Below are positions 1-64,000 of a DNA stretch of 64,000 nt, piece after piece. The DNA comes from Thiomicrorhabdus sp. Milos-T2 (GTDB lineage Bacteria; Pseudomonadota; Gammaproteobacteria; Thiomicrospirales; Thiomicrospiraceae): positions 1,386,917 through 1,450,916 of the forward strand of contig NZ_KL370891.1 of NCBI RefSeq assembly GCF_000702325.1, in the 5' to 3' direction. Below the pieces are notes generated by a model that saw nothing but the letters and a program-made list of their open reading frames with translations, did not search any database and was not told the origin of the DNA. The position numbers and the translations under genes were made by a program. The first letter of the stretch is position 1. Every line of letters starts with the position of its first letter.

Positions 1-2
1 TA

Positions 3-53
3 CTTGTAGAGTTGGAGCAAATTCATCAAAAATACACTTATCCATCACCTTAA
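3..53 (+). CDS. C-terminal end of an upstream gene (partial)
   Basis: An open frame enters from the window edge and ends at TAA (51-53). The visible residues read LVELEQIHQKYTYPSP. A terminator-like hairpin about 40 bp further on supports a real gene end here. Too little is present to name a product; another frame is also open across this stretch, so the call is tentative. Confidence 0.4.
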   Translation, partial: LVELEQIHQKYTYPSP

Positions 54-93
54 TTCTTCGACTCTTTAAATCTTCAAATTTTCAAAACGTCTC

Positions 94-127
94 AATAAGG
101 GAGTGTATGCCATCACTCCTTATTTTT
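94..127 (+). terminator. Intrinsic terminator after the edge gene
   Basis: AATAAGGGAGTG and CACTCCTTATT form a stem around a short loop and are followed by a T run. It sits between the plus-strand gene end at 53 and the convergent gene ending at 150, and could serve both directions. Confidence 0.7.
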
Positions 128-139
128 ACCAGGCCTGTT
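128..139. repeat. ACCAGGCCTGGT-family palindrome (11/12)
   Basis: Reads ACCAGGCCTGTT, one mismatch from the window-wide palindrome. It is intergenic, directly after the terminator T run and 11 bp from the end of the hydrolase-TlpA gene. Confidence 0.7.
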
Positions 140-149
140 AACTTAGAAA

Positions 150-1424
150 TCACTTTTTAATTAAGGTATTAAGCACTTGTTTTACTTGTGATTTATCCCA
201 TTCTATCGCTGAATTCACTGAATAACGTAACCTACCTTGAGCATCAATAATAAAAGAACTCGGAAACGCAAATATTTCATATTGATTTGAGACCTTTCCA
301 TCTAAATCAATTAATACCGGAAAGTCTACCTGCGCATTCTTTAAAAACGCTTTAATGGTCTCAGGAGTTTCTTTAAAATTAACAGAGACAATCTCAAAAT
401 CATCCACTTTAAATTTTTTAGCAAGACGATTCATAGAAGGAATCTCTTTAACGCAAGGCGGGCACCAACTTGCCCAAAAGTTAAGCAAAACTACTTTTCC
501 ACGTTTGTCTTTTAAATGAATTTTATTACCTTGCACGTCGCTCAACTCAAAATTAGGCGCTATGCGTTTATCAATAGGAACTAACCCTTTAACACTCATT
601 GTTGCCGTTGTAGTTTGCAAGTTAACTGCAGGCTTAAAGTTTTGCGCAGCAGATACCTGACCTGCTTTTAACCAGGTTTCAAAACGTTCTGAAATCTTTT
701 CACCCTCCTGTTTTTCTAAATCAGAAGGGTCACGTCGTAAAAAGTACCAATCTCTTGAATTTGCTGCCGAAGCAACCGTCACTTGGCTGTTACCAGACTC
801 CAATGCCTTAATAATATGCGGAAGTTTCCATTTATAAGTACCTTCACTAGGTTGCACAAGGGTAATCGGTAAACTCGTTGAAGCAACAATAGGAAATAAT
901 CTGGGAGCATCACCTGCTTTTTTTGGCGCATCAAAAAAATTAGGGAAAAATGTCACCACCTGTTTAAGATTACCAACACCATGATTAGGATGCTCATTTA
1001 ACTGCCATAAACGACTGCCACGCAATAAAATTAAACTCATTCGTCCTGTACTAATCGGTACAAAAAACTTGCCAGTTTTATTGGTTTGCTTAGTGGCATA
1101 TTCCAATACGGCAGCCACCCCTTCTCCACTTAATCTGCGTACATTAGTTGGTGTTCGTTCTAAAAAATAAGAATCCAAAAGATCAACCTGCCAAAACTCA
1201 TAGCCTAAATCATTAAATTCAGAGATCAATTTTTTAAACGGTTTTCGGCTTGAATAACCTTCTGTAAACCAAATTAAGATTGGCTTCTTAGGTTCAGAAA
1301 AGGTTGCTGGATAGACCTTAACGGTTACTTCTTCACCCGAATCTAATGGTAAATTAATATCCTCACTTGCCTGAACATAAGAAAGGCAAAACCACAGACT
1401 AATGAAACTAATCGAAATACGCAC
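150..1424 (-). CDS. Exported hydrolase-like / TlpA-type thiol oxidoreductase fusion
   Basis: The 424-residue product starts with a signal peptide (about 1-20, cleavage near VQAS). Residues about 25-255 contain strand-turn patterns such as PILIWFTEGYSS and a FVPISTGR stretch that resemble an alpha/beta hydrolase fold; this is a weak assignment without clear catalytic residues. Residues about 285-424 are a TlpA/ResA-like thioredoxin domain with WCPPC (Cys321, Cys324), the cis-Pro region FAFPSSFIID and the typical APNFELSDVQG entry. The thioredoxin part should act on disulfides in the periplasm, for example in cytochrome c maturation or protection of sulfur enzymes. The join of the two domains is unusual. 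It converges on the edge gene and appears monocistronic. Confidence 0.75.
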   Translation of the reverse strand: MRISISFISLWFCLSYVQASEDINLPLDSGEEVTVKVYPATFSEPKKPILIWFTEGYSSRKPFKKLISEFNDLGYEFWQVDLLDSYFLERTPTNVRRLSGEGVAAVLEYATKQTNKTGKFFVPISTGRMSLILLRGSRLWQLNEHPNHGVGNLKQVVTFFPNFFDAPKKAGDAPRLFPIVASTSLPITLVQPSEGTYKWKLPHIIKALESGNSQVTVASAANSRDWYFLRRDPSDLEKQEGEKISERFETWLKAGQVSAAQNFKPAVNLQTTTATMSVKGLVPIDKRIAPNFELSDVQGNKIHLKDKRGKVVLLNFWASWCPPCVKEIPSMNRLAKKFKVDDFEIVSVNFKETPETIKAFLKNAQVDFPVLIDLDGKVSNQYEIFAFPSSFIIDAQGRLRYSVNSAIEWDKSQVKQVLNTLIKK

Positions 1425-1542
1425 TGTTAAATTCCTTAAAAAAAGCTAAACTTCCCTATCGCTATAAACATAAATCGTCTTTCAAATATTTAGCCGATTA
1501 ATTAATCTATCGTTAGCAACGATCTTTTATCAGTTTAGAAAT

Positions 1543-1875
1543 CTAAATGCCAGGCTCAGTTGCGCTTGCTTTATCCCACATAACATCACACTTCTCTTCA
1601 GCGGCAGCCTTCAATAGTTCAATTAAGGGCATTGCCCGGCTTTGCTGACTTATACTTGAGGCATCATCATCCCATGCACTGTTATTGGTTTCAGTAAAGG
1701 TCGCAGAATTGGCTTTAATTGCTTTCGTTAAAAGGTCAAGCGCCTCAGGAACATCCTCGGCTAAAATTGCACTCGGTATTGTCCCACTATGCCCCATTTT
1801 GTTTATCATGTAACTGGCAACATCACCAAACATCGTTACCCCTGCATGCGCTTTAGTTTTAAAAGTAACTAACAT
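1543..1875 (-). CDS. DUF1840 family protein
   Basis: The 110-residue product begins MLVTFKTKAHAGVTMFGDVA and continues with MGHSGTIPSAILAEDVPEAL, the hallmark of DUF1840, a small cytosolic family of unknown role found in beta- and gammaproteobacteria. The ATG at 1875 is chosen because GGAG lies at a proper distance upstream. A longer reading starting at 1929 would translate a 15-bp tandem duplication and lacks a ribosome site. The C-terminal half is helical and acidic. No operon partner is evident. Confidence 0.85.
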   Translation of the reverse strand: MLVTFKTKAHAGVTMFGDVASYMINKMGHSGTIPSAILAEDVPEALDLLTKAIKANSATFTETNNSAWDDDASSISQQSRAMPLIELLKAAAEEKCDVMWDKASATEPGI

Positions 1876-1897
1876 TGGTTTTCTCCATGTATTATTA

Positions 1898-1927
1898 AAC
1901 GATGTGTAATTCAACGATGTGTAATTC
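1898..1927. repeat. 15-bp perfect tandem duplication
   Basis: AACGATGTGTAATTC occurs twice head to tail just upstream of the DUF1840 start. It may alter the leader or promoter of that gene; otherwise it looks like a replication-slippage duplication. The rest of the 1876-2188 gap shows no further structure that I can name. Confidence 0.85.
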
Positions 1928-2188
1928 AACGCTTTAGAATCAGTGTAAACTATATTTTAGCGACTCAAATATAATAATCATGTATATATATCATCAACTT
2001 AAATCACTAAAAGTACTCAAAAAAACAGATAACGAACTTTTTGTAAATACTACACTCCAATTTAAGGATTTACTTTATTAGACGCTTTTACATTCATTAT
2101 TCTTCAAGTAATACAGGCTGTTAATGCCCTAAAATAGAGTCTGAACAAACTTATCATTATATATTGAAGTCGAAATAAGGGTTTTTAA

Positions 2189-2443
2189 ATGGAAAGCAAT
2201 ATCGAAACAACACAGCCAGTCTCTTCACCTGGTAAAAGAGCATTTAAAAAAGCACTTATTTTCAGTATTCCTGTATTTATACTTAACTACATCATCGTTT
2301 CTAATCTAATCCAAACGATTGGCTTACCCTTCTTTTTATCGCATTACCAAACGGCGTTTTACGTACTCTTTAACATCATTTTAGATGTCATTTTGTTTAA
2401 TATCATTTTGATGCAATTTCACAAACTTGAAAAACATCGCTGA
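2189..2443 (+). CDS. Small two-helix membrane protein, unknown
   Basis: The 84-residue product has a polar N-terminus, a basic stretch (GKRAFKKA) and two hydrophobic segments at about 23-47 and 54-76, ending in a charged tail. This predicts two transmembrane helices with both ends probably cytoplasmic. A weak AAGG lies upstream of the ATG. I do not recognise a family. It stands alone between convergent genes. Confidence 0.6.
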   Translation: MESNIETTQPVSSPGKRAFKKALIFSIPVFILNYIIVSNLIQTIGLPFFLSHYQTAFYVLFNIILDVILFNIILMQFHKLEKHR

Positions 2444-2490
2444 TATTAAAAAAGGTCTCTTTCCAATCAAGCACTTACTACCTTAATAAC

Positions 2491-2700
2491 TCAAGATCTT
2501 AAGGGGTCAAGCAACGGCTTTAAACCATTGTGGTCTAACTCATGCATTAAAGCTAACAATTGCCCTAAATTACCCGGTGGGAAGCCCTCTCGCGCAAACC
2601 AATTAAGGTAGTTTCCGGGTAAATCAGCAATAATTCTGCCCTCATATTTTCCATAAGGCATAGTCACAACAACTAGTTTTTTTAAGTTTTCTGGATTCAT
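2491..2700 (-). CDS. DUF3820 family protein
   Basis: The 69-residue product contains the DUF3820 signature: MPYGKYEGRIIADLPGNYLNW, then FAREGFPPGNLGQLLALMHEL and NGL. Members are small cytosolic proteins once listed as putative quorum-sensing-regulated virulence factors; the biochemical role is unknown. The ORF is full length for the family. It converges with the small membrane protein upstream in coordinates. The 2701-3021 gap beyond it is AT-rich and shows no gene or clear repeat; it probably holds the promoters of both flanking genes. Confidence 0.85.
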   Translation of the reverse strand: MNPENLKKLVVVTMPYGKYEGRIIADLPGNYLNWFAREGFPPGNLGQLLALMHELDHNGLKPLLDPLRS

Positions 2701-3021
2701 AAATTAACTTTTCTAACAATGGATAACCTCTACTAAAAAGGCATCCTCTTAAAGATGTCTACAAGAATAGTTTATTCTTCTAAAATAAACTTTTTTAATC
2801 ATTCAACCGTACTTCTCGCCTCTTGCTCAATACCACAAATTTCAGATAAAAAAATAACGCTCGGTTATAAACAAAGACCTTGAGATACGAAGACTCAATC
2901 ATTAAATCAAATTATAAATTGATAATGCTTATTATAATCGTTAATATAAAATGCTATATGCTAGTGATTTACATTTTCACTACATTAAAAACCTCTGATA
3001 TCAACAATAAGGATTATATTG

Positions 3022-4929
3022 ATGTCACCCAAGTCAAAAAATACTAGTGATAAAGATACCTTAGATAAGCTGCTCATCGGAGACGAAACTTGTCCAATAC
3101 CCAAAGATGATTTCCTATCTACTGAACAATTAGAGCACTTATACGGGCTTCAACGCGAAGTTTTAGAAAGTATTGCTCTTGAACAAGACACTCAAAAAAC
3201 ATTAGATAAACTTTGTATTATGGCAGAAAACTTAGTACCAAATGCTATCGCCAGTATCATGCTTCTCAATTCCAATGATGTTTTAAATGTTAAAGCCGCG
3301 CCCAGCCTACCTCCTGAAGGTATACTGACCTTAAACGGATTAAAACCAGGTCCATTCACGGGGTCTTGTGGTAACGTCATTTACCAAAAAATGCCTGTTT
3401 TTGTTACTAATACCCAAAATGATAAGCGCTGGGACGACCTTCAAAATCTAGTTAAAGAATTTCATTTAGGCGCTTGCTGGTCTATGCCCGTTTGTATAAA
3501 ACAAGGCGAAATTATAGGGACTTTTGCCTTATCTAGTTTTGAAGAAAGAGTGCCAACTTTATTTCATCGTAGAGTCTTAGATGTATGTGCGTATATTGTG
3601 GGAATCGTCTTAAAACGTGAAGCTCAAGAAACTAAACTCGACTATCTAGCTTATTACGATGTATTAACCGGCATTAAAAATAGAGCCTCTCTTGTAGAAA
3701 CACTCGAAAAAAGAGTAAACCAAGAAAAGGCTTTTTATTTATTACAACTTGGTTTAGATAGATTCAAAATCATTAACGACAGTTACGGCCATAAAACTGG
3801 CGACAGTCTTCTTAAAAAAATATCAACTCGAATTGAACAATACTTTCTAAATGAGGATGCTTTTTTTCGAATTTCAGGCGATGAGTTTGTCTTGTTGTTT
3901 AACCCCAACATGAACCGAGAAGAACTTAACACGACGATTAATGAATTATCTAACATTATTACATCCCCCTACATTATTGACGAACGAGAATTTAATTTAA
4001 CCGCTAGTATTGGAGTCACTCGTTTTGAACCGAGATTAAATAACGGTTCCGAACTTCTGAAAGAAACCGATATGGCAATGACGATTGCCAAATCTGAAGT
4101 GAATAATCCAGAAAAACACGTCTGTTTTCTATTTGATGAGGAGATTAGAGAGTCTATTAAGGAAAACATTTGGTTAGAAACAGAGCTCAAATTAGCGATC
4201 AGACAAGAAGCCTTTGAACTCTACTATCAACCCATTATGTCTTCTGACGGGCAAGATATTGTTTATATGGAAGCGCTAATTCGTTGGCGCCATCCTGAAA
4301 AAGGTTTTATTCCACCTGATTCATTTATCCCATTAGCAGAAGAAATTGGTGTCATTTCAAAAATAACAAATTGGGTAGTCTCTCAAGCCATCACCGATTT
4401 AAAACGCTGGCATGAGCAAGGCTTTAGGGATTTTAAGGTTGCAATTAACCTATCTGGTCTGGAGTTTACTACACAGCATATTAGTCAATTAATCGCCTTG
4501 ATAGAAGCTGCAAAATTAACCGACTATATTGACTTTGAAATGACTGAACGTTATTTAATGGATAAAGATAAAAAAGCAATTAATCTTTTACAACAAATAA
4601 GGCAAAGTGGTATCGGTTTATCTTTAGATGATTTTGGCACAGGATTTTCTTCTTTAAGTTATTTAAAAACCTACCCCATTAATAAAATTAAAATAGATCA
4701 ATCTCTCATTAGAGATATTACAGAAGACAAAAACGATTTAGCGATTACCACAGCGATTATTGCTTTATCAAATTGTTTAGATTTAACCATTGTTGCCGAA
4801 GGCGTAGAGACTAAAGCACACTGCGATTTATTGCAAAACTTAGGCGTTGATTTATTACAGGGTTATTATTTTTCTAGACCAATTCCTTTTGAAGAAATGA
4901 CTGAAAAACTTAAAATTAATAAGATATAA
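3022..4929 (+). CDS. GAF-GGDEF-EAL cyclic-di-GMP signalling protein
   Basis: A soluble 635-residue protein with three domains: GAF at about 45-200, GGDEF at about 208-370 and EAL at about 385-630 (numbered from the in-frame TTG one codon earlier). The cyclase motif is ISGDEF (residues 286-290, SGDEF instead of GGDEF), so cyclase activity is uncertain. The phosphodiesterase domain keeps EALIRW (418-420), NLSG, the DFEMTE glutamate, DDFGTGFSSLSYL, KID and AEGVE, so it should hydrolyse c-di-GMP, gated by the GAF sensor. ATG 3022 is preferred over TTG 3019 because AAGGA is well spaced. There are no membrane segments. Confidence 0.9.
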   Translation: MSPKSKNTSDKDTLDKLLIGDETCPIPKDDFLSTEQLEHLYGLQREVLESIALEQDTQKTLDKLCIMAENLVPNAIASIMLLNSNDVLNVKAAPSLPPEGILTLNGLKPGPFTGSCGNVIYQKMPVFVTNTQNDKRWDDLQNLVKEFHLGACWSMPVCIKQGEIIGTFALSSFEERVPTLFHRRVLDVCAYIVGIVLKREAQETKLDYLAYYDVLTGIKNRASLVETLEKRVNQEKAFYLLQLGLDRFKIINDSYGHKTGDSLLKKISTRIEQYFLNEDAFFRISGDEFVLLFNPNMNREELNTTINELSNIITSPYIIDEREFNLTASIGVTRFEPRLNNGSELLKETDMAMTIAKSEVNNPEKHVCFLFDEEIRESIKENIWLETELKLAIRQEAFELYYQPIMSSDGQDIVYMEALIRWRHPEKGFIPPDSFIPLAEEIGVISKITNWVVSQAITDLKRWHEQGFRDFKVAINLSGLEFTTQHISQLIALIEAAKLTDYIDFEMTERYLMDKDKKAINLLQQIRQSGIGLSLDDFGTGFSSLSYLKTYPINKIKIDQSLIRDITEDKNDLAITTAIIALSNCLDLTIVAEGVETKAHCDLLQNLGVDLLQGYYFSRPIPFEEMTEKLKINKI

Positions 4930-5121
4930 ACAACAAAATCTTAAACGCTTAAAACCACATTGTTAAACTAGCTTCTTCTATAATCTGTTTAAACTTCAGG
5001 AACATATCAAGTTCAAATCGATTAATGCAGAGTTGTTATTTACTGACACAAAGCAAATTGTATTTTGTTCTCAAATCGTTAGAATAAATTCACTTTTATT
5101 CCGCACACAAAGATATACATA

Positions 5122-5601
5122 ATGAAACCTACTCCGCTGTATAAAATCATTGAAATTAATAACGCTAAAATCTATATGATGCCAAAACCAGATAATAGCC
5201 AACTTGAAAAAGATATTAACTTTTATCAATCTCAAGGGATAAATACCGTAATTAGCCTTTTACTGCCAGAAGAAATTACAAAGTTAGGTTTATTAGAAGA
5301 AGAACGTATCTGTAAAAAACATGGCATGGAATTCATCAACTTTCCAGTAAAGGACATGGATATTCCAGATCTTGAAGAACTCAAAAAATTCAATCAACAA
5401 CTCAAGCAAAAAATTGAACACGGAAAATCCATCACCATTCATTGCCACGGTGGACGAGGTCGAGCTGGAACAGTAGCCATCACCTTAATGAAAGAGTTTG
5501 GATATTCCGCTGAAGAAGCCACCCGTTTAGCACAAGAAGGACGACAAGATAAAAACGTACCTGTATGCGACATTCAACGTGAATTGGTAAAAAACTATTA
5601 A
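5122..5601 (+). CDS. Dual-specificity/tyrosine phosphatase-like protein
   Basis: The 159-residue product carries the Cys-based phosphatase P-loop HCHGGRGRAG (Cys108, Arg114, a CX5R motif) followed by a helix typical of cyclin-dependent kinase inhibitor 3-like and other DSP-like bacterial phosphatases. FPVKDMDIPD (about 74-83) supplies the likely general-acid aspartate. The substrate is unknown; such enzymes remove phosphate from proteins, and in some cases nucleotides or inositides. It is cytosolic and has no linked kinase. Its upstream gap (4930-5121) holds nothing distinctive. Confidence 0.8.
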   Translation: MKPTPLYKIIEINNAKIYMMPKPDNSQLEKDINFYQSQGINTVISLLLPEEITKLGLLEEERICKKHGMEFINFPVKDMDIPDLEELKKFNQQLKQKIEHGKSITIHCHGGRGRAGTVAITLMKEFGYSAEEATRLAQEGRQDKNVPVCDIQRELVKNY

Positions 5602-5650
5602 AGACTTCTGCAAAATACCTCAAGAGAATGACTAAGCAAATGTAGGATTT

Positions 5651-5662
5651 ACCAGGCCTGCT
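5651..5662. repeat. ACCAGGCCTGGT-family palindrome (11/12)
   Basis: Reads ACCAGGCCTGCT, 49 bp after the phosphatase stop codon, in the gap before the DsrE-like gene. Confidence 0.7.
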
Positions 5663-5800
5663 ACTCCTTGTTTGCCCCCATCCTTTATCAAGCTACTCAA
5701 TATAAGCTTATCTTAATGAATTCGCTAAAAATTCGGCCTAAATTTATAATAGGTATATAGAGATTAATTCCTAGGTTAGCCCTCTTAAAAGGAAGATGTC

Positions 5801-6364
5801 ATGAAGCAGGTTAATTGGATAATAGCAACGTTTGCACTTGCATTAATGGTTGTGTCAGTTAATTGCAAAGCTGAGCAAACTGACAAATCATTGCCAAAAA
5901 TGGCTCCAGAAGTTCAACAGATTCTAGCCTTGAATGAAGAACCAGATGGGATAGTATTCGATATAGAAACCTTAGATGTTAATGCCTTGCCAGAATATGC
6001 GCCTTTTGTGCGAGATCAAATTATGTTAATTCGTCAGAAATTCCCAAATGTCGATATCGCGGTAGTAACGCATGGAGCTGAAGAGTTTGCTTTGCAAAAA
6101 CAGGCAAAAGGTCAACAAAAACTGCACAATCTATTTAATCAGTTGGTACAAGAAGAAGAGGTTAGTATTCACGTATGCGGTGCAGTCGCTGGGTTAAAGA
6201 AATTATCACAAGAAGATTTCCCCGATTTTGTTAGCTTTTCTGCCTCAGGAATGGCACAACTAAATGATTACATAGCCATCGGTTACACCGTAGTGCCAAT
6301 TCGTCAGCTAAACAAACAAGAACGTAAAGACCTATTCGAACAACCCAAAGATTACTTGCGTTAA
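5801..6364 (+). CDS. Exported DsrE-like protein
   Basis: The 187-residue product has a signal peptide (about 1-24, ending NCKA). The rest has a DsrE/F-like alternation: a strand-helix pattern, IAVVTHGAEEFAL (about 87-99), then VSIHVCGAVAGLKKL with one conserved cysteine (about 125), and the late GYTVVPIRQL strand. DsrE-family proteins bind sulfur or sulfane sulfur on a cysteine; an exported version could work in periplasmic sulfur oxidation, but that role is inferred. GGAAG precedes the ATG. The 6365-6521 gap is plain. Confidence 0.65.
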   Translation: MKQVNWIIATFALALMVVSVNCKAEQTDKSLPKMAPEVQQILALNEEPDGIVFDIETLDVNALPEYAPFVRDQIMLIRQKFPNVDIAVVTHGAEEFALQKQAKGQQKLHNLFNQLVQEEEVSIHVCGAVAGLKKLSQEDFPDFVSFSASGMAQLNDYIAIGYTVVPIRQLNKQERKDLFEQPKDYLR

Positions 6365-6521
6365 TATAAAAGTGTACTCAATTAAACGAATAAGTTGATT
6401 TTTGAATCCATAAAGGGGTTATTTGGTGTTGCACTTGATTCTTGAGTGTAAAGCATCCTATATTTTAAAGACACTAGCTAAAAATGAATACCTGTCAGAT
6501 AAACTCCAAACTTTTGAAAAA

Positions 6522-8069
6522 CTACCATTTTAATGCTCTAAAGTGGGTGTGGCTTTTAAACTGATGCGCTTCCATTTTTTGCAAAACCTCACTTAAAATA
6601 TTAACAGCATCTGTGATATAAGGTCCTTTATTTAGCATCACACATTCTGCCCGTTGTGACATAGCTGCATCGCTAATTTCAGGCCTCGATATCGTCCCTT
6701 GCTTGGCTAAGGATTCTAAAACTTGAGTTGCCCAAATCACGGGCACGTGAGCAGACTCACAAAGACGTAAAATCTCATCCTGAGTTTCCGCCATTCTCAC
6801 ACTGCCCAGCTCTACGGCTAAATCGCCACGTGCAATCATAACCCCAATATCTATATTCTCAGCTAATGACTTAATCAATATATCAGGTAAGTTTTGCACA
6901 GCATCTGCCGTTTCAATTTTTGCCAAAATAGGTAAATCTATTCGTCCTAATTCAATCAACTTATTTTGAAGATAGAGAACGTCTTCAGCACACTCAGCAA
7001 ATGACAAACCTACCATATCGGCATGCTGACTAACAAACTCGAGGTCAGAACAATCTTTGTGGCTCAAAGAGGGTAAGTTCAATGCCGTTTGTGGAAAATT
7101 TATACCTTTTTGAGTTTTTAGTCGAGCACCTTTAGGCCCAACATGTGTCACTTGAAGTAACAGAGCTTGATCATTTTTCTGCTTAATAATGGTTCCAATT
7201 TTCCCATCATCAAACCAAACCGTTTCTTCACAATTAACTAAATCAATCACATCTGCATAAGTACAGGTAACTAACACATCACCAGCAATAGCAAACTGAT
7301 TAAAAGGCTCACTAGAATCAGGCAGAGACTTACTGAGTATAATCCAATCTCCCATTAAAACACGTGGAGGTTTTTGTGTATCTTTGCTTTTATGTTTTTC
7401 CTGCTTGTGCTTTGAGGCTATGATGTCACCTGTACGAATCTTATGCCCCGCCAAATCCATTAAAATCCGACAATCACATCCTAACTGTGTAGATTTAGAA
7501 CGAATATGTTCAATCATTGCTAACCAGGTTTCTGCATCATCATGAGCACAGTTAATACGCGCATTATTCATGCCCGCTTTAAGAAATGATTCAATAAGTT
7601 CAGGTTGACTAGCCGCTTCTGTCGGAATAGTCACCATAATATACTCCGAACGACCTTTTGGAGGGCTTCCAAACAAACGCTCAGCCCGCTTTTTCAGCTG
7701 ACGATAACCACCTTCGTAATCTATACACACTTGGTTCTCTGACACTGGATAAGACTCACAAGAAACCACTCTTGATAAGATTTCTAAAACGGAATCAATA
7801 TTTGTCATAACATGCGGTTCGATTCGTCCTAGAGAGGATAACCCAGCTTGCGCTAAGTTAGATTGTAAAGAATGTAATTTTTCTCGACGCATAATTACGT
7901 AATTCAATACATTTAGAATACTATATAAAGCGGCTTCAGAAGTATTCGTCAAATCGAGTTTAGCAATTTCCTTTTCAGTTTCAGTCAAAATCCGATGTTT
8001 GAGATTCGTTACTTCTTTTAGTAATTGAGGTAACTGTACACATTGTTCTGATACGGTGGTATGTGGCAT
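6522..8069 (-). CDS. Pyruvate kinase-like protein with N-terminal helical extension
   Basis: Residues about 140-500 are a pyruvate kinase-type TIM barrel: MVTIPTEAASQP, GMNNARINCAHD, MDLAGHKIRTGD, LAKIETADAVQNLPDIL, IARGDLAVELG and the WATQVLESLAKQGTISRPEISDAAM segment. An additional helical domain of about 110 residues precedes it and the usual regulatory C-terminal domain is missing, as in the atypical pyruvate kinases of some proteobacteria and cyanobacteria. DLAGHKIR replaces the usual DLxGPKIR. It probably converts PEP and ADP to pyruvate and ATP, feeding the pyruvate dehydrogenase operon nearby. ATG 8069 is chosen (MPHTTVSEQ); upstream in-frame codons to 8147 lack a ribosome site. Confidence 0.8.
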   Translation of the reverse strand: MPHTTVSEQCVQLPQLLKEVTNLKHRILTETEKEIAKLDLTNTSEAALYSILNVLNYVIMRREKLHSLQSNLAQAGLSSLGRIEPHVMTNIDSVLEILSRVVSCESYPVSENQVCIDYEGGYRQLKKRAERLFGSPPKGRSEYIMVTIPTEAASQPELIESFLKAGMNNARINCAHDDAETWLAMIEHIRSKSTQLGCDCRILMDLAGHKIRTGDIIASKHKQEKHKSKDTQKPPRVLMGDWIILSKSLPDSSEPFNQFAIAGDVLVTCTYADVIDLVNCEETVWFDDGKIGTIIKQKNDQALLLQVTHVGPKGARLKTQKGINFPQTALNLPSLSHKDCSDLEFVSQHADMVGLSFAECAEDVLYLQNKLIELGRIDLPILAKIETADAVQNLPDILIKSLAENIDIGVMIARGDLAVELGSVRMAETQDEILRLCESAHVPVIWATQVLESLAKQGTISRPEISDAAMSQRAECVMLNKGPYITDAVNILSEVLQKMEAHQFKSHTHFRALKW

Positions 8070-8211
8070 GTAAAGGCTCTTTATAAATGGTGATTTACTA
8101 TTATAAAAACAACGCCAATACAGAGAGTTTAAAATTTTGTGACACAAGCTATTTATTTGGTCAAATTCTGAGTATTTTATTTACAGTTATTGCCGAGTTT
8201 GAGGGGAAAGC

Positions 8212-8260
8212 CTACCCTTTTTAAACAACCAGGCCTGGTAATTTCAAAGTAAAAGGGTAG
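8212..8260. repeat. Hairpin CTACCCTTTT...AAAAGGGTAG enclosing a palindrome
   Basis: CTACCCTTTT (8212-8221) and AAAAGGGTAG (8251-8260) are perfect inverse complements around the ACCAGGCCTGGT copy at 8228. A third copy of the arm, CTACCCTTTT, sits at 9266-9275, beyond the membrane-protein gene. Confidence 0.7.
8228..8239. repeat. ACCAGGCCTGGT palindrome (exact)
   Basis: An exact copy in the gap between the pyruvate-kinase-like gene start and the cassette-like gene, at the tip of the CTACCC hairpin. Confidence 0.9.
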
Positions 8261-8344
8261 CGTCCAATTTTCTTAGTGTCCAGTTTTTTGGGGGAACCTC
8301 AGTCTGACCTCTTTTACTCTAAGCTGACCGCTTTTCTATAAGCA

Positions 8345-8418
8345 TATAACAAATCAACTCACCGGAATTTTACGGCGCGTAGCAGAACAAAATATCCGTA
8401 TGAAGTTGCTTGTTATGT
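8345..8418 (-). other. attC-like integron recombination site
   Basis: Read on the minus strand this begins ACATAACAAGCAACTTC and ends GAGTTGATTTGTTATAT. The outer ATAACAA and TTGTTAT pair perfectly. Inner blocks CAACT/AGTTG, CA/TG, CGG/CCG and ATTTT/AAAAT pair with several bulged single bases, leaving a loop of about 15 nt. Imperfect pairing with extrahelical bases, R-box-like ends (YAAC...GTTR) and a position overlapping the stop codon TAA of the upstream gene are all attC traits. The cores deviate by one base each from RYYYAAC and GTTRRRY. No integrase gene is in the window. Confidence 0.55.
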
Positions 8419-9045
8419 AATTTTATCAATTGATGAATTGATATCGCTATCGACACTATCGACAATTTTTTTCGAGGATGAAGAATACTCTTCTTTGATA
8501 CCTTGAACTAACTGCCCAGGATTTAAACCTGAGTGTAAGAGGACACCCACAAATCCTGAAGTAATATATACAAATCCAGCAAAATCCATTACTAGACTGC
8601 TTTCAATCGCCGAGTAGATACCTGAAGCTAAAGCAAAAGCCCAGCTAAATCCTGCAATTTCTTTAATACCAAGCCAAGACAAAACTACCGATATTCCCAG
8701 CAAAGAATAGATAATACTACTATGTTCTTTTCCACCAACAGCTAATTGAACAAAAGAAGAAAATACCAATAGAATAAGTATCAATGAAAAAATAGTGAAA
8801 AATGATTTATTCCATTTTAGGATTCCTCTGATATAAAGAGGCGTCACTAAAAGCATTGCAACAATTGTTGATATCAACCCTGGTCTGAAAGACCTTTCAG
8901 CATCTGGCCACCAATCGAAATGTTGAGTGTATTGTATAAAAGACATCGATGCTGATAATAATAGAAAAAGCAGCGATAGAATTCGTAAGGTTTCACTATC
9001 TAGTTCATTATCATCAGCAATAGCCTGTTTTAATTTTTTAAACAT
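8413..9045 (-). CDS. Six-helix membrane protein, unknown (cassette-like)
   Basis: The 210-residue product has a charged N-terminus (MFKKLKQAIADDNELDSET) and about six hydrophobic segments, then a polar serine/aspartate-rich tail. I recognise no family. ATG 9045 is preferred to TTG 9072 because GGAG precedes it. The stop codon lies inside an attC-like site, and GGCGTTAGGATG occurs upstream of the start (minus strand, about 9087-9098). Together these give the layout of an integron gene cassette. The block is also bounded by a 15-bp inverted repeat (8251-8265 and 9261-9275). Confidence 0.6.
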   Translation of the reverse strand: MFKKLKQAIADDNELDSETLRILSLLFLLLSASMSFIQYTQHFDWWPDAERSFRPGLISTIVAMLLVTPLYIRGILKWNKSFFTIFSLILILLVFSSFVQLAVGGKEHSSIIYSLLGISVVLSWLGIKEIAGFSWAFALASGIYSAIESSLVMDFAGFVYITSGFVGVLLHSGLNPGQLVQGIKEEYSSSSKKIVDSVDSDINSSIDKIT

Positions 9046-9279
9046 TTGTATCAATACTCTCCATTTATTCAAATTTATAATTAGTCATCCTAACGCCGCA
9101 TTCACTTGCGGAGTATACTGGTGTAACTTGTGCGTATTTTTTTTGCAAAAACCGTGACGACATATGTATCCAAGTAAAATAACTCAATATAACATTAGTT
9201 CGTTTAAATCTACCACAAACTCTTTTACTAAAAAATAAGAGGGGCATATTTAAAAAAAGAGGACACTACCCTTTTCCAG

Positions 9280-9552
9280 TTAAACCAACCTAAAATTAAG
9301 CCCCAAAGCATTCACGACTTTATAAACCGTTTCAAAACGGGGGTGTTTACCTGCGCCAAACGATTTATATAAGCTTTGATAACCTAAGCCCGTCTTTTGG
9401 GATAGTTCTTTCATTCCCTTGGAACGGCTGACCACTCCTAATGCATCAATAAAGAATTCAGCATCATTTTCATCTAGAGCCGCTTGTAAATAGGCCTTTA
9501 CATCTTCTGCTGTTTCCAAGTATTCAGATGCACTAAATTCACTTGTTTTCAT
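9280..9552 (-). CDS. HigA-type antitoxin (COG3636-like)
   Basis: The 90-residue product contains a Cro/C1-type helix-turn-helix: MKELSQKTGLGYQSLYKSFGAGKHPRF (about 47-75), preceded by DVKAYLQAALDENDAEFFIDALGVVSRSKG, typical of the addiction-module antidote family. It should neutralise the toxin encoded upstream and repress the shared promoter. Its start overlaps the toxin end by 14 bp, indicating translational coupling. The toxin-first order is that of HigBA. It lies next to the cassette-like gene, a setting where such modules are common. Confidence 0.85.
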   Translation of the reverse strand: MKTSEFSASEYLETAEDVKAYLQAALDENDAEFFIDALGVVSRSKGMKELSQKTGLGYQSLYKSFGAGKHPRFETVYKVVNALGLNFRLV

Positions 9553-9844
9553 TTATCCACCCTTTTACTTTCTCAATATCTTTTGTTTGAGATGCTTTAG
9601 TACCAGTCAAATAAAGCAAAACTAACTCATTACCTTGCTGTTGATAATAAACACGCCAACCTTTGCCAACATCAATTCGTAATTCATAAAGGTTAGCTTC
9701 AATATTTTTAAAGTCACCACGGTTACCTAACTCAAGTCTTCTTAGTCTAGTTAAGATTCTCGCTTTAGCCTGTTTATCTTTAATTTGGTTTAGGCTTTCA
9801 TCAAACGGACATACATCACCCAACCAAAACTTCTGTATTTGCAT
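9539..9844 (-). CDS. RelE/ParE-superfamily toxin (HigB-type, COG3657-like)
   Basis: The 101-residue product has the family pattern: FDESLNQIKDKQAKARILTRLRRLELGNRGDFKNIEANLYELRID, GKGWRVYYQQQGNELVLLYLTGTKASQTKDIEKVKGW. Members of this superfamily usually cleave ribosome-bound mRNA; the basic residues and the conserved GWRVYY strand are present. It is first in a two-gene operon with its antitoxin. The 9845-10095 gap that follows contains the lpd terminator and a hairpin, not a gene. Confidence 0.85.
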   Translation of the reverse strand: MQIQKFWLGDVCPFDESLNQIKDKQAKARILTRLRRLELGNRGDFKNIEANLYELRIDVGKGWRVYYQQQGNELVLLYLTGTKASQTKDIEKVKGWINENK

Positions 9845-9951
9845 TTGTCATTTTATCCAATTAGATAATAAAAAGTAAAGAAAATAAAAACTTTGCTTTC
9901 TTTAAAGGCTTTATTTTACGCAAAATTAAGCATTAAACATCATGTAAGTAT

Positions 9952-9975
9952 AAAAAAACCTGCAAAAGCAGGTTT
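9952..9975 (-). terminator. Intrinsic terminator of the PDH operon
   Basis: On the minus strand AAACCTGC, a TTTT loop and GCAGGTTT are followed by a T run. It is about 120 nt beyond the lpd stop codon, so the transcript has a long 3' UTR. Confidence 0.7.
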
Positions 9976-10020
9976 CTTAAAAGCGCTAAGTTGTGAGATA
10001 AAACTTGTCAGTTCAAGGCT

Positions 10021-10059
10021 TGAAAATGTTGAGCATGCTGTCGCATGTGATCATTTTCA
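10021..10059 (-). other. Conserved-looking two-part hairpin in the lpd 3' UTR
   Basis: TGAAAATG (10021-10028) pairs with CATTTTCA (10052-10059), and inside it CATGC (10034-10038) pairs with GCATG (10043-10047) around a TGTC loop. A short internal loop separates the two stems. Placement between the lpd stop codon and its terminator suggests a structured 3' UTR; the function is unknown. Confidence 0.4.
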
Positions 10060-10095
10060 TAACGCAGAAATGGCACGTTTTAGCCGCAACCCTAT

Positions 10096-11883
10096 TTACT
10101 TTTTACGCTTGGGTGGCATTAGATCTGTAATCGTCCCCTCCGCCATCTCAGCCGCAAAACATAGCGTCTCAGACAAAGTAGGATGTGGATGAATGGTTAA
10201 TCCAATATCTTGCATATCTGCCCCCATCTCAATCGCTAGCATGGCTTCTGCTATCAGCTCACCCGCATTTGGCCCGACCATTCCACACCCTAGTAAACGG
10301 TGTGTTTTGGCACAGAACATGGCTTTGGTGAGCCCTTCATCACGACCAATACTTAAGCTACGACCCGACGCTGCCCAAGGGAATGCACCTTTTTCGTATT
10401 CAATGCCTTCAGCTTTGAGTTCGTCTTCGGTTTTACCCGCCCAAGCGACTTCTGGATCGGTATAGGCGACTGAAGGAATAGACATTGGGGTAAAGGCACT
10501 TGGCATTCCGCTAATCACTTCTGCGGCGACCTTACCTTCGTGTACCGCTTTGTGGGCTAACATAGGTTGACCCACCAGGTCACCGATGGCATAGATGTTA
10601 TCTACATTGGTTTCTTGGCGTTCATTAACGTCAATAAAGCCCCAATCGTTGACGGCAACACCGGCTTTTTCAGCATCAATCAGTTTACCGTTAGCGGCAC
10701 GCCCTACTGCGACTAACACGCGGTCGAACATGTCCGTTTCAGGGCAATTTTTACCTTCAAAGGTGACTAATAAACCTTCTTCTTTGGCTTCTACATTGGT
10801 GACTTTTGATTTTAAGAAAATGTTTTCATATTTTTTCTTAATGCTTTTAAGCAGTGGTTTAGAGATGTCTTTGTCTGCACCAGGGATAATGGTATCGCCT
10901 AGTTCTACCACCGTGATTTTTGACCCTAAAGAATCATAAACCTGTGCCATTTCTAAACCGATGATCCCCCCACCGATAACCAATAGACGTTCTGGGATTT
11001 CTTCTAGGGCTAATGCCCCAGTTGAGTCCATCACACGTGGGTCATCATGTGGGATAAAGGGTAATTTAATAACACGTGAACCAGCGGCGATAATCGCTTT
11101 TTCAAAAGCAATGGTCTTAATAGAACCATCTTCGGCTTCTACTGAAACGGTATTGGCCGAAGTGAATTTACCGTAACCCGTCACCACTTCTACTTTACGA
11201 GCTTTTGCCAGGCCTGATAAACCACCTGTTAACTGATTGATAACGCCGTCTTTGAATTCACGGATTTTATCAATATCAATTTGGGGTTCAGCAAAGGTAA
11301 TACCGTGCGCACTCATCTCTTTGGTTTCATTTAATACCACTGACATGTGTAATAAGGCTTTAGAAGGAATACAACCTACGTTTAGACATACCCCTCCAAT
11401 ATTGCTGTAACGTTCAACCATCACCACTTTTTTACCCAGGTCAGCCGCACGGAAAGCGGCAGTGTAACCACCAGGCCCTGACCCTAGCACCAAGACTTCA
11501 CATTGCATATCTGCTGGCGGTAAATCCGATGCAGAAACGGCTTGAGGCGCAGCGGTTTCAGCTGTGTTTTCATTAGCAACTGGCGTTTCTGACTCCCCTG
11601 GCTTTATGCTTTCTTCTACGTTGGCGGCAACTGTATCATTGTCGGCAATTTCCATTGTGCCGATAATAGAGCCCTCTTTTACCTTATCGCCGACTGCGGC
11701 AGAAAAAGAAACCACTTTTCCGGCAAAGGGCGCTGGGATTTCCATCGTCGCTTTATCAGATTCTAAGGTGACTAAAGAGTCATCTTGGGCAACTTCTTCG
11801 CCTGCAGAAACCAATACTTCAATAATATCAACCTCGGCAAAATCACCGATGTCTGGAACGACGATGTCTATAATTTTACTCAT
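10096..11883 (-). CDS. lpdA: Dihydrolipoyl dehydrogenase (E3) with N-terminal lipoyl domain
   Basis: The 595-residue FAD enzyme reoxidises dihydrolipoamide of the pyruvate dehydrogenase complex using NAD+. Residues 1-80 form a lipoyl domain with SDKATME (Lys44 is the attachment site). A Pro/Ala/Thr-rich linker leads to the FAD site LGSGPGGYTAAFRAADLG (about 133-150), the redox disulfide CLNVGC (Cys166, Cys171), the NAD-binding GGGIIGLEMAQVYDSLG and the active-site base region HPHPTLSE. E3 proteins carrying their own lipoyl domain are known in several proteobacteria. It is the last gene of aceE-aceF-lpdA, 12 bp after aceF. It contains a degenerate copy of the palindrome at 11208. Confidence 0.97.
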   Translation of the reverse strand: MSKIIDIVVPDIGDFAEVDIIEVLVSAGEEVAQDDSLVTLESDKATMEIPAPFAGKVVSFSAAVGDKVKEGSIIGTMEIADNDTVAANVEESIKPGESETPVANENTAETAAPQAVSASDLPPADMQCEVLVLGSGPGGYTAAFRAADLGKKVVMVERYSNIGGVCLNVGCIPSKALLHMSVVLNETKEMSAHGITFAEPQIDIDKIREFKDGVINQLTGGLSGLAKARKVEVVTGYGKFTSANTVSVEAEDGSIKTIAFEKAIIAAGSRVIKLPFIPHDDPRVMDSTGALALEEIPERLLVIGGGIIGLEMAQVYDSLGSKITVVELGDTIIPGADKDISKPLLKSIKKKYENIFLKSKVTNVEAKEEGLLVTFEGKNCPETDMFDRVLVAVGRAANGKLIDAEKAGVAVNDWGFIDVNERQETNVDNIYAIGDLVGQPMLAHKAVHEGKVAAEVISGMPSAFTPMSIPSVAYTDPEVAWAGKTEDELKAEGIEYEKGAFPWAASGRSLSIGRDEGLTKAMFCAKTHRLLGCGMVGPNAGELIAEAMLAIEMGADMQDIGLTIHPHPTLSETLCFAAEMAEGTITDLMPPKRKK

Positions 11884-11895
11884 CTTGAGCTCCTA

Positions 11896-13248
11896 TTAAA
11901 GAATTAGCTGACGTAAGTCAGTTAAGTATTTGCCAACAGTGGTGGTGAAACGCACCCCTTCTGCACCATCAATAGCACGGTGATCATAAGAAACACTGAA
12001 AGGCATGATTAGGCGTGGCATAAATTCTGAACCATTCCAAACTGGCTGCATTTTAGCTTTAGATAAACCCATAATCGCCACTTCTGGCGCATTTACAATG
12101 GGTGTAAATTGTGTACCCCCAATGCCGCCTAAGCTAGAGATGGTGAAAGTACCACCCGCCATATCGGCAGGCCCTAACTTACCATCACGTGCTTTAGCAG
12201 AGATTTCCATTAGGTCACGAGAAAGTTCATAAATGCCTTTTTGATCAACGTCTTTAACCACTGGAACCATTAAGCCATTAGGCGTATCGACCGCAATTCC
12301 AATGTTGTAATACTGTTTTTTGATAATAGATTGACCATCAACAGACAATGAAGCATTAAAGCTTGGGAAGTCTTGTAATGCTTTAACCACTGCTTTCATT
12401 ACGAAAACAAGTGGTGTTAATTTAATGCCCTGCTTCTCAGCAGAGGCTTTTTGATCTTTACGGAATTGATCCATCTCAGTGATGTCAGATTCATCAAACT
12501 GTGTCACGTGCGGGACGTTTAACCAGCTTGCATGTAAGAATTTACCAGAGATTTTTTTAATGCGACCTAATTCTTCAGTCGTGGTTTCACCAAACTTGCT
12601 GAAATCGACTTCTGGAATAGGAGGAATACCTGACCCACTCATGGCTGCTTGACCTGGTGCGGCAGTCGCACCACTCATGACGGCTTTAATGGCGGCTTCA
12701 ACATCAGTTTGTACAATTCTGCCTTTAGGACCAGATCCGTTAACATTTCCTAAATCGACCCCTAACTTACGAGCAAAGGCGCGTACCGATGGAGAAGCGT
12801 GAGATTTTGCGCTCATCGTTTGAGCGTTAACAGGTTTATTGGCTGCCGCAGCGACAACCGGAGAGTTTTCAACCGTTGCGTGTGTTGCCGGCGCTGGCTT
12901 GGATGTTTCAGCTTTAGGAGCTTGTGGCGCTTCTGCCGCTTGTACTGCAGGGGCTGGTTGTGATTTTTCTGCTACAGGTTTTTCTGCAGGTGCTGAAGCA
13001 GCGGCACTGTCTTCTACTTCAATATCAAAAACGTGATCGCCTTCTGAGACACTACCACCCATTTCAACTGCGATACTTTTAACCGTACCGGCAACAGGAG
13101 AGGGAATTTCCATGGTTGCTTTGTCAGATTCTAGCGTTAATAAAGAGTCGTCTACTGCAACGGTATCGCCTACAGAGACTAAGATTTCAATGATTTCAAC
13201 GGCATCAAAATCACCAATATCAGGAATAGTTACTTGCTGTATTGCCAT
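11896..13248 (-). CDS. aceF: Dihydrolipoamide acetyltransferase (PDH E2)
   Basis: The 450-residue E2 subunit transfers the acetyl group from lipoamide to CoA. A single lipoyl domain (1-75, Lys43 in SDKATME) is followed by a long Ala/Pro linker, the peripheral subunit-binding domain (SPSVRAFARKLGVDLGNV, about 150-185) and the catalytic domain ending in SYDHRAIDGAEG with His423 and Asp427. Enteric E2 has three lipoyl domains; here there is one, with a second carried by E3. The gene follows aceE after a 129-bp gap that contains a strong hairpin. Confidence 0.97.
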   Translation of the reverse strand: MAIQQVTIPDIGDFDAVEIIEILVSVGDTVAVDDSLLTLESDKATMEIPSPVAGTVKSIAVEMGGSVSEGDHVFDIEVEDSAAASAPAEKPVAEKSQPAPAVQAAEAPQAPKAETSKPAPATHATVENSPVVAAAANKPVNAQTMSAKSHASPSVRAFARKLGVDLGNVNGSGPKGRIVQTDVEAAIKAVMSGATAAPGQAAMSGSGIPPIPEVDFSKFGETTTEELGRIKKISGKFLHASWLNVPHVTQFDESDITEMDQFRKDQKASAEKQGIKLTPLVFVMKAVVKALQDFPSFNASLSVDGQSIIKKQYYNIGIAVDTPNGLMVPVVKDVDQKGIYELSRDLMEISAKARDGKLGPADMAGGTFTISSLGGIGGTQFTPIVNAPEVAIMGLSKAKMQPVWNGSEFMPRLIMPFSVSYDHRAIDGAEGVRFTTTVGKYLTDLRQLIL

Positions 13249-13345
13249 TTCAAAGTTTCCTTTGTATAGAGGGATTAACCTCTCGAATTCTGTGTAGTGG
13301 GTATTTTTAATATTCTTATTTAATATTCTTAATACCCAAATGAAA

Positions 13346-13371
13346 AAGTCGCTCGTTTTTACGAGCGACTT
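13346..13371 (-). terminator. Strong hairpin between aceE and aceF
   Basis: AAGTCGCTCGT and ACGAGCGACTT form a perfect 11-bp stem with a four-base loop, followed on the minus strand by five T residues. It could stop part of the transcription after aceE or protect the aceE mRNA 3' end, adjusting E1 to E2/E3 ratios. Confidence 0.65.
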
Positions 13372-13377
13372 ACAACA

Positions 13378-16038
13378 TTAAGCGTGGACTGGATAGGTTT
13401 TTTCGCTATCAATACCATATTTTTCAATGGCTTGTTTAACGACCTCTGCCTTAATCGTCCCCGCATCGGCTAAAGCTTTTAGAGCTTCAACCACAACATA
13501 TTCGCTGTTTACTTCAAAGAATTTACGTAGCTGTTCACGTGTATCTGAACGACCAAATCCGTCAGTCCCTAATACATAGTATTCACCGGGAACATATTGA
13601 CGAATACGCTCTGGATAATCACGAATATAATCCGTAGCCACAATAAATGGCCCTTCAGAACCTTGTAGCTTCTCAGTGGCAAATGGAACTTTAGGTGTTG
13701 AAGTTGGGTGCATTGTGTTCCAACGAGTTGCTTCAATCCCTTCACGACGCAACAAGTTGAAACTTGGTACACCCCAAATATCAGCCGCTACATTCCACTC
13801 ATTTTCAAGCATTTCAGCGGCTTGAATGACTTCACGGAAAATCGTACCGGAACCCATTAACTGAACACGATTTTTGTGTTTAGCCGTTGAATCTTTAAAT
13901 TTGTATAGACCTTTTAAGATGTCTTCTTCAGACCCTTTAGGCATCGCTGGGTGAGTATAGTTTTCATTCATCGCAGTGATGTAGTAGAAAACGTCCTCTT
14001 TTTGATTAAACATACGTTTAATCCCGTCACGAATAATGACCGCCATTTCAAAGGCAAATGTTGGGTCATAACTCATACAGTTAGGAATATGATCATACTG
14101 AATGATATTGTGGCCATCTTGGTGCTGAAGACCTTCACCTTCTAGCGTGGTACGACCTGCTGTCCCACCTATTAAGAAACCACGAGCATGTGAATCACCC
14201 GCTGCCCAAGCCAAATCACCAATACGTTGGAAACCAAACATTGAGTAGTAAATATAGAAGGGAACCATGCTGACACCATAGTTTGCATAAGCGGTAGAAG
14301 CGGCAATCCAGTTAGCCATTGAACCTGCTTCGTTAATTCCCTCTTCAAATACCTGACCATTTGATGATTCTTTGTACCACATCAACTGATCGTTATCCAT
14401 TGGCTCATATAACTGACCCGCTGGATCGTAGATTCCGACTTGACGGAATAGACCTTCCATACCAAACGTACGCGCTTCATCAGGAATGATTGGCACAACA
14501 CGTGGCCCAATGGTTTTATCTCGCAACAGAATTGAAACTAAACGCACAAATGCCATTGTCGTCGACATTTCACGGTCACCCGTGCCGTCTGTTAGCATTT
14601 TAAAGGCCTCTAAATCTGGAACAGGTAAAGGTTCTGCTTCGTCATGACGAGCAGGTAAAGACCCTCCCAAAGCTTCACGACGTTCACGCATGTACTTCAT
14701 AACGTCTGAGTCTTCATCAGGCACATAAAAAGGAACCTGTTTTGCTAAATCTTCATCAGAGAACGGAATGGCAAAACGATCACGGAAGTATTTATAACCT
14801 TCGTAGTCTAGTTTTTTCTGTTGGTGAGCCGTGTTGGCAGATTCACCATAAGGCCCCATTCCATATCCCTTAACAGTTTTCGCTAGGATGACACTTGGCT
14901 GACCTTTGGTTTCTTCTGCACGTTTATAGGCGTTATAGATTTTACGAGGAGAGTGTCCACCACGAGAAAGCTTAAAGATTTGATCATCTGTCATATCCGC
15001 CACTAATGCAGCTGTTTCTGGGTATTTACCAAAGAAATGTTCACGAACGAAAGCACCATCTTTGGCTTTATAGGCCTGGTATTCACCATCAACCACTTCA
15101 CCCATACGCTCAATTAATTTACCTGAGGTATCTTTTTGCAGTAAACGATCCCAACCAGACCCCCAAATAACCTTAGTCACCGCCCAACCTGCACCACGGA
15201 ATACACCTTCAAGTTCCTGAATAATGCTGTCATTACCACGAACAGGGCCATCTAAACGTTGTAAGTTACAGTTAATCACAAACACTAGGTTGTCTAGTTG
15301 TTCACGCTTAGCCAGTTGTAACGCGCCACGTGATTCTGGCTCATCCATTTCACCATCACCGAGGAATGCCCAAACCTTACGGCCGTCAACTTTCGCTAAA
15401 CCACGAGAGGCCATATATTTCATAAAACGAGCTTGGTAAATGGCCATCAATGGCCCTAAGCCCATTGAAACTGTTGGGAACTGCCAGTAATCACTCATTA
15501 ACCATGGGTGTGGATAGGAAGAAAGACCGTTACCGTCGACTTCTTGACGATAATTTCTTAACTGTTCTTCTGTTAAACGGCCTTCCATAAATGAACGAGA
15601 GTACATCCCTGGTGCGGTGTGCCCTTGGAAGAAAACCATATCCGCACCTTGTTCGTGCTTAGGGCCTTTAAAGAAGTGGTTCATTCCAACTTCATATAAA
15701 GTACAGCTAGAGGCGTAAGAGGCAATATGTCCCCCTACGCTGGTATTTTTATTTGCACCCGAAACCATTGCCATTGCGTTCCATCGCAATATGGCACGAA
15801 TCTTTTGTTCTATAGAAGTATTACCAGGATAATGTGCCTGCTCTTCTTCTGCAATGGTGTTGCAGTAAGGGGTATTCGCAGAATAAGGAATGTCTATGCC
15901 GTGAACTCGGGCTTTTTCAATTAAAGTCGCGATGACATGCTGTGCTTTATCAGACCCTTCAAAAGAGACTATCGCTTCTAATGCATCTAGCCATTCTTGA
16001 GTTTCTTGTGGATCTTGATCGACGAAATTCTCGCTCAT
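13378..16038 (-). CDS. aceE: Pyruvate dehydrogenase E1, homodimeric type
   Basis: The 886-residue thiamine-diphosphate enzyme decarboxylates pyruvate and acetylates lipoyl-E2. Visible family features are GGHIASYASSCTLYEVGMNHF near the N-terminus, the ThDP motif GDGEMDEPES with the following NLQRLDGPVRGN, VKGYGMG, and the C-terminal LGTDGFGRSDTREQLRKFFEV. The length matches the family (about 890). It is the first gene of the operon. A perfect 11-bp inverted repeat lies about 255 bp upstream. It turns pyruvate, supplied in part by the pyruvate-kinase-like enzyme, into acetyl-CoA. Confidence 0.97.
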   Translation of the reverse strand: MSENFVDQDPQETQEWLDALEAIVSFEGSDKAQHVIATLIEKARVHGIDIPYSANTPYCNTIAEEEQAHYPGNTSIEQKIRAILRWNAMAMVSGANKNTSVGGHIASYASSCTLYEVGMNHFFKGPKHEQGADMVFFQGHTAPGMYSRSFMEGRLTEEQLRNYRQEVDGNGLSSYPHPWLMSDYWQFPTVSMGLGPLMAIYQARFMKYMASRGLAKVDGRKVWAFLGDGEMDEPESRGALQLAKREQLDNLVFVINCNLQRLDGPVRGNDSIIQELEGVFRGAGWAVTKVIWGSGWDRLLQKDTSGKLIERMGEVVDGEYQAYKAKDGAFVREHFFGKYPETAALVADMTDDQIFKLSRGGHSPRKIYNAYKRAEETKGQPSVILAKTVKGYGMGPYGESANTAHQQKKLDYEGYKYFRDRFAIPFSDEDLAKQVPFYVPDEDSDVMKYMRERREALGGSLPARHDEAEPLPVPDLEAFKMLTDGTGDREMSTTMAFVRLVSILLRDKTIGPRVVPIIPDEARTFGMEGLFRQVGIYDPAGQLYEPMDNDQLMWYKESSNGQVFEEGINEAGSMANWIAASTAYANYGVSMVPFYIYYSMFGFQRIGDLAWAAGDSHARGFLIGGTAGRTTLEGEGLQHQDGHNIIQYDHIPNCMSYDPTFAFEMAVIIRDGIKRMFNQKEDVFYYITAMNENYTHPAMPKGSEEDILKGLYKFKDSTAKHKNRVQLMGSGTIFREVIQAAEMLENEWNVAADIWGVPSFNLLRREGIEATRWNTMHPTSTPKVPFATEKLQGSEGPFIVATDYIRDYPERIRQYVPGEYYVLGTDGFGRSDTREQLRKFFEVNSEYVVVEALKALADAGTIKAEVVKQAIEKYGIDSEKTYPVHA

Positions 16039-16277
16039 ATTATGGTGTCCTCATGGGTTGGATCATTTATCTTTAGGTGCTGGGTAAGCCTAAAGGGTTC
16101 GGCATAAGATAGGTCTTATCTATACCGCCAACATTTGTTTACTTTGGGTTCCAGCTACTTAGTATTTCCAAAGCATTCTCTTTTTAACTATCGCGCATGA
16201 ACGAGCGCAACTTAGACTCAAAAAGAGACAATAAAATCCTGTGAATAATAACATTTTTTAAGCAAAAAAACATTTCT

Positions 16278-16289
16278 ACCAGGCCTGGT
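16278..16289. repeat. ACCAGGCCTGGT palindrome (exact)
   Basis: An exact copy, extended to the 14-mer TACCAGGCCTGGTA, in the 450-bp gap between rppH and aceE, 240 bp upstream of aceE. Confidence 0.9.
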
Positions 16290-16292
16290 AAA

Positions 16293-16332
16293 AGCTTTCA
16301 ATGCAAAAACTAAAGATAAGCCATTGAAAGCT
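16293..16332. promoter_or_regulatory. 11-bp inverted repeat upstream of aceE
   Basis: AGCTTTCAATG (16293-16303) and CATTGAAAGCT (16322-16332) are perfect inverse complements separated by 18 bp. It lies in the gap that must hold the aceE promoter and could be an operator or an RNA hairpin. It does not match a PdhR site that I know. Confidence 0.35.
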
Positions 16333-16424
16333 AATCATTTATATCCATGACTAATTTTTACAACCACAGAAAAAAACAAACTTTTAACCGCTATCAACTG
16401 GCTTAAATTATTTATTTTAAACAT

Positions 16425-16455
16425 AAAAAAACCCATTTTGTTATAAATGGGTTTT
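16425..16455 (-). terminator. Intrinsic terminator of rppH
   Basis: AAACCCATTT and AAATGGGTTT form the stem, and the minus-strand transcript ends in a seven-base T run. Its near edge is 35 bp beyond the rppH stop codon. The remaining 16039-16424 gap shows only the palindrome and the inverted repeat listed here. Confidence 0.8.
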
Positions 16456-16489
16456 AATAAAGTTTAATGACTTTTAAATAGCGTCTAAA

Positions 16490-16981
16490 TCAATTTCGAG
16501 CCAACCAAAAGGTTTGTATTGAGTCTTCCAACTCGGTTAAAGCTTGATGATAAACCGCTTGCTTAAAGTTCACCACCTCTTGAACAGGTCGCCAGTAGTC
16601 AACCCAATCCCAATCTTCAAATTCAGGGGTATCGTGTAGGTTAAGATTAATGTTAGACACATCACCCTCTAAGCCCAACATAAACCAAATTTGTTTTTGA
16701 CCAATACATATTGGCTGACTGTAATGACGAATTAGATGTTTGGGCAAATCGTAAGTAATCCAATCTTGAGTACGACCTAATACACGCACGTCGGAAGGCT
16801 CTAACCCCACCTCTTCTTTTAACTCTCTAAACACCGCTTGTTGCGGAGTTTCATTATCGCGAATACCACCCTGAGGAAACTGCCAAGCATCTTGTTGAAT
16901 GCGTTTACCCCAAAATAATTTACCCTCTTTATTTACGATAATGATACCGACATTAGGCCGATAACCATCTGAATCTATCAT
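16490..16981 (-). CDS. rppH: RNA pyrophosphohydrolase (Nudix)
   Basis: The 163-residue protein begins MIDSDGYRPNVGIII, the near-invariant RppH start, and has the Nudix box GGIRDNETPQQAVFRELKEE (about 38-57, with REL.EE catalytic glutamates). It removes pyrophosphate from the 5' end of triphosphorylated mRNA and so starts RNase E decay. ATG 16981 is chosen over TTG 16996 because AAGG lies at correct spacing and the family starts here. It has its own terminator. Confidence 0.95.
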   Translation of the reverse strand: MIDSDGYRPNVGIIIVNKEGKLFWGKRIQQDAWQFPQGGIRDNETPQQAVFRELKEEVGLEPSDVRVLGRTQDWITYDLPKHLIRHYSQPICIGQKQIWFMLGLEGDVSNINLNLHDTPEFEDWDWVDYWRPVQEVVNFKQAVYHQALTELEDSIQTFWLARN

Positions 16982-17118
16982 GTGAACCTTGTACAAATTT
17001 TTTTAATTAGCCTAATAGTGCCTAAAAATTGTGGTTTTTTCAATCAATAAAGGAAGCTTTATTAAAATTTAATTACAATCCCGCCTATTTATTCCCTCTT
17101 TTAATGCATCATTCTTGT

Positions 17119-17147
17119 TTGACAACCCCGTTTAGATTAGGATTACA
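17119..17147 (+). promoter_or_regulatory. Possible sigma70 promoter for the HAD gene
   Basis: A consensus -35 TTGACA (17119-17124) is followed after 17-18 bp by a poor -10 (ATTACA or TTACAC). It lies about 30 bp before the HAD hydrolase ATG at 17176. Confidence 0.3.
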
Positions 17148-17175
17148 CGCAAACTAATATTGAGAATTTAAAACT

Positions 17176-17829
17176 ATGGCATTAGCAATCTTTGATTTAG
17201 ACAACACCCTTATTGGCGGCGACAGTGATTATCTTTGGGGAGAGTTTTTAGTTAAAAACAACTATGTGGATGCAGAATATTTTGCCGAACAAAACGCCCA
17301 ATTTTATGAAGATTACAAAGCTGGCAACTTGGACATTATGGCCTACCAACGTTTTGCTTTAAAACCACTTAGCGAACAAAGTATGGAAACCCTCAATGAA
17401 TGGCACGCTCAATATATGCAAACCTATATTGAGCCAATTATCCTGCCAAAAGCACAAGCTATAGTCGATAAACACAAAGCAGATGGTGATAGAGTCATTA
17501 TTATCACCGCCACCAATACTTTTATTACCCGCCGGATTGGATTACGCTATGGAATTACAGAACTCTTAGGAACAAACGGTGAAATAGTTAACAACCGCTA
17601 CACGGGTGAAGTCGCCGGCACGCCTACATTTCAAAAAGGCAAAGTCACCCGTTTAAATGAATGGTTAGCCAAAGAAAGCGAAAACTTAGACGATAGCTAC
17701 TTTTATTCAGACTCATTTAACGACTTACCGCTATTAAAGATAGTAGATAACCCGATTGTGGTTGATGGTGACGATAAACTCATCGCCATCGCTAAAGAAA
17801 ACAACTGGCCGTCCATTAGTTTTAGATAA
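17176..17829 (+). CDS. HAD-family hydrolase, subfamily IB (SerB-like)
   Basis: The 217-residue protein has the HAD motifs: motif I FDLDNTL (Asp7, Asp9), motif II IIITATNTF (about 111-119), and motif IV YSDSFNDLPLL (about 176-186). A helical cap lies between motifs I and II. Proteins of this subfamily dephosphorylate small metabolites; the histidinol- or phosphoserine-phosphatase-like substrate cannot be told. It diverges from rppH and converges on flavodoxin across a shared terminator. Confidence 0.85.
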   Translation: MALAIFDLDNTLIGGDSDYLWGEFLVKNNYVDAEYFAEQNAQFYEDYKAGNLDIMAYQRFALKPLSEQSMETLNEWHAQYMQTYIEPIILPKAQAIVDKHKADGDRVIIITATNTFITRRIGLRYGITELLGTNGEIVNNRYTGEVAGTPTFQKGKVTRLNEWLAKESENLDDSYFYSDSFNDLPLLKIVDNPIVVDGDDKLIAIAKENNWPSISFR

Positions 17830-17872
17830 AAACCCAGTAACCACCTAGGCAAGCCCAAAGCAAATTTAAACA

Positions 17873-17884
17873 ACCAGGCCTGGT
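17873..17884. repeat. ACCAGGCCTGGT palindrome (exact)
   Basis: Lies in the convergent gap after the HAD gene. Short arms (AAAC/GTTT with one mismatch) extend the hairpin; it precedes the stronger terminator at 17905. Confidence 0.9.
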
Positions 17885-17904
17885 AGTTTGCACGCCCTAA
17901 AACT

Positions 17905-17944
17905 AAAAAAGCCGTTTATGTCATATTTGACATAAACGGCTCTT
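17905..17944. terminator. Bidirectional terminator, HAD gene / flavodoxin
   Basis: GCCGTTTATGTCA pairs with TGACATAAACGGC around a tiny loop, with an A run on the left and a T-rich tail on the right, between two convergent genes. Confidence 0.85.
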
Positions 17945-17982
17945 TACTCATTTTAAACAAGTCATTTTGAATTGCGCTGAGA

Positions 17983-18498
17983 TTACAATTCCATCTCTTC
18001 TTTAATTTGATCAACCCACTCGTCAACACGGCTTGAAGTCAGTTCAGGTTGTTGGTCTTCATCAATACCTAGGCCAACAAAAAACTCTTCATCTTCTGTT
18101 ACGGCTTTTGATTCATCAAATTCAAAACCATCTGTTGAGGTATAACCTGCAGGAGTAGCCCCATTTTCAACCGCAATATCATGCATTAATCCCATTGCAT
18201 CCAAAAAGTATTCTGAATAATCAGCTTGGTCACCTAAACCAAAACAAGCAACCGTTTTACCTGTAAAATCGATACCTTTAAAGTCCTCCCAAAAATCATC
18301 CCAGCTACTTTGAAGTTCACCGTAATACCATGTTGGTTGACCTAAAATAATTTTATCGTATTTTGCAAAATCATCTGCACTTGCAGAAGCAATATCGTGA
18401 ACTTCACAAACATCTGCTCCCACTTTGTCTTTGATCATATCTGCTACACGTTCTGTATTACCTGTATCCGTTCCGTAGAATAGGCCAACTTTGCTCAT
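17983..18498 (-). CDS. fldA: Long-chain flavodoxin
   Basis: The 171-residue acidic FMN protein carries the phosphate-binding loop FYGTDTGNTE (about 7-16), the WYYGELQSSWDDFW segment whose Trp/Tyr stack on FMN (about 57-70), and the long-chain insertion CFGLGDQADYSEYF. It is a low-potential one-electron carrier in the cytosol, closest in pattern to NifF/FldA types. It is monocistronic with a good AGGG ribosome site. The gap upstream (18499-18929) is mostly occupied by a MITE. Confidence 0.93.
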   Translation of the reverse strand: MSKVGLFYGTDTGNTERVADMIKDKVGADVCEVHDIASASADDFAKYDKIILGQPTWYYGELQSSWDDFWEDFKGIDFTGKTVACFGLGDQADYSEYFLDAMGLMHDIAVENGATPAGYTSTDGFEFDESKAVTEDEEFFVGLGIDEDQQPELTSSRVDEWVDQIKEEMEL

Positions 18499-18659
18499 TT
18501 TATTACCCTTTTAAAAACTTAAAAAACTTTAGTAAAATACGTTTTGTTAATCATTACTTGTATTAATCAGTATATTTGAGTTCAAATCAATATCCTAAAG
18601 TAAAAAAAACGATAAAATTTAATTCAACTTAACTCAAATCACTTTTTACTTATACTAAT

Positions 18660-18844
18660 GAGACCTTTGCACGAGAGTATGCACGAGTAAAAATGGTTAA
18701 AATTCACCTGCTTTTTGTTGTACCCCAAGGGTACTTCCGTTGGGCGACAACTTGCGAATAGCTAGGCTATTCCCTGCCTTTTCCGCCGCAATCAGGCAAA
18801 TTTTAGCTCATTTTTCTTTCGCACCTATCTCGTGCAAAGGTCTC
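18660..18844. mobile_element. MITE copy A (185 bp)
   Basis: Ends GAGACCTTTGCACGAG and CTCGTGCAAAGGTCTC; the two halves pair imperfectly over most of their length around an AATAGC centre. Flanks are CTAAT (left) and TTAAT (right), a 4/5 target duplication. It carries a small accessory block TACCCCAAGGGTA that some copies lack. It fills most of the gap between the flavodoxin and small-Cys-protein genes; no ORF inside. Confidence 0.9.
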
Positions 18845-18929
18845 TTAATAACAATTACTTATAATCCTTGTGATTTGAATAATATCACAGTTTAATAATT
18901 TAAGAATTTACTTATTTTTATACCTAAAC

Positions 18930-19142
18930 ATGAAAAAAACTAATCCTATAGACTGCTTTTCCTGTAAACATTTTTATGTCACCTGGGATGCAAACAATCC
19001 GCGCGGCTGTAAAGCCTTTGGCTTTAAAACTCGTCGTTTACCGAGTGATGTTGTTTTAGAAACTTCAGGTGATGATTGTTTGAAATATAGCCCTAAAAAA
19101 ACTAAGGTGAAAAAACCTAAAAAAGATGGTTGGATTGCTTAA
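18930..19142 (+). CDS. Small four-cysteine protein, unknown
   Basis: The 70-residue product has Cys residues in DCFSCKHFYVTWD (CxxC), RGCKAFGF and GDDCLKY, then a lysine-rich tail (KKTKVKKPKKDGWIA). Four conserved cysteines suggest bound zinc or an iron-sulfur cluster. Relatives are sometimes labelled uracil-DNA glycosylase in databases, which I would not accept from this sequence. The role is unknown. It is 85 bp downstream of MITE copy A. Confidence 0.7.
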   Translation: MKKTNPIDCFSCKHFYVTWDANNPRGCKAFGFKTRRLPSDVVLETSGDDCLKYSPKKTKVKKPKKDGWIA

Positions 19143-19182
19143 CGACTGCAAAAAAAACAGTAAAAAAACATCAACATAAACA

Positions 19183-19194
19183 ACCAGGCCTGGT
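19183..19194. repeat. ACCAGGCCTGGT palindrome (exact)
   Basis: Lies in the 67-bp convergent gap between the small-Cys-protein gene and ampD; with flanking A/T it forms AACCAGGCCTGGTT. No other terminator is visible there. Confidence 0.9.
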
Positions 19195-19209
19195 TATATA
19201 TTTAGCGGA

Positions 19210-19803
19210 TTAATCTTTTTGCAACAAGCGATTTAGAGAATCCCACATAAAATATTCACCAGGATCGGTTTTTCTGCCCGGTGCAATGTCGTTGTGCCCA
19301 ACGACCTGTTTTTGTTTTAAGGTAGGATAAGCACTCCAAAGCCCTTTAATTAATTTTGATAAAGAGGCGTATTGTGCTGCAGTGTAAGGCGTAGTATCTG
19401 TGCCCTCTAACTCAATACCTATCGAAAAATCATTACAACGTTCCCGTCCTTCATATTCAGACAACCCGGCATGCCAAGCACGTTGATGAAATGGCACATA
19501 CTGAATAATTTGCCCATCACGTCTAATTAAAGCATGAGCTGAAACTCTTAGACCCTGAATAGTTTCATAGTAAGGATGTTCTTTAGGGTTTAGTTGATTA
19601 GTAAATAGCTGCGTTATTCCCTCACCAGCAAACTGATTGGGCGGCAAACTAATGCCGTGCACAACTACCAGGCCTGGTAGTTCGTGATTTGGACGATCAT
19701 CACAGTTTGGGCTGGCAATGTAATTGCCATTTTCAATCAACCCACTTTGGTTATTTACTTTTAAATCTTGACCATGGTTAACATTTAAGTTTTTTTTATG
19801 CAT
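19210..19803 (-). CDS. ampD: 1,6-anhydro-N-acetylmuramyl-L-alanine amidase
   Basis: The 197-residue cytosolic zinc amidase cuts the peptide from anhydro-muropeptides during cell-wall recycling. Zinc ligands are seen as VVHG (His49), VVGHNDI (His170) and KTDPG (Asp180), with FSIGIELEG providing the conserved glutamate. WHAGLSEYEGRERCND is a family hallmark. Residues ELPGLVVVHG include the translation PGLV of an exact palindrome copy. No signal peptide is present, as expected for AmpD. The MITE upstream lies 33 bp before its start. Confidence 0.93.
   Translation of the reverse strand: MHKKNLNVNHGQDLKVNNQSGLIENGNYIASPNCDDRPNHELPGLVVVHGISLPPNQFAGEGITQLFTNQLNPKEHPYYETIQGLRVSAHALIRRDGQIIQYVPFHQRAWHAGLSEYEGRERCNDFSIGIELEGTDTTPYTAAQYASLSKLIKGLWSAYPTLKQKQVVGHNDIAPGRKTDPGEYFMWDSLNRLLQKD
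19667..19678. repeat. ACCAGGCCTGGT palindrome (exact), inside ampD
   Basis: Encodes LPGLV just before the first zinc ligand of AmpD; extended to TACCAGGCCTGGTA. Confidence 0.9.
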
Positions 19804-19836
19804 GTTTACGCTTTTAATTTTACATCACAACTAATA

Positions 19837-20015
19837 GAGACCTTTTCACGAAAGTATGCACGAATAAAAATGGTTCTAGGTGCCCCTTGAGGGTAAAAAT
19901 TCACCCGATTTTTGTTGAAAAACTTGCGAATAGCTAGCTATTCCCTGCGTTTTCCGCCGCAATCAGGCAAATTTTACCTCATTTTTATTTCGCACCTATC
20001 TCGTGCAAAGGTCTC
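19837..20015. mobile_element. MITE copy B (179 bp)
   Basis: Family ends are present (left end GAGACCTTTTCACGAA with base changes). The 5-bp duplication TAATA is perfect at 19832-19836 and 20016-20020. It carries an accessory block GGTGCCCCTTGAGGGTA at a different site from copy A. It lies in the ampD-nadC divergent gap. Confidence 0.92.
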
Positions 20016-20107
20016 TAATAGGAGTTTTTTTCAAAGTGGTTACTTGGGTAAACAACTTGAGTTATCAACTTAATCATTAGATATCACTAAAATTGCTTAT
20101 AGAAAAG

Positions 20108-20145
20108 CCTATTTGAGTCCTATTTAGGTCCTATTTGGTTATAAT
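20108..20145 (+). promoter_or_regulatory. nadC promoter with three CCTATTT repeats at 11-bp phase
   Basis: CCTATTT starts at 20108, 20119 and 20130, exactly 11 bp apart, and a consensus -10 TATAAT follows at 20140-20145. The repeats cover the -35 region, so they may bind a regulator on one helix face. It is about 83 bp before the nadC ATG. Confidence 0.5.
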
Positions 20146-20227
20146 ACCTTCCATTAATTAAATCGTGCAACATTGTGCGTAATTTACCCCTGATTCACTC
20201 TCATAGAAAGACAAATACGACACCATT

Positions 20228-21076
20228 ATGACTGATATTAATTATTTTGAAAACATTGAAAGTAACGTGGCGAATGCCTTGGATGAAGATATTAAATCGG
20301 GTGATTTAACTGCGGGCTTAATTCCTGAAAACATTCTTGCTACGGCCAATATATTTTGTCGTGAACCTGCTATTATTTGTGGTCGACCTTGGTTTGATGA
20401 AGTGTTAAGGCAAGTCGATGAAACCGCTCAAGTAGAATGGCTATGTGAAGAGGGAGAAAACGTTGAAAAAGACCAACTCATTTGTAAAATTAATGGTTCG
20501 GCACGCAATATATTAACTGCCGAAAGAACCGCCTTAAACTTTCTACAAGCCTTATCGGGAACAGCAACAACCACTGCCGAATACGTTAAACATTTAGCAG
20601 GTAGCAAAACTAAACTACTTGATACACGTAAAACCCTACCAGGTTTACGCTTAGCTCAAAAATATGCTGTCGCTTGTGGTGGTGGTCAAAATCATCGTAT
20701 TGGTCTTTATGATGCCATTCTATTAAAAGAAAATCACATTATGTCAGCCGGTGGTATTGCAGAAGCGATTGGCATAGCTAAATTTCAACATCCTGGTAAA
20801 ACAGTGGAAGTTGAAACCGAAAACCTTGAAGAAGTTCAAGAAGCCCTAGTAGGGGGGGCCGATATCATTATGCTAGACAACTTTACCCTAGAGATGATGT
20901 ATCAAGCCGTTGAAACCGTTAAGGGTCAAGCTAAACTTGAAGTTTCTGGGAATGTGGAAATTGGTGATTTAGAAACCCTAGCCAAAACCCAAGTAGACTT
21001 TATTTCTACAGGGGCAATTACCAAACACTTGCGTTCAATAGACTTATCTATGCGCTTTAAGATGAAAAAAGCATAA
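20228..21076 (+). CDS. nadC: Nicotinate-nucleotide pyrophosphorylase (carboxylating)
   Basis: The 282-residue enzyme converts quinolinate and PRPP to nicotinate mononucleotide in NAD synthesis. Seen are DIKSGDLTAGLIPE near the N-terminus, LNFLQALSGTATTT, LDTRKTLPGLRLAQKYAVACGGGQNHRIGLYD (PRPP and quinolinate contacts), VEVETENLEE, IMLDNF and STGAITKH. It is full length. NadE, the last NAD step, is encoded 5.4 kb away. A MITE follows 38 bp after the stop codon. Confidence 0.96.
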   Translation: MTDINYFENIESNVANALDEDIKSGDLTAGLIPENILATANIFCREPAIICGRPWFDEVLRQVDETAQVEWLCEEGENVEKDQLICKINGSARNILTAERTALNFLQALSGTATTTAEYVKHLAGSKTKLLDTRKTLPGLRLAQKYAVACGGGQNHRIGLYDAILLKENHIMSAGGIAEAIGIAKFQHPGKTVEVETENLEEVQEALVGGADIIMLDNFTLEMMYQAVETVKGQAKLEVSGNVEIGDLETLAKTQVDFISTGAITKHLRSIDLSMRFKMKKA

Positions 21077-21114
21077 AAAACTTAGCCTAAAAATAAACCT
21101 GCTACTATTATACT

Positions 21115-21273
21115 GAGACCTTTGCACGAGATAGGTACGAAAGAAAAATGAGAAAAAATTTATCTGATTGCGGCGGAAAACGCAGGGAATAGCTTGCTAT
21201 TCGCTAGTATTCCAACAAAAATCAGGTGAATTTTTACCATTTTTACTCGTGCATACTTTCGTGCAAAGGTCTC
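21115..21273. mobile_element. MITE copy C (159 bp)
   Basis: Canonical ends with a perfect ATACT duplication (21110-21114, 21274-21278). No accessory block. It sits between nadC and the Kef-type antiporter gene and ends 50 bp before the antiporter start. Confidence 0.93.
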
Positions 21274-21323
21274 ATACTAACCATAATCTAAAAAATAATT
21301 ATTAATTTCAATGAGATATCGCC

Positions 21324-23318
21324 GTGAATGAACACATTTTACTACATATAGTTTTACTGCTAACAGTAGCAGTTATTACGGTATCCATCTCAAGACGCCT
21401 GCACTTCCCTCCTATTTTGGGCTATATCATTGTGGGTATTATTGTTGGTCCTAACGGTTTTGGTTGGATACAACAAGAGAAAAACATTGAGCTATTAGCG
21501 GAATTTGGTATTGTATTTTTGCTCTTTGCAATTGGTTTAGAGTTCTCTTTTTCACAAATGTACGCTATGCGAAAACAGGTATTTGGACTTGGAACAGCTC
21601 AAGTCTTAGCGACCGCATCAGTTATTTACATTATTAGCACCTTTGCAGGCCTGGATGCCAATACCGCTATTGTGGTTTCCGGTGCGTTTGCCCTATCTTC
21701 TACCGCGATAGTCATTAAACAATTGACTGAACAATCAGAAATTCAATCTAGGCATGGTCGAGCTTCATTAGGCATTCTTATCTTCCAAGATATTATGGCG
21801 ATTCCTTTACTTATTTTAATCCCTACTCTCGCCATGAGTGGCGGTGAAGATGGTGCGCTTTCCTGGGCATTAGGCATGGCTTTCCTCAAAGGGGTTTTGG
21901 TTGTTGTCATCATGCATTTAATAGGTAAGTACCTACTTAGACCCCTCTTTCATGAAGTGGCTTCAGCCAAGTCACAAGAACTGTTTACCCTAACCGTATT
22001 AACCGTGGCACTGGGTGCAGCGACATTTACGGAAGAGATGGGCTTATCTATGACTTTAGGCGCCTTTTTAGCCGGAATGATGTTAAGCGAAACGGAATAT
22101 CGTCATCAAATAGAGTCTGACATTCGTCCATTTCAAGACATATTATTAGGGCTATTTTTTGTTACCGTAGGTATGCTTATCTCAATTGATATTTTGGCGA
22201 AACATTTCTGGGTAATCATTGCGATTACGCTAAGTATTATTTTTATCAAGGGCGCTGTACTCTACACGGTTTCCAGGCTGTTTCAAAAAGAAGGTGGCGT
22301 GGCACTTCGCATTAGCCTTACCCTCTCTCAAGTAGGTGAGTTTGGTTTAGTCTTAATGACTTTAGCCTTTACCTACAAGTTACTCCCACAAGAGATTGGT
22401 AATATCTTATTAACTGCAGCGGTTTTAAGCATGTCTGTAGCACCTTTTCTGGTTAAATTTAACGGAAAAATTGCCAAAAAACTGCACAAAGGCTCTTATT
22501 CAGTCAGTCATCATGAAATCGAAAACACCATTGAGCAAGACAATAAAAATATAAATAAGCACGTTATACTTTGCGGATTTGGTCGTGTTGGGCAAACCGT
22601 AAGCCGATTTTTACATAAAAGTAACAAACGATTTATTGCATTGGATATGGACATTAAACGTGTGCATGAAGCTCGTGCAGCGGGTGAAAGCGTGTACTAT
22701 GGCGATGCCGCTAAAGAGACCATATTAAACGCAGCATCCCTAAGTAAAGCAAAGTCAGTCATTATTACCTTTAATGATTTTCACGCCTCAATAAAGATTA
22801 TTAAAACCGTTAGAGCATTGGATCCCAATATCCCTATTTTGGTTAGAACGATAGACGATCAACATGTCAACGAACTAACCGAGGCAGGTGCAAATGAGGT
22901 TGTTCCTGATACCTTTGAATCAAGTATTATGCTGGCATCACACTTGTTACTTATGATTGGAGAACCACCTAGCCAAGTATTGAAACAAACAAGAAATATT
23001 CGCAAAAATCGCTATAAAACACTCGAAAACTACTATCCAGGTGAAGACGATAATCCACTTGAACAGCATCAAGTGATGAAAGGAATTATTCACACCGTGT
23101 TGATTGAAGATACTATGTTCGCAGTAGGCAAAAGTATAAAACAACTCAATCTTTCAGAATTGAATGTACAAATAGATGCGATAAAACGTGGACATGTTCG
23201 TGGTGAAAACCCTTCAAGTGACACCGTTTTAAGACTTGACGATCATGTGGTTATCAGTGGTTTACCAGAAGATATTAAATGTGCTGAAAAATTTCTAAAA
23301 AAAGGTAAAAAAATCTAA
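21324..23318 (+). CDS. CPA2-family monovalent cation:proton antiporter (Kef-like)
   Basis: The 664-residue protein has an N-terminal Na+/H+ exchanger domain of about 12 hydrophobic segments (5-385), including FLLFAIGLEFSF and ALSSTAIVIKQL, then a TrkA-N/RCK nucleotide-binding domain starting HVILCGFGRVGQTVSRFL (about 414-431) and a TrkA-C-like end (about 585-664). It should move K+ (or Na+) out against protons, gated by NAD(H) or a thiol. The GTG start is preceded by GAGATA; no in-frame ATG nearby. An imperfect palindrome (CAGGCCTGG) lies in the code at 21646. Confidence 0.9.
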   Translation: MNEHILLHIVLLLTVAVITVSISRRLHFPPILGYIIVGIIVGPNGFGWIQQEKNIELLAEFGIVFLLFAIGLEFSFSQMYAMRKQVFGLGTAQVLATASVIYIISTFAGLDANTAIVVSGAFALSSTAIVIKQLTEQSEIQSRHGRASLGILIFQDIMAIPLLILIPTLAMSGGEDGALSWALGMAFLKGVLVVVIMHLIGKYLLRPLFHEVASAKSQELFTLTVLTVALGAATFTEEMGLSMTLGAFLAGMMLSETEYRHQIESDIRPFQDILLGLFFVTVGMLISIDILAKHFWVIIAITLSIIFIKGAVLYTVSRLFQKEGGVALRISLTLSQVGEFGLVLMTLAFTYKLLPQEIGNILLTAAVLSMSVAPFLVKFNGKIAKKLHKGSYSVSHHEIENTIEQDNKNINKHVILCGFGRVGQTVSRFLHKSNKRFIALDMDIKRVHEARAAGESVYYGDAAKETILNAASLSKAKSVIITFNDFHASIKIIKTVRALDPNIPILVRTIDDQHVNELTEAGANEVVPDTFESSIMLASHLLLMIGEPPSQVLKQTRNIRKNRYKTLENYYPGEDDNPLEQHQVMKGIIHTVLIEDTMFAVGKSIKQLNLSELNVQIDAIKRGHVRGENPSSDTVLRLDDHVVISGLPEDIKCAEKFLKKGKKI

Positions 23319-23373
23319 TATAAAAGCCAACTCATTTTAAGACTCGTTACTCAAACCTCTTTAAGAGATTGAA

Positions 23374-24144
23374 TCAACAGCGCGATTCTTCAATCCAAAT
23401 CATAGAGGCCATTCTCCCGGTTTTACCATGACGCCGGTAAGAGAAAAACTGTTCATTATCTTCATAAGAACACAAGTTACTTTTGTGTATTTGAGTCAGT
23501 CCCAACTTTTGCATTTCAAGACTTACCAGGCCTGGTAAGTCTGCTAAATATTTTACGGTTTGAAATTTTGTGCTCGATTGTGTTGATTGCTGATAAAAAA
23601 ACTGTGTATTATCAGAAGATTGCAGTGCAAAAGCATCAAACACATCTTGCCCTACCTCAAACTGTCTTGCGGATATAGCTGGACCAATCCATGCCATTAA
23701 TTCTGAGGGTTCAACAGGCATTTTTTGAATGGTTTGACTCACAATTTTATCTGCCAAACCCTTCCAGCCTGCATGAATGGCAGCAACACAGCTTCCCTGT
23801 TTATCTGTAAGTAAAATAGGTAAACAATCAGCAGTCATAACCACACAAACCACGTTTTGCGATTGTGTCCATGAAGCATCTGCAATCACAGGTTCTGCAA
23901 AACTGCTCTGATTAGTCAGCTCTAAGGCAATATCAGTATGCTGTTGATTGAGCCACACAGGCTCGCTAGGTAGATTAGCTTTTTGCTGAATTAAGGCACG
24001 GTTTTGCATAACATCACTTAAGACATCTTCAACATGCGTTGCCATATTAAGGGAATCAAAAGGCGCCTTACTGACACCACCTTGACGAGTGGTACATAAG
24101 GCTTTGATATTTTTAGGGATTGGCCAATCAGGAATAATAAACAA
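23374..24144 (-). CDS. pgeF: Peptidoglycan editing factor / laccase-domain protein
   Basis: The 256-residue protein has the YfiH fold hallmarks: CTTRQGGVSKAPFDSLNMATHVED, QQHTDIALEL, TADCLPILL, AAIHAGWKGL and the C-terminal NEQFFSYRRHGKTGRMAS. The conserved His/Cys residues bind zinc. Family members hydrolyse wrong peptide links (L-Ser) in peptidoglycan precursors and can cleave nucleosides. It lies 21 bp after rluD, the usual partnership. LPGLV is encoded by a palindrome copy. Confidence 0.93.
   Translation of the reverse strand: MFIIPDWPIPKNIKALCTTRQGGVSKAPFDSLNMATHVEDVLSDVMQNRALIQQKANLPSEPVWLNQQHTDIALELTNQSSFAEPVIADASWTQSQNVVCVVMTADCLPILLTDKQGSCVAAIHAGWKGLADKIVSQTIQKMPVEPSELMAWIGPAISARQFEVGQDVFDAFALQSSDNTQFFYQQSTQSSTKFQTVKYLADLPGLVSLEMQKLGLTQIHKSNLCSYEDNEQFFSYRRHGKTGRMASMIWIEESRC
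23525..23536. repeat. ACCAGGCCTGGT palindrome (exact), inside pgeF
   Basis: Encodes LPGLV of PgeF; 14-mer TACCAGGCCTGGTA. Confidence 0.9.
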
Positions 24145-24165
24145 AACAGAAGCTCTTTTTACATA

Positions 24166-25209
24166 CTAATCTGGAATATCTTCATCCGTTACCCACTCAA
24201 CTTCAACGCCGTAATCGTAATCAAAGTCATCGTAACCGAGTTGTGCGTTTTCGTACTCTTCCATATCTTCACGCAAAACATCCACCAATTCAAAGAGGTC
24301 ATCAGGCATGGCGGCTTTCCATTTCATGGTTTTACCGTTGACTGGATGCGTTAAACTTAAGGCTCCTGCATGAAGGGCTTGGCGATGAAAACCTCTTAAA
24401 AAACTCACAAACTCTTCATTCATTCGCTTCGGAATTCTGAAACGTGCACCATAAACCGGATCGCCAACTAAAGGGTATCCAAGAAATGCCATGTGCACAC
24501 GAATTTGATGTGTACGACCAGTTTCTAATTTAACGCGAATACGCGTATGTTCTCTAAAATGCTCTAAGACACGGTAATGAGAAATGGCTTCTTTACCGCC
24601 CATCGCTCTTACAGCCATTTTTTTTCTATCTGCAGGACTGCGTCCAATAGGTTTGTCCACCGTGCCGCCGTGTGCCATTTTACCGACAACAACTGCATCA
24701 TAAATACGTTCCACCGCATGACGCTGTAACTGCTCTACCAAATGAGTTTGTGCCGGGACGGTTTTAGCCACTACCATAAGACCAGAAGTATCCTTATCTA
24801 AACGATGCACAATCCCTGCTCGAGGTACTTCACGCAATGCTGGGTTATGGAATAACAAGGCATTCATTAAAGTACCGTCCGGATTACCTGCGCCAGGGTG
24901 AACTACCAGGCCTGGTGGCTTATTGATGACCATAATGGCATCATCTTCATAGACAATCTCTAACTCAATTTCTTGTGCGGGAATTTCTGTCGAGTTTTCA
25001 ATTTCCACCAACAACTCAACCTGCTCTCCCCCTAAAACAGCTTGGCGTGGTTTTTTCCAAACCTCACCATCAACTTTAAGGTTACCGTCTTTAATCCATT
25101 GCTGAATGCGGTTTCGAGAATAATCTGAAAATAGTGAGCTGATAACGACATCCAAACGATCGCCTAAAGCATCGTGAGGAATAGTGGCGGTAAGAATTTG
25201 TTGACTCAA
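24166..25209 (-). CDS. rluD: 23S rRNA pseudouridine synthase RluD
   Basis: The 347-residue enzyme makes pseudouridines in helix 69 of 23S rRNA. An S4 RNA-binding domain (about 15-75, RLDVVISSLFSDYSRNRIQQWIKDG) precedes the catalytic domain with VHRLDKDTSGLMVVAKT (catalytic Asp) and LETGRTHQIRVHMAFLG. The C-terminal tail is long and very acidic (YDDFDYDYGVEVEWVTDEDIPD region), beyond the usual end. It is first in an operon with pgeF and divergent from bamD, the conserved gene order. PPGLVV contains a palindrome copy. Confidence 0.96.
   Translation of the reverse strand: MSQQILTATIPHDALGDRLDVVISSLFSDYSRNRIQQWIKDGNLKVDGEVWKKPRQAVLGGEQVELLVEIENSTEIPAQEIELEIVYEDDAIMVINKPPGLVVHPGAGNPDGTLMNALLFHNPALREVPRAGIVHRLDKDTSGLMVVAKTVPAQTHLVEQLQRHAVERIYDAVVVGKMAHGGTVDKPIGRSPADRKKMAVRAMGGKEAISHYRVLEHFREHTRIRVKLETGRTHQIRVHMAFLGYPLVGDPVYGARFRIPKRMNEEFVSFLRGFHRQALHAGALSLTHPVNGKTMKWKAAMPDDLFELVDVLREDMEEYENAQLGYDDFDYDYGVEVEWVTDEDIPD
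24905..24916. repeat. ACCAGGCCTGGT palindrome (exact), inside rluD
   Basis: Encodes PPGLVV, a conserved segment (NKPxGLVVHPG) of RluA-type synthases, so the repeat fits a position where PGLV is normal for the family. Confidence 0.9.
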
Positions 25210-25408
25210 AAGATAACCTTTTTTAGCTAAGTGATTGTTAAGTGATCGTTTAAAGGGTTTTATTAATTTTATCTAATGCGCAAACTCGCATTTTTGATCG
25301 ATTTTATATAAAAGCCAATCATTGAATAATCAATATTTATGATACAATCGTTTGAAATTTATTCACGCATTGTAAAACACATATTGTACCTAAGAGTACC
25401 CAATAAAC

Positions 25409-26284
25409 ATGAAAAAAACGCTACTATCCTTAATGTTAGTTTCTGGCCTGGCTTTACAAGGCTGTTCAACACTTAATGGCTTGATTGAAAAGCCGGATGA
25501 TGAAAAAACCGTAGAAGAGTTCTATCTAGATGCCACCGATGCCTTTAAAGATCAACAATGGGATACGGCGATTCAAAACTATGAAAAGTTAAAAGCTTTT
25601 TTTCCTTACGGCAGATATGCTGAGCAAACTCATTTAGAGTTAGCTTATGCATACTATAAATATGACGAGCCTGAATCAGCCATTATTGAACTCGATGAAT
25701 TTATTCGTCTGTTTCCAAAACATAAGCAACTTGCTTACGCTTATTACCTAAAAGGGTTGGCTGCCGATTCAATTATTCGTAGCTGGCTAGACAACTACGT
25801 TACTGACCCAGCCACACGTGATGTAAAATCGGCTAAACGTGCTTATGATTACTACAGTCAATTAATTAGTCAGTTTCCAGATAGTAAATATGCGGTCGCT
25901 GCAAGTAAACGTTTAGTTATCTTACGCAACCAAATGGCGAGACACGAACTTAAAGCAGGAAGTTTTTACTTTAAAAAAGAAGCATTTCTTGCCTCTGCCA
26001 ACCGAGCTAAGTACATTCTAGAAAACTACCCGCAATCTTCTTCAACCCTTAAAGCTTTAACGATGCTTGAAGATTCATACCAAAAACTAGGTATGACTGA
26101 AGCGGCGCAAAATGCCAAAAACGTTTATCAGCTAAACAAAGATGCATTCAATGAAGCAACCGATGTCTCCTTTGAAGCTCAAACAAATTCACCATCAGAA
26201 AATGGTAAAAAAGGAAATTCGGCTAAAGAAGATAAGTCTTGGTGGTCTAGTATTACGGGTATCTTTGATGGGATTTTTGATTAG
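25409..26284 (+). CDS. bamD: Outer membrane assembly lipoprotein BamD
   Basis: The 291-residue lipoprotein (lipobox LQGC, Cys19) is a core part of the BAM complex that inserts beta-barrel proteins. TPR-like repeats start at EFYLDATDAFKDQQWDTAIQNYEKL and continue through AYYKYDEPESAIIELDEFIRLFPKH and YYLKGLAAD. A Lys/Ser-rich C-terminal extension ends in WWSSITGIFDGIFD. It is divergent from rluD. Three tandem copies of a 10-bp unit cover its stop codon. Confidence 0.95.
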   Translation: MKKTLLSLMLVSGLALQGCSTLNGLIEKPDDEKTVEEFYLDATDAFKDQQWDTAIQNYEKLKAFFPYGRYAEQTHLELAYAYYKYDEPESAIIELDEFIRLFPKHKQLAYAYYLKGLAADSIIRSWLDNYVTDPATRDVKSAKRAYDYYSQLISQFPDSKYAVAASKRLVILRNQMARHELKAGSFYFKKEAFLASANRAKYILENYPQSSSTLKALTMLEDSYQKLGMTEAAQNAKNVYQLNKDAFNEATDVSFEAQTNSPSENGKKGNSAKEDKSWWSSITGIFDGIFD

Positions 26285-26304
26285 TTTTGATTAGTTTTGA
26301 TTAG
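26275..26304. repeat. 10-bp tandem repeat x3 at the bamD stop
   Basis: TTTTGATTAG occurs three times in a row. The first copy holds the last codons and the TAG stop of bamD, so the duplication lies just outside the reading frame end. Confidence 0.9.
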
Positions 26305-26348
26305 TTTATAATTAGTTAAGCTAAGAAAGACCTTTACAATAATTAAAC

Positions 26349-26386
26349 AAAAACCCCATCTACCAGGCCTGGTAGATGGGGTTTTT
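26349..26386. terminator. 38-bp perfect palindrome, bidirectional terminator
   Basis: A perfect palindrome centred on AGG|CCT; the right arm reads CCTGGTAGATGGGGTTTTT. It lies between convergent bamD and nadE and gives a T run in both directions. Its core is an exact ACCAGGCCTGGT copy (26362-26373). Confidence 0.92.
26362..26373. repeat. ACCAGGCCTGGT palindrome (exact), terminator core
   Basis: Forms the apex of the 38-bp terminator palindrome between bamD and nadE. Confidence 0.92.
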
Positions 26387-26485
26387 TATTACCAAAATTT
26401 CAGCTAACTTGAATATTTTAGCAGTTCGCTAGTTTGTGTTATTTTTGTATTAGTTACTGTTAACTTTTAGTGCTTACTTTTAGTG

Positions 26486-28117
26486 TTAACTTTCAGAATA
26501 GTGACTGGTAATCGGATAACGTCTATCACGTCCAAAGGCACGTTGGGTAATTTTAATACCCGGGGCAGACTGACGTCGTTTATATTCACTTCGATCAATT
26601 AAACGAATCACCTTATTGACTTCTTCAGCGTTAAACCCTAACTCAATAATCTCTTGTGGAGTTTTATCTTGCTTAACGTAGTACTTAATAATCGCGTCTA
26701 AAACTTCATAATCTGGCAAACTGTCTTGATCTTCTTGATCAGGCCTTAACTCTGCCGAAGGTGGACGAGTAATCACTCTTTCTGGAATACAGGGTGAAAG
26801 TGTATTACGGTATTGTGCTAGACGATAAACTAAAGTCTTTGGAATATCTTTTAATGGAGAGAAGCCCCCTACCATATCACCGTATAAAGTTGAATAACCT
26901 ACGGCGACTTCACTTTTATTACTTGTTGCTAATACCATCTTGCCACCTTTATTAGACATAGCCATTAGCAAAGTCCCACGAATACGGGCTTGTAAATTCT
27001 CTTCTGTTAAATCTGCTGGAGCACCCTCAAAACTCCTGGCTAAAGCCGCTTCAAAAGCGTTATACATAGATTCAATAGGAATTGATTGGTAATGCACGCC
27101 CATTGTCATTGCTTGCTGGGCAGCATCCTCTTTACTAATTTCAGCAGTATAATGAAACGGCATCATGACCGCTTCAACCTTATCTGCACCTAATGCATCC
27201 ACCGCTACCGCCATGGTTAATGCGGAGTCAATCCCTCCAGACAGCCCTAAAATAACACCTGGAAACCCGTTTTTTTCAACATAATCTTTAACGCCCATTT
27301 TAAGCGCCTGGTAAACCCTAGCTTCCCCTTCATAGAGTTCAGCTTTGCTGCCCTCTAACATCACCACTGATTCGGCTTGTTTAACGAATGTTACCGAAGT
27401 TAAATCATTAGTAAATTCAGGGCTTTGCACGCAAACTTCACCATCTGCACACATAGCAAACGAACCGCCATCAAAGACTAAATCGTCTTGGCCTCCAACC
27501 TGATTAACATAAATAATTGGCAGTTTAATTTCATCAACACGTCTTTGCACAGTGGCAATACGGTCTTTATGTTTCTCTTCAGAAAACGGTGAGGCATTTA
27601 GATTTAATATCACGTCTGAACCCGCTTCTTTAGCCTCGGTACAAGGTGTAATTTTCCAAATATCTTCACAAACTAAAACACCAAACTTAATACCTTTAAA
27701 CTCAACAACACAGGTTTGTTGGCCTGGAGTAAAGTAGCGTTGCTCATCAAAAACACTGTAATTGGGTAAATTCTGTTTAATATAACTGGCTTGAATCATT
27801 CCATCTTCAATCCAAGCGGCCATATTAAAACGTTCACCAAGTTCATCCTGCATGGGATAGCCAACAACACAAACAATGTCATGAACGGATTCACAAATTT
27901 GAGTTAAGGCTTTTTTGACTTGTCGATATAAACCATCTCGCAACAACAAATCTTCTGGTGGATAGCCTGTAATTGTCATTTCTGGAAAAACGATAATATC
28001 GGCTTGAAGTTCTTTTTTTGCTTGTTGCGCTGCGTTGATTATTAATTCCACATTTGCACTAATATCACCCACAATCGGATCAATTTGTCCCATAACTACA
28101 GTTACTTGTTGTGTCAT
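26486..28117 (-). CDS. nadE: Glutamine-dependent NAD+ synthetase
   Basis: The 543-residue two-domain enzyme makes NAD+ from deamido-NAD. Residues 1-265 are a nitrilase-type glutaminase with FPEMTITGYP (Glu), YIKQNLPNY (Lys) and LVCEDIW (Cys nucleophile). Residues about 280-543 are the synthetase with the PP-loop GLSGGIDSALT, MPFHYTAEIS, ATSNKSEVAVGYSTLYGD and DSLPDYEVLD. Full length. It follows sucCD by 76 bp in the same direction and may share that transcript. Confidence 0.96.
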   Translation of the reverse strand: MTQQVTVVMGQIDPIVGDISANVELIINAAQQAKKELQADIIVFPEMTITGYPPEDLLLRDGLYRQVKKALTQICESVHDIVCVVGYPMQDELGERFNMAAWIEDGMIQASYIKQNLPNYSVFDEQRYFTPGQQTCVVEFKGIKFGVLVCEDIWKITPCTEAKEAGSDVILNLNASPFSEEKHKDRIATVQRRVDEIKLPIIYVNQVGGQDDLVFDGGSFAMCADGEVCVQSPEFTNDLTSVTFVKQAESVVMLEGSKAELYEGEARVYQALKMGVKDYVEKNGFPGVILGLSGGIDSALTMAVAVDALGADKVEAVMMPFHYTAEISKEDAAQQAMTMGVHYQSIPIESMYNAFEAALARSFEGAPADLTEENLQARIRGTLLMAMSNKGGKMVLATSNKSEVAVGYSTLYGDMVGGFSPLKDIPKTLVYRLAQYRNTLSPCIPERVITRPPSAELRPDQEDQDSLPDYEVLDAIIKYYVKQDKTPQEIIELGFNAEEVNKVIRLIDRSEYKRRQSAPGIKITQRAFGRDRRYPITSHYSES

Positions 28118-28193
28118 TTATCGTCTCTCTTTAATCAACGCAAAATTTAAAAAATGAATCGGCTGGTCATCAATTTTAAACCTAATTCACCCA

Positions 28194-29075
28194 TTAACCG
28201 AGGGTTTCTTTCATTGCTTTCCCTAAATCAGCAGGTGAACGCACAACCTTAACACCCGCATCTTCTAAAGCGGAGAATTTAGCTTCTGCGGTTCCCTTTC
28301 CACCACTTACAATTGCACCAGCGTGTCCCATACGCTTACCGGCTGGAGCGGTAACCCCGGCAATATAAGCAACCACGGGTTTGGTAACATAGGCTTTAAT
28401 AAATTCAGCGGCATCTTCTTCAGCTTGGCCACCAATCTCACCCACCATAATAATCCCTTCGGTTTGAGAGTCTTCCTGGAAAAGTGTTAGACAATCAATA
28501 AAATTCATCCCCTGAATTGGATCACCACCAATACCTACACAAGTTGACTGCCCTAAACCATTTTGAGTAGTTTGATGAACCGCTTCATAAGTTAAGGTAC
28601 CAGAACGTGAAACAATACCAATTTTACCTGGCAAGTGAATATGCCCTGGCATAATTCCTATTTTACAACCCTCTCCATCATTACCAGGAGTAATCAGGCC
28701 TGGGCAGTTAGGACCAATCAAATAGGCATCAGATTTTTCTAAAACGGCACGTACCTTAAGCATATCCGCAACGGGAATCCCTTCAGTAATACAAGTTATC
28801 ACTTTAATACCCGCTGTAATCGCTTCAATAATAGAATCGGCTGCAAATGCAGGTGGTACATAAATCATAGACGCTTCTGCACCAGCTTCAGCGACTGCCT
28901 CAGCAACCGTATTAAATACGGGTAAACCTAGGTGTGTTTGACCACCTTTACCTGGCGTAACGCCACCGACCATATTCGTTCCATAGGCAATCGCTTGTTC
29001 GGAATGAAAACTCCCTTGTTTTCCTGTGAAGCCTTGGCAGATAACCTTTGTTTTGCTATCAATTAAAATACTCAT
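28194..29075 (-). CDS. sucD: Succinyl-CoA synthetase alpha subunit
   Basis: The 293-residue subunit binds CoA and carries the phosphohistidine. Seen are [55 protein letters not shown] and [13 protein letters not shown] with the active-site His. It follows sucC with three bases between. A 10/12 match to the palindrome overlaps PGLI at 28693. With sucC it interconverts succinyl-CoA and succinate with ATP formation; in autotrophs this serves a branched or incomplete TCA cycle. Confidence 0.97.
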
Positions 29076-29078
29076 CTA

Positions 29079-30242
29079 TTATGCTCCTGCCACTTCAACA
29101 ACTTTACGTGCGGCATCTGCTAAACCATCTGCCGTAATTATGCTTAAATCACTATTGGCTAAAATTTCTTTACCCAGTTCTACGTTTGTGCCTTCTAAAC
29201 GAACAACAACGGGGATATTAAGTCCCACTTCTTGAACCGCTTGAATAATCCCTTCAGCAATTAAATCGCAACGGACAATTCCGCCAAAAATATTGACTAA
29301 GATAGATTTCACATCCGATGAAGATAAGATTAACTTAAAAGCTTCCGCAACACGTTCAGGCGTTGCGCCACCACCAACATCTAAGAAGTTAGCTGGATTA
29401 CCGCCATTTAATTTAATTAAATCCATGGTTGCCATGGCTAAACCTGCACCATTTACCATACAACCAATATCGCCATCTAAGGCAATATAATTCAACTCAT
29501 GCTCAGAGGCTTTGGCTTCACGCTCATCTTCTTGAGAAAAATCACGCAATTCAACCAGGCCTGGTTGTCTATATAAAGCATTAGGGTCAATATTGACCTT
29601 AGCATCTAAAGCAATTAAATCATTGTCTGTGGTTCTTACTAGAGGGTTAATCTCTAGTTGAGAAACATCTTTATCTAAAGCAAGTTGATAAAAACGGCTC
29701 ATTAACTGCCCTAACTGTTTAAATGCTGACCCTTTTAAACCTAAAGCAAATCCTACTTCACGGCACTGATATGGCATAACACCAACCGTTGGATCAATAT
29801 GCACACTAAAAATCTTTTCAGGTGTCTCTTCGGCTACCGCTTCAATATCCATACCGCCAGCAGCAGAAATGACAAACGTATGAGTACGCGTTACACGGTC
29901 AACTAAAAGACTTAAATAAAGTTCTTCTTCAATATCTAGCGTTTGCTCAATCAAAAGGCTATTAATAGGTAAAGCCTTACCCGCTGTTTGAATGGTGGCT
30001 AAAGCACTTCCTAACAGTTCACTAGAAACTTGCATCGCTTCTTCGCGAGAGCTAACCAGCTTTACGCCACCCGCTTTACCACGAGCCCCTGCGTGAATTT
30101 GAGCTTTAACAACCCATGCGTTGTCGCCAACTGCGTCTAGGGCGCTATTAAGTTCATCTAACTGGGTAATTAGCTGACCTTGCGGCACTTTTATGCCATA
30201 TTCAGCAAACAAGGCTTTTGATTGATATTCATGTAAATTCAT
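29079..30242 (-). CDS. sucC: Succinyl-CoA synthetase beta subunit
   Basis: The 387-residue subunit has an ATP-grasp domain (MNLHEYQSKALFAEYGIKVPQG, VVKAQIHAGARGKAGGVKLV, LEINPLV) and the CoA-ligase-type C-terminal domain (GCMVNGAGLAMATMD, FLDVGGGA, NIFGGIVRCD, VRLEGTN). ATG 30242 is chosen over an upstream codon at 30251 because GGAGAAG precedes it and the family starts MNLHEYQ. MITE copy D begins 38 bp upstream, so part of the promoter probably lies in that element. QPGLVEL includes a palindrome copy. Confidence 0.97.
   Translation of the reverse strand: MNLHEYQSKALFAEYGIKVPQGQLITQLDELNSALDAVGDNAWVVKAQIHAGARGKAGGVKLVSSREEAMQVSSELLGSALATIQTAGKALPINSLLIEQTLDIEEELYLSLLVDRVTRTHTFVISAAGGMDIEAVAEETPEKIFSVHIDPTVGVMPYQCREVGFALGLKGSAFKQLGQLMSRFYQLALDKDVSQLEINPLVRTTDNDLIALDAKVNIDPNALYRQPGLVELRDFSQEDEREAKASEHELNYIALDGDIGCMVNGAGLAMATMDLIKLNGGNPANFLDVGGGATPERVAEAFKLILSSSDVKSILVNIFGGIVRCDLIAEGIIQAVQEVGLNIPVVVRLEGTNVELGKEILANSDLSIITADGLADAARKVVEVAGA
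29554..29565. repeat. ACCAGGCCTGGT palindrome (exact), inside sucC
   Basis: Encodes QPGLVE in SucC, in the ATP-grasp part. Confidence 0.9.
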
Positions 30243-30279
30243 GGAAAACACTTCTCCAAAGAGTTATAGCAAACTTAGA

Positions 30280-30464
30280 GAGACCTTTGCACGAGACGGT
30301 TGCACGAATAAAAATGGTTAAAAACCGCCTGATTGTTGTTGTACCCCAAGGGCACTTCCGTTGGGCGAAAACTTGCCAATAGCTTGCTATTAGCTACATT
30401 TTTCGCCTAAATCAGACAATTTTTATCACATTTTTCTTTCGCGCCCCACTCGTGCAAAGGTCTC
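30280..30464. mobile_element. MITE copy D (185 bp)
   Basis: Canonical ends, flanks TTAGA / TTATA (4/5). It carries the TACCCCAAGGGCA accessory block as in copy A. It abuts the sucC leader. The rest of the 30243-30642 gap holds only AT-rich sequence that must contain the PP0621-type gene promoter. Confidence 0.9.
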
Positions 30465-30642
30465 TTATATATATTCAACTTAAAAAATAAATTGCTGTTA
30501 TTGTATGATTTTTAGGCGTTAAATGCATTAACAATTGCCTATTTAAAAGGTTTTAAGCCTCTTAAAACATAAGTTTTTAAATGAAACGATGACTTTAAGG
30601 TATGATTTAACTTTTAAAATAAAACTGAATTAAGGAGCGCTT

Positions 30643-30930
30643 GTGAGAGCGATTGTATTTCTACTATTTGTAGTGTTGATTTTTTTTATTGTGCGCTTTG
30701 TATTAAACCGCGTTATTGAAATAAGAGATAAGCAACGTCAACAAGAGTTTCAAAAAGAAAAAGCCCAACAAGCTAAAAAAAATAACAACCCAGAAGAGAT
30801 GGTTCGTTGCGCAGAATGCGGCGTTCACCTACCCCAAGCAGAAGCCTATTTTGATGGTAAAGACACTTTTTGCAGCGAAGGTCATATGCAAAAATATCAT
30901 GCGGAGCACGCTCACTCTAAAGAGCGATAA
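30643..30930 (+). CDS. PP0621-family membrane protein with zinc-ribbon tail
   Basis: The 95-residue protein has one N-terminal transmembrane helix (about 3-24), a charged Gln/Lys-rich linker and a C-terminal ribbon MVRCAECGVHLPQAEAYFDGKDTFCSEGH (Cys-x2-Cys, later Cys and His) that should bind zinc. This matches the PP0621 family of unknown role. GTG start with AAGGAG immediately upstream. A palindromic element follows the stop codon. Confidence 0.85.
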   Translation: MRAIVFLLFVVLIFFIVRFVLNRVIEIRDKQRQQEFQKEKAQQAKKNNNPEEMVRCAECGVHLPQAEAYFDGKDTFCSEGHMQKYHAEHAHSKER

Positions 30931-30941
30931 GAAATGGGCTC

Positions 30942-31010
30942 CCTAAAAAACTTTGGATATGTATTTTATGATTGTTTAAACAATCATAAAATACGGATAC
31001 CCAAAACTTT
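30942..31010. repeat. Palindromic element, uninterrupted form
   Basis: Arms GGATATGTATTTTATGATTG and its counterpart CAATCATAAAATACGGATACC meet at TTTAAA (centre 30977/30978), giving arms of about 33 bp with few mismatches. It lies between two convergent genes and may end both transcripts. The same arms, spread apart by an insertion, recur at 36283-36569. Confidence 0.85.
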
Positions 31011-31463
31011 TTAAGCAAAAATCTCTTCAACTTTAGCTGTAAAAATTACAGTTGCATCGGCCAAGGGATGGTTAAAATTCACAACCACCTCATCTCCCTC
31101 TAACTCATGAATAGTACCTGGTACCTCTTCTCCTGTTGGTGTATTAAATCCAATAACATGGCCTGGTTGTAACTCCATATCCGCAGGAAAGTCGGCTCGA
31201 TTCATGGTCTGAAAGTTATCTGGATCAGAAACACCAAAAGCACGCTCTGGTGATAAGGTTAACTTAGCCGTTGTGCCTTGTTCCAAACCCACTAATAAAC
31301 TTTCTAAAGTACTAATAAAACTACCATCACCTATCTGAAAACGAAACGGCTCATTCTCCTGAGTCTCTTCAACCAAAGTGCCATCGGGTAACTCAAGTTT
31401 AAACGTTATGGAAATTTCACTGTTTTCTGCCACTACTGGCAATGAACGTTTTTTATCAGACAT
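31011..31463 (-). CDS. fkpB: FKBP-type peptidyl-prolyl isomerase (FkpB/SlpA-like)
   Basis: The 150-residue protein matches SlyD/SlpA-type FKBPs: ISITFKLELPDGTLVEET, PFRFQIGDGSFISTLESLLVGLEQGTTAKLTLSPERAFG, and the C-terminal VVVNFNHPLA, with the insert-in-flap domain between. It catalyses prolyl isomerisation and chaperones folding in the cytosol; there is no signal peptide. E. coli fkpB usually neighbours lspA/ispH, which are absent here. A second, SlyD-like paralogue lies at 45922. Confidence 0.88.
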   Translation of the reverse strand: MSDKKRSLPVVAENSEISITFKLELPDGTLVEETQENEPFRFQIGDGSFISTLESLLVGLEQGTTAKLTLSPERAFGVSDPDNFQTMNRADFPADMELQPGHVIGFNTPTGEEVPGTIHELEGDEVVVNFNHPLADATVIFTAKVEEIFA

Positions 31464-31491
31464 AATTTACCTTTAAATTTTGTTAGAAAAT

Positions 31492-31650
31492 GAGACCTTT
31501 GCACGAGATAGGTGCGAAAGAAAAATGAGGAAAAATTTACCTGATTGCGGTGGAAAACGCAGGGAATAGCAAGCTATTCGCAAGTTTTCCAACAAAAATC
31601 AGCTAAATTTTAACCATTTTTACTCGTGCATACTCTCGTGCAAAGGTCTC
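31492..31650. mobile_element. MITE copy E (159 bp)
   Basis: Canonical ends, perfect AAAAT duplication (31487-31491, 31651-31655). It lies between the fkpB start and the end of the diguanylate cyclase gene. Confidence 0.93.
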
Positions 31651-31688
31651 AAAATGGCTTTAAGATGATTTAAAGCGGTTTAAACAGT

Positions 31689-32897
31689 TTAAGCCGTTTT
31701 TTTGGAGTTTCTTTTGGGACTAGATTTAGTCGGTTTTTCAAATGAGTGAATCAATTTATTTCGCCCTAAACGTTTTGCTTTATATAAGCCTTCATCAGCG
31801 AATTTTAAGACCTCTGTAGGTGTAGTATGTTTGGTATCAGGTTCTGCTAATCCAAGACTAATCGTGACATTTACCGGTTTATCTGAAGCTTTTGTTTTAT
31901 TTTTAGCATCCACATAAATCATCTGACTAGCAACTGCTTCACGTAAGCGTTCCAACTCATATTTTACCGAATGGGCTGTTTTACCAGCAAAAACAATGGC
32001 AAACTCTTCACCACCAAAACGATAAACTGATCCGCCCTTAACCGTATCCAATGTTTGTGCAACCATTTTTAAAACGATATCTCCCATATCATGCCCATGA
32101 GTATCGTTAAAGTTTTTAAAGTGATCAATATCAATCATGGCAAGCGCATAACGCTTACCTAAACCCATAAAAGATTCATTCAATGCTCTACGCCCTTTTA
32201 TGCCAGTTAACTCGTCGGTATAAGCAATATGGTGAGAATCTAAAACTAAAGACAAAATCACAATAAGACCCACCATTGAAGAGACCCAAGCAATAACACC
32301 GGGTTGCATATATTGATTAAGAGCCAACCCCATTAACAATAAAACGAAGACCAACGAATGATTAAATACTCGCAACTGTTTTTGGCGATTGAGCTTTAAT
32401 GACAAGATAAAACCAGCCAATAAAAAGCTCAATGTACTCGCAAAAGAGAGATGATAAAAATCAACACCCGGAAATACTTGCATCGATATAGCATCAATCC
32501 AGTGCAAATTCAGCTCACTCATAACCCAGTAAACCAACAAACCTTGAGCCACAAAAACAGCCATCGCTAAACTATTAAAAGAGTGGTTATGAATACCTTT
32601 CTCTGGCAAAACACCCCATAACAATAAATTCAGAGGGAGTAAAAAACTAAGAATCGTAAATAAAATTGAGAGCGCAATGGATATTTGCTCGGCTGGTGCA
32701 AAATAGCTAAATAATATATTAACTAACAACACACTTAACAAGACCAAAAAAGGTTGTATGCGATTAAGCCATAAACTGATAAAGCCACCCAGAATCATTA
32801 CTGCATAAGGCGCATAAGCCACCAATCTCAACCAAGATTCAGGCCACTGTGAAATAGATAATGCTTGCCATACCGTAACAACAGTAAGGGTAGTCAA
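31689..32897 (-). CDS. Membrane diguanylate cyclase (GGDEF)
   Basis: The N-terminal half (about 1-225) has seven or so hydrophobic helices and no known sensor; the C-terminal half is a GGDEF domain with DELTGIKGRRAL, IDIDHFKNFNDTHGHDMGD and the active GGEEF motif in YRFGGEEFAIVF. It should make c-di-GMP at the inner membrane, opposing the EAL protein at 3 kb. The start is unclear: the frame opens with TTG (32897), no in-frame ATG or GTG lies between it and an upstream TAG, and a MITE remnant lies 60 bp upstream. Confidence 0.85.
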   Translation of the reverse strand: MTTLTVVTVWQALSISQWPESWLRLVAYAPYAVMILGGFISLWLNRIQPFLVLLSVLLVNILFSYFAPAEQISIALSILFTILSFLLPLNLLLWGVLPEKGIHNHSFNSLAMAVFVAQGLLVYWVMSELNLHWIDAISMQVFPGVDFYHLSFASTLSFLLAGFILSLKLNRQKQLRVFNHSLVFVLLLMGLALNQYMQPGVIAWVSSMVGLIVILSLVLDSHHIAYTDELTGIKGRRALNESFMGLGKRYALAMIDIDHFKNFNDTHGHDMGDIVLKMVAQTLDTVKGGSVYRFGGEEFAIVFAGKTAHSVKYELERLREAVASQMIYVDAKNKTKASDKPVNVTISLGLAEPDTKHTTPTEVLKFADEGLYKAKRLGRNKLIHSFEKPTKSSPKRNSKKTA

Positions 32898-32957
32898 CCA
32901 AAGGTAATGTCGAGTTAAAATAGTAATAATTGTTCTCTACTTAGTCGTTTTTATATT

Positions 32958-32977
32958 GAGACCTTTGCAAAGATCTC
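32958..32977. mobile_element. Minimal MITE remnant
   Basis: GAGACCTTTGCAAAGATCTC is the two MITE tips joined with no interior, a near-perfect 20-bp palindrome. No clear target duplication remains. Confidence 0.6.
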
Positions 32978-32984
32978 TCATATA

Positions 32985-33013
32985 AAAAAGCCACATCTCA
33001 AATGTGGCTTTTT
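32985..33013. terminator. Intrinsic terminator, lipoprotein gene
   Basis: AAAAAGCCACAT and ATGTGGCTTTTT form a symmetric hairpin with T runs on both strands, 17 bp past the end of the gene at 33030. Confidence 0.88.
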
Positions 33014-33029
33014 AGTTAGTTAATACGGA

Positions 33030-33455
33030 TTAAATCTTACCAAATAAACTAAACGGCTCATCCGGAACATCTTGACACTTAATTCGCCACTCTAATTGAT
33101 AAGAACAAGACATTCCGCCCTGACATTGAGTATCAGAATAAGCAAATCCACCAGTTTTTCTAGCGTTTCTAGAAAGGTAAACGTAACCTTTAGGACAAAC
33201 TTCTCTTGCTTCTATGCGCATAGCCCAGCTGTCTAGTTTTCTGACTGGCTCATTATATTCCGTAGATAAATTAAAGCGTTCATCATCGACCTTCTCAACA
33301 CTCACATCATGAGTTACTTTTTCTAAGCCCTCTCCCGCATAGACAACGCCTTTACCAACAGAGTCCACACCATTAGATAGAGTAGAACAACCACTTAGAG
33401 CTAACAAACTAAAACCTAGAGCTACCAGGCCTGCTTGCTTTGAAAATTGAAACAT
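33030..33455 (-). CDS. Lipoprotein, unknown
   Basis: The 141-residue product has a lipoprotein signal with LSGC (Cys23), then a soluble domain with four further cysteines (EVCPKGY, DTQCQGGMSCSY, IKCQD) that may form two disulfides. Asp is not at +2, so outer-membrane sorting is likely. No family is recognised. A palindrome relative (11/12) lies in the signal-peptide code. It is the first of three small exported-protein genes in one direction. Confidence 0.75.
   Translation of the reverse strand: MFQFSKQAGLVALGFSLLALSGCSTLSNGVDSVGKGVVYAGEGLEKVTHDVSVEKVDDERFNLSTEYNEPVRKLDSWAMRIEAREVCPKGYVYLSRNARKTGGFAYSDTQCQGGMSCSYQLEWRIKCQDVPDEPFSLFGKI
33424..33435. repeat. ACCAGGCCTGGT-family palindrome (11/12)
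   Basis: Reads ACCAGGCCTGCT within the signal-peptide coding part of the lipoprotein gene (KQAGLVAL). Confidence 0.7.
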
Positions 33456-33644
33456 TTTATTACCTTTAATTAGGTGAAATCGTTATTTAGTTGCTTTATT
33501 TAATGGCAAATATAATAGCAGAATTTCATAAAAAAGAGCATTGTTTTAAATAGAAAACATCGCCATAAAAAGGCTGAACTCTAGATTTAACAACCCTTAA
33601 TTTCTCCTACAACAATAAGTTACTTTCTATTAGTAAGTTACTTT

Positions 33645-33804
33645 GAGACCTTTGCATGAGTGGGGCGCGAAAGAAAAATGTGGTAAAAATTGTCTGATTT
33701 AGGCGAAAAGCGAAGCTAATAGCTAGCTATTGGCAAGTTTTTCAACAACAATCAGGCGATTTTTAACCATTTTTATTCGTGCATCCGTCTCGTGCAAAGG
33801 TCTC
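33645..33804. mobile_element. MITE copy F (160 bp), inserted at a stop codon
   Basis: Canonical ends, perfect ACTTT duplication (33640-33644, 33805-33809). The stop codon of the lipoprotein gene at 33803 takes T from the duplication and GA from the element. Deleting the element and one duplication restores AAG TAA at the same place. Confidence 0.93.
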
Positions 33805-34141
33805 ACTTTATATTTATGGGTTCTTCTTTTGTGCCAACTTCTGAAATCACATAACACAAATTGGTATGAACTTTTTTACCATCAATTAACAGCGAGGCGC
33901 CATACGTATCTTCAGGATTTAATCGAACATCCCCCCGATAAACCTTAATTAGCTTACCCGTCATACAAGTGTAAAGTTCAACCGTTCGATTTAAACCAAC
34001 CCAGTCAGATTGAAGGTTTTTAGCACTATTGGCAACCTTTTCACAACCACTTAAAGAAAACATTAAGGTTAACCCAATAATGCCCGCTAACGTCATCGAA
34101 ACTAAGCGTTTTGTGTTTAATTTGAATTGATTTTGTTGCAT
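33803..34141 (-). CDS. Lipoprotein, unknown
   Basis: The 112-residue product has LSGC (Cys33) after a long hydrophobic signal, then a small domain with YTCMTGKLIKVYRGD and THLCYV-like cysteines (TCMT, NLCYV). No family is recognised. Its stop codon TGA is created by MITE copy F; the last codon AAG is inside the target duplication. The pre-insertion stop was TAA at the same codon, so the protein is unchanged. A hydrophobic signal and basic N-terminus support export. Confidence 0.75.
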   Translation of the reverse strand: MQQNQFKLNTKRLVSMTLAGIIGLTLMFSLSGCEKVANSAKNLQSDWVGLNRTVELYTCMTGKLIKVYRGDVRLNPEDTYGASLLIDGKKVHTNLCYVISEVGTKEEPINIK

Positions 34142-34182
34142 GAACTACCACCTATAATTTTATTAATTAAACCTATTATAGC

Positions 34183-34512
34183 CTATTGTTTGGGAATCCC
34201 GTTTTCATCAACATTCGGTTCTGATGGATTCATCGCGCTCTCTTTAATCCCTTCCCAAGCTTTAATATAAGTTTCTTTATCACCTAATTTTTTAATATCA
34301 GAAAGCTGTCCACTCTCTTCTTCTGATTCAGATGAACCCATCTCTTTTTTTACTTCATTCCATTTCTGGGAGGCACTATCTTTTAAATCAAGCGAAGCTT
34401 CTTTTGTACTTTCCCAAGCCTCAGCCGCTAAGGATTTAGAATCTTCCCATAAGCCTGCTTGCGCAGAGTTTGTTATGGCAATCAAACCCAAAATCAATAA
34501 ACTCTTTTTCAT
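34183..34512 (-). CDS. Small secreted helical protein, unknown
   Basis: The 109-residue product has a signal peptide MKKSLLILGLIAITNSAQAG with cleavage after AQA, then a charged amphipathic region with repeated W-E-x-x-K spacing (LWEDSKSLAAEAWESTKEASLDLKDSASQKWNEVKKEM) that looks like an exported helical bundle. ATG 34512 is chosen because AAGGA precedes it; the longer frame to 34536 lacks a site. It lies 41 bp upstream of the second lipoprotein gene on the same strand. Confidence 0.7.
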   Translation of the reverse strand: MKKSLLILGLIAITNSAQAGLWEDSKSLAAEAWESTKEASLDLKDSASQKWNEVKKEMGSSESEEESGQLSDIKKLGDKETYIKAWEGIKESAMNPSEPNVDENGIPKQ

Positions 34513-34635
34513 ATACATCCTTAAAAACAATACCATTTACTTTGTTATCATTATTGCACTTAGATTATTACAATATAATGTTAAAAGTTTCATATTCAAG
34601 CCAATATCAAAACCAATCAAAAAGTAGACACGACT

Positions 34636-35967
34636 TTGAACCACTCCTCTCAGTGCCCAGCAAATAAAACATTATTAATTATTGGTTATGTTTGGCCAGA
34701 ACCTAACTCATCTGCAGCCGGTAGCCGAATGATGCAGTTAATCAAATTGTTTCAAGATGACCTTTGGAATATCACTTTTGCTAGCCCCGCTAAACTTGGA
34801 GAACACCGAGTAGATTTAACCAAATCTGGCATCACTGAGCAAAACATAGAATTGAACAATGCCAGTTTTGACCAATTTATTAAAAATTTACAACCCGACC
34901 TGGTCATTTTCGATCGTTTTATGATGGAAGAACAATTTGGTTGGCGAGTAGAAAAATATGCACCTAACGCTTTAAGAGTCCTAAATACCGAAGATTTACA
35001 CTCTTTAAGAGCATGCCGCCAACAAATCATTAAAGACTACTTAAAAACTAAACCCCAAGAAATCAATCTTAAAAACTTAACCTTAACCGACCAGGCCTGG
35101 TTATTCTCAAAAATGACAAAAACCGAAATAACCAAAAGAGAAATAGCCGCAATTTTCAGATGCGATTTAACCTTAATGATTTCTGAATTTGAAATTAAAC
35201 TATTAAAAGAACAGTTTCAAATCCCCGCTAGACAACTTTTCTATTTGCCATTTCTTTATAAAGAGCTAGAGACTAAAAACCTTCCCACCTTTGAACAACG
35301 TCAGCATTTTGTGACCATAGGTAATTTTAGACACGACCCGAATTGGGATGCCGTTTTGTGGTTAAAAGAAGCGATTTGGCCCATCATTCGACAACAACTT
35401 CCCCAAGCAGAAATGCATATTTATGGAGCTTATCCACCACCCAAAGCCACGGCATTAAACAATCCCAAACAAGGCTTTTTAGTTAAGGGTTGGGCTGAAG
35501 ATGCATTTGATGTTATTCAAAATGCCAAAGTACTGTTAGCCCCTTTAAGATTTGGTGCGGGCATAAAAGGCAAGCTTGCAGAAGCCATGTTAAATGGTAC
35601 GCCTAGCGTTACAACTTTAATAGGGAAAGAGTCTATGCTCGATGACTCTAAAAGTGATTGGCCTGGTAACATTGCCAACAGTAGCAACGAGTTTGCTGAC
35701 GCTGCAATTGAACTCTATCAAAATCACCAGGCCTGGTTAAATAAAAAAATAACTGGCTTTAACATAGTCAGTCAACGTTATGTTTTAAATAACAAAAAGG
35801 TTAAAGAAAAACACTCTTTACCCACACATTGTAAAGAGATGCTTGATCATTTAGAAGACCACCGTAGTCAAAATTTTATTGGCTCAATACTGAATCATCA
35901 CCATCACAAAAGCACTCAATATATGGCACAATGGATAGAAGCAAAAAATAATAAGAATGAGAATTAA
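34636..35967 (+). CDS. Glycosyltransferase family 4-like protein
   Basis: The 443-residue protein has an N-terminal Rossmann-like half (LLIIGYVWPEPNSSAAGSRM, LVIFDRFMMEEQFG, LRVLNTEDLHSLR) and a GT4 C-terminal half (FVTIGNFRHDPNWDAV, MHIYGAYPP, LVKGWAEDAFDVIQNAKVLLAPLRFGAGIKGKLAEAMLNGTPSVTT). It should transfer a sugar from a nucleotide donor to an unknown acceptor. The start is TTG 34636; no better one is in frame before the first strand. Two exact palindrome copies encode DQAWL and HQAWL. Its stop overlaps the VF530-type gene start by one base (TAATG). Confidence 0.82.
   Translation: MNHSSQCPANKTLLIIGYVWPEPNSSAAGSRMMQLIKLFQDDLWNITFASPAKLGEHRVDLTKSGITEQNIELNNASFDQFIKNLQPDLVIFDRFMMEEQFGWRVEKYAPNALRVLNTEDLHSLRACRQQIIKDYLKTKPQEINLKNLTLTDQAWLFSKMTKTEITKREIAAIFRCDLTLMISEFEIKLLKEQFQIPARQLFYLPFLYKELETKNLPTFEQRQHFVTIGNFRHDPNWDAVLWLKEAIWPIIRQQLPQAEMHIYGAYPPPKATALNNPKQGFLVKGWAEDAFDVIQNAKVLLAPLRFGAGIKGKLAEAMLNGTPSVTTLIGKESMLDDSKSDWPGNIANSSNEFADAAIELYQNHQAWLNKKITGFNIVSQRYVLNNKKVKEKHSLPTHCKEMLDHLEDHRSQNFIGSILNHHHHKSTQYMAQWIEAKNNKNEN
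35090..35101. repeat. ACCAGGCCTGGT palindrome (exact), inside glycosyltransferase gene
   Basis: Encodes DQAWLF, a different frame from the PGLV copies. Confidence 0.9.
35726..35737. repeat. ACCAGGCCTGGT palindrome (exact), inside glycosyltransferase gene
   Basis: Encodes HQAWLN near the C-terminus; the second copy in this gene, in the same frame as the first. Confidence 0.9.
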
Positions 35968-36251
35968 TGAATAATTTACCCCCTAAAAAAACCGACCAAC
36001 AAACATCTGAAAAACGTGAGCACCCTAATGATCCACTGCATGGTTTAAGTCTTAAAACGATTGTAAGTGAACTTGAAGAACATTATGGATGGGAAGGTTT
36101 GGCTGAAAAGATTCCAGTTAATTGTTTTAAAAGTAACCCTAGCCTAAAATCTAGTTTAACGTTTTTAAGAAAAACCCCATGGTCCAGAGAAAAAGTTGAA
36201 CAACTTTATATACGCTCAAAACAAAACTGGGGAAAATACAAAAAAAGCTAG
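35967..36251 (+). CDS. VF530 family DNA-binding protein (DUF2132)
   Basis: The 94-residue product has the full family block: HPNDPLHGLSLKTIVSELEEHYGWEGLAEKIPVNCF, NPSLKSSLTFLRKTPWSREKVEQLY. VF530 proteins are small alpha-helical, structurally DNA-binding-like proteins of unknown role. The ATG overlaps the glycosyltransferase stop by one base, so it is translationally coupled. The gap after it is filled by nested repeats. Confidence 0.92.
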   Translation: MNNLPPKKTDQQTSEKREHPNDPLHGLSLKTIVSELEEHYGWEGLAEKIPVNCFKSNPSLKSSLTFLRKTPWSREKVEQLYIRSKQNWGKYKKS

Positions 36252-36282
36252 TTTAAGCAGATAAACGAATATATAAAAAAAC

Positions 36283-36569
36283 GGGTATCCATATTTTGTG
36301 ATTGATTATCCAGTATTGTAAAAATTAACCACGAAGACACAGAGGCACGAAGATAAAAAATAAATAAAAGCGATTAGAAAATCATACCCTAACGATCTTA
36401 AGTCATGCCTATAAGGCTTTGCATTTGTATAGTTTAACAGCAATTAATTTATTACGTTTAGTTTGGTTATTCGTTAAATTTAAGTTGGTATTAAACATTA
36501 GAAATCTTCGTGCTTTCGTGTCTTCGTGGTTAAAAGATTTATTTAATCAATCATAAAATACATATACCC
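36283..36569. repeat. Palindromic element split by an insertion (outer repeats)
   Basis: Outer arms GGGTATCCATATTTTGTG followed by ATTGATTA (36283-36308) and TAATCAATCATAAAATACAT followed by ATACCC (36544-36569) are inverse complements with few mismatches. They match the arms of the compact element at 30942, here held 235 bp apart by a second element. Confidence 0.8.
36325..36533. repeat. Inner inverted-repeat element (CCACGAAGACAC type)
   Basis: The 30-bp ends start TTAACCACGAAGACAC and match the inverse complement of the right end (36504-36533) at 27 of 30 positions. The interior has no ORF. It sits in the centre of the outer palindrome, which implies insertion or a composite unit. Similar CCACGAAGACACGAAG repeats are known in many bacterial genomes. 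Confidence 0.75.
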
Positions 36570-36600
36570 AAAAAAACAAGCTACCAGGCCTGGTAGCTTT
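36570..36600 (-). terminator. Intrinsic terminator built from the palindrome
   Basis: AAGCTACCAGGCCTGGTAGC followed by TT is a perfect 22-bp palindrome (36578-36599), and the minus-strand transcript continues into seven T residues. It ends the cytochrome gene at 36612. Confidence 0.9.
36583..36594. repeat. ACCAGGCCTGGT palindrome (exact), terminator core
   Basis: Forms the top 6 bp of the terminator stem behind the cytochrome gene. Confidence 0.92.
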
Positions 36601-36611
36601 GAAAAAGTTCT

Positions 36612-37058
36612 CTATTTATTCACCTTGAGTTGATAGGTTGCATGACAACCCACACAAAGTTTTTGCATGCTCGCCAGCTTTTGCATAACCACTACCGGCT
36701 GAGCTTCTGAAGATTTTGAAATATCCGCAATTTCAGCAAAACCATAATGTAATGTTTTTAACATTACATAAAAAGACTTTGGCATTTTATTAGTCATCTC
36801 TTTTGGTAAATTTTTTAGCATTTTAGTACCAATTGGATTTGCCGTTCGATGAACCAAATCCATATCCCCTTGAAGCGAATAATCTAAAACCTCTTGCGAA
36901 CCTCTTAAAAAGTTACGCATTTCCATTAAAAGCACTTCTTTTTCAACCGGATCTAACCAAATAGCTTGCCTGGTATCAATTGCCTGAGAGGTTGTGGCCA
37001 TACTTGATAATGTAATGGCCAACACTACATTCAAAAATATCGAAGGGTATTTACTCAT
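36612..37058 (-). CDS. Cytochrome c'-like periplasmic haem protein
   Basis: The 148-residue product has a signal peptide (cleavage near SQA) and a helical domain ending in the haem site LCVGCHATYQ, 14 residues before the C-terminus. A single CxxCH close to the end of a four-helix-type protein is the cytochrome c' pattern. Such proteins bind NO or act in electron transfer; the specific role is unknown. ATG 37058 is used instead of TTG 37064. It is transcribed alone, with the palindrome terminator. Confidence 0.78.
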   Translation of the reverse strand: MSKYPSIFLNVVLAITLSSMATTSQAIDTRQAIWLDPVEKEVLLMEMRNFLRGSQEVLDYSLQGDMDLVHRTANPIGTKMLKNLPKEMTNKMPKSFYVMLKTLHYGFAEIADISKSSEAQPVVVMQKLASMQKLCVGCHATYQLKVNK

Positions 37059-37194
37059 ATTCAAAATTCTTTATACCACTAAAAAAACCTAAGTATAACT
37101 AAGCAGTGTAAACTTAGTGTAACAATCTTCACTTAACAGGAATAGAATTCTTTATACTCTTATCAAATAGTTTTTCTGTTAATTGAGGTTTATT

Positions 37195-37500
37195 ATGATT
37201 CACCCTGATTCACGTGCTAAAGCCCACCACATATTAGTCGATAATGAAGAGCAATGTGTGACACTAAAGACACAAATTGATTGCTTAGAGGACTTAATTG
37301 AACTCGCTAAAACTCACTCAATCTGCCCTTCAGCAAAAATTGGCGGCGATATTGGATTAGTAAAACCTGAAATCATTGCGACTGAAATGGCTGAAGCGAT
37401 TTTTAACGAACCGATAAACACCCTAATTGGCCCAATTAAAACGGTTCATGGTTATCACTTAACATGGGTAACTAAACGCCATTTAGCCAATAAAGATTAA
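37195..37500 (+). CDS. Parvulin-type peptidyl-prolyl isomerase
   Basis: The 101-residue single-domain protein has the rotamase pattern AKAHHILVDNEEQC, LIELAKTHSICPSAKIGGDIGLVKPEIIATEMAEAIF, and IKTVHGYHLTWVTKRH. It lacks a signal peptide, so it resembles cytosolic PpiC. ATG 37195 has GAGG at the right distance; the frame upstream from TTG 37183 would translate that site. It catalyses prolyl cis-trans isomerisation. Confidence 0.88.
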   Translation: MIHPDSRAKAHHILVDNEEQCVTLKTQIDCLEDLIELAKTHSICPSAKIGGDIGLVKPEIIATEMAEAIFNEPINTLIGPIKTVHGYHLTWVTKRHLANKD

Positions 37501-37625
37501 TACCAAGATTAACGACAAGATTAACGCCAATATTATCCAAACAAAAATAAATAAGGCACTCTTGAACCTACAAAATACCCTATAATCACCGCTCTTTTTA
37601 AGCTCGACCTATATTGTGAGATATC

Positions 37626-37988
37626 ATGAAAAAAACTTATAAATTAACCCCTGAAAATCCTCAAGCTAACCGCGAGATTGAATCGATTAAAAAGGAAGTG
37701 AGAAAATACCTAAATCGTGAACGCAAAAAAGCCTTACCTAAAGGAACTAATTTTTGGGACTTTGATTGTAAGTTTGGAGCTGACGAATCAACGAGTAAAG
37801 AATTTCATGTTAGTGAAATAAACAATATCATCGACAAAGTGCAAGCCGATGGCCTAGAGTCATTTTATCTTGAAATTTTAGCTAAAGCCGTTACCCGCAC
37901 TAAAAAACCTGCTGAACTTAAAGAGCTTGAACAAGAAGAGTATTTTGATGATGAGTTTGATGAAGAACTTGATGAAGATTTTCAATAA
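37626..37988 (+). CDS. DUF6172 family protein
   Basis: The 120-residue product matches a conserved small family: MKKTYKLTPENPQ, IESIKKEVRKYLNRERKKALPKGTNFWDFDCKFG and AKAVTRTKKP. The C-terminus is strongly acidic. The function is unknown; the basic N-terminal half could bind nucleic acid. It lies alone, 125 bp after the parvulin gene. Confidence 0.85.
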   Translation: MKKTYKLTPENPQANREIESIKKEVRKYLNRERKKALPKGTNFWDFDCKFGADESTSKEFHVSEINNIIDKVQADGLESFYLEILAKAVTRTKKPAELKELEQEEYFDDEFDEELDEDFQ

Positions 37989-38039
37989 AAGTTAATCCTG
38001 AGAAGCTTTACTAGATAGCAATATCAGATAAATTCTAAA

Positions 38040-38462
38040 CTGTAAAAAATTAACTTTCTCTGGTTAAGTTTAAAAACTTAGATTTAATCAGACAATACAG
38101 CGATTGAGAAGCCTATTTAAATATTAAGCCTTTGCCTTAAATATTGTCACACAGGCTTCCCGTTACTTTTTGCAATTTGGCAAAAAAGTAACCAAAAAAC
38201 AAACCCCACTCCATAAATGGGCAAGTTCTAAGCTTGTGAACTGAAAACGCTGAACTCGCTACGCTCAAACAGCAGCGTTTTTTAAACGTTCACTACACTA
38301 AGAACCTTGCACCATTTATTACAAGGGGACTTAAGGCGTTTGCCCAAGCTTCAATATTAAGCATCACAAAAGTGGAAAATAACCCAAACCTGATAATGAA
38401 TTTTTATCAAGTTAAGTTAGTAATTAACTGTTGTATTGTCAGATTAAGGTTAATTTTTACAG
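38040..38462. repeat. About 420-bp element with nested inverted ends, no gene
   Basis: Outer CTGTAAAAAATTAAC (38040-38054) faces GTTAATTTTTACAG (38449-38462); inside, TTAATCAGACAATACA (38084-38099) faces TGTATTGTCAGATTAA (38432-38447). The interior contains the hairpin GTTACTTTTTGC/GCAAAAAAGTAAC and a stretch that translates to NSLRSNSS-like residues with stops, a motif of decayed repeat ORFs. It explains most of the 518-bp gap 37989-38506. Confidence 0.65.
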
Positions 38463-38506
38463 GTTAAGTTTATTAGCTTTGATTTCTATATAAGAATGTG
38501 AGCCGA

Positions 38507-39454
38507 TTATTTTTTTAAACTTAGAGACTTTCTTTTTGGATTATTGACTTTAATAACCGTTTTTTTAGCCGATTTTGATGGCTTTGTCTTATGAGTTTTC
38601 TGAGGTTTTTCAAGCTTATAAGATTTAGCAACTTTACCGTCTTTTCTGTCTTGAAGAATTTGACGATATTCATCCCGAGTATGATTTTGTGCTTTGGGTC
38701 TTGAACCTTGGTCTTCTGCCGCCGTTTTACTTGAATTGACGACCGCAGCATTAATCTCTTTCATTTCTTGACTCGTTAAATAACGCCATGCACCGGGTTT
38801 TAAATCACCTAACTCAACATTCATAATTCTAGAACGCTTTAGTTTTCTAACGTTGTAACCTAAATGTTCACACATACGGCGAATCTGACGATTTAACCCT
38901 TGAGTTAAAATCATATTAAAGACAAATTGACTCTCTTTTTTAACCTTACAAGGCTTAGTGATTGTCCCTAATATAGGTACTCCACGGGACATGTGATCCA
39001 AAAAACTTTTAGTAATAGGTTTATCTACCGTTACGATATACTCTTTATCATGTGCGTTTTCAGCTCGTAATATCTTATTAACGATATCACCATCATTGGT
39101 TAAAAAGATTAAACCTTCAGAAGGTTTATCTAATCGTCCAATAGGAAAGATTCTCTGCTTATAGCCAATCGCATCAATAATATTATCTTCAATACTTGTA
39201 TCTGTAATACAAATGATTCCAATGGGTTTGTTATACGCAATATAAACCCGATCTGACTTATTATCTGCCACCGCACCAATCGCTTTTCCATCAACCTTAA
39301 CAATATCGCCCGATAAAACTTTAGTCCCTAATTCAGGCAATTTTCCATTTATGGTCACTCGGTTTTGCTCAATTAAACGATCCGCTTCTCTTCTTGAACA
39401 GAAACCAGAATCACTAATATATTTATTCAATCGTTTTTCAGTCGGTATTGTCAA
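38507..39454 (-). CDS. rluF: 23S rRNA pseudouridine synthase, RluF-like
   Basis: The 315-residue enzyme has an S4 domain (RLNKYISDSGFCSRREADRLIEQNRVTING) and an RsuA-type catalytic domain with GRLDKPSEGLIFLTNDGD (catalytic Asp) and LTQGLNRQIRRMCEHLGYNV. The pattern fits RluF (U2604). A basic, Lys-rich tail of about 80 residues ends the protein, as in E. coli RluF. It is monocistronic. The upstream gap to 39596 shows nothing distinct. Confidence 0.9.
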   Translation of the reverse strand: MTIPTEKRLNKYISDSGFCSRREADRLIEQNRVTINGKLPELGTKVLSGDIVKVDGKAIGAVADNKSDRVYIAYNKPIGIICITDTSIEDNIIDAIGYKQRIFPIGRLDKPSEGLIFLTNDGDIVNKILRAENAHDKEYIVTVDKPITKSFLDHMSRGVPILGTITKPCKVKKESQFVFNMILTQGLNRQIRRMCEHLGYNVRKLKRSRIMNVELGDLKPGAWRYLTSQEMKEINAAVVNSSKTAAEDQGSRPKAQNHTRDEYRQILQDRKDGKVAKSYKLEKPQKTHKTKPSKSAKKTVIKVNNPKRKSLSLKK

Positions 39455-39596
39455 AGCGAGTCCTAATTTCTATGCCATGAAAAAAGTGTATTAAACCATA
39501 ACGAATGTTAGTCAAACATAAATAATTAGTCATTAAGGAGACCTTTAGATTCATTAATTGGCAAAATTTCAGATATTGAGCTCGTAAAAAACAAAA

Positions 39597-39623
39597 AAGC
39601 ACCTTGCCAAAGACAAGGTGCTT
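39597..39623 (-). terminator. Intrinsic terminator of the cytochrome lipoprotein gene
   Basis: AAGCACCTTG and CAAGGTGCTT make a perfect 10-bp stem; on the minus strand six T residues follow. Confidence 0.88.
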
Positions 39624-39685
39624 AATTATTTAAGCCATTCAATTTAAATATTGTTAACCCGTTTAAACGGATAACAATAAAAAAT

Positions 39686-40204
39686 TTATAGAGTGGTCAC
39701 GTATTTTGAAATCGCTTCCATATCTGCTGTGCTTAATCCTGCTGCCATTGGCGCCATCATTCCTGTCATTGGCCCCATCTGTTCACCCGCTTTGTATTTT
39801 GTTAGCTTAGCAACAATGTCTTCTGGCTTTTGATTACTTAAGCGTGGTCCAACTCCACCTTCAGCTTTTGAACCGTGACACCCTACACACGTGGCATAAA
39901 GTTTTTCACCCGATGGTGCTGCAGCAACCACCTCAGCTGCGGCTTCTTTCACTTCCGCCACTTTCTCTTCTACCACAGCTTTAGCTTCTTCCATTGCTTT
40001 TGGTGCTGGAGCTGGCTGTAACGCAGCTTTAGGTGCTTCAACGGGAGCAGGTTGTTTTACTGCCATTGTATTTTGTTCAGCAGCTGGTGCTTTTGCAGCC
40101 GTTGTGTCGTCATTATCGCCTGAACAACCGGCTAATAATAAAGTAGAACCTAAAATTGCTGTCGTGATGACTGCAGTAGTTTTAAAATTAAAACGTTTCT
40201 TCAT
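39686..40204 (-). CDS. Lipid-anchored class I cytochrome c (c5-like)
   Basis: The 172-residue product has a lipobox LAGC (Cys27), an Ala/Pro/Glu-rich spacer (about 35-98) and a C-terminal haem domain with ATCVGCHG (Cys106, Cys109, His110) and a Met-rich segment GEQMGPMTGMMAPM supplying the distal ligand. The spacing GSKAEGGVGPRLSNQ is typical of cytochrome c5/c553 types. It should carry electrons in the periplasm, for example from sulfur oxidation to terminal oxidases; that link is inference. Confidence 0.9.
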   Translation of the reverse strand: MKKRFNFKTTAVITTAILGSTLLLAGCSGDNDDTTAAKAPAAEQNTMAVKQPAPVEAPKAALQPAPAPKAMEEAKAVVEEKVAEVKEAAAEVVAAAPSGEKLYATCVGCHGSKAEGGVGPRLSNQKPEDIVAKLTKYKAGEQMGPMTGMMAPMAAGLSTADMEAISKYVTTL

Positions 40205-40381
40205 GTTAAATCCTTTTATTTTTGTACTTAAATTTTATACTTGAACATTATACTTAAGTTTTTTAACCGGGTTATGACAAATTCGCAACAAACATTCTTT
40301 GCAATTCAAAAAGTAAATAAAGCCTTGTATAAGAGTTTAAAACGCTTTAAACACTTATACAAGTGCTTATTCAATTGATTA

Positions 40382-40585
40382 GAGACCTTTGCACGAGATA
40401 GGTGCGAAAGAAAAATGAGGGAAAATTCACCTGATTGCGGCGGAAAACGCAGGGAATAGATAGCTATTCACAAGTTGTCGCCCAACGTAAGTGCCCTTGG
40501 GGTACAACAAAAATCAGGTGAATTTTTACCCTCAAGGGGCACCTAGAACCATTTTTAATCGTGCATACTCTCGTGCAAAGGTCTC
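40382..40585. mobile_element. MITE copy G (204 bp, longest)
   Basis: Canonical ends with a perfect GATTA duplication (40377-40381, 40586-40590). It has both accessory blocks (GTGCCCTTGGGGTAC and CTCAAGGGGCACC), which appear singly in other copies. It lies between the cytochrome gene start and hrpA end and fills half of the 467-bp gap. Confidence 0.93.
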
Positions 40586-40671
40586 GATTAGTTTAATGTG
40601 CTTATATTTCTATGTTTTTTATGTAGCTTTAACCATTATCTAATTTAGCAATACTCTACTTTAGCAGTTAT

Positions 40672-43600
40672 TTAAAGCGAATTAATCTGCTTTTCTAAGC
40701 GTTTGATTGAAACCGGTTTGAGGGTTTTCATAGGCTGCGAAAATAATGACACTCTTAGTTCCTCAATCATCCAACGAATTTCTTCCAGGCCTGGTTGATT
40801 TTGATAAGCCGGCTCTTTGGCTAAATCCTGATACATTTTTAAGATGGGTTGAATTTCTCTAATCGATTTTTGGTCTTTATTAGGATCTAAATCCAGCTTT
40901 TGCAGACGCATTTGCAAGGCTTTTAAATAACGCTCAATTTGTTTAAACCATTTCTCAGGAGTATTACGCACAAAGTCTTTAGAAATTAACTCATCTAATT
41001 GTATTTTAATATCCGCAACCGAGGCTAACCACCGTGGGTTGACTCGCCCCCTCACTTGCTTGGCGACATTTTGATGTAAGGTAAAAATTTCATTTACTTG
41101 TTTAGCTATCTGCTGCGCTACTAAAACCCACTCTGATCGTACTTTTTCCAAAATATCATTAAACTCAGATTGCTTACGAATCTGTTCAGGATTAGAAACT
41201 AAAGTCTTTAATGCTCGGTCAATGACTTGTTGCGTTAAGTCTTGGCAAGTTCCATAAGGGGCATAACATAAACAAGCTTTTTGTAGCGGTAACTTTTTTT
41301 GTAGATATTTAACCTTATCCATTAGCAATCGTTCAATTAGCAACATAACCGCTTGAGAATGGGCATGTAAAGCAGACTGCTGATCCCCCATTAACCCTAA
41401 TACAATATTTTCATCTTGAATTTGTAAAGCGGGATAAGCCAACATCTCTTTACCCTGGCTTTTAATCGTTTTACTTTCAGAGAGGTCACCAAAATCCCAT
41501 TCATTAATGATACGATTTTGTGTCTTTTGTTTAGCTTGATGTTTTTGTATTTTGGCATCAACCAAGTGTTGATAGTTTTGTTTTAGAACATTCAAGTCAT
41601 GACTTTCTGAGAGTTTTTTACCCTTATCATCCTCTAAAACAAAATACGGTTTTAAATGGTCTGGTAAATCGGTTTCTATAAAATCATTTAACGAAACCTT
41701 TTGATTGGCTTTACGATTCAATGCCCAAACAAGTTGATTTAAATATGACTCTTTTTTACCTACGGCTACCGTTTTATCAGGATTCATTTCAGCTAAAACT
41801 AAATCAGCGTACTGGGGAGCTGGAATAAATTGTTTACGCAATTGTTTAGGTAATGACTTAATGTAAAAAGCCGTTTTCTCTTTAAGCAGGCCTGGTGTTA
41901 ACCATTCAAAGTCTTCTGCTTCTACATTATTTAAATTGGCTAACGGTAAGTGATAAATTAGACCATCGTTCTTTTTACCTGGTTCAAAATGGTAGTCTAC
42001 TTCTAAAGACATTTGGTGACTTAAATGAACTTGATCAGGATAGTCATGTAACACACTATTACTGGCAGCTTGTTTCATTAAATCTTGTTCGCTTAAAAAC
42101 AAAGCTTGAAGAGTCTGAGGCGATTCTTTTTCAGTTTTATTAACCCACTTTTCAAATGCGGGTTTGCTATAAAGGTGTTTAGGAATTCGTTCATCGTAAA
42201 ATTGATACAACACCTCTTCATCTACCAAGAAATCAGGACGACGCAATTTGTGTTCTAGCTTTTCAATCTTTTGAATTAACGCTTGGTTGTGAACAAAAAA
42301 CTGGGCTTTGGTAAATAATTGCCCTTCAACTAAACCATGACGTAAGAAGATTTTATGCGACTCTTTTGGGTTAATTGGTCCATAATTACAGTGGCGTTTG
42401 GTCACAATGGGCAAACCATACAAAGTGATGGATTCGTAAGCACCAACTTGACCATTTTTCTTTTGCCAATGCGGGTCACTGTAACTGTGCTTGATAAGAT
42501 GTTTAGCTAAACTTTCTACCCAACGCACGTCTATGGTAGCATTGGTACGAGCATAAAGTTTGGTTGTTTCAACCAGTTCAGCGGATAACATCCATTTAGG
42601 TTTACGCTTAAACAGACTTGAACTCGGATGAATAAACAACTTAGTATTACGCGCTCCCAGATAAGATTTTTCGTCATCACGTGTTGCCACATTACCCAGT
42701 AAACCAGCCAATAGAGAACGGTGTACCGCAATACTATGTATATCGCTTAAACGCTCAGTGACTTCACCCTCTTGGCCATTAGGAAGTTTTTTACGAACTT
42801 CTTCAAACAGATGCAACTCACCGACTTTCATGCCAATGCGTTTTAAACTTTGCTCCAATTGAATGGTTAACTCATGCCACTCTTTCATGCGCATATAGTT
42901 TAAAAAATTGGTTTTACAAAGCTTACGTAACTTGTTTTGCGATAAGTGACGGCGTTGATGCTCATAAAAGTGCCAAAGATTTAAAAAGAATAAGAAATCT
43001 GAACGTTCATCTTCAAACGGTTTATGTGCGGTACGTGCTGCCTGCATAGTGGTTTCATTAATGTCACGTGGGTCTTGAATACTAAGAACGGCGGCAATAA
43101 TCAAAACCTCCGCTAGAACCCCATTTTTCTCAGCTTCAATCACCATTTTAGCCACACTCGGATCTATCGGTAGCTTTGCAATTTGGCGACCCTGTTCCGT
43201 CAAACGACGTTTATCATCTAAAGCGCCTAACTCATGTAGTTGTCTAAAACCATCATTAATGGCTTTATCATTAGGGGCTTCAATAAATGGAAAACGATTC
43301 ACCGCACCTAACTGCAATTGAGTCATGGTCAAGATGACCGATGACAATGAGGTACGATGAATCTCAGGATCGGTAAATTCCGGTCTTGAATTAAAATCGT
43401 CTTTTGCGTATAAACGAATACAAATACCATCACTCACACGACCACAACGACCTTTACGTTGATTAGCAGAAGCTTGGGAAATTTTTTCGATAGGTAAACG
43501 CTGAACTTTATTACGCACACTGTAACGGCTAATTCTTACCAGGCCTGGGTCTATCACATACTTAATACCTGGCACCGTTAAAGAGGTTTCCGCTACGTTA

Positions 43601-44685
43601 GTACTTAAGATAATGCGGCGTTTTTGAGACGTTTGAAATACCTTTTGTTGTTCACTCATTGATAAACGAGCATATAACGGCACAATTTCAGTATTTTTAT
43701 GCTGGTGTTTTCTTAAGGCTTCAGCAGTTTCTTTAATGTCTCTTTCACCCACCTGAAACACTAAAACATCACCAAATGGGTCTTCTTTACCGAGTTCATC
43801 AACGGCATCAATAATGCCCGTCATCATATCCTGCTCTATTTCATTACCTGCATCGTCTTCATACACCGACAATGGGCGATAACGTAATTCAACCGGATAA
43901 GTGCGCCCTGAAACTTCAACCACAGGAGGTCGTTGACCATTAATAGTAAAGTGTTCTGCAAAACGTTGGGTATCAATTGTGGCTGAGGTAATAATGACTT
44001 TTAAATCGGGGCGTTTTGGTAATAGCTGTTTAAGTATTCCTAATAAAAAATCGATATTAATACTGCGTTCATGGGCTTCATCAATAATAATCGCTTCATA
44101 TTGGCTAAGGTAACGGTCATTTTGCACTTCAGCCAATAAAATCCCATCCGTCATCACTTTTATTAAGCTATGCTCATGTACCTGGTCCAAAAAACGTACT
44201 TGATAACCGACGATTTTTCCAAGCGACGAACCGAGTTCTTCAGAAATTCGTTCTGCCACACTACGAGCCGCCAAGCGGCGCGGTTGAGTACAACCAATTT
44301 TACCGTGCAAACCCAAACCCGCTTCTAAACAAATCTTAGGGATTTGTGTGGTTTTACCTGAACCCGTTTCCCCGGCTATGACCACCACTTGATTATGCTT
44401 AATCAACTCTACCAACCCGTCTTTTTTACTGGCAACGGGCAGAGCTTCATCATAATCAATCTTTGGTAAAGTCTTTTGACGAGCTTCAACTTTTAATAAA
44501 GAATCTTGCAATCGCTTGGTGAGCTTTAACCAGGCCTGGTTGTTTTCTAATTCTTCAGCCGAAAACTTTTCAAAAGCCCCTTGATTAAAAGCTCTTTTAA
44601 GAAAGAAACGGTCTTTAATCATGCAACGCTGAATGGCATTTTTAATATTTTTAACAGAAAAGCTTTGGGTTGACGAATTGAGCAT
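40672..44685 (-). CDS. hrpA: ATP-dependent RNA helicase HrpA
   Basis: The 1337-residue DEAH-box helicase has Walker A GETGSGKT (105-112), DEAH, the SAT motif ITSATIDTQRF, and the QRKGRCGRVSDG motif VI, followed by the HA2 and OB-fold regions and the long HrpA-specific C-terminal extension. HrpA works on structured mRNA and stalled ribosomes. The length is near the E. coli protein. The gene holds four copies of the palindrome (one exact, three 11/12), encoding NQAWL, DPGLV, TPGLL and QPGLE. Confidence 0.96.
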   Translation of the reverse strand: MLNSSTQSFSVKNIKNAIQRCMIKDRFFLKRAFNQGAFEKFSAEELENNQAWLKLTKRLQDSLLKVEARQKTLPKIDYDEALPVASKKDGLVELIKHNQVVVIAGETGSGKTTQIPKICLEAGLGLHGKIGCTQPRRLAARSVAERISEELGSSLGKIVGYQVRFLDQVHEHSLIKVMTDGILLAEVQNDRYLSQYEAIIIDEAHERSINIDFLLGILKQLLPKRPDLKVIITSATIDTQRFAEHFTINGQRPPVVEVSGRTYPVELRYRPLSVYEDDAGNEIEQDMMTGIIDAVDELGKEDPFGDVLVFQVGERDIKETAEALRKHQHKNTEIVPLYARLSMSEQQKVFQTSQKRRIILSTNVAETSLTVPGIKYVIDPGLVRISRYSVRNKVQRLPIEKISQASANQRKGRCGRVSDGICIRLYAKDDFNSRPEFTDPEIHRTSLSSVILTMTQLQLGAVNRFPFIEAPNDKAINDGFRQLHELGALDDKRRLTEQGRQIAKLPIDPSVAKMVIEAEKNGVLAEVLIIAAVLSIQDPRDINETTMQAARTAHKPFEDERSDFLFFLNLWHFYEHQRRHLSQNKLRKLCKTNFLNYMRMKEWHELTIQLEQSLKRIGMKVGELHLFEEVRKKLPNGQEGEVTERLSDIHSIAVHRSLLAGLLGNVATRDDEKSYLGARNTKLFIHPSSSLFKRKPKWMLSAELVETTKLYARTNATIDVRWVESLAKHLIKHSYSDPHWQKKNGQVGAYESITLYGLPIVTKRHCNYGPINPKESHKIFLRHGLVEGQLFTKAQFFVHNQALIQKIEKLEHKLRRPDFLVDEEVLYQFYDERIPKHLYSKPAFEKWVNKTEKESPQTLQALFLSEQDLMKQAASNSVLHDYPDQVHLSHQMSLEVDYHFEPGKKNDGLIYHLPLANLNNVEAEDFEWLTPGLLKEKTAFYIKSLPKQLRKQFIPAPQYADLVLAEMNPDKTVAVGKKESYLNQLVWALNRKANQKVSLNDFIETDLPDHLKPYFVLEDDKGKKLSESHDLNVLKQNYQHLVDAKIQKHQAKQKTQNRIINEWDFGDLSESKTIKSQGKEMLAYPALQIQDENIVLGLMGDQQSALHAHSQAVMLLIERLLMDKVKYLQKKLPLQKACLCYAPYGTCQDLTQQVIDRALKTLVSNPEQIRKQSEFNDILEKVRSEWVLVAQQIAKQVNEIFTLHQNVAKQVRGRVNPRWLASVADIKIQLDELISKDFVRNTPEKWFKQIERYLKALQMRLQKLDLDPNKDQKSIREIQPILKMYQDLAKEPAYQNQPGLEEIRWMIEELRVSLFSQPMKTLKPVSIKRLEKQINSL
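40784..40795. repeat. ACCAGGCCTGGT-family palindrome (11/12), hrpA
   Basis: TCCAGGCCTGGT; encodes QPGLEE near the HrpA C-terminus. Confidence 0.75.
41885..41896. repeat. ACCAGGCCTGGT-family palindrome (11/12), hrpA
   Basis: AGCAGGCCTGGT; encodes TPGLLK in HrpA. Confidence 0.75.
43538..43549. repeat. ACCAGGCCTGGT-family palindrome (11/12), hrpA
   Basis: ACCAGGCCTGGG; encodes DPGLVR, a motif conserved in DEAH helicases (IDPGLVR), so only synonymous positions are free here. Confidence 0.75.
44529..44540. repeat. ACCAGGCCTGGT palindrome (exact), hrpA
   Basis: Encodes NNQAWLK near the HrpA N-terminus. Confidence 0.9.
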
Positions 44686-44815
44686 AAGTATAGATAATAA
44701 CCAGATAAATGTTTTATATAGTATTATTGTTTTTCAAGTACATGAAAAAGCAAAATAAAACGCTTATTATAACAAATACAATCTCTACTCATTCACTAAC
44801 ACAGGGCAGTCAATC

Positions 44816-45508
44816 ATGAAAATTCGTCAGTTATTTGATTACGATACTTGGACTTACACCTATTTAATCTGGGATGAGGCTACCAAAGAAGCCGCAGTGG
44901 TCGATTCAGTTTTAGAACAAGTTGAACGTGATATGCAACATATTGAAGAATTAGGACTAAAAGTAAAATACCTTTTAGAAACACATATCCATGCAGACCA
45001 CATCACAGGCGCTGGCCCAATCCGTAAACGCACTGGTGCAAAAATTGCAGTTCACTCTAAATCGGGTTCTGAATGTGCGGATATTCTGACGAATGATGGC
45101 GATATGTTTAAATTAGGTGAACAAGAAATTAAAGTGCTGTATACACCTGGTCACACTGACAATGACAGCACCTACTTAATTGAAGGCGCTGCATTTACCG
45201 GAGATACCTTATTTGTTCGTGATTGCGGTCGTACTGACTTTCAATTAGGTAGCAACGAAAACATGTACCATTCACTCACAGAAAAACTTTTTAGCTTACC
45301 TGAAGACACATTGGTGTTCCCTGCGCATGACTATAAAGGTTTTAGTCAATCGACGATTGGTGAAGAAAAACAATTTAATTCGCGTGTAGGGAATGGCAAA
45401 TCGTTTAACGACTTTTCAATCATTATGGACGGTTTAAACCTTCCTAACCCAAAACGTTTAGATATTTCAGTTCCTGGTAACCTAAAATGTGGAGACTTAG
45501 AAGACTAA
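44816..45508 (+). CDS. MBL-fold persulfide dioxygenase (ETHE1-like)
   Basis: The 230-residue protein has the metal site THIHADH (His57, His59, Asp61, His62), PGHT (His113), GDTLF (Asp130) and PAHDY (His171), with the ETHE1-type RDCGRTDFQLGS and the STIGEEKQFN loop. ETHE1-like enzymes oxidise glutathione persulfide to sulfite with O2 in the cytosol. This fits a sulfur-oxidising host. Substrate choice cannot be proved from sequence. It diverges from hrpA and has its own terminator. Confidence 0.88.
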   Translation: MKIRQLFDYDTWTYTYLIWDEATKEAAVVDSVLEQVERDMQHIEELGLKVKYLLETHIHADHITGAGPIRKRTGAKIAVHSKSGSECADILTNDGDMFKLGEQEIKVLYTPGHTDNDSTYLIEGAAFTGDTLFVRDCGRTDFQLGSNENMYHSLTEKLFSLPEDTLVFPAHDYKGFSQSTIGEEKQFNSRVGNGKSFNDFSIIMDGLNLPNPKRLDISVPGNLKCGDLED

Positions 45509-45523
45509 GATACTTACAAGCTG

Positions 45524-45551
45524 AAAGTTAAAAGTTAAAAGTTAAAAGTTA
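45524..45551. repeat. 7-bp tandem repeat x4
   Basis: AAAGTTA is repeated four times without change directly after the persulfide dioxygenase gene, before its terminator. It is a likely slippage-prone tract. Confidence 0.9.
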
Positions 45552-45557
45552 ATATAC

Positions 45558-45597
45558 AAAAAAGCCCGATTGAAACTATGTTCATCGGGCTTTTTTT
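45558..45597 (+). terminator. Intrinsic terminator, persulfide dioxygenase gene
   Basis: AAAAAGCCCGAT and ATCGGGCTTTTT form the stem around a 13-base loop, with T runs on both strands. Confidence 0.9.
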
Positions 45598-45622
45598 GTG
45601 ATTTTAGAATTTAAAACTATAA

Positions 45623-45783
45623 GAGACCTTTGCACGAGACAGGGGCACAAGAAAAACAAGATAGAATTCTTTAGATTTAGGCTAAAAAATACGCATAATA
45701 ACTAGTTATTGGGCGGATTTTTTAGCTTGAAGATAGAGAATTATAGCTGTTTTTATGTGTTCATGGTCTCGTGCAAAGGTCTC
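45623..45783. mobile_element. MITE copy H (161 bp, divergent interior)
   Basis: Family ends and a perfect TATAA duplication (45618-45622, 45784-45788), but the inner arms (GATAGAATTCTTTAGATTTAG) differ from the other copies while still pairing with each other. It lies in the 45509-45921 gap; the remainder after it has no recognisable feature. Confidence 0.88.
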
Positions 45784-45921
45784 TATAAATATTAAGAATG
45801 ATTCAGATTGCGCCTAAAATTTGTTAGGTCAAGCAAGTTAATGTGAGCTTACAAGTGTAAATGACCATTTCCTGACGCAGAGATAACAAATTTTAGGAGT
45901 GAGCTGAATTATTGCGAAGAA

Positions 45922-46347
45922 TTAATGAACTTCTAATACTTCTACTTTGTAGTCTAAAGTTTTATCCGCTAGAGGGTGATTACCGTCAAGATAAACCTTG
46001 TCTTCAGTCACTTCTATAATACGGAAAGTAATGGTATTACCTTCTGGGTCTTCAGTTTCTACGGATGAACCCACTTCAATTTCTACATTATCATCAAAAT
46101 TTTCTGGGCCTGCAAATACCACTAAATCGTCATTAGTTAAGCCATAAGCTTTTTCTGGAGGAATACTTACTTTGGCTTCAAAACCAGGCTCTTCACCTTG
46201 CATAAACTCTTCAAGACCTTCAATAATTTCACCTTCACCTTGAATATAAATCACAGGTTCACCACCAAATGTCGAATCTAAAACATTGCCTTTATCATCA
46301 CGTAATTCATAATGAAATGTAACTCGACTGCCTTTTTTAATCTTCAT
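45922..46347 (-). CDS. slyD: SlyD-like FKBP-type peptidyl-prolyl isomerase
   Basis: The 141-residue protein has the SlyD FKBP half (VTFHYELRDDKGNVLDSTFGGEPVIYIQGEGEIIEGLEEFMQGEEPGFEAKVSIPPEKAYG), the IF chaperone insert and the return LDGNHPLADKTLDYKVEVLEV. The His/Cys-rich metal tail of E. coli SlyD is absent. It assists folding in the cytosol. It diverges from dnaQ with 67 bp between. Paralogue of the fkpB gene at 31011. Confidence 0.88.
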   Translation of the reverse strand: MKIKKGSRVTFHYELRDDKGNVLDSTFGGEPVIYIQGEGEIIEGLEEFMQGEEPGFEAKVSIPPEKAYGLTNDDLVVFAGPENFDDNVEIEVGSSVETEDPEGNTITFRIIEVTEDKVYLDGNHPLADKTLDYKVEVLEVH

Positions 46348-46414
46348 AACTCAACCTTTTGAATTTGTTTTGCTTTAAAATGGTGAACGATATTTTACAG
46401 CAAAGAGAATTTGA

Positions 46415-47116
46415 ATGCGTCAGATAATATTAGATACTGAAACGACCGGTTTTGAGCCGCACAATGGCGATAGAATTATTGAAATTGGTGCTGTTGAAAT
46501 GTTTAAGCGTCGTTTAACAAATAACAATTATCATCAATACATTTATCCTGAAAGAACCGTTCCGCAAGATGCGATTGATGTTCACGGTATTACTGACGAG
46601 TTTTTGCAAGACAAGCCCGTATTTGCCAAAGTAGCAGATGCATTTATGGAATACGTTGCTGGAGCGGAACTGATTATTCATAACGCACCGTTCGATGTTG
46701 GCTTTATTAACCATGAACTCTCTTTGTTACCCGGAAATAAGTGGGGCAAAATTGAAGACCATTGTGTGATTACTGACTCACTAAAAATGGCGCGTAAATC
46801 TTATCCAGGCCAACGAAATTCGTTAGATGCGTTATGCAAGCGCTTAGGAATTGATAACTCTAACCGAACCTTACACGGCGCTTTACTCGATTCTGAAATT
46901 TTAGCAGACGTGTACTTAATAATGACGGGTGGGCAAACAGCATTAACCCTAAATGCCGGCAGTCAAGATGCTGATACCGACGCTGAAAGCAAAGTACAGG
47001 TAAGAAGCGACCGCCCTGCACTTAAAATATTAAAAGCGACTGATGCTGAAATTTTATTACATCAGAAAAAACTAGAAGAAATTTCTAAGAAATCTGGACA
47101 AGAGCTCGTCTGGTAG
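46415..47116 (+). CDS. dnaQ: DNA polymerase III epsilon subunit (proofreading exonuclease)
   Basis: The 233-residue DEDDh exonuclease has ExoI LDTETTGFEP, ExoII HNAPFDVGFINHEL and ExoIII HGALLDSEILADVYL, all catalytic acids present. A C-terminal tail (about 185-233) should bind the alpha subunit. It converges with the methyltransferase gene. In many gammaproteobacteria rnhA lies between these genes; here it does not. An intrinsic terminator is not obvious in the 32-bp gap. Confidence 0.95.
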   Translation: MRQIILDTETTGFEPHNGDRIIEIGAVEMFKRRLTNNNYHQYIYPERTVPQDAIDVHGITDEFLQDKPVFAKVADAFMEYVAGAELIIHNAPFDVGFINHELSLLPGNKWGKIEDHCVITDSLKMARKSYPGQRNSLDALCKRLGIDNSNRTLHGALLDSEILADVYLIMTGGQTALTLNAGSQDADTDAESKVQVRSDRPALKILKATDAEILLHQKKLEEISKKSGQELVW

Positions 47117-47148
47117 GCTTTATTCAGAACAGTATATCTAACCAACAA

Positions 47149-47949
47149 TTAAAGAGAGCTTTTATTTGATTGTCTAGATTTAGATTGTCTAGAAGTTGAT
47201 TCTCTTGATACCGAGACTCCATTCTTAACCCCTCTCCATTTCGGTAAATGCCACTTTAGCCCAACTAAAGTCGGCGCATCTACTTTTTTCTTAGCAACTA
47301 AACAGTACACATTACCAAAGTCTAAACCAATGCCTTTTAAAGACTCTTCAACCTTTTCTATTATTTTAGTCCAAACTTTATACTTTCCATTATTGGTAAA
47401 ACACATTACTGAACTGTGTTCCACCAGCGTCACCTCATAACCCAATACCTCAAGCCACTCTTTAAGCCGGCTTGCTCGGTGGAAATTTGCCTTATTAAAA
47501 GAGGTTAAAGAAGAAAAGTATTTAAGTCTAAAAGGAATACAAGCATAAGGATTAAACCCTGTTAATACAATATGCCCTTCTGGCACGAGCATCGTATCGA
47601 CTTGTCTTAGCAGGTAATAAGGATCATCAATGGTTTCTAAGGTATGCGGTAAAAAAACCACATCGACTTTATCACGAGCAATGGGTAGAAAATCTAACTC
47701 TGCTTGAATCCAATTCACGTCTTTTGATTGCGCCGGTAAGTCACTTAGTTTTTTATCGACTAACAATTTAGTCACTACCCGGCTATTCGCAACCAAATTT
47801 TCGTTAGAAACGCAGCCCAGCTGAACCAAAAAATATCCAAAAACACGATTAAGAGCTTTATCAACCAATTTTTTTTCTTGTTTGTAAACTACCAGGCCTG
47901 GTGGAGTTTGAAACCAATGCCTTAAAAACGTTTGAAAACCTTGATTCAT
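47149..47949 (-). CDS. Class I SAM-dependent methyltransferase-like protein (YafS-type)
   Basis: The 266-residue protein has a degraded methyltransferase fold: LVQLGCVSNENLVANSRV in the place of motif I, DVVFLPHTLETIDDPYYLLRQVDTMLVPEGHIVLTGFNPY (post-II/III region) typical of the YafS-like group next to gloB. SAM-binding glycine residues are poorly kept, so activity is open. A basic Ser/Lys/Arg-rich tail with repeated SRQSK units ends it. TPPGLVVY carries an exact palindrome. Gene order with gloB and dnaQ is conserved across gammaproteobacteria. Confidence 0.82.
   Translation of the reverse strand: MNQGFQTFLRHWFQTPPGLVVYKQEKKLVDKALNRVFGYFLVQLGCVSNENLVANSRVVTKLLVDKKLSDLPAQSKDVNWIQAELDFLPIARDKVDVVFLPHTLETIDDPYYLLRQVDTMLVPEGHIVLTGFNPYACIPFRLKYFSSLTSFNKANFHRASRLKEWLEVLGYEVTLVEHSSVMCFTNNGKYKVWTKIIEKVEESLKGIGLDFGNVYCLVAKKKVDAPTLVGLKWHLPKWRGVKNGVSVSRESTSRQSKSRQSNKSSL
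47891..47902. repeat. ACCAGGCCTGGT palindrome (exact), methyltransferase gene
   Basis: Encodes PPGLVV near the N-terminus of the YafS-like protein. Confidence 0.9.
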
Positions 47950-48025
47950 CGTGCTTTTCCCACTATTTACAGTATATTTTTGATATCATTAGCGCCAATT
48001 ATAGCAATTGCTTATGGGATCTTAT

Positions 48026-48802
48026 ATGAATATCGTTGGTTTACCTGCCTTTGTCGGCACCTATGACAACTATATTTGGGTTATTCATAATCATGTCAAT
48101 GCTTGGGTGGTTGACCCAGGAGAATCTCAACAAGTATTAGATTACCTAGAACAGCACCAGCTTAAGTTGCAAGCTATTTTAATTACCCATCAACATTTTG
48201 ACCATGTTGACGGAATTGATGCGTTATTAGCTACTTTTCCCAATGCTACCGTTTATGGCCCGGCGAAAAGCTCTCTAGCGAGTATTCAAATTAAGTGCCA
48301 AGAAGGTGATGTCATTCAGCTAGCAGAAGACTTGCAGTTTAGCGTGATGGAAACACCCGGCCACACCAAAGATCACATTGTTTTTTATAATAATCAATTA
48401 CTATTCTGTGGAGACACCTTATTTACTGCAGGTTGTGGTCGAATTTTAGGCGGTACGGTGCAGCAGTTTAGCCAATCGATTCTTAAGCTTCGTGAGCTAC
48501 CCGATGAACTCCAATTTTTCTCTGCACATGAATATACATTAAGTAACCTTGGATTTGCAGAACTAGCAGAACCTGAAAACAAGCTATTAGCAAAGAGAAT
48601 AACCCAAACTACCATCAATTACCCGAGTATTCATCAAGGAGCACAATCCACTTTAGGCGAAGAGAAAGACACCAACCCTTTCCTAAGGTTTGATACCCCC
48701 AAACTAAAAGCAAGATTGCTTGAACGTGGAGCCCAAGACTCTAAAGAAAGCTTATTTTCTGAGCTAAGAGCTTGGAAAGATGAATACGACCATAATCATT
48801 AG
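48026..48802 (+). CDS. gloB: Hydroxyacylglutathione hydrolase (glyoxalase II)
   Basis: The 258-residue MBL enzyme hydrolyses S-lactoylglutathione to lactate and glutathione. Metal motifs THQHFDHVDG, TPGHTKDH, FCGDTLFTAGCGRILGG and AHEYT are all present, and the C-terminal glutathione-binding region ends NPFLRFD. ATG 48026 is used since the protein family begins MNIVGLPAF and GGGA lies upstream; the frame extends to 48008. It is followed by mltD after 20 bp, the usual order. Confidence 0.95.
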   Translation: MNIVGLPAFVGTYDNYIWVIHNHVNAWVVDPGESQQVLDYLEQHQLKLQAILITHQHFDHVDGIDALLATFPNATVYGPAKSSLASIQIKCQEGDVIQLAEDLQFSVMETPGHTKDHIVFYNNQLLFCGDTLFTAGCGRILGGTVQQFSQSILKLRELPDELQFFSAHEYTLSNLGFAELAEPENKLLAKRITQTTINYPSIHQGAQSTLGEEKDTNPFLRFDTPKLKARLLERGAQDSKESLFSELRAWKDEYDHNH

Positions 48803-48822
48803 AGTAGAACGACAAAAAACTT

Positions 48823-50664
48823 ATGTTATCCCCTTCTATAAAAAAATTACCGTTAATGACAATTAAATTCAAATCACTAAGCTTTGGTCTAGTCAGCAGT
48901 CTGGGTCTAGTCACTCTTGGTTTAAGCTCTCTACTGTTAACCGGCTGCATTTCTAATTCAACGCTAAAATCAGAGCCCTCTAAAACTCTACTTTCAAAAA
49001 CAAGCAATCCCGCTCAACCCCAGATAAACGCCGAAGTTACAACGGATGATTTCAAGGTAAAGCTGCAAGAAAATATATACCACCCTATTATCTGGGATGA
49101 AATGCGTTATAAGTTTGATTTAGCAGATGAACATTTCGAACATTACGCTGACTTTCTAGGGTTTTACCATAGTCGAAAAACTCATCTTAAACGTGTCTCT
49201 GAACGAGCAAAGCCCTATCTATACTTTATTCTTAGTGAAGTAAAAAAACGCAATATGCCTTATGAGATTGCTCTATTACCCGCTGTAGAAAGTGGATTTA
49301 GACCCATTGCTCGTTCTCATCAGAAAGCCGTCGGATTGTGGCAATTTATACCAAGCACCGGCGACCTGTATGACTTAGATCAAACTTGGTGGTATGACGG
49401 CCGCAAAGATATAGTAGAAAGTACACGTGCCGCATTAGACTACTTGCAAAAACTTTATAAGCTTAATAACAACGACTGGTTACTAGCTTTAGCCTCTTAC
49501 AATGCTGGACTAGGTAATGTCTATAAAGCACAAAGAAAATATCGAAAAGCAAATAAAGACCGAGCCAATATTGCCAAATACCAACCTAACTTTTGGGAAA
49601 TACAACAATTTCTCCCTAAAGAGACCCAAAGTTATGTACCCAAATTATTATCCATGGCACATATTATTGAATATGCAAACCGTTTTAATATAGCTCTTGA
49701 ACCGATTGCCAATCATGCCTATTTCTCGCAAATTGTTTTAGACAAACAAGTTTCTTTAGGGCAAGTTGCCAAGCTATCATCAACCACTAGAGAAGTTCTT
49801 GCTTCACTTAATCCCGGCTTTCATCAACCTGCCACCCCACCAAATGGGCCATACGATCTACTTCTTCCTGTAGACAAAGCAGAGACGTTTGAAAAGCAGA
49901 TTGAAAACAATCAAGCAATCTTTGATATTCACTGGCAAAAACACAAAATTCGTTCAGGTGATAGCTTGAGTGTTATTGCTCATAAATATAAAACCTCTGC
50001 CAAAGCAATTAAACGCCTAAATGGAATGAAGAGTTCTAGAATTAGAGCGGGAAAAACCTTATTAATTCCCATTCCTGCTGACAAATTCAGTTTAGTTAAA
50101 ACCCAATTGGCATCGGCATCTCAAGCTAAGTTACATTCTAAAAAAACGCTTCATAAACATGCTGAAAGCACACATAATGATAAGCATAATCATAAACATA
50201 CCGTTAAGTCAGGTGAGTCATTATGGTTATTAGCTAAAAAATATAACCTAAGCACTAAACAGATCGCCTCTAGAAATCATCTCTCTGTAAAAACAGCATT
50301 GAGAATTGGTCAACAATTAATTATTCCAAATTATGAACAGAGAGTAAAAATCGAGCACACCCTAAAAGAAGGTGAAAGCCTTTGGTTAGTGGCGAAACAT
50401 TATGACGTTCACTCTAAAGATATTGCCGCTTGGAATCATATTTCAACCAAAAAAATCCTTCAACCCGGCATGAAACTGACTATTTGGAGTAAACAATCGT
50501 CATTAAAATATGTTGTAAAAACAGGGGATAATTTATGGAATATTGCAAAAGCAAATCAACTTTCTGCCAAAAAACTCGCCTCACACAATAACTTATCACT
50601 CAAAAGTTTGCTTAAACCGGGTCAGGTAATCAAAATTCCACTTGATACAGGTAAAAACACTTAG
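48823..50664 (+). CDS. mltD: Membrane-bound lytic murein transglycosylase D
   Basis: The 613-residue lipoprotein (LTGC, Cys42 from this start; ATG 48856 is an alternative) cleaves peptidoglycan glycan strands. The SLT domain carries LLPAVESGFRPIARSHQKAVGLWQFIPSTG with the catalytic Glu, and SYNAGLGNV. Four LysM peptidoglycan-binding domains follow (about 385-428, 465-507, 515-558 and 568-610), each opening with a KxGxxLWxxA-like motif; E. coli MltD has two. It lies just after gloB. It and slt, next door, give two transglycosylases in a row. Confidence 0.94.
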   Translation: MLSPSIKKLPLMTIKFKSLSFGLVSSLGLVTLGLSSLLLTGCISNSTLKSEPSKTLLSKTSNPAQPQINAEVTTDDFKVKLQENIYHPIIWDEMRYKFDLADEHFEHYADFLGFYHSRKTHLKRVSERAKPYLYFILSEVKKRNMPYEIALLPAVESGFRPIARSHQKAVGLWQFIPSTGDLYDLDQTWWYDGRKDIVESTRAALDYLQKLYKLNNNDWLLALASYNAGLGNVYKAQRKYRKANKDRANIAKYQPNFWEIQQFLPKETQSYVPKLLSMAHIIEYANRFNIALEPIANHAYFSQIVLDKQVSLGQVAKLSSTTREVLASLNPGFHQPATPPNGPYDLLLPVDKAETFEKQIENNQAIFDIHWQKHKIRSGDSLSVIAHKYKTSAKAIKRLNGMKSSRIRAGKTLLIPIPADKFSLVKTQLASASQAKLHSKKTLHKHAESTHNDKHNHKHTVKSGESLWLLAKKYNLSTKQIASRNHLSVKTALRIGQQLIIPNYEQRVKIEHTLKEGESLWLVAKHYDVHSKDIAAWNHISTKKILQPGMKLTIWSKQSSLKYVVKTGDNLWNIAKANQLSAKKLASHNNLSLKSLLKPGQVIKIPLDTGKNT

Positions 50665-50739
50665 ATTAATGCGAATAAGGACTAAATCCTAACCTTTTTT
50701 CTTACGTAAAGCATTACAATAAAGCTTAGCTAAGAACTT

Positions 50740-52803
50740 ATGATTACCAACAATGGATGCTTTATTTTGATTATGCGTAAACCCCGAATTCATTCGAGTT
50801 TCTTAAAATTTATTAATTTGTTTTACATTTCTACCACAAACCTTTTGCTTGCAACCATCGCTACCTTTTTATTAATTAGTAATCCGTTAAAAGCCCAAGC
50901 CGACAACCGTCCAAATACTAGCTTATTGAGCAGCCAACAGAAAGCTTACTTATCCGCCTATCAGGCGATAAAACGTAACGATCGTAAAGCCATTGCTAAA
51001 TACAAAAAATCTCTTAAAAACTATCCATTAGCCCTTTACCTTAATTACCACGATTACCGTTTACATTTATCAAAAACACCGACTAAACAAATTAAGCGCT
51101 TTATAAAACAAAATAAAGACCATTATCTCTCAGATAAACTCTACACAAAATGGCTAGCTCAGCTTGCCTCTCAAAAAAAATGGACCACCTTTCTAACTAA
51201 CTATAAACCTCAAAAAAGTCAAAATTTACAATGCTATTACATTCAGGCCTTAGCTAATCGTAAACAAGTTAATAAAGCGATTAAGCTTGCTAAACCTATT
51301 TGGCTATACTCAACCAAGTTAAGCAAAGCCTGCAAACCATTAGACAAGCTAATACGTAATAATAAAAAACTCACTGGAACCATGATTTGGGAAAGAATTA
51401 GCTTTGCTATGAACAAGCGTAAAACCGCATTGGCCAAAAAGTTAAGTTCTGATTTATCTAAAAAAGATAAAACTATGTTCAACTATTGGTTGAAGGTTTA
51501 TAAAAACCCATACTTAGTTTCAAAGCCATTGCCCAAGACTATTTCTACCAGCGTTAAAAAGAAAATTTTTACCCAGGGGATACGCTTTCTAGCCTCTAAA
51601 GACCCAAGCCTAGCAGAAAGTAGTTTAAATAAGTTTTATAAACGCTACCTCATCAACAAAGACCAGTATGCGGTTTTAAAACGAAAAGTTGCATTAAGAA
51701 GCGCCTACCGATACTCCCCTCAAGCAGGCGCTCTACTCCATGAAGTGAATGGAACGGCTGCGAAAACTAAAACGAGTTTACGCTGGCAGGCGCAGGTTGC
51801 TTTAAAACAATCTGACTGGGCGACCTTATTAGAAACTATTGAATTAATGCCATCCAACACTCAACAAAAAAAGCAATGGCTATATTGGAAAGCGCGTGCA
51901 TTAGAGGCTACTAAACAGCAAAAAGAAGCCAACGATCTATATAAAAAATTGGCTAAAAATAGAAATTATTATGCCTTTTTATCAGCTGATAGACTTAAAA
52001 AACCTTACCAATTTAACCCTAACCCAGTTAAAAAACGCGACACCGCATATTTAATTAAAAAGTACCCTGAACTCCAACGCATTCAAGAACTAATGGCTAT
52101 TGACTGGCCGTTAAGTGCAAAACGAGAGTGGTATCAATTATTAAACCGCGTAGACAAAAACGAATTACAAGCCATTGCGGTATTAGCTAACCAGTGGGAG
52201 CAATACTCTCAATCCATCCGTAGCCTAGCTAAAGCAAAAACCTGGCATGACTTAGATTTACGTTTTCCAACTCCACATAAACAACCCGTGATGCTAAATG
52301 CCGATAAAAATAAAATTGATCCGGCTTGGATTTATGGAATTATGCGCCGAGAAAGTGCCTTTTCAGAGGATGTAAAATCCCCCGTTGGAGCGGTGGGATT
52401 AATGCAACTAATGCCTAAAACAGCTCAATACATAGGAAAAAAAATCGGGGTTAAAAAGGTCTCTTTTAAAGATTTAACCAAAGCTAAAAACAATATAGAA
52501 CTAGGAAGTGCCTACTTAAGTTACTTAAATGATAAATATGCAGGTAACAAAGTACTCGCTACGGCCTCTTATAATGCAGGCCCAAATCGTGTTGATTCTT
52601 GGATTCCTGCTAAAGGTTCTATCGCTGCGGATCAGTGGATAGATTCCATACCCTTTACAGAAACTCGTGCCTACGTAAAGGCCGTTTTAGAGTACACAAC
52701 GATTTTTAAATCACTTCTTAATAAAAAATATGATCGCTTGGAAGATGTTATGCCTCCAATCGGTGGCCAAAAATTTAAAAAAACAGATCCTAAACACCCT
52801 TAA
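50740..52803 (+). CDS. slt: Soluble lytic murein transglycosylase
   Basis: The 687-residue exported enzyme has a signal segment (ending KAQA; ATG 50773 is an equally good start), a long alpha-superhelical U/L domain rich in basic residues, and a C-terminal SLT domain with WIYGIMRRESAFSEDVKSPVGAVGLMQLMPKTAQ (catalytic Glu), ASYNAGPNRVDSW and FTETRAYVKAVLEYTTIF. It makes 1,6-anhydromuropeptides that AmpD later processes. It is 76 bp behind mltD. A minus-strand small RNA lies beyond its end. Confidence 0.94.
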   Translation: MITNNGCFILIMRKPRIHSSFLKFINLFYISTTNLLLATIATFLLISNPLKAQADNRPNTSLLSSQQKAYLSAYQAIKRNDRKAIAKYKKSLKNYPLALYLNYHDYRLHLSKTPTKQIKRFIKQNKDHYLSDKLYTKWLAQLASQKKWTTFLTNYKPQKSQNLQCYYIQALANRKQVNKAIKLAKPIWLYSTKLSKACKPLDKLIRNNKKLTGTMIWERISFAMNKRKTALAKKLSSDLSKKDKTMFNYWLKVYKNPYLVSKPLPKTISTSVKKKIFTQGIRFLASKDPSLAESSLNKFYKRYLINKDQYAVLKRKVALRSAYRYSPQAGALLHEVNGTAAKTKTSLRWQAQVALKQSDWATLLETIELMPSNTQQKKQWLYWKARALEATKQQKEANDLYKKLAKNRNYYAFLSADRLKKPYQFNPNPVKKRDTAYLIKKYPELQRIQELMAIDWPLSAKREWYQLLNRVDKNELQAIAVLANQWEQYSQSIRSLAKAKTWHDLDLRFPTPHKQPVMLNADKNKIDPAWIYGIMRRESAFSEDVKSPVGAVGLMQLMPKTAQYIGKKIGVKKVSFKDLTKAKNNIELGSAYLSYLNDKYAGNKVLATASYNAGPNRVDSWIPAKGSIAADQWIDSIPFTETRAYVKAVLEYTTIFKSLLNKKYDRLEDVMPPIGGQKFKKTDPKHP

Positions 52804-52931
52804 AATTGCCAAGCTGGCATTACACCCCATCTCACTTGATATATAAAGCGAGATTTGTACTAGAAGTTATTTAAAGGGCGGTTTCAATAGACTTTTAGTA
52901 GCTTGAAAGGCCATTTATAGTTTTAGTAGGC

Positions 52932-52965
52932 AAAAAAAACCCGAGTTGGACAACTCGAGTTTAAA
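52932..52965 (-). terminator. Terminator of the candidate small RNA
   Basis: On the minus strand AAACTCGAGTTG and CAACTCGGGTTT (one G-T wobble) pair around a tiny loop and end in eight T residues. Confidence 0.88.
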
Positions 52966-53019
52966 TATATTATCTCATTAGAAATAATCAGAGGAGGATA
53001 CTCATGAAGAAACATGAAT
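52932..53019 (-). ncRNA. Candidate small RNA with CCUCCUC motif
   Basis: A predicted 88-nt transcript starts 7 nt after a consensus sigma70 -10 and ends at a strong intrinsic terminator. It opens with a short hairpin (TCATG/CATGA around TTTCTT), then a single-stranded tract ATCCTCCTCTG (about 52992-53002, complement of Shine-Dalgarno sequences), then a weak ATTA/TAAT hairpin and the terminator. This is the build of a base-pairing regulatory RNA. I recognise no known family. It lies between slt and cysS, both of which have other ends nearby. Confidence 0.6.
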
Positions 53020-53025
53020 GACTCT

Positions 53026-53054
53026 AGTATATAAGCATTTTCTTATCTTGTCAA
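53026..53054 (-). promoter_or_regulatory. Consensus sigma70 promoter of the small RNA
   Basis: Minus strand: TTGACA (53054-53049), a 17-bp spacer and TATACT (53031-53026). This is the best promoter match I see in the window. Nothing but the small RNA lies within 90 bp downstream. Confidence 0.8.
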
Positions 53055-53191
53055 GCATAAGCAACCCTTAGATTGAACAATTAAATTTTATAAGCGTATT
53101 TAAGTAACTGTTTTATATCAGCTTATTTTCAATAGGAAAATTATTCATGTCTCAATACTAAGCTTAAGCCCTGATTATAAAAGGGTTACAA

Positions 53192-54568
53192 CTAGCCTCT
53201 TCGCCAAGTTGTTCCCTCAGCGGTATCTAATAATTCAATTTTCTGCTCAACTAATAGATCACGAATTTCATCTGATCTCGCAAAGTTTTTTTCTGCTCTT
53301 GCCTTTTTTCTTTCTTCAATTAACTGCGCAATCATTTCGTCGCTTAAATTTGAATCACTTGGCTGAGACTTAAAGAAACTTTCAGCACCCTCTTCTAACA
53401 AACCAATTTGATTTGCTAATTTAATCAAAAGAGCTGCCAGGCCTGGTTGTTTGGTTTTATTCACTTCTTTAGCTAATTCAAATAATACGGCAAAGGCTTT
53501 AGGTGTATTAAAGTCATCGTTCATGACATCCATAAACTCTGCTTCATAATTTGAATCGGCTGTGGGTTCTGTTGTTTTATCAATACTAACGCTCTCTAAC
53601 GCAGAATATAAGCGGCCAACACTCGCTTTAGCACTGTTAAGGTTGTCTTCAGAATAATTAACAGGACTGCGGTAATGACTAGATAGCAAGAAATAACGAA
53701 TGACTTCTGGATGATAAACTTTTAATACTTCTCTAATCGTAAAGAAGTTATTTAATGACTTAGACATCTTTTCATCATCAATACGCACAAAACCACAGTG
53801 CATCCAAATGTTTACATAATGTTCACCGGTTGCACATTCCGATTGCGCAATTTCATTTTCATGGTGAGGAAAGGATAAGTCCATTCCACCACCATGGATA
53901 TCAAAATGATTACCTAAACATTTAGTAGACATCGCTGAACACTCAATATGCCAACCTGGACGCCCGTTCCCCCACTCAGAGTTCCAACTAGGTTCATTCT
54001 CTTTAGAGGCTTTCCAAAGCACAAAGTCTAATGGATCTTGTTTAACTTCATTCACATCAACGCGAGCACCAGATTCAAGATCATCCACATTTTTACCTGA
54101 TAAGCGACCATATTCATCAAACGCTTTAACTTTAAAATACACATCGCCATTTTCCGCTGGATAAGCAAACCCTTTAGCGATTAAGGTTTCAATCATATGA
54201 CGAATTTCATCCATATGCTCGGTTGCTTTGGGTTCCATGTCTGGACGCAGCACATTCATTGCGGCTTCATCCGCATGCATCTCTTTAATCATGCGTTCAG
54301 TAAGAGATTGAATGGACTCTCCATTTTCTAATGCTCGCTTAATAATTTTGTCATCAATATCGGTGATATTACGTACATAATCAACGTCATAACCTAATGC
54401 TCGTAAATGACGCACTACCGTATCAAAAACCACCATAACGCGTGCATGTCCAATATGGCATAAGTCATAAACGGTAACACCACAAACATATAAACCTACT
54501 TTTCCGGGATGAATAGGGGTAAATACCGATTTTTTACGGGTTTCCGTATTAAAAATTTGTAGGCTCAT
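53192..54568 (-). CDS. cysS: Cysteinyl-tRNA synthetase
   Basis: The 458-residue class I synthetase has the zinc Cys and HIGH motif [51 protein letters not shown] and [12 protein letters not shown] 54568 is used: AGGA lies upstream and [13 protein letters not shown] is the family start; the frame runs up to 54625. It is divergent from ppiA, in line with the cysS-ppiB-lpxH order of related bacteria. QPGLAAL is encoded over a palindrome (11/12). Confidence 0.97.
53436..53447. repeat. ACCAGGCCTGGT-family palindrome (11/12), cysS
   Basis: GCCAGGCCTGGT; encodes QPGLAA in CysS. Confidence 0.75.
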
Positions 54569-54795
54569 AATTTTCCTGCTGTGTGGTTTCTTAATAATTG
54601 AGAATGTTGTATGCGTTGTATGCATTTACCTGTTACAACTATCTCTAGTGAATTAATGCGTTAATTATGGACGACAGTCTTAAGAAACTGACTCAATCCT
54701 TAAAATTCAGTTATAAACTGTTTAGCCTATTTAACCTAGGTGTTAGAATGCTGCATATTGTATCTTATAACCGATTTAATATGTTGGAGTGAATC

Positions 54796-55389
54796 ATGAA
54801 TAGAAGACTGTTTTTAACCTTTAAAGCTGCCCTAATTGCTGTATTTATTAGTGGCTCTGCTTTCGCACAAAGTGCAACTGAAACAACTAACCCTGAAGTT
54901 CTAATCGAAACTTCTGAAGGAACTATTATTATGGAGTTGTACCCTAATAAAGCGCCTAAAACCGTTGAGAACTTTCTTAAATACGTCAATGAAGGTTTTT
55001 ATGATGGAACTATTTTTCACCGCGTTATTCCTGGTTTTATGATTCAAGGCGGTGGATTTACAGAAAGTTTTGATAAAAAAATCACCCATGCTCCCATTTT
55101 AAATGAAGCCGATAATGGATTGCGTAATCGTATAGGCACAGTGGCTATGGCAAGAACCAATGACCCACATTCTGCCACGGCACAGTTCTTTATTAATACC
55201 GCGCAAAATACTTTTTTAGATTTTCGTGAAAAAACTAGCCGAGCTTGGGGTTATGCAGTATTTGGTAAAGTGATTAGCGGCATGAAAACCGTTAATAAAA
55301 TTCGTATGGTTAAAACAGGCTTTGTAAACGGAATGAAAGATGTTCCAAAGAAAACCGTTAAAATCATTAAGGCTCGCCAAATTAAGTAA
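54796..55389 (+). CDS. ppiA: Periplasmic cyclophilin-type prolyl isomerase
   Basis: The 197-residue product has a signal peptide (cleavage after AFA) and a cyclophilin domain: VLIETSEGTIIMELYPNKAPKTVENFLKYV, FHRVIPGFMIQGGGF, ARTNDPHSATAQFFIN and [13 protein letters not shown]. The catalytic Arg in FHR is present. It isomerises prolyl bonds in the periplasm. GGAG precedes the ATG. It is 25 bp upstream of ppiB, likely one transcript. No feature is seen in the 227-bp gap before it. Confidence 0.94.
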   Translation: MNRRLFLTFKAALIAVFISGSAFAQSATETTNPEVLIETSEGTIIMELYPNKAPKTVENFLKYVNEGFYDGTIFHRVIPGFMIQGGGFTESFDKKITHAPILNEADNGLRNRIGTVAMARTNDPHSATAQFFINTAQNTFLDFREKTSRAWGYAVFGKVISGMKTVNKIRMVKTGFVNGMKDVPKKTVKIIKARQIK

Positions 55390-55414
55390 TTGAATTTAAA
55401 TACAAGGATTATTC

Positions 55415-55918
55415 ATGTCAAAAGTTGTTATTGAAACCACCATGGGCAACATCACTGTTGAAGTCGATGATGAAAAAGCACCGATTGGTGCTGAGAACTT
55501 CATTCATTATGTAATGGAAGGTTTTTATAAAGATACTATTTTTCACCGCATCATTCCAAACTTTATGGTTCAAGGTGGTGGTATGGTTGAAGGTATGCAA
55601 GACAAACCTTCTGGTGAACCCATTGAAAATGAAGCTGACAATGGTCTAAAAAATGACCGCGGCACTTTGGCTTATGCTCGTACAGGTGACCCGCACTCAG
55701 CGACGACTCAGTTTTTTATTAACTTAAAAGACAATGATTTTCTAAATCACACGGGTAAAGATATGCAAGGTTGGGGTTATGCTGTGTTTGGTAAAGTGAC
55801 TGAAGGTATGGATATTGTTGACGCCATGGCTAAAGTTGAAACCACTAGCCGAATGGGTCATCAAGACGTACCGGTTGATGACATTACCATCCTAAAAACC
55901 ACTCTTATTGAAGATTAA
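55415..55918 (+). CDS. ppiB: Cytosolic cyclophilin-type prolyl isomerase
   Basis: The 167-residue protein is a minimal bacterial cyclophilin without a signal peptide: [71 protein letters not shown] and [18 protein letters not shown]. It is close to the ppiA product over the whole domain, which points to local duplication. It ends in a strong terminator before lpxH. Confidence 0.95.
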
Positions 55919-55945
55919 GCTTTTTGCATAAATCTTTTACTTATA

Positions 55946-55985
55946 AAACCAAGTTTTGCAGACATTCTCAAAACTTGGTTTTTTA
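55946..55985 (+). terminator. Intrinsic terminator of ppiAB
   Basis: AAACCAAGTTTT and AAAACTTGGTTT pair around a 12-base loop, followed by T residues. Confidence 0.88.
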
Positions 55986-56054
55986 TTTCTCCCTATCAAT
56001 ATTCATTTACCTAAAAAACTAGGCGTTATTCATGAATCTTGCTAGAATCAATGC

Positions 56055-56831
56055 ATGCAAAATTCAGAACCTTCTCATTCCCCATACACCCTAATTATTG
56101 CGGATATTCACCTTCAGCCTGAAGACAATCATCCTATCAACCAAGCCTTTTATGCTTTTTTAGAAGAACAAGCTCCCAAAGCTGAAGCTTTATATATTTT
56201 GGGAGATCTTTTTGAAATGTGGGTTGGAGATGATATTGGTTTAGAACAATATGCAAAGTTCATTCACAAATTTAAAAGTTTAACCCAAAATGGACTCCCT
56301 ATATTCTTACAATATGGAAACCGTGATTTCTTGATGAAACACGCCTTTAGTGAAGCAACAGGAATTAATATTTTAGATGATATAGAGGTCATCACACTCT
56401 ATAACGAACCTTATTTACTATTACACGGTGATAATTTATGTACCGATGACATAGGCTATCAGAGAATGCGTAAACTTTTTAGAAACCAATTAATACAGTG
56501 GATTTTCTTACACTTATGCCGTAAACGCAGGCTGTTTATTGGTCATAAAATGCGTACCAATTCTAAGCAACATAGCAAACAAAAAGACCTACAAATCATG
56601 GATGTCAATCAAAACTCGCTCTGCGAGTTGTTTAAACAGCACCCTGAAGTTAGCCACATGATTCACGGCCATACACATCGACCAAATCATCACATTATTG
56701 AAGCAGAACACAAAACTTTACATCGTTGGGTATTAGGCGATTGGCGCCCACAGGCTAAAATCATTAAGGTCGATTCAAATGGACCTCAGCTAATAGATTA
56801 CTCAATCTCTGATGAGAGATTGCCATATTGA
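56055..56831 (+). CDS. lpxH: UDP-2,3-diacylglucosamine diphosphatase
   Basis: The 258-residue metallophosphoesterase makes lipid X in lipid A synthesis. Motifs: IIADIHL (Asp17, His19), LGDLFEMWVGDD, YGNRDFL, LLHGDNLCTDD and HMIHGHTHRP, the full two-metal site, plus the LpxH-type R-K-x-x-R insertion region (RKLFRNQLIQW). Start ATG 56055; another ATG four bases earlier is out of frame. Ribosome site is weak. It sits behind ppiB, as in E. coli. Confidence 0.94.
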   Translation: MQNSEPSHSPYTLIIADIHLQPEDNHPINQAFYAFLEEQAPKAEALYILGDLFEMWVGDDIGLEQYAKFIHKFKSLTQNGLPIFLQYGNRDFLMKHAFSEATGINILDDIEVITLYNEPYLLLHGDNLCTDDIGYQRMRKLFRNQLIQWIFLHLCRKRRLFIGHKMRTNSKQHSKQKDLQIMDVNQNSLCELFKQHPEVSHMIHGHTHRPNHHIIEAEHKTLHRWVLGDWRPQAKIIKVDSNGPQLIDYSISDERLPY

Positions 56832-56879
56832 ATTTTTGTCAGCAACGGCGACTTATATCTTCATAACTAGCAAGTATAA

Positions 56880-56906
56880 AAAAACCACTCAACAGAGTGG
56901 TTTTTT
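56880..56906. terminator. Bidirectional terminator, lpxH / unknown gene
   Basis: AAAACCACTC and GAGTGGTTTT with an AACA loop, T run on the right and A run on the left, between convergent genes. Confidence 0.88.
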
Positions 56907-56924
56907 ATAGGAAAGACAACAAAA

Positions 56925-57269
56925 CTACGCATCCAGTTTTAAAAACTTAAATTGTAACTCTCCACTAGGTTCTAGCGTAAAACGCACTTTTTCTTTCACT
57001 CTTCCACCCTCTTGAACCCCTGAGCATGTCCAAGCAATAGCCCAGTCATAACTATAATCACAACGGTATAAGTTATCTTTTAAATGGACGATTTCATCAA
57101 CTTTAATATTTCCTGAATAATTGGCTGCCTGACTAATATGGCTCATATCCTGTACAAAATCATCAGCGTAATCCTCAATACAAGCATTGAGCACTTTTTG
57201 AATTTGTGAGGTATTAGCATCATCATTATCCAGTGTTAATCCAACTAAATCTGACAAGATTATTTTCAC
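56925..57269 (-). CDS. Unknown small soluble protein
   Basis: The 114-residue product MKIILSDLVGLTLDNDDANT... is acidic, with Trp and Tyr grouped in RCDYSYDWAIAWTCSG and a beta-rich C-terminal end (KVRFTLEPSGELQFKFLKL). There is no signal or membrane segment. I do not recognise the family. It has a terminator after it and its own upstream region next to a palindromic hairpin. Confidence 0.65.
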   Translation of the reverse strand: MKIILSDLVGLTLDNDDANTSQIQKVLNACIEDYADDFVQDMSHISQAANYSGNIKVDEIVHLKDNLYRCDYSYDWAIAWTCSGVQEGGRVKEKVRFTLEPSGELQFKFLKLDA

Positions 57270-57367
57270 AGGTTAGTACCTCGATGGTTGTTAATTTTAT
57301 ACATTAAACCCATTTTATTAACACATTTAATAACACATTTATTTAAAGCTAGATTCACTATTTTATA

Positions 57368-57389
57368 AACCTACCAGGCCTGGTAGGTT
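57368..57389 (-). terminator. 22-bp perfect palindrome behind the symporter gene
   Basis: AACCTACCAGGCCTGGTAGG plus TT is a perfect palindrome with the ACCAGGCCTGGT core. It lies 24 bp past the symporter stop codon. The following bases are AT-rich but there is no clean T run, so terminator function is less sure than for 26349 and 36578. Confidence 0.55.
57373..57384. repeat. ACCAGGCCTGGT palindrome (exact)
   Basis: Core of the 22-bp hairpin between the unknown gene and the symporter gene. Confidence 0.92.
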
Positions 57390-57412
57390 GCTAGGTTTAT
57401 ATATCTCTTATT

Positions 57413-58675
57413 TTAAAATTCTTTACTAACCAAAACGTCTTTTTCCCCCTCTGTTTTAGCTATCACAACAGCACCCACCGAATCACTAAATATATTCACT
57501 GCTGTTCGCATCATATCTAATAAACGGTCAACAACCAGTAACAGACCAATTGCCTCAGCAGGCAATCCAACAGCAACTAAGATAATACTAATCGCAACTA
57601 AACTGGCCGATGGTATTCCTGCAACACCAATCGAGGTAGTTAAAGCCACAACAACAATTAATAGCTGCGTAGAAAAATCTAAATCCAATCCAAATAACTG
57701 AGCTATGAATATTGCGGCCACACATTCATATAGCGCGGTACCATCCATATTAATGGTTGCTCCCAAAGGTAAAACAAAACTGGTCACTCGGTTAGAAACA
57801 CCGGCACGGTGTTCAACAGAGTTCATAGAGATAGGCAGTGTTGACGAGGATGAACTCGTGGAAAATGCGGTTAGTAATGCTGGCGCCATGGCTTGGTAAT
57901 GTAACCAAGGGTTTTTCACGCCACCAAATACTCTTAATATAATTGGCATAACAACCAAAAAGTGTATGCCCAATGCTAAAACCACTGTGGCAAAGAATAA
58001 AGCCAGATTACCAAATTGGTCAAACCCCGTTTTAGCTACCGAAGCGGCAACCAAACCAAACACTCCTAAGGGGGCAAATTTCATAATTAAATCTGTCATT
58101 AGCATCATCACATCAAACAACCCTTGCCAAAAGTTATTCATGGTTTTTGCAACATCCCCTTTTAATTGCGTCATAAAAAAGCCAAACAATAAACTAAAGA
58201 AAATTAAGCCTAACATCTGCCCTTCTGCTGCCGCATCAACCACATTGGTTGGAATCATTCGTAAGAAAACATCGACCACATCACCTGCAGATTTTCCCTC
58301 TACTGCCATAGAAACTTTATCATTAGATTCAATAACCGGTGCGGGACTGTCATTTACGCCGGGTTGAATAACGTTCACCAATACTAAGCCAATCAAGATG
58401 GCAATAAAACTAGTGGCTAGATAGTAACTAATGGTTTTCATTCCTAAACGACCAAAACCACCTTGACTCCCTACATTTGCAATACCGGTAATAATCGCTG
58501 ACACAACCAATGGTACAACAATCATTTTTAATGCATTTAAAAACAAGGTACCAATAAAGGTGTAAATTGCTAACCAATGAATTCCCCAAATAGTGCCTTC
58601 TGTTCCAGTATAAGCACCCATTACGGCGGCTAGAACTAAAGCAATTAAAATCTGCCAATGTAAAGCTAATTTCAT
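57413..58675 (-). CDS. Dicarboxylate/amino acid:cation symporter (DAACS)
   Basis: The 420-residue membrane protein matches GltP/DctA-type carriers: IGTLFLNALKMIVVPLVVSAIITGIANVG, MAPALLTAFSTSSSSSTLPISMNSVEHRAGVSNRVTSFVLPLGATINMDGTALYE (hairpin and substrate site) and VGLPAEAIGLLLVVDRLLDMMRTAVNIFSDSVGAVVIAKTEG. It imports glutamate, aspartate or C4-dicarboxylates with Na+ or H+. ATG 58675 is used with AAAGG upstream; the frame runs further up only through MITE copy I. Confidence 0.92.
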   Translation of the reverse strand: MKLALHWQILIALVLAAVMGAYTGTEGTIWGIHWLAIYTFIGTLFLNALKMIVVPLVVSAIITGIANVGSQGGFGRLGMKTISYYLATSFIAILIGLVLVNVIQPGVNDSPAPVIESNDKVSMAVEGKSAGDVVDVFLRMIPTNVVDAAAEGQMLGLIFFSLLFGFFMTQLKGDVAKTMNNFWQGLFDVMMLMTDLIMKFAPLGVFGLVAASVAKTGFDQFGNLALFFATVVLALGIHFLVVMPIILRVFGGVKNPWLHYQAMAPALLTAFSTSSSSSTLPISMNSVEHRAGVSNRVTSFVLPLGATINMDGTALYECVAAIFIAQLFGLDLDFSTQLLIVVVALTTSIGVAGIPSASLVAISIILVAVGLPAEAIGLLLVVDRLLDMMRTAVNIFSDSVGAVVIAKTEGEKDVLVSKEF

Positions 58676-58709
58676 AGTGATACCTTTGCAAGTTGATAGA
58701 AATGGATTG

Positions 58710-58791
58710 GAGACCTTTGCACGAGTTGGGGATGTATAAAAAAGAAAATTATAGCCTTTTTTATACATTCATCGAATCTTGCAAAGTTCTC
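58710..58791. mobile_element. MITE copy I (82 bp, internally deleted)
   Basis: Left end GAGACCTTTGCACGAG, right end CTTGCAAAGTTCTC, flanks GATTG / GATTA (4/5). The interior is reduced to a short hairpin (ATGTATAAAAAAG...CTTTTTTATACAT). It lies 34 bp upstream of the symporter start. Confidence 0.8.
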
Positions 58792-58803
58792 GATTAATAT
58801 AAA

Positions 58804-58837
58804 AAAAGCGCTTAAAACTACTGCCTTAAGCGCTTTT
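58804..58837. terminator. Intrinsic terminator, rhodanese gene
   Basis: AAAAGCGCTTAA and TTAAGCGCTTTT make a perfect stem around a 10-base loop with A/T runs, after the rhodanese gene (minus strand). Confidence 0.88.
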
Positions 58838-58860
58838 ATAAAATACTAACACAAATATTT

Positions 58861-59157
58861 TTACTGGTCAGGACATTGATGCCAAGCCATAAATGAACCT
58901 AAGTTGTGTACTTCTGAAAAGCTTTGCGAAAGTAAAATCTGCATCGCCATATGTGAACGCTGTCCTGAACGGCAAAAAACGATAACCGGTAAATCTGCAT
59001 CCAAAACACTCTCTCCAACACGATCAATATCTTGCAGAGGAATATTAATCGCACCAGGAAGCTTACTTGTTGCAAACTCTTCTGGAGTTCTCACATCAAC
59101 CAACTGTGCATTTTTTTCTTTAATTAAGCGTTTTGCATCATCGCAAGGAATAAACAT
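58861..59157 (-). CDS. Single-domain rhodanese
   Basis: The 98-residue protein is one rhodanese domain: QLVDVRTPEEFATSKLPGAINIPL and the active loop VFCRSGQRS with Cys62, a CxSGxR-type thiosulfate-sulfurtransferase loop like PspE/GlpE. It has no signal peptide, so it should shuttle sulfane sulfur in the cytosol. In this host it may feed the persulfide dioxygenase; that is inference. It is monocistronic. Confidence 0.92.
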   Translation of the reverse strand: MFIPCDDAKRLIKEKNAQLVDVRTPEEFATSKLPGAINIPLQDIDRVGESVLDADLPVIVFCRSGQRSHMAMQILLSQSFSEVHNLGSFMAWHQCPDQ

Positions 59158-59316
59158 TGTTTTTCAACTCCCATTTGTATTTTTTATTTGGTGCGTAATA
59201 TACCTTAAAACAGTCAAATTTAATAGCTTAATACCTGGTCAAACTTATTAATATATACCCAAGTAATAATTATGATATATAAGCCATAATCGGTATATTC
59301 ACTCTATTTCAGAGTG

Positions 59317-59814
59317 TTACACGATAAATAGATAACCTAACCAAATCACTAAAATTGAATAAAATGCAGCTAAAACATCATCAAGCATAATGCCAAAACC
59401 TCCTTCTACCTGTTCATCCACATTTTTGATAGGCCAAGGCTTCCAAATATCAAAAATTCTAAACGTAATAAACGCAGCTAACCAATATTGCCAGGCCTGC
59501 TCAGGTAGCACTAACAGTATTAGCCATATACCGACAAATTCATCCCAAACAATCCCACCATGATCATGAACTTGCATATATTCAGATGATTTACCGCAGA
59601 TATAACTTCCCACAAACAAACCTAAACCAAATACTAACCAGGCCAACCATTCAGACCATAACAAAATAGGGATAAATAAGAGTAAACCTAAAAGTGTACC
59701 TACCGTTCCTGGCCCTTTTGGCGATAACCCTGATCCAAAACCAAAACCCAGCATAAGCATTGGGTTTTGCAATAGTTCAGAAAATTTTGGGATTCTTGGT
59801 TTGTTTTTAGACAT
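59317..59814 (-). CDS. pgpA: Phosphatidylglycerophosphatase A
   Basis: The 165-residue membrane protein removes phosphate from phosphatidylglycerophosphate. It has four or so hydrophobic segments and the family motifs GSGLSPKGPGTVGTL (about 28-42), GGIVWDEFVGIWL and DIWKPWPIKNVDEQVEGGFGIMLDDVLAAFY with the catalytic acids. A degenerate palindrome (10/12) at 59490 codes for QAW. Together with psd at 61.5 kb it gives two phospholipid genes in 3 kb. Confidence 0.93.
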   Translation of the reverse strand: MSKNKPRIPKFSELLQNPMLMLGFGFGSGLSPKGPGTVGTLLGLLLFIPILLWSEWLAWLVFGLGLFVGSYICGKSSEYMQVHDHGGIVWDEFVGIWLILLVLPEQAWQYWLAAFITFRIFDIWKPWPIKNVDEQVEGGFGIMLDDVLAAFYSILVIWLGYLFIV

Positions 59815-59891
59815 GATTAACAGTCCTTTAAATCAGAGTTTAAGACTCACTGATTTTATCGTATTAACATTTTTAGTGAGGCCTAAATACA

Positions 59892-59919
59892 AAAACAGCG
59901 TTATAAATAACGCTGTTTT
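59892..59919 (-). terminator. Intrinsic terminator of argG
   Basis: AAAACAGCGTTA, a TAAA loop and TAACGCTGTTTT form a perfect 12-bp stem about 40 bp beyond argG. Confidence 0.88.
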
Positions 59920-59961
59920 AAGTTAACACCTGCTTACTAAGTAAGTCATAACAGACTTAGA

Positions 59962-61173
59962 TTACTTAGATCGTTTTTTAGCCGCTGTTTTTAATCGTAA
60001 TGCATTTAATTTTATAAAGCCTTCTGCATCTTTGTGATCATAAGCTCCGCCATCTTCTTCAAACGTAGCAATTGCTTCATCAAACAAACTATTATCTGAA
60101 CTACGACCAACAATAATGACATTGCCTTTATAAAGTTTTAAACGAACATTTCCATAAACAAACTCTTGCGACTGGTCAATTAACGCCTGCATCATTTCAC
60201 GCTCTGGAGAGAACCAGAATCCGTTATAAATCATCTCAGCATATTTAGGCATTAATTCATCTTTAAGATGCGCCGCATTACGGTCTAATGTTAAAGATTC
60301 CATTGCGCGGTGGGCTTTTAGCATAATTGTTCCAGCAGGTGTTTCATAACAACCACGGGCTTTCATACCAACAAAACGGTTTTCAACAATATCATCACGA
60401 CCAATACCATTCTCGCCACCGATTTTGTTTAAGAATTCCATAACCGTAGCCGGTGACATTTTCTCACCATTAATCCCAGTAATATCACCCTTCTCAAATT
60501 CGATATCTAAGTATGTTGCTTTATCAGGCGCGTTTTCTGGCGAAACCGTCCATAACCACATATCTTCTTCAGGCTCATTTTCAGGTTGCTCAATAATTCC
60601 ACCCTCATAAGAGATATGTAATAAGTTAGCGTCCATTGAATAAGGTGATTTTTTACCTTTCTTTTTCTCAACCGCAATGTTGTGTTCTTCAGCATAAGCC
60701 ATTAACTTTTCACGAGACATTAAATCCCACTCACGCCATGGTGCAATGACTTTAACATCTGGCATTAAAGAATAAGCATTCAATTCAAAACGAACCTGAT
60801 CATTACCTTTACCTGTGGCACCATGAGCAATCGCATCCGCACCAACTTCTTGAGCAATCTCTACCAAACGTTTAGAAATTAAAGGACGTGCAATTGAAGT
60901 CCCTAAACGGTACTCACCTTCATAGATTGCGTTAGCACGCATCATAGGGAAAACAAAATCACGAGCAAACTCTTCACGAAGGTCTTCAATGTAGATTTCT
61001 TTAATGCCCATTGCTTGAGCTTTAGCGCGGGCGGGTTCAATCTCTTCACCTTGGCCAATATCCGCAGTAAACGTTACCACTTCGCAGTTATATTCATCCT
61101 GTAACCACTTAGCAATAATTGAAGTATCTAAACCACCAGAATAGGCTAAAACGACCTTTTTAACGTCAGACAT
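59962..61173 (-). CDS. argG: Argininosuccinate synthase
   Basis: The 403-residue enzyme joins citrulline and aspartate with ATP. It has the PP-loop [17 protein letters not shown] near the N-terminus, [22 protein letters not shown], and [19 protein letters not shown]. Full length and monocistronic. A TATAAT-like -10 lies on the minus strand in the leader near 61216. The rest of the 61174-61466 gap shows no other feature. Confidence 0.97.
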
Positions 61174-61466
61174 GATTGTTTTCCTTACTATAAAACGATT
61201 AATTGCGCGAATTATACATTAAATAGCCCAAAACATCATGATTTTAGGTTTGTCCGTTAAGAAACACTTATTCATCTACTTATCGCTTAAATACAAGCTC
61301 TACAACCTAATCAACTACTGAATAAATTCGCACAAAACGCCGAATTCTAACTTTACTCAAAGTTTAATTAGCCAGTTTGACTGATTTACATTAAAATTCC
61401 ATTTAATTCAATAAGACTTTTCACATGTCGTAAATGTCAAAATAATTAATTTAGGAACTTTTTCTC

Positions 61467-62360
61467 ATGGCTAAACTGACCGACTTCATTAAAGTCATTC
61501 CACAATATTTCATTCCAAAACATCTTTTATCTAGCGGCATGCATTGGTTTATGCAAGTAGAAACACCGTGGATAAAAAATAATGTCATTAAATTATTAAC
61601 TAAAATTTACGGCATCAATGTCAGTGAAGCAGCAGATGAAGACATCAACAACTATCCACATTTTAATGCCTTTTTTACTCGAGCATTAAAACCAGAAGCT
61701 CGTCCTATTGACACTACTCCAGATAGTTGGGTTAGTCCGGTTGATGGCTTAATTAGTCAGTCGTCACACATTGAAGGCAATAAGATTATTCAAGCAAAAT
61801 GCCACCCCTATAGCGTTGAAGCCCTAGTTGGTGGTGATATCAGCTATGCTAAAAAATTCAATAATGGTGAAGCCGCAGTCATTTATCTATCACCCAAAGA
61901 CTATCATCGAATTCACATTCCCGTTGATGCAACACTAATTTCTATGACCTATGTACCTGGCGATTTATTTGCTGTGAACCCAGCAACCGTTCGCCTTGTT
62001 GACGGTTTGTTCGCTCGCAACGAACGCCTTGTAATTCGTTTTAAAAATGAACAAGGTCTATTTTGCCTAGTCATGGTGGGAGCTATTTTTGTTGGTAGCA
62101 TGGAGACCGTATGGCAAGGTAAAATCACTCCAGAATATGAACCTAATATCCAACACTGGGATTATGAAGAAGAGTCTATTCATTTTACTAAAGGCGATGA
62201 AATTGGACGTTTCAACATGGGTTCAACAGTGGTTTTACTTACCACTGAAGGGCAATTACCAGATTTAGGCAAGATTCATGCAGATACCCCTATTAAAATG
62301 GGTCAACTTTTGGCAAAATACCCTAAGAGTTCAAATAGTAATGAACACCTGGAAGCATAA
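61467..62360 (+). CDS. psd: Phosphatidylserine decarboxylase proenzyme
   Basis: The 297-residue proenzyme makes phosphatidylethanolamine. It shows SPVDGLISQ (Asp of the triad), [15 protein letters not shown] (His), [13 protein letters not shown] and the self-cleavage site [10 protein letters not shown], where Ser of GST becomes the pyruvoyl group (usually LGST; here MGST). It is membrane-associated without clear TM helices. AGGA lies upstream. It is 25 bp before the PII gene. Confidence 0.95.
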
Positions 62361-62376
62361 ATTCTTAAATGAATAA

Positions 62377-62724
<348 letters not shown>

Positions 62725-62750
62725 ACCTAGTTAAAAACAATACACTACTT

Positions 62751-62776
62751 AAAACGCTACCTCTGTGTAGCGTTTT
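62751..62776 (+). terminator. Intrinsic terminator of the PII gene
   Basis: AAAACGCTAC and GTAGCGTTTT around CTCTGT, followed by a T-rich tail. Confidence 0.85.
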
Positions 62777-62829
62777 GATTTTTAAACTATAAATAATTTA
62801 GCCTTAATAATTTATACCTATCAAGGACT

Positions 62830-62841
62830 ACCAGGCCTGGT
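62830..62841. repeat. ACCAGGCCTGGT palindrome (exact)
   Basis: 14-mer TACCAGGCCTGGTA in the 400-bp gap between the PII and cold-shock genes. The rest of that gap (62842-63125) has no gene and is probably the promoter and long leader of the cold-shock gene. Confidence 0.92.
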
Positions 62842-63125
62842 AAATATCAAAGAACGATTGTTCTACCCAATTCTAAATCTGCCCAATTCCTAAATTAACC
62901 CGTCAATTAACCCTATTTTTACTAATTAATTCAATTAATACTGGACATTCACCCCTATTCTCTGTACTGTATTCCTCAGCAAGAAAGAAAGCCTAAGTTT
63001 TACAACCTCCATTTCGTCGTTTTATTCGTAACACCGTTCTGAAGTTTTAAAGTATCAGTCAAGATTTCCATGCTACACAAGCCTCTTGAGGCAATACTAT
63101 CAAATTAAAAGTCAGGATAAATATC

Positions 63126-63335
63126 ATGTCAAATACAGTTAAAGGAACCGTTAAGTGGTTCAACGAATCTAAAGGTTTTGGTTTTCTAGAGCAAGAATCT
63201 GGTCCAGATGTTTTCGCACATTTCAGCGCTATCACTGGTTCTGGTTTCAAAACGCTAGCTGAAGGTCAGCAAGTTGAGTTTACAGTTACTCAAGGTCCTA
63301 AAGGTCCTCAAGCTGAAAATATCGTTGCACTTTAA
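63126..63335 (+). CDS. CspA-family cold-shock protein
   Basis: The 69-residue single OB-fold protein binds single-stranded RNA and [21 protein letters not shown] (RNP1 KGFGF) and DVFAHFSAI (RNP2 VFAHF). AGGA lies upstream of the ATG. Two palindromic hairpins (TAATCTTTAAGATTA at the stop, CGTTTAAC/GTTAAACG at 63351-63373) and a terminator follow. A long leader would suit thermal control as in cspA, but is not proved here. Confidence 0.95.
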
Positions 63336-63390
63336 TCTTTAAGATTAAGTCGTTTAACCAAAAAAGTTAAACGATTGCTAACAATATAAA

Positions 63391-63423
63391 AAAAGGCAAG
63401 TTATCTTAACTTGCATTTTTTTG
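63391..63423 (+). terminator. Intrinsic terminator of the cold-shock gene
   Basis: GCAAGTTA, TCT loop, TAACTTGC, then a run of T residues. Confidence 0.88.
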
Positions 63424-63440
63424 TATCTAAATCTCTATTA

Positions 63441-63599
63441 GAGACCTTTGCACGAGATAGGTGCGAAAGAAAAATGAGAGAAAATTTGCTTGCTTGCGGC
63501 GGAAAACGTAGGGAATAGCTAGCTATTCGCAAGTTTTTCAACAATAAGCAGGTGAATTTTAACCATTTTTACTCGCGCATACTCTCGTGCAAAGGTCTC
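63441..63599. mobile_element. MITE copy J (159 bp)
   Basis: Canonical ends, flanks TATTA / TATAA (4/5), central palindrome GAATAGCTAGCTATTC. It lies between the cold-shock terminator and the end of the edge gene at 63609, 9 bp from its stop codon. Confidence 0.92.
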
Positions 63600-63608
63600 T
63601 ATAAACAC

Positions 63609-64000
63609 TTATTGCAGTTCAGACTCTTCCATTTCCTTTAGATTTAAACGCAATAAACGCACTTCTTCTCCTGTTTCATTGTGTTTGTAAACACTATGCA
63701 TAGGTTCTTCTCTTACTAAACGATATTCTTCATGCATATAATGAATACGCTCGTCGTAATAGCGCTTTAATAATGACAACTCTAAACTCCAACCTTTTGG
63801 CATAGCAATACTGTTTATAGCTCCCGTGGAAGCCTTATTAGCCAAACAAATTAACGTACCATCTTTAAGCTTAGTAAATTGAACCGTTAACCAATCACAG
63901 CTCACCTCTTGCTCTCCAAATTGAGTAAGCATTACCATATCTTCAGAAGGCACCAAACCACCACCTTCTAAGGCAGCTAAAAACTCGTTTGCCTGCTTTA
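63609..64000 (-). CDS. Unknown protein, 5' end outside window
   Basis: The frame is open to the window edge, giving KQANEFLAALEGGGLVPSEDMV and then about 113 further residues: LTVQFTKLKDGTLICLANKASTGAINSIAMPKGWSLELSLLKRYYDERIHYMHEEYRLVREEP and a charged end LRLNLKEMEESELQ. At least 130 residues are visible; the start is missing. I do not recognise the family. It is soluble and mixed alpha/beta in look. A MITE lies just after the stop codon. Confidence 0.7.
   Translation of the reverse strand, partial: KQANEFLAALEGGGLVPSEDMVMLTQFGEQEVSCDWLTVQFTKLKDGTLICLANKASTGAINSIAMPKGWSLELSLLKRYYDERIHYMHEEYRLVREEPMHSVYKHNETGEEVRLLRLNLKEMEESELQ

Follow-up and report, generated by a model that had tools for sequence, protein, structure and literature searches.

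HU is a main bacterial histone analogue, and HctA is a histone-like, DNA-binding protein. CyaR, an Hfq sRNA of the enterobacteria, binds Shine–Dalgarno regions through a loop of the CCUCCUU type. According to the accessible portions of the two publications, RaiZ of Salmonella represses hupA (HU-alpha) at the ribosome-binding site with ProQ (PMC5391140), while IhtA of Chlamydia trachomatis represses the translation of HctA (PMC4355289). The alpha-r14 family, with NfeR1 of Sinorhizobium, is described in the accessible portion of its publication as having three hairpins, each with CCUCCUCCC in its unpaired regions (PMC10746234).

The locus described here lies in Thiomicrorhabdus sp. Milos-T2, within the window, i.e., the whole stretch of 64,000 nucleotides that was analysed. 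An original prediction had proposed for this locus a candidate base-pairing small RNA, expressed from its own promoter and ended by its own terminator. The anatomy of the gene, its conservation, its complementarity to hup, the ranking of hup and the joint absence of sRNA and hup site were established by computation. The features of the locus and its neighbours, in window coordinates, are as follows:

53192–54625, minus strand: cysS, the upstream neighbour, on the same strand as the sRNA (TIGR00435, 602 bits, over the cut-off)
53049–53054, minus strand: −35 element TTGACA, with TTGAC kept in 50 of 54 orthologous loci
53031–53046, minus strand: dyad ATAAG-N6-CTTAT in the promoter spacer, a putative operator
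53026–53031, minus strand: −10 element TATACT, a sequence match
52932–53019, minus strand: sRNA transcript unit of 88 nt, its start placed from the promoter (fold z −4.89)
53000–53019, minus strand: hairpin 1, AUUCAUG-UUUCUU-CAUGAGU, from the fold and a comparison of loci
53000–53012, minus strand: UUUCUUCAUGAGU, predicted pairing site 1 for the Shine–Dalgarno region of hup (HU), from complementarity and ranking
52989–52999, minus strand: unpaired AUCCUCCUCUG tract, a candidate second site (site 2) for pairing with the upstream hup leader, from the fold and comparison
52969–52988, minus strand: hairpin 2, with a loop that differs among species, from the fold and alignment
52932–52962, minus strand: intrinsic terminator, an 11-pair stem and eight T (T-run at 52939–52932)
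50740–52803, plus strand: slt-type lytic transglycosylase, the convergent downstream neighbour (murein transglycosylase model, below the cut-off)

The anatomy that had been proposed for the minus strand was borne out. TTGACA (53054–53049) and TATACT (53031–53026) are separated by a spacer of 17 nt, and this candidate promoter agrees with the consensus at 11 of 12 positions, which makes it the best of six promoter-like sites within 51500–54500. Shuffled sequence holds on average 9.3 promoter-like sites scoring at least 9/12, so the consensus match by itself is little proof. The 88-nt unit is predicted to fold into three hairpins, of which the third is the terminator, followed by the eight T. 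Its fold energy is −24.2 kcal/mol compared with −11.2 for shuffles (sd 2.66; z −4.89), and none of 200 shuffles equalled it. The exposed tract of the original prediction is also present, as AUCCUCCUCUG is single-stranded in the predicted fold between hairpins 1 and 2. By its sequence, this is a free-standing gene that has a promoter and an intrinsic terminator of its own. No Rfam 15 family reached its gathering score anywhere in the window, the best weaker match scoring 20.6 bits against a cut-off of 50, and ARAGORN found no tRNA or tmRNA in the window. The window also encodes an addiction-module antidote protein at 9280–9552 on the minus strand (TIGR02684, 102.4 bits, over the cut-off).

Conservation was followed through 62 genomes of the order, comprising one family and seven genera. 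An sRNA match was found in 54 of them with all seven genera represented, including Thiomicrorhabdus, Hydrogenovibrio, Thiomicrospira and Sulfurivirga; the genus-level group g17 is labelled here the “cave clade”. The gene is single copy in its own genome. An exact copy of the core UUUCUUCAUGAGUAUCC is present in 49 of the 54 loci, the exceptions being G006, G008, G018, G050 and G051. The tract reads CCUCCUC in 42/54 and CCUCCU in 51/54, with CCUCCUU in nine Thiomicrospira loci and CCUCUUA in three cave-clade loci as the variants. Terminator hairpins occur in the 54 loci as 51 distinct sequences, and in Sulfurivirga the 5′ arm of hairpin 1 is altered (e.g., ACUCACG) with its pairing mostly retained. 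The sRNA is adjoined by cysS in 47/54 loci, by slt in 46/54 and by both in 43/54, several loci ending early. The original prediction had made conservation of promoter, tract and terminator in relatives its own test, and with these tract counts the test is passed. Order-wide conservation thus supports a gene for a base-pairing sRNA, equipped with a promoter and a terminator of its own, and 52932–53019 is almost certainly a real sRNA gene.

The strict form of the spacer dyad, WTWAG-N6-CTWAT, occurs in 32 of the 54 loci (25/26 Thiomicrorhabdus, 6/11 Hydrogenovibrio and 1/1 g22) and is absent from all Thiomicrospira, Sulfurivirga and cave-clade loci among them. It may represent an operator for some factor. 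A Fur-like reading, compared by eye, was a poor fit and was set aside.

Covariance model R1 contains only 13 pairs because the loops and terminators align badly, and was built on 31 rows, one of which (L013) ends before the T-run. It recovered the gene in G000 and G023 and missed that of cave-clade G040, although this had been found by blastn. The model gave nothing convincing in the eight genomes lacking the sRNA, a match in G063 (E 0.96) having been rejected after inspection. Outside the order, no homologue with the same context was found in 369 genomes of the class or in a wider pattern scan of contigs. The class scan, allowing at most one mismatch, returned 11 matches, four of them exact and within the order and seven outside it with one mismatch and no promoter. 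The wider scan returned 62 loci, with 29 assigned to the order by context and the other 33 having no promoter plus terminator. Of these 33 exact core-complement matches in unrelated bacteria (within L090–L151), 16 passed a crude test for gene starts that was run without a control, suggesting that the core complement resembles translation starts in general. No published sRNA of Thiomicrospira, Hydrogenovibrio or Thiomicrorhabdus was found in the literature searched, most subscription papers being outside its scope.

Two described RNAs resemble the Milos-T2 sRNA in the tract. CyaR differs from it in that the locus has no Rfam match at gathering score, and CyaR is absent from the 19 weaker matches. 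The alpha-r14 family, so far as the accessible portion of its description goes, shares with the Milos-T2 sRNA the presence of three hairpins and a C/U-rich anti-Shine–Dalgarno tract (PMC10746234). The comparison with Rhizobiales made in the original prediction holds as an analogy, but the motif that defines alpha-r14 in that description, CCUCCUCCC in three hairpins, is not found here. Instead, the Milos-T2 sRNA carries a single CCUCCUC, located between hairpins, and its best target contact lies elsewhere.

Potential targets were ranked by the energy gained on cofolding the cognate sRNA with each called translation start in samples of four genomes. By this measure, hup was first of 679 in the Milos-T2 genome (Thiomicrorhabdus; z −6.3), second of 376 in the Hydrogenovibrio genome G044 (z −4.6), second of 401 in the Sulfurivirga genome G056 (z −3.6) and 16th of 364 in the Thiomicrospira genome G070 (z −1.8). 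These ranks refer to sampled genome stretches and a simple start-codon rule, so unsampled genes could outscore hup, and cofolding ignores Hfq and kinetics. Ranking by longest helix left 1, 1, 3 and 6 genes equal or better, hup included, in the four sampled genomes. Of the 295 genes that have orthologues in two or more samples, hup came top with a combined p of 2.7e-6 against 1.2e-3 for the runner-up; the combined p-values treat related genomes as independent and serve as a ranking aid. When the 31-nt core was permuted identically in the four genomes, 0/24 runs gave any gene a value as low as that of hup, the best being 5.2e-4. The hup product is identified as HU by its best NCBIfam matches (HU-beta, HU-alpha), which are below the equivalog cut-offs. 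For Thiomicrorhabdus, Hydrogenovibrio and Sulfurivirga, complementarity and ranking together make hup the probable main conserved target.

Two further genes were noted during this ranking. The gene hfq, recognized by sequence (MENKKVAK...; L177:10157–10423, L261:2110–2379), was second for the whole sRNA among the 295 (p 1.2e-3). Its site seems to lie on the start codon (AUGGAGAAU); with that p among 295 genes and a site on the coding start, it is not claimed as a second target. Pairing of the sRNA with hfq might provide feedback, but falls short of significance once corrected. For the tract alone, the conserved start that scores best is that of a 149-aa protein (MSIKKDANAIIDQL..., L185:5684–6133) with no NCBIfam match.

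The predicted contact joins UUUCUUCAUGAGU of the sRNA with ACUCAUGGAGAAA of hup through 13 bp, including one G-U, and covers the Shine–Dalgarno sequence GGAG. In G000 there is an in-frame upstream ATG in hup at CATGGAG, but in some other genomes it is out of frame (e.g., L201, L211), and GGAG is therefore read, by eye, as the hup Shine–Dalgarno sequence. Hairpin 1 alone (nt 1–21) places hup first of the 295 genes (p 7e-6), and the same rank is obtained with just its loop and 3′ arm (p 6.6e-6). With the CCUCCUC tract by itself, hup is 206th of 295 when the tract is matched to translation starts and second when it is matched to the leader from −75 to −18 (p 2e-3); the plausible contact of the tract with hup is upstream of the Shine–Dalgarno sequence. 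The anti-Shine–Dalgarno action that had been attributed to the tract is thus retained as a prediction for hup, but through the loop and 3′ arm of hairpin 1. Site 1 does not account for the conservation of the CCUCC tract.

The leading rival reading is a multi-target sRNA whose main working element would be the unpaired CCUCCUC, directed at many Shine–Dalgarno sequences, with hup one among several. The tract is indeed unpaired and conserved as CCUCCU in 51/54 loci, and both the small-protein start (MSIKKDANAIIDQL...), best for the tract alone at p 2.8e-4 among 295, and hfq, second for the whole sRNA, would suit such an RNA. Nevertheless, multiplying by the 295 genes raises these p-values to ~0.08 for the small protein and ~0.35 for hfq, and the tract alone leaves hup in 206th place at translation starts. 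Moreover, in the cave clade it is the tract that is broken (CCUCUUA), whereas the loop and 3′ arm of hairpin 1 are retained. This reading is judged unlikely in comparison with hup as the main target.

The exact sequence ACTCATGRAGAAA occurs at only two places in the Milos-T2 genome, the hup Shine–Dalgarno sequence and the sRNA locus itself. Matches with at most one mismatch numbered 11 compared with 9 for a reversed control, which is barely more, so only the exact count is relied on; none of the nine one-mismatch matches resembles a clear gene start. This genome-wide search for the 13-nt site covered exact and one-mismatch forms, with G-U variants falling outside it. The extended core complement AGGAGGATACTCATGAAG, searched with up to three mismatches, was found in the same genome at the sRNA locus and in two three-mismatch matches inside other frames, and a control pattern likewise gave two matches. 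With so few matches and the control equal, the idea of an antisense to one near-perfect region of Shine–Dalgarno sequence plus start was abandoned; the predicted pairing with hup takes up a part of this extended complement.

In the second rival reading, the complementarity to hup arises by coincidence, from a likeness of both sequences to any ordinary translation start, and some other gene outside the sampled stretches is the real target. Each genome was ranked only in part, and 16 of the 33 exact core-complement matches outside the order pass the crude gene-start test, for which no control pattern was run. However, the restriction of the exact 13-nt site to two places and the permutation control (0/24 as low) speak against coincidence, as do the replication of the contact in Hydrogenovibrio and Sulfurivirga and the joint absence of sRNA and site, both set out below. 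Coincidence is considered improbable, and more so than the multi-target reading.

Replication across genera was assessed on hup leaders. An orthologue of hup was present at the cut-off in 56 of the 62 genomes and 55 leaders were examined, G072 being left out as it lies at a contig edge; the species are related, and the genome counts are not independent. Site 1 was matched by at most 6/300 shuffled leaders in 24/25 sRNA-bearing Thiomicrorhabdus, 8/11 Hydrogenovibrio, 1/1 g19, 1/1 g22 and 2/2 sRNA-bearing Sulfurivirga, and also in G058 when tested with the G000 sRNA. The hup helix extends to 16 contiguous bp in 7/11 Hydrogenovibrio. Site 1 fails the shuffle test in 3/11 Hydrogenovibrio and G018, and beats the shuffles in 0/5 Thiomicrospira and 0/4 cave-clade genomes. 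In the latter two groups, 9–11 bp remain around the hup start codon, partly forced by the coding sequence, and hup targeting there is weak. A conserved pairing region is therefore accompanied by conserved target complementarity, except for hup in these five Thiomicrospira and four cave-clade genomes.

An earlier test, in which the whole sRNA was cofolded and 50 leaders were shuffled over 45 nt, was weaker. Shuffles as good as the native leader numbered 22/200 in G056 and 8/200 in G057 (Sulfurivirga), 26/200 in both G050 and G002, and 50/200 in G018. Site 2, the tract with the upstream leader, was matched by at most 15/300 shuffles in 10/25 sRNA-bearing Thiomicrorhabdus and 3/3 Sulfurivirga, and in none of the other genomes tested. 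In some genomes, the tract may have a second pairing site further upstream in the hup leader.

The sRNA was undetected in 8 of the 62 genomes. In G022 and G063, cysS and slt are adjacent on one contig with the sRNA missing between them. In G001, G016, G065 and G043, neither an slt match nor the sRNA follows cysS in the stretch examined. The assemblies of G012 and G058 have no cysS match at the cut-off, so the absence of the sRNA there may be an assembly gap. A rough CysS tree, drawn from partial sequences of one gene in at most 32 genomes with some near-zero branches, unites G001, G016, G022, G063 and G065 as one clade inside Thiomicrorhabdus (support 0.98). The sequence CUCAUGGAG is present in hup in 20/25 sRNA-bearing Thiomicrorhabdus compared with 0/5 of those without the sRNA (G001, G012, G022, G063, G065), an association with a Fisher p of 0.0018 when kinship is ignored. 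The joint absence of sRNA and hup site looks like one phylogenetic event. One of the five sRNA-less Thiomicrorhabdus, G001, has an altered hup site that still falls within the 6-of-300 line (3/300), and Sulfurivirga G058 has kept the hup site with the sRNA undetected.

The original statement that no coding frame of merit lies in the unit holds, save that a 5-codon frame is open in 54/54 loci. A coding mini-gene, whose core encodes the pentapeptide MSILL and whose RNA works through translation, is very improbable: the frame (52988–53005, minus strand) does read MSILL and stop in 53 of those loci and MNILL and stop in one, and Leu-Leu-stop is preserved where the codons differ, as CTC CTT TAG in Thiomicrospira and as CTC TTA TGA in the cave clade, but no Shine–Dalgarno sequence stands ahead of it, its AUG sits in a stem, and the invariant third positions of AGT (AAT in one), ATC and the first CTC, together with a non-coding UUUCUU before the AUG that is conserved nearly as well, indicate a constraint on nucleotides.

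In the preferred reading, the locus is transcribed on its own into an sRNA of ~88 nt that is conserved throughout the order and acts in trans on hup. That the gene is transcribed, that its RNA binds Hfq, in which direction and with what effect it regulates, and by what signal it is induced are inferred from the computed features rather than observed directly. Within hairpin 1, UUUCUUCAUGAGU (loop plus 3′ arm) would pair with ACUCAUGGAGAAA over the hup Shine–Dalgarno sequence, and the 5′ arm could add pairs over the hup start codon. The CCUCCUC tract could engage the second, upstream leader site in collinear order in Sulfurivirga and in some Thiomicrorhabdus. Pairing over the Shine–Dalgarno sequence would block 30S loading and lower the synthesis of HU. 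Hfq probably assists the sRNA; it is present in the Milos-T2 genome (TIGR02383, 100.7 bits, over the cut-off), and the tail of eight T is compatible with Hfq binding, as a prediction. ProQ (PF04352) was not found in this genome, the one searched, and was found in the E. coli control.

The repression of hupA by RaiZ offers a precedent for this kind of regulation and, in the accessible portion of its description, a stem-loop of the sRNA likewise takes part in pairing (PMC5391140). RaiZ derives, by that account, from the 3′ end of raiA, whereas the Milos-T2 sRNA has its own promoter and follows cysS. RaiZ also uses ProQ, which was not found in Milos-T2, and the protein partner probably differs. 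Set apart by gene position and promoter, the Milos-T2 sRNA is apparently of separate origin. IhtA, compared by its partial description, resembles the proposed sRNA in controlling the translation of a DNA-binding, histone-like protein and differs from it in target protein and lineage. The fullest form of the proposal is put forward tentatively: an undescribed, order-wide sRNA family with a core dedicated to HU, in which one uninterrupted stretch would clamp the hup leader at two collinear places, the Shine–Dalgarno sequence and an upstream site. Such control of HU at the post-transcriptional level would have arisen separately from RaiZ, and one clade would have lost gene and target site alike.

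The sRNA–hup pair is directly testable, with the lineages of natural loss as controls. If true, it would be a further case of sRNA control of nucleoid proteins, after RaiZ–hupA and IhtA–HctA as far as these are described in the accessible portions of their publications (PMC5391140, PMC4355289). RNA control of nucleoid protein synthesis would then appear as a recurrent solution, kept in this instance across an order of sulphur-oxidising bacteria.
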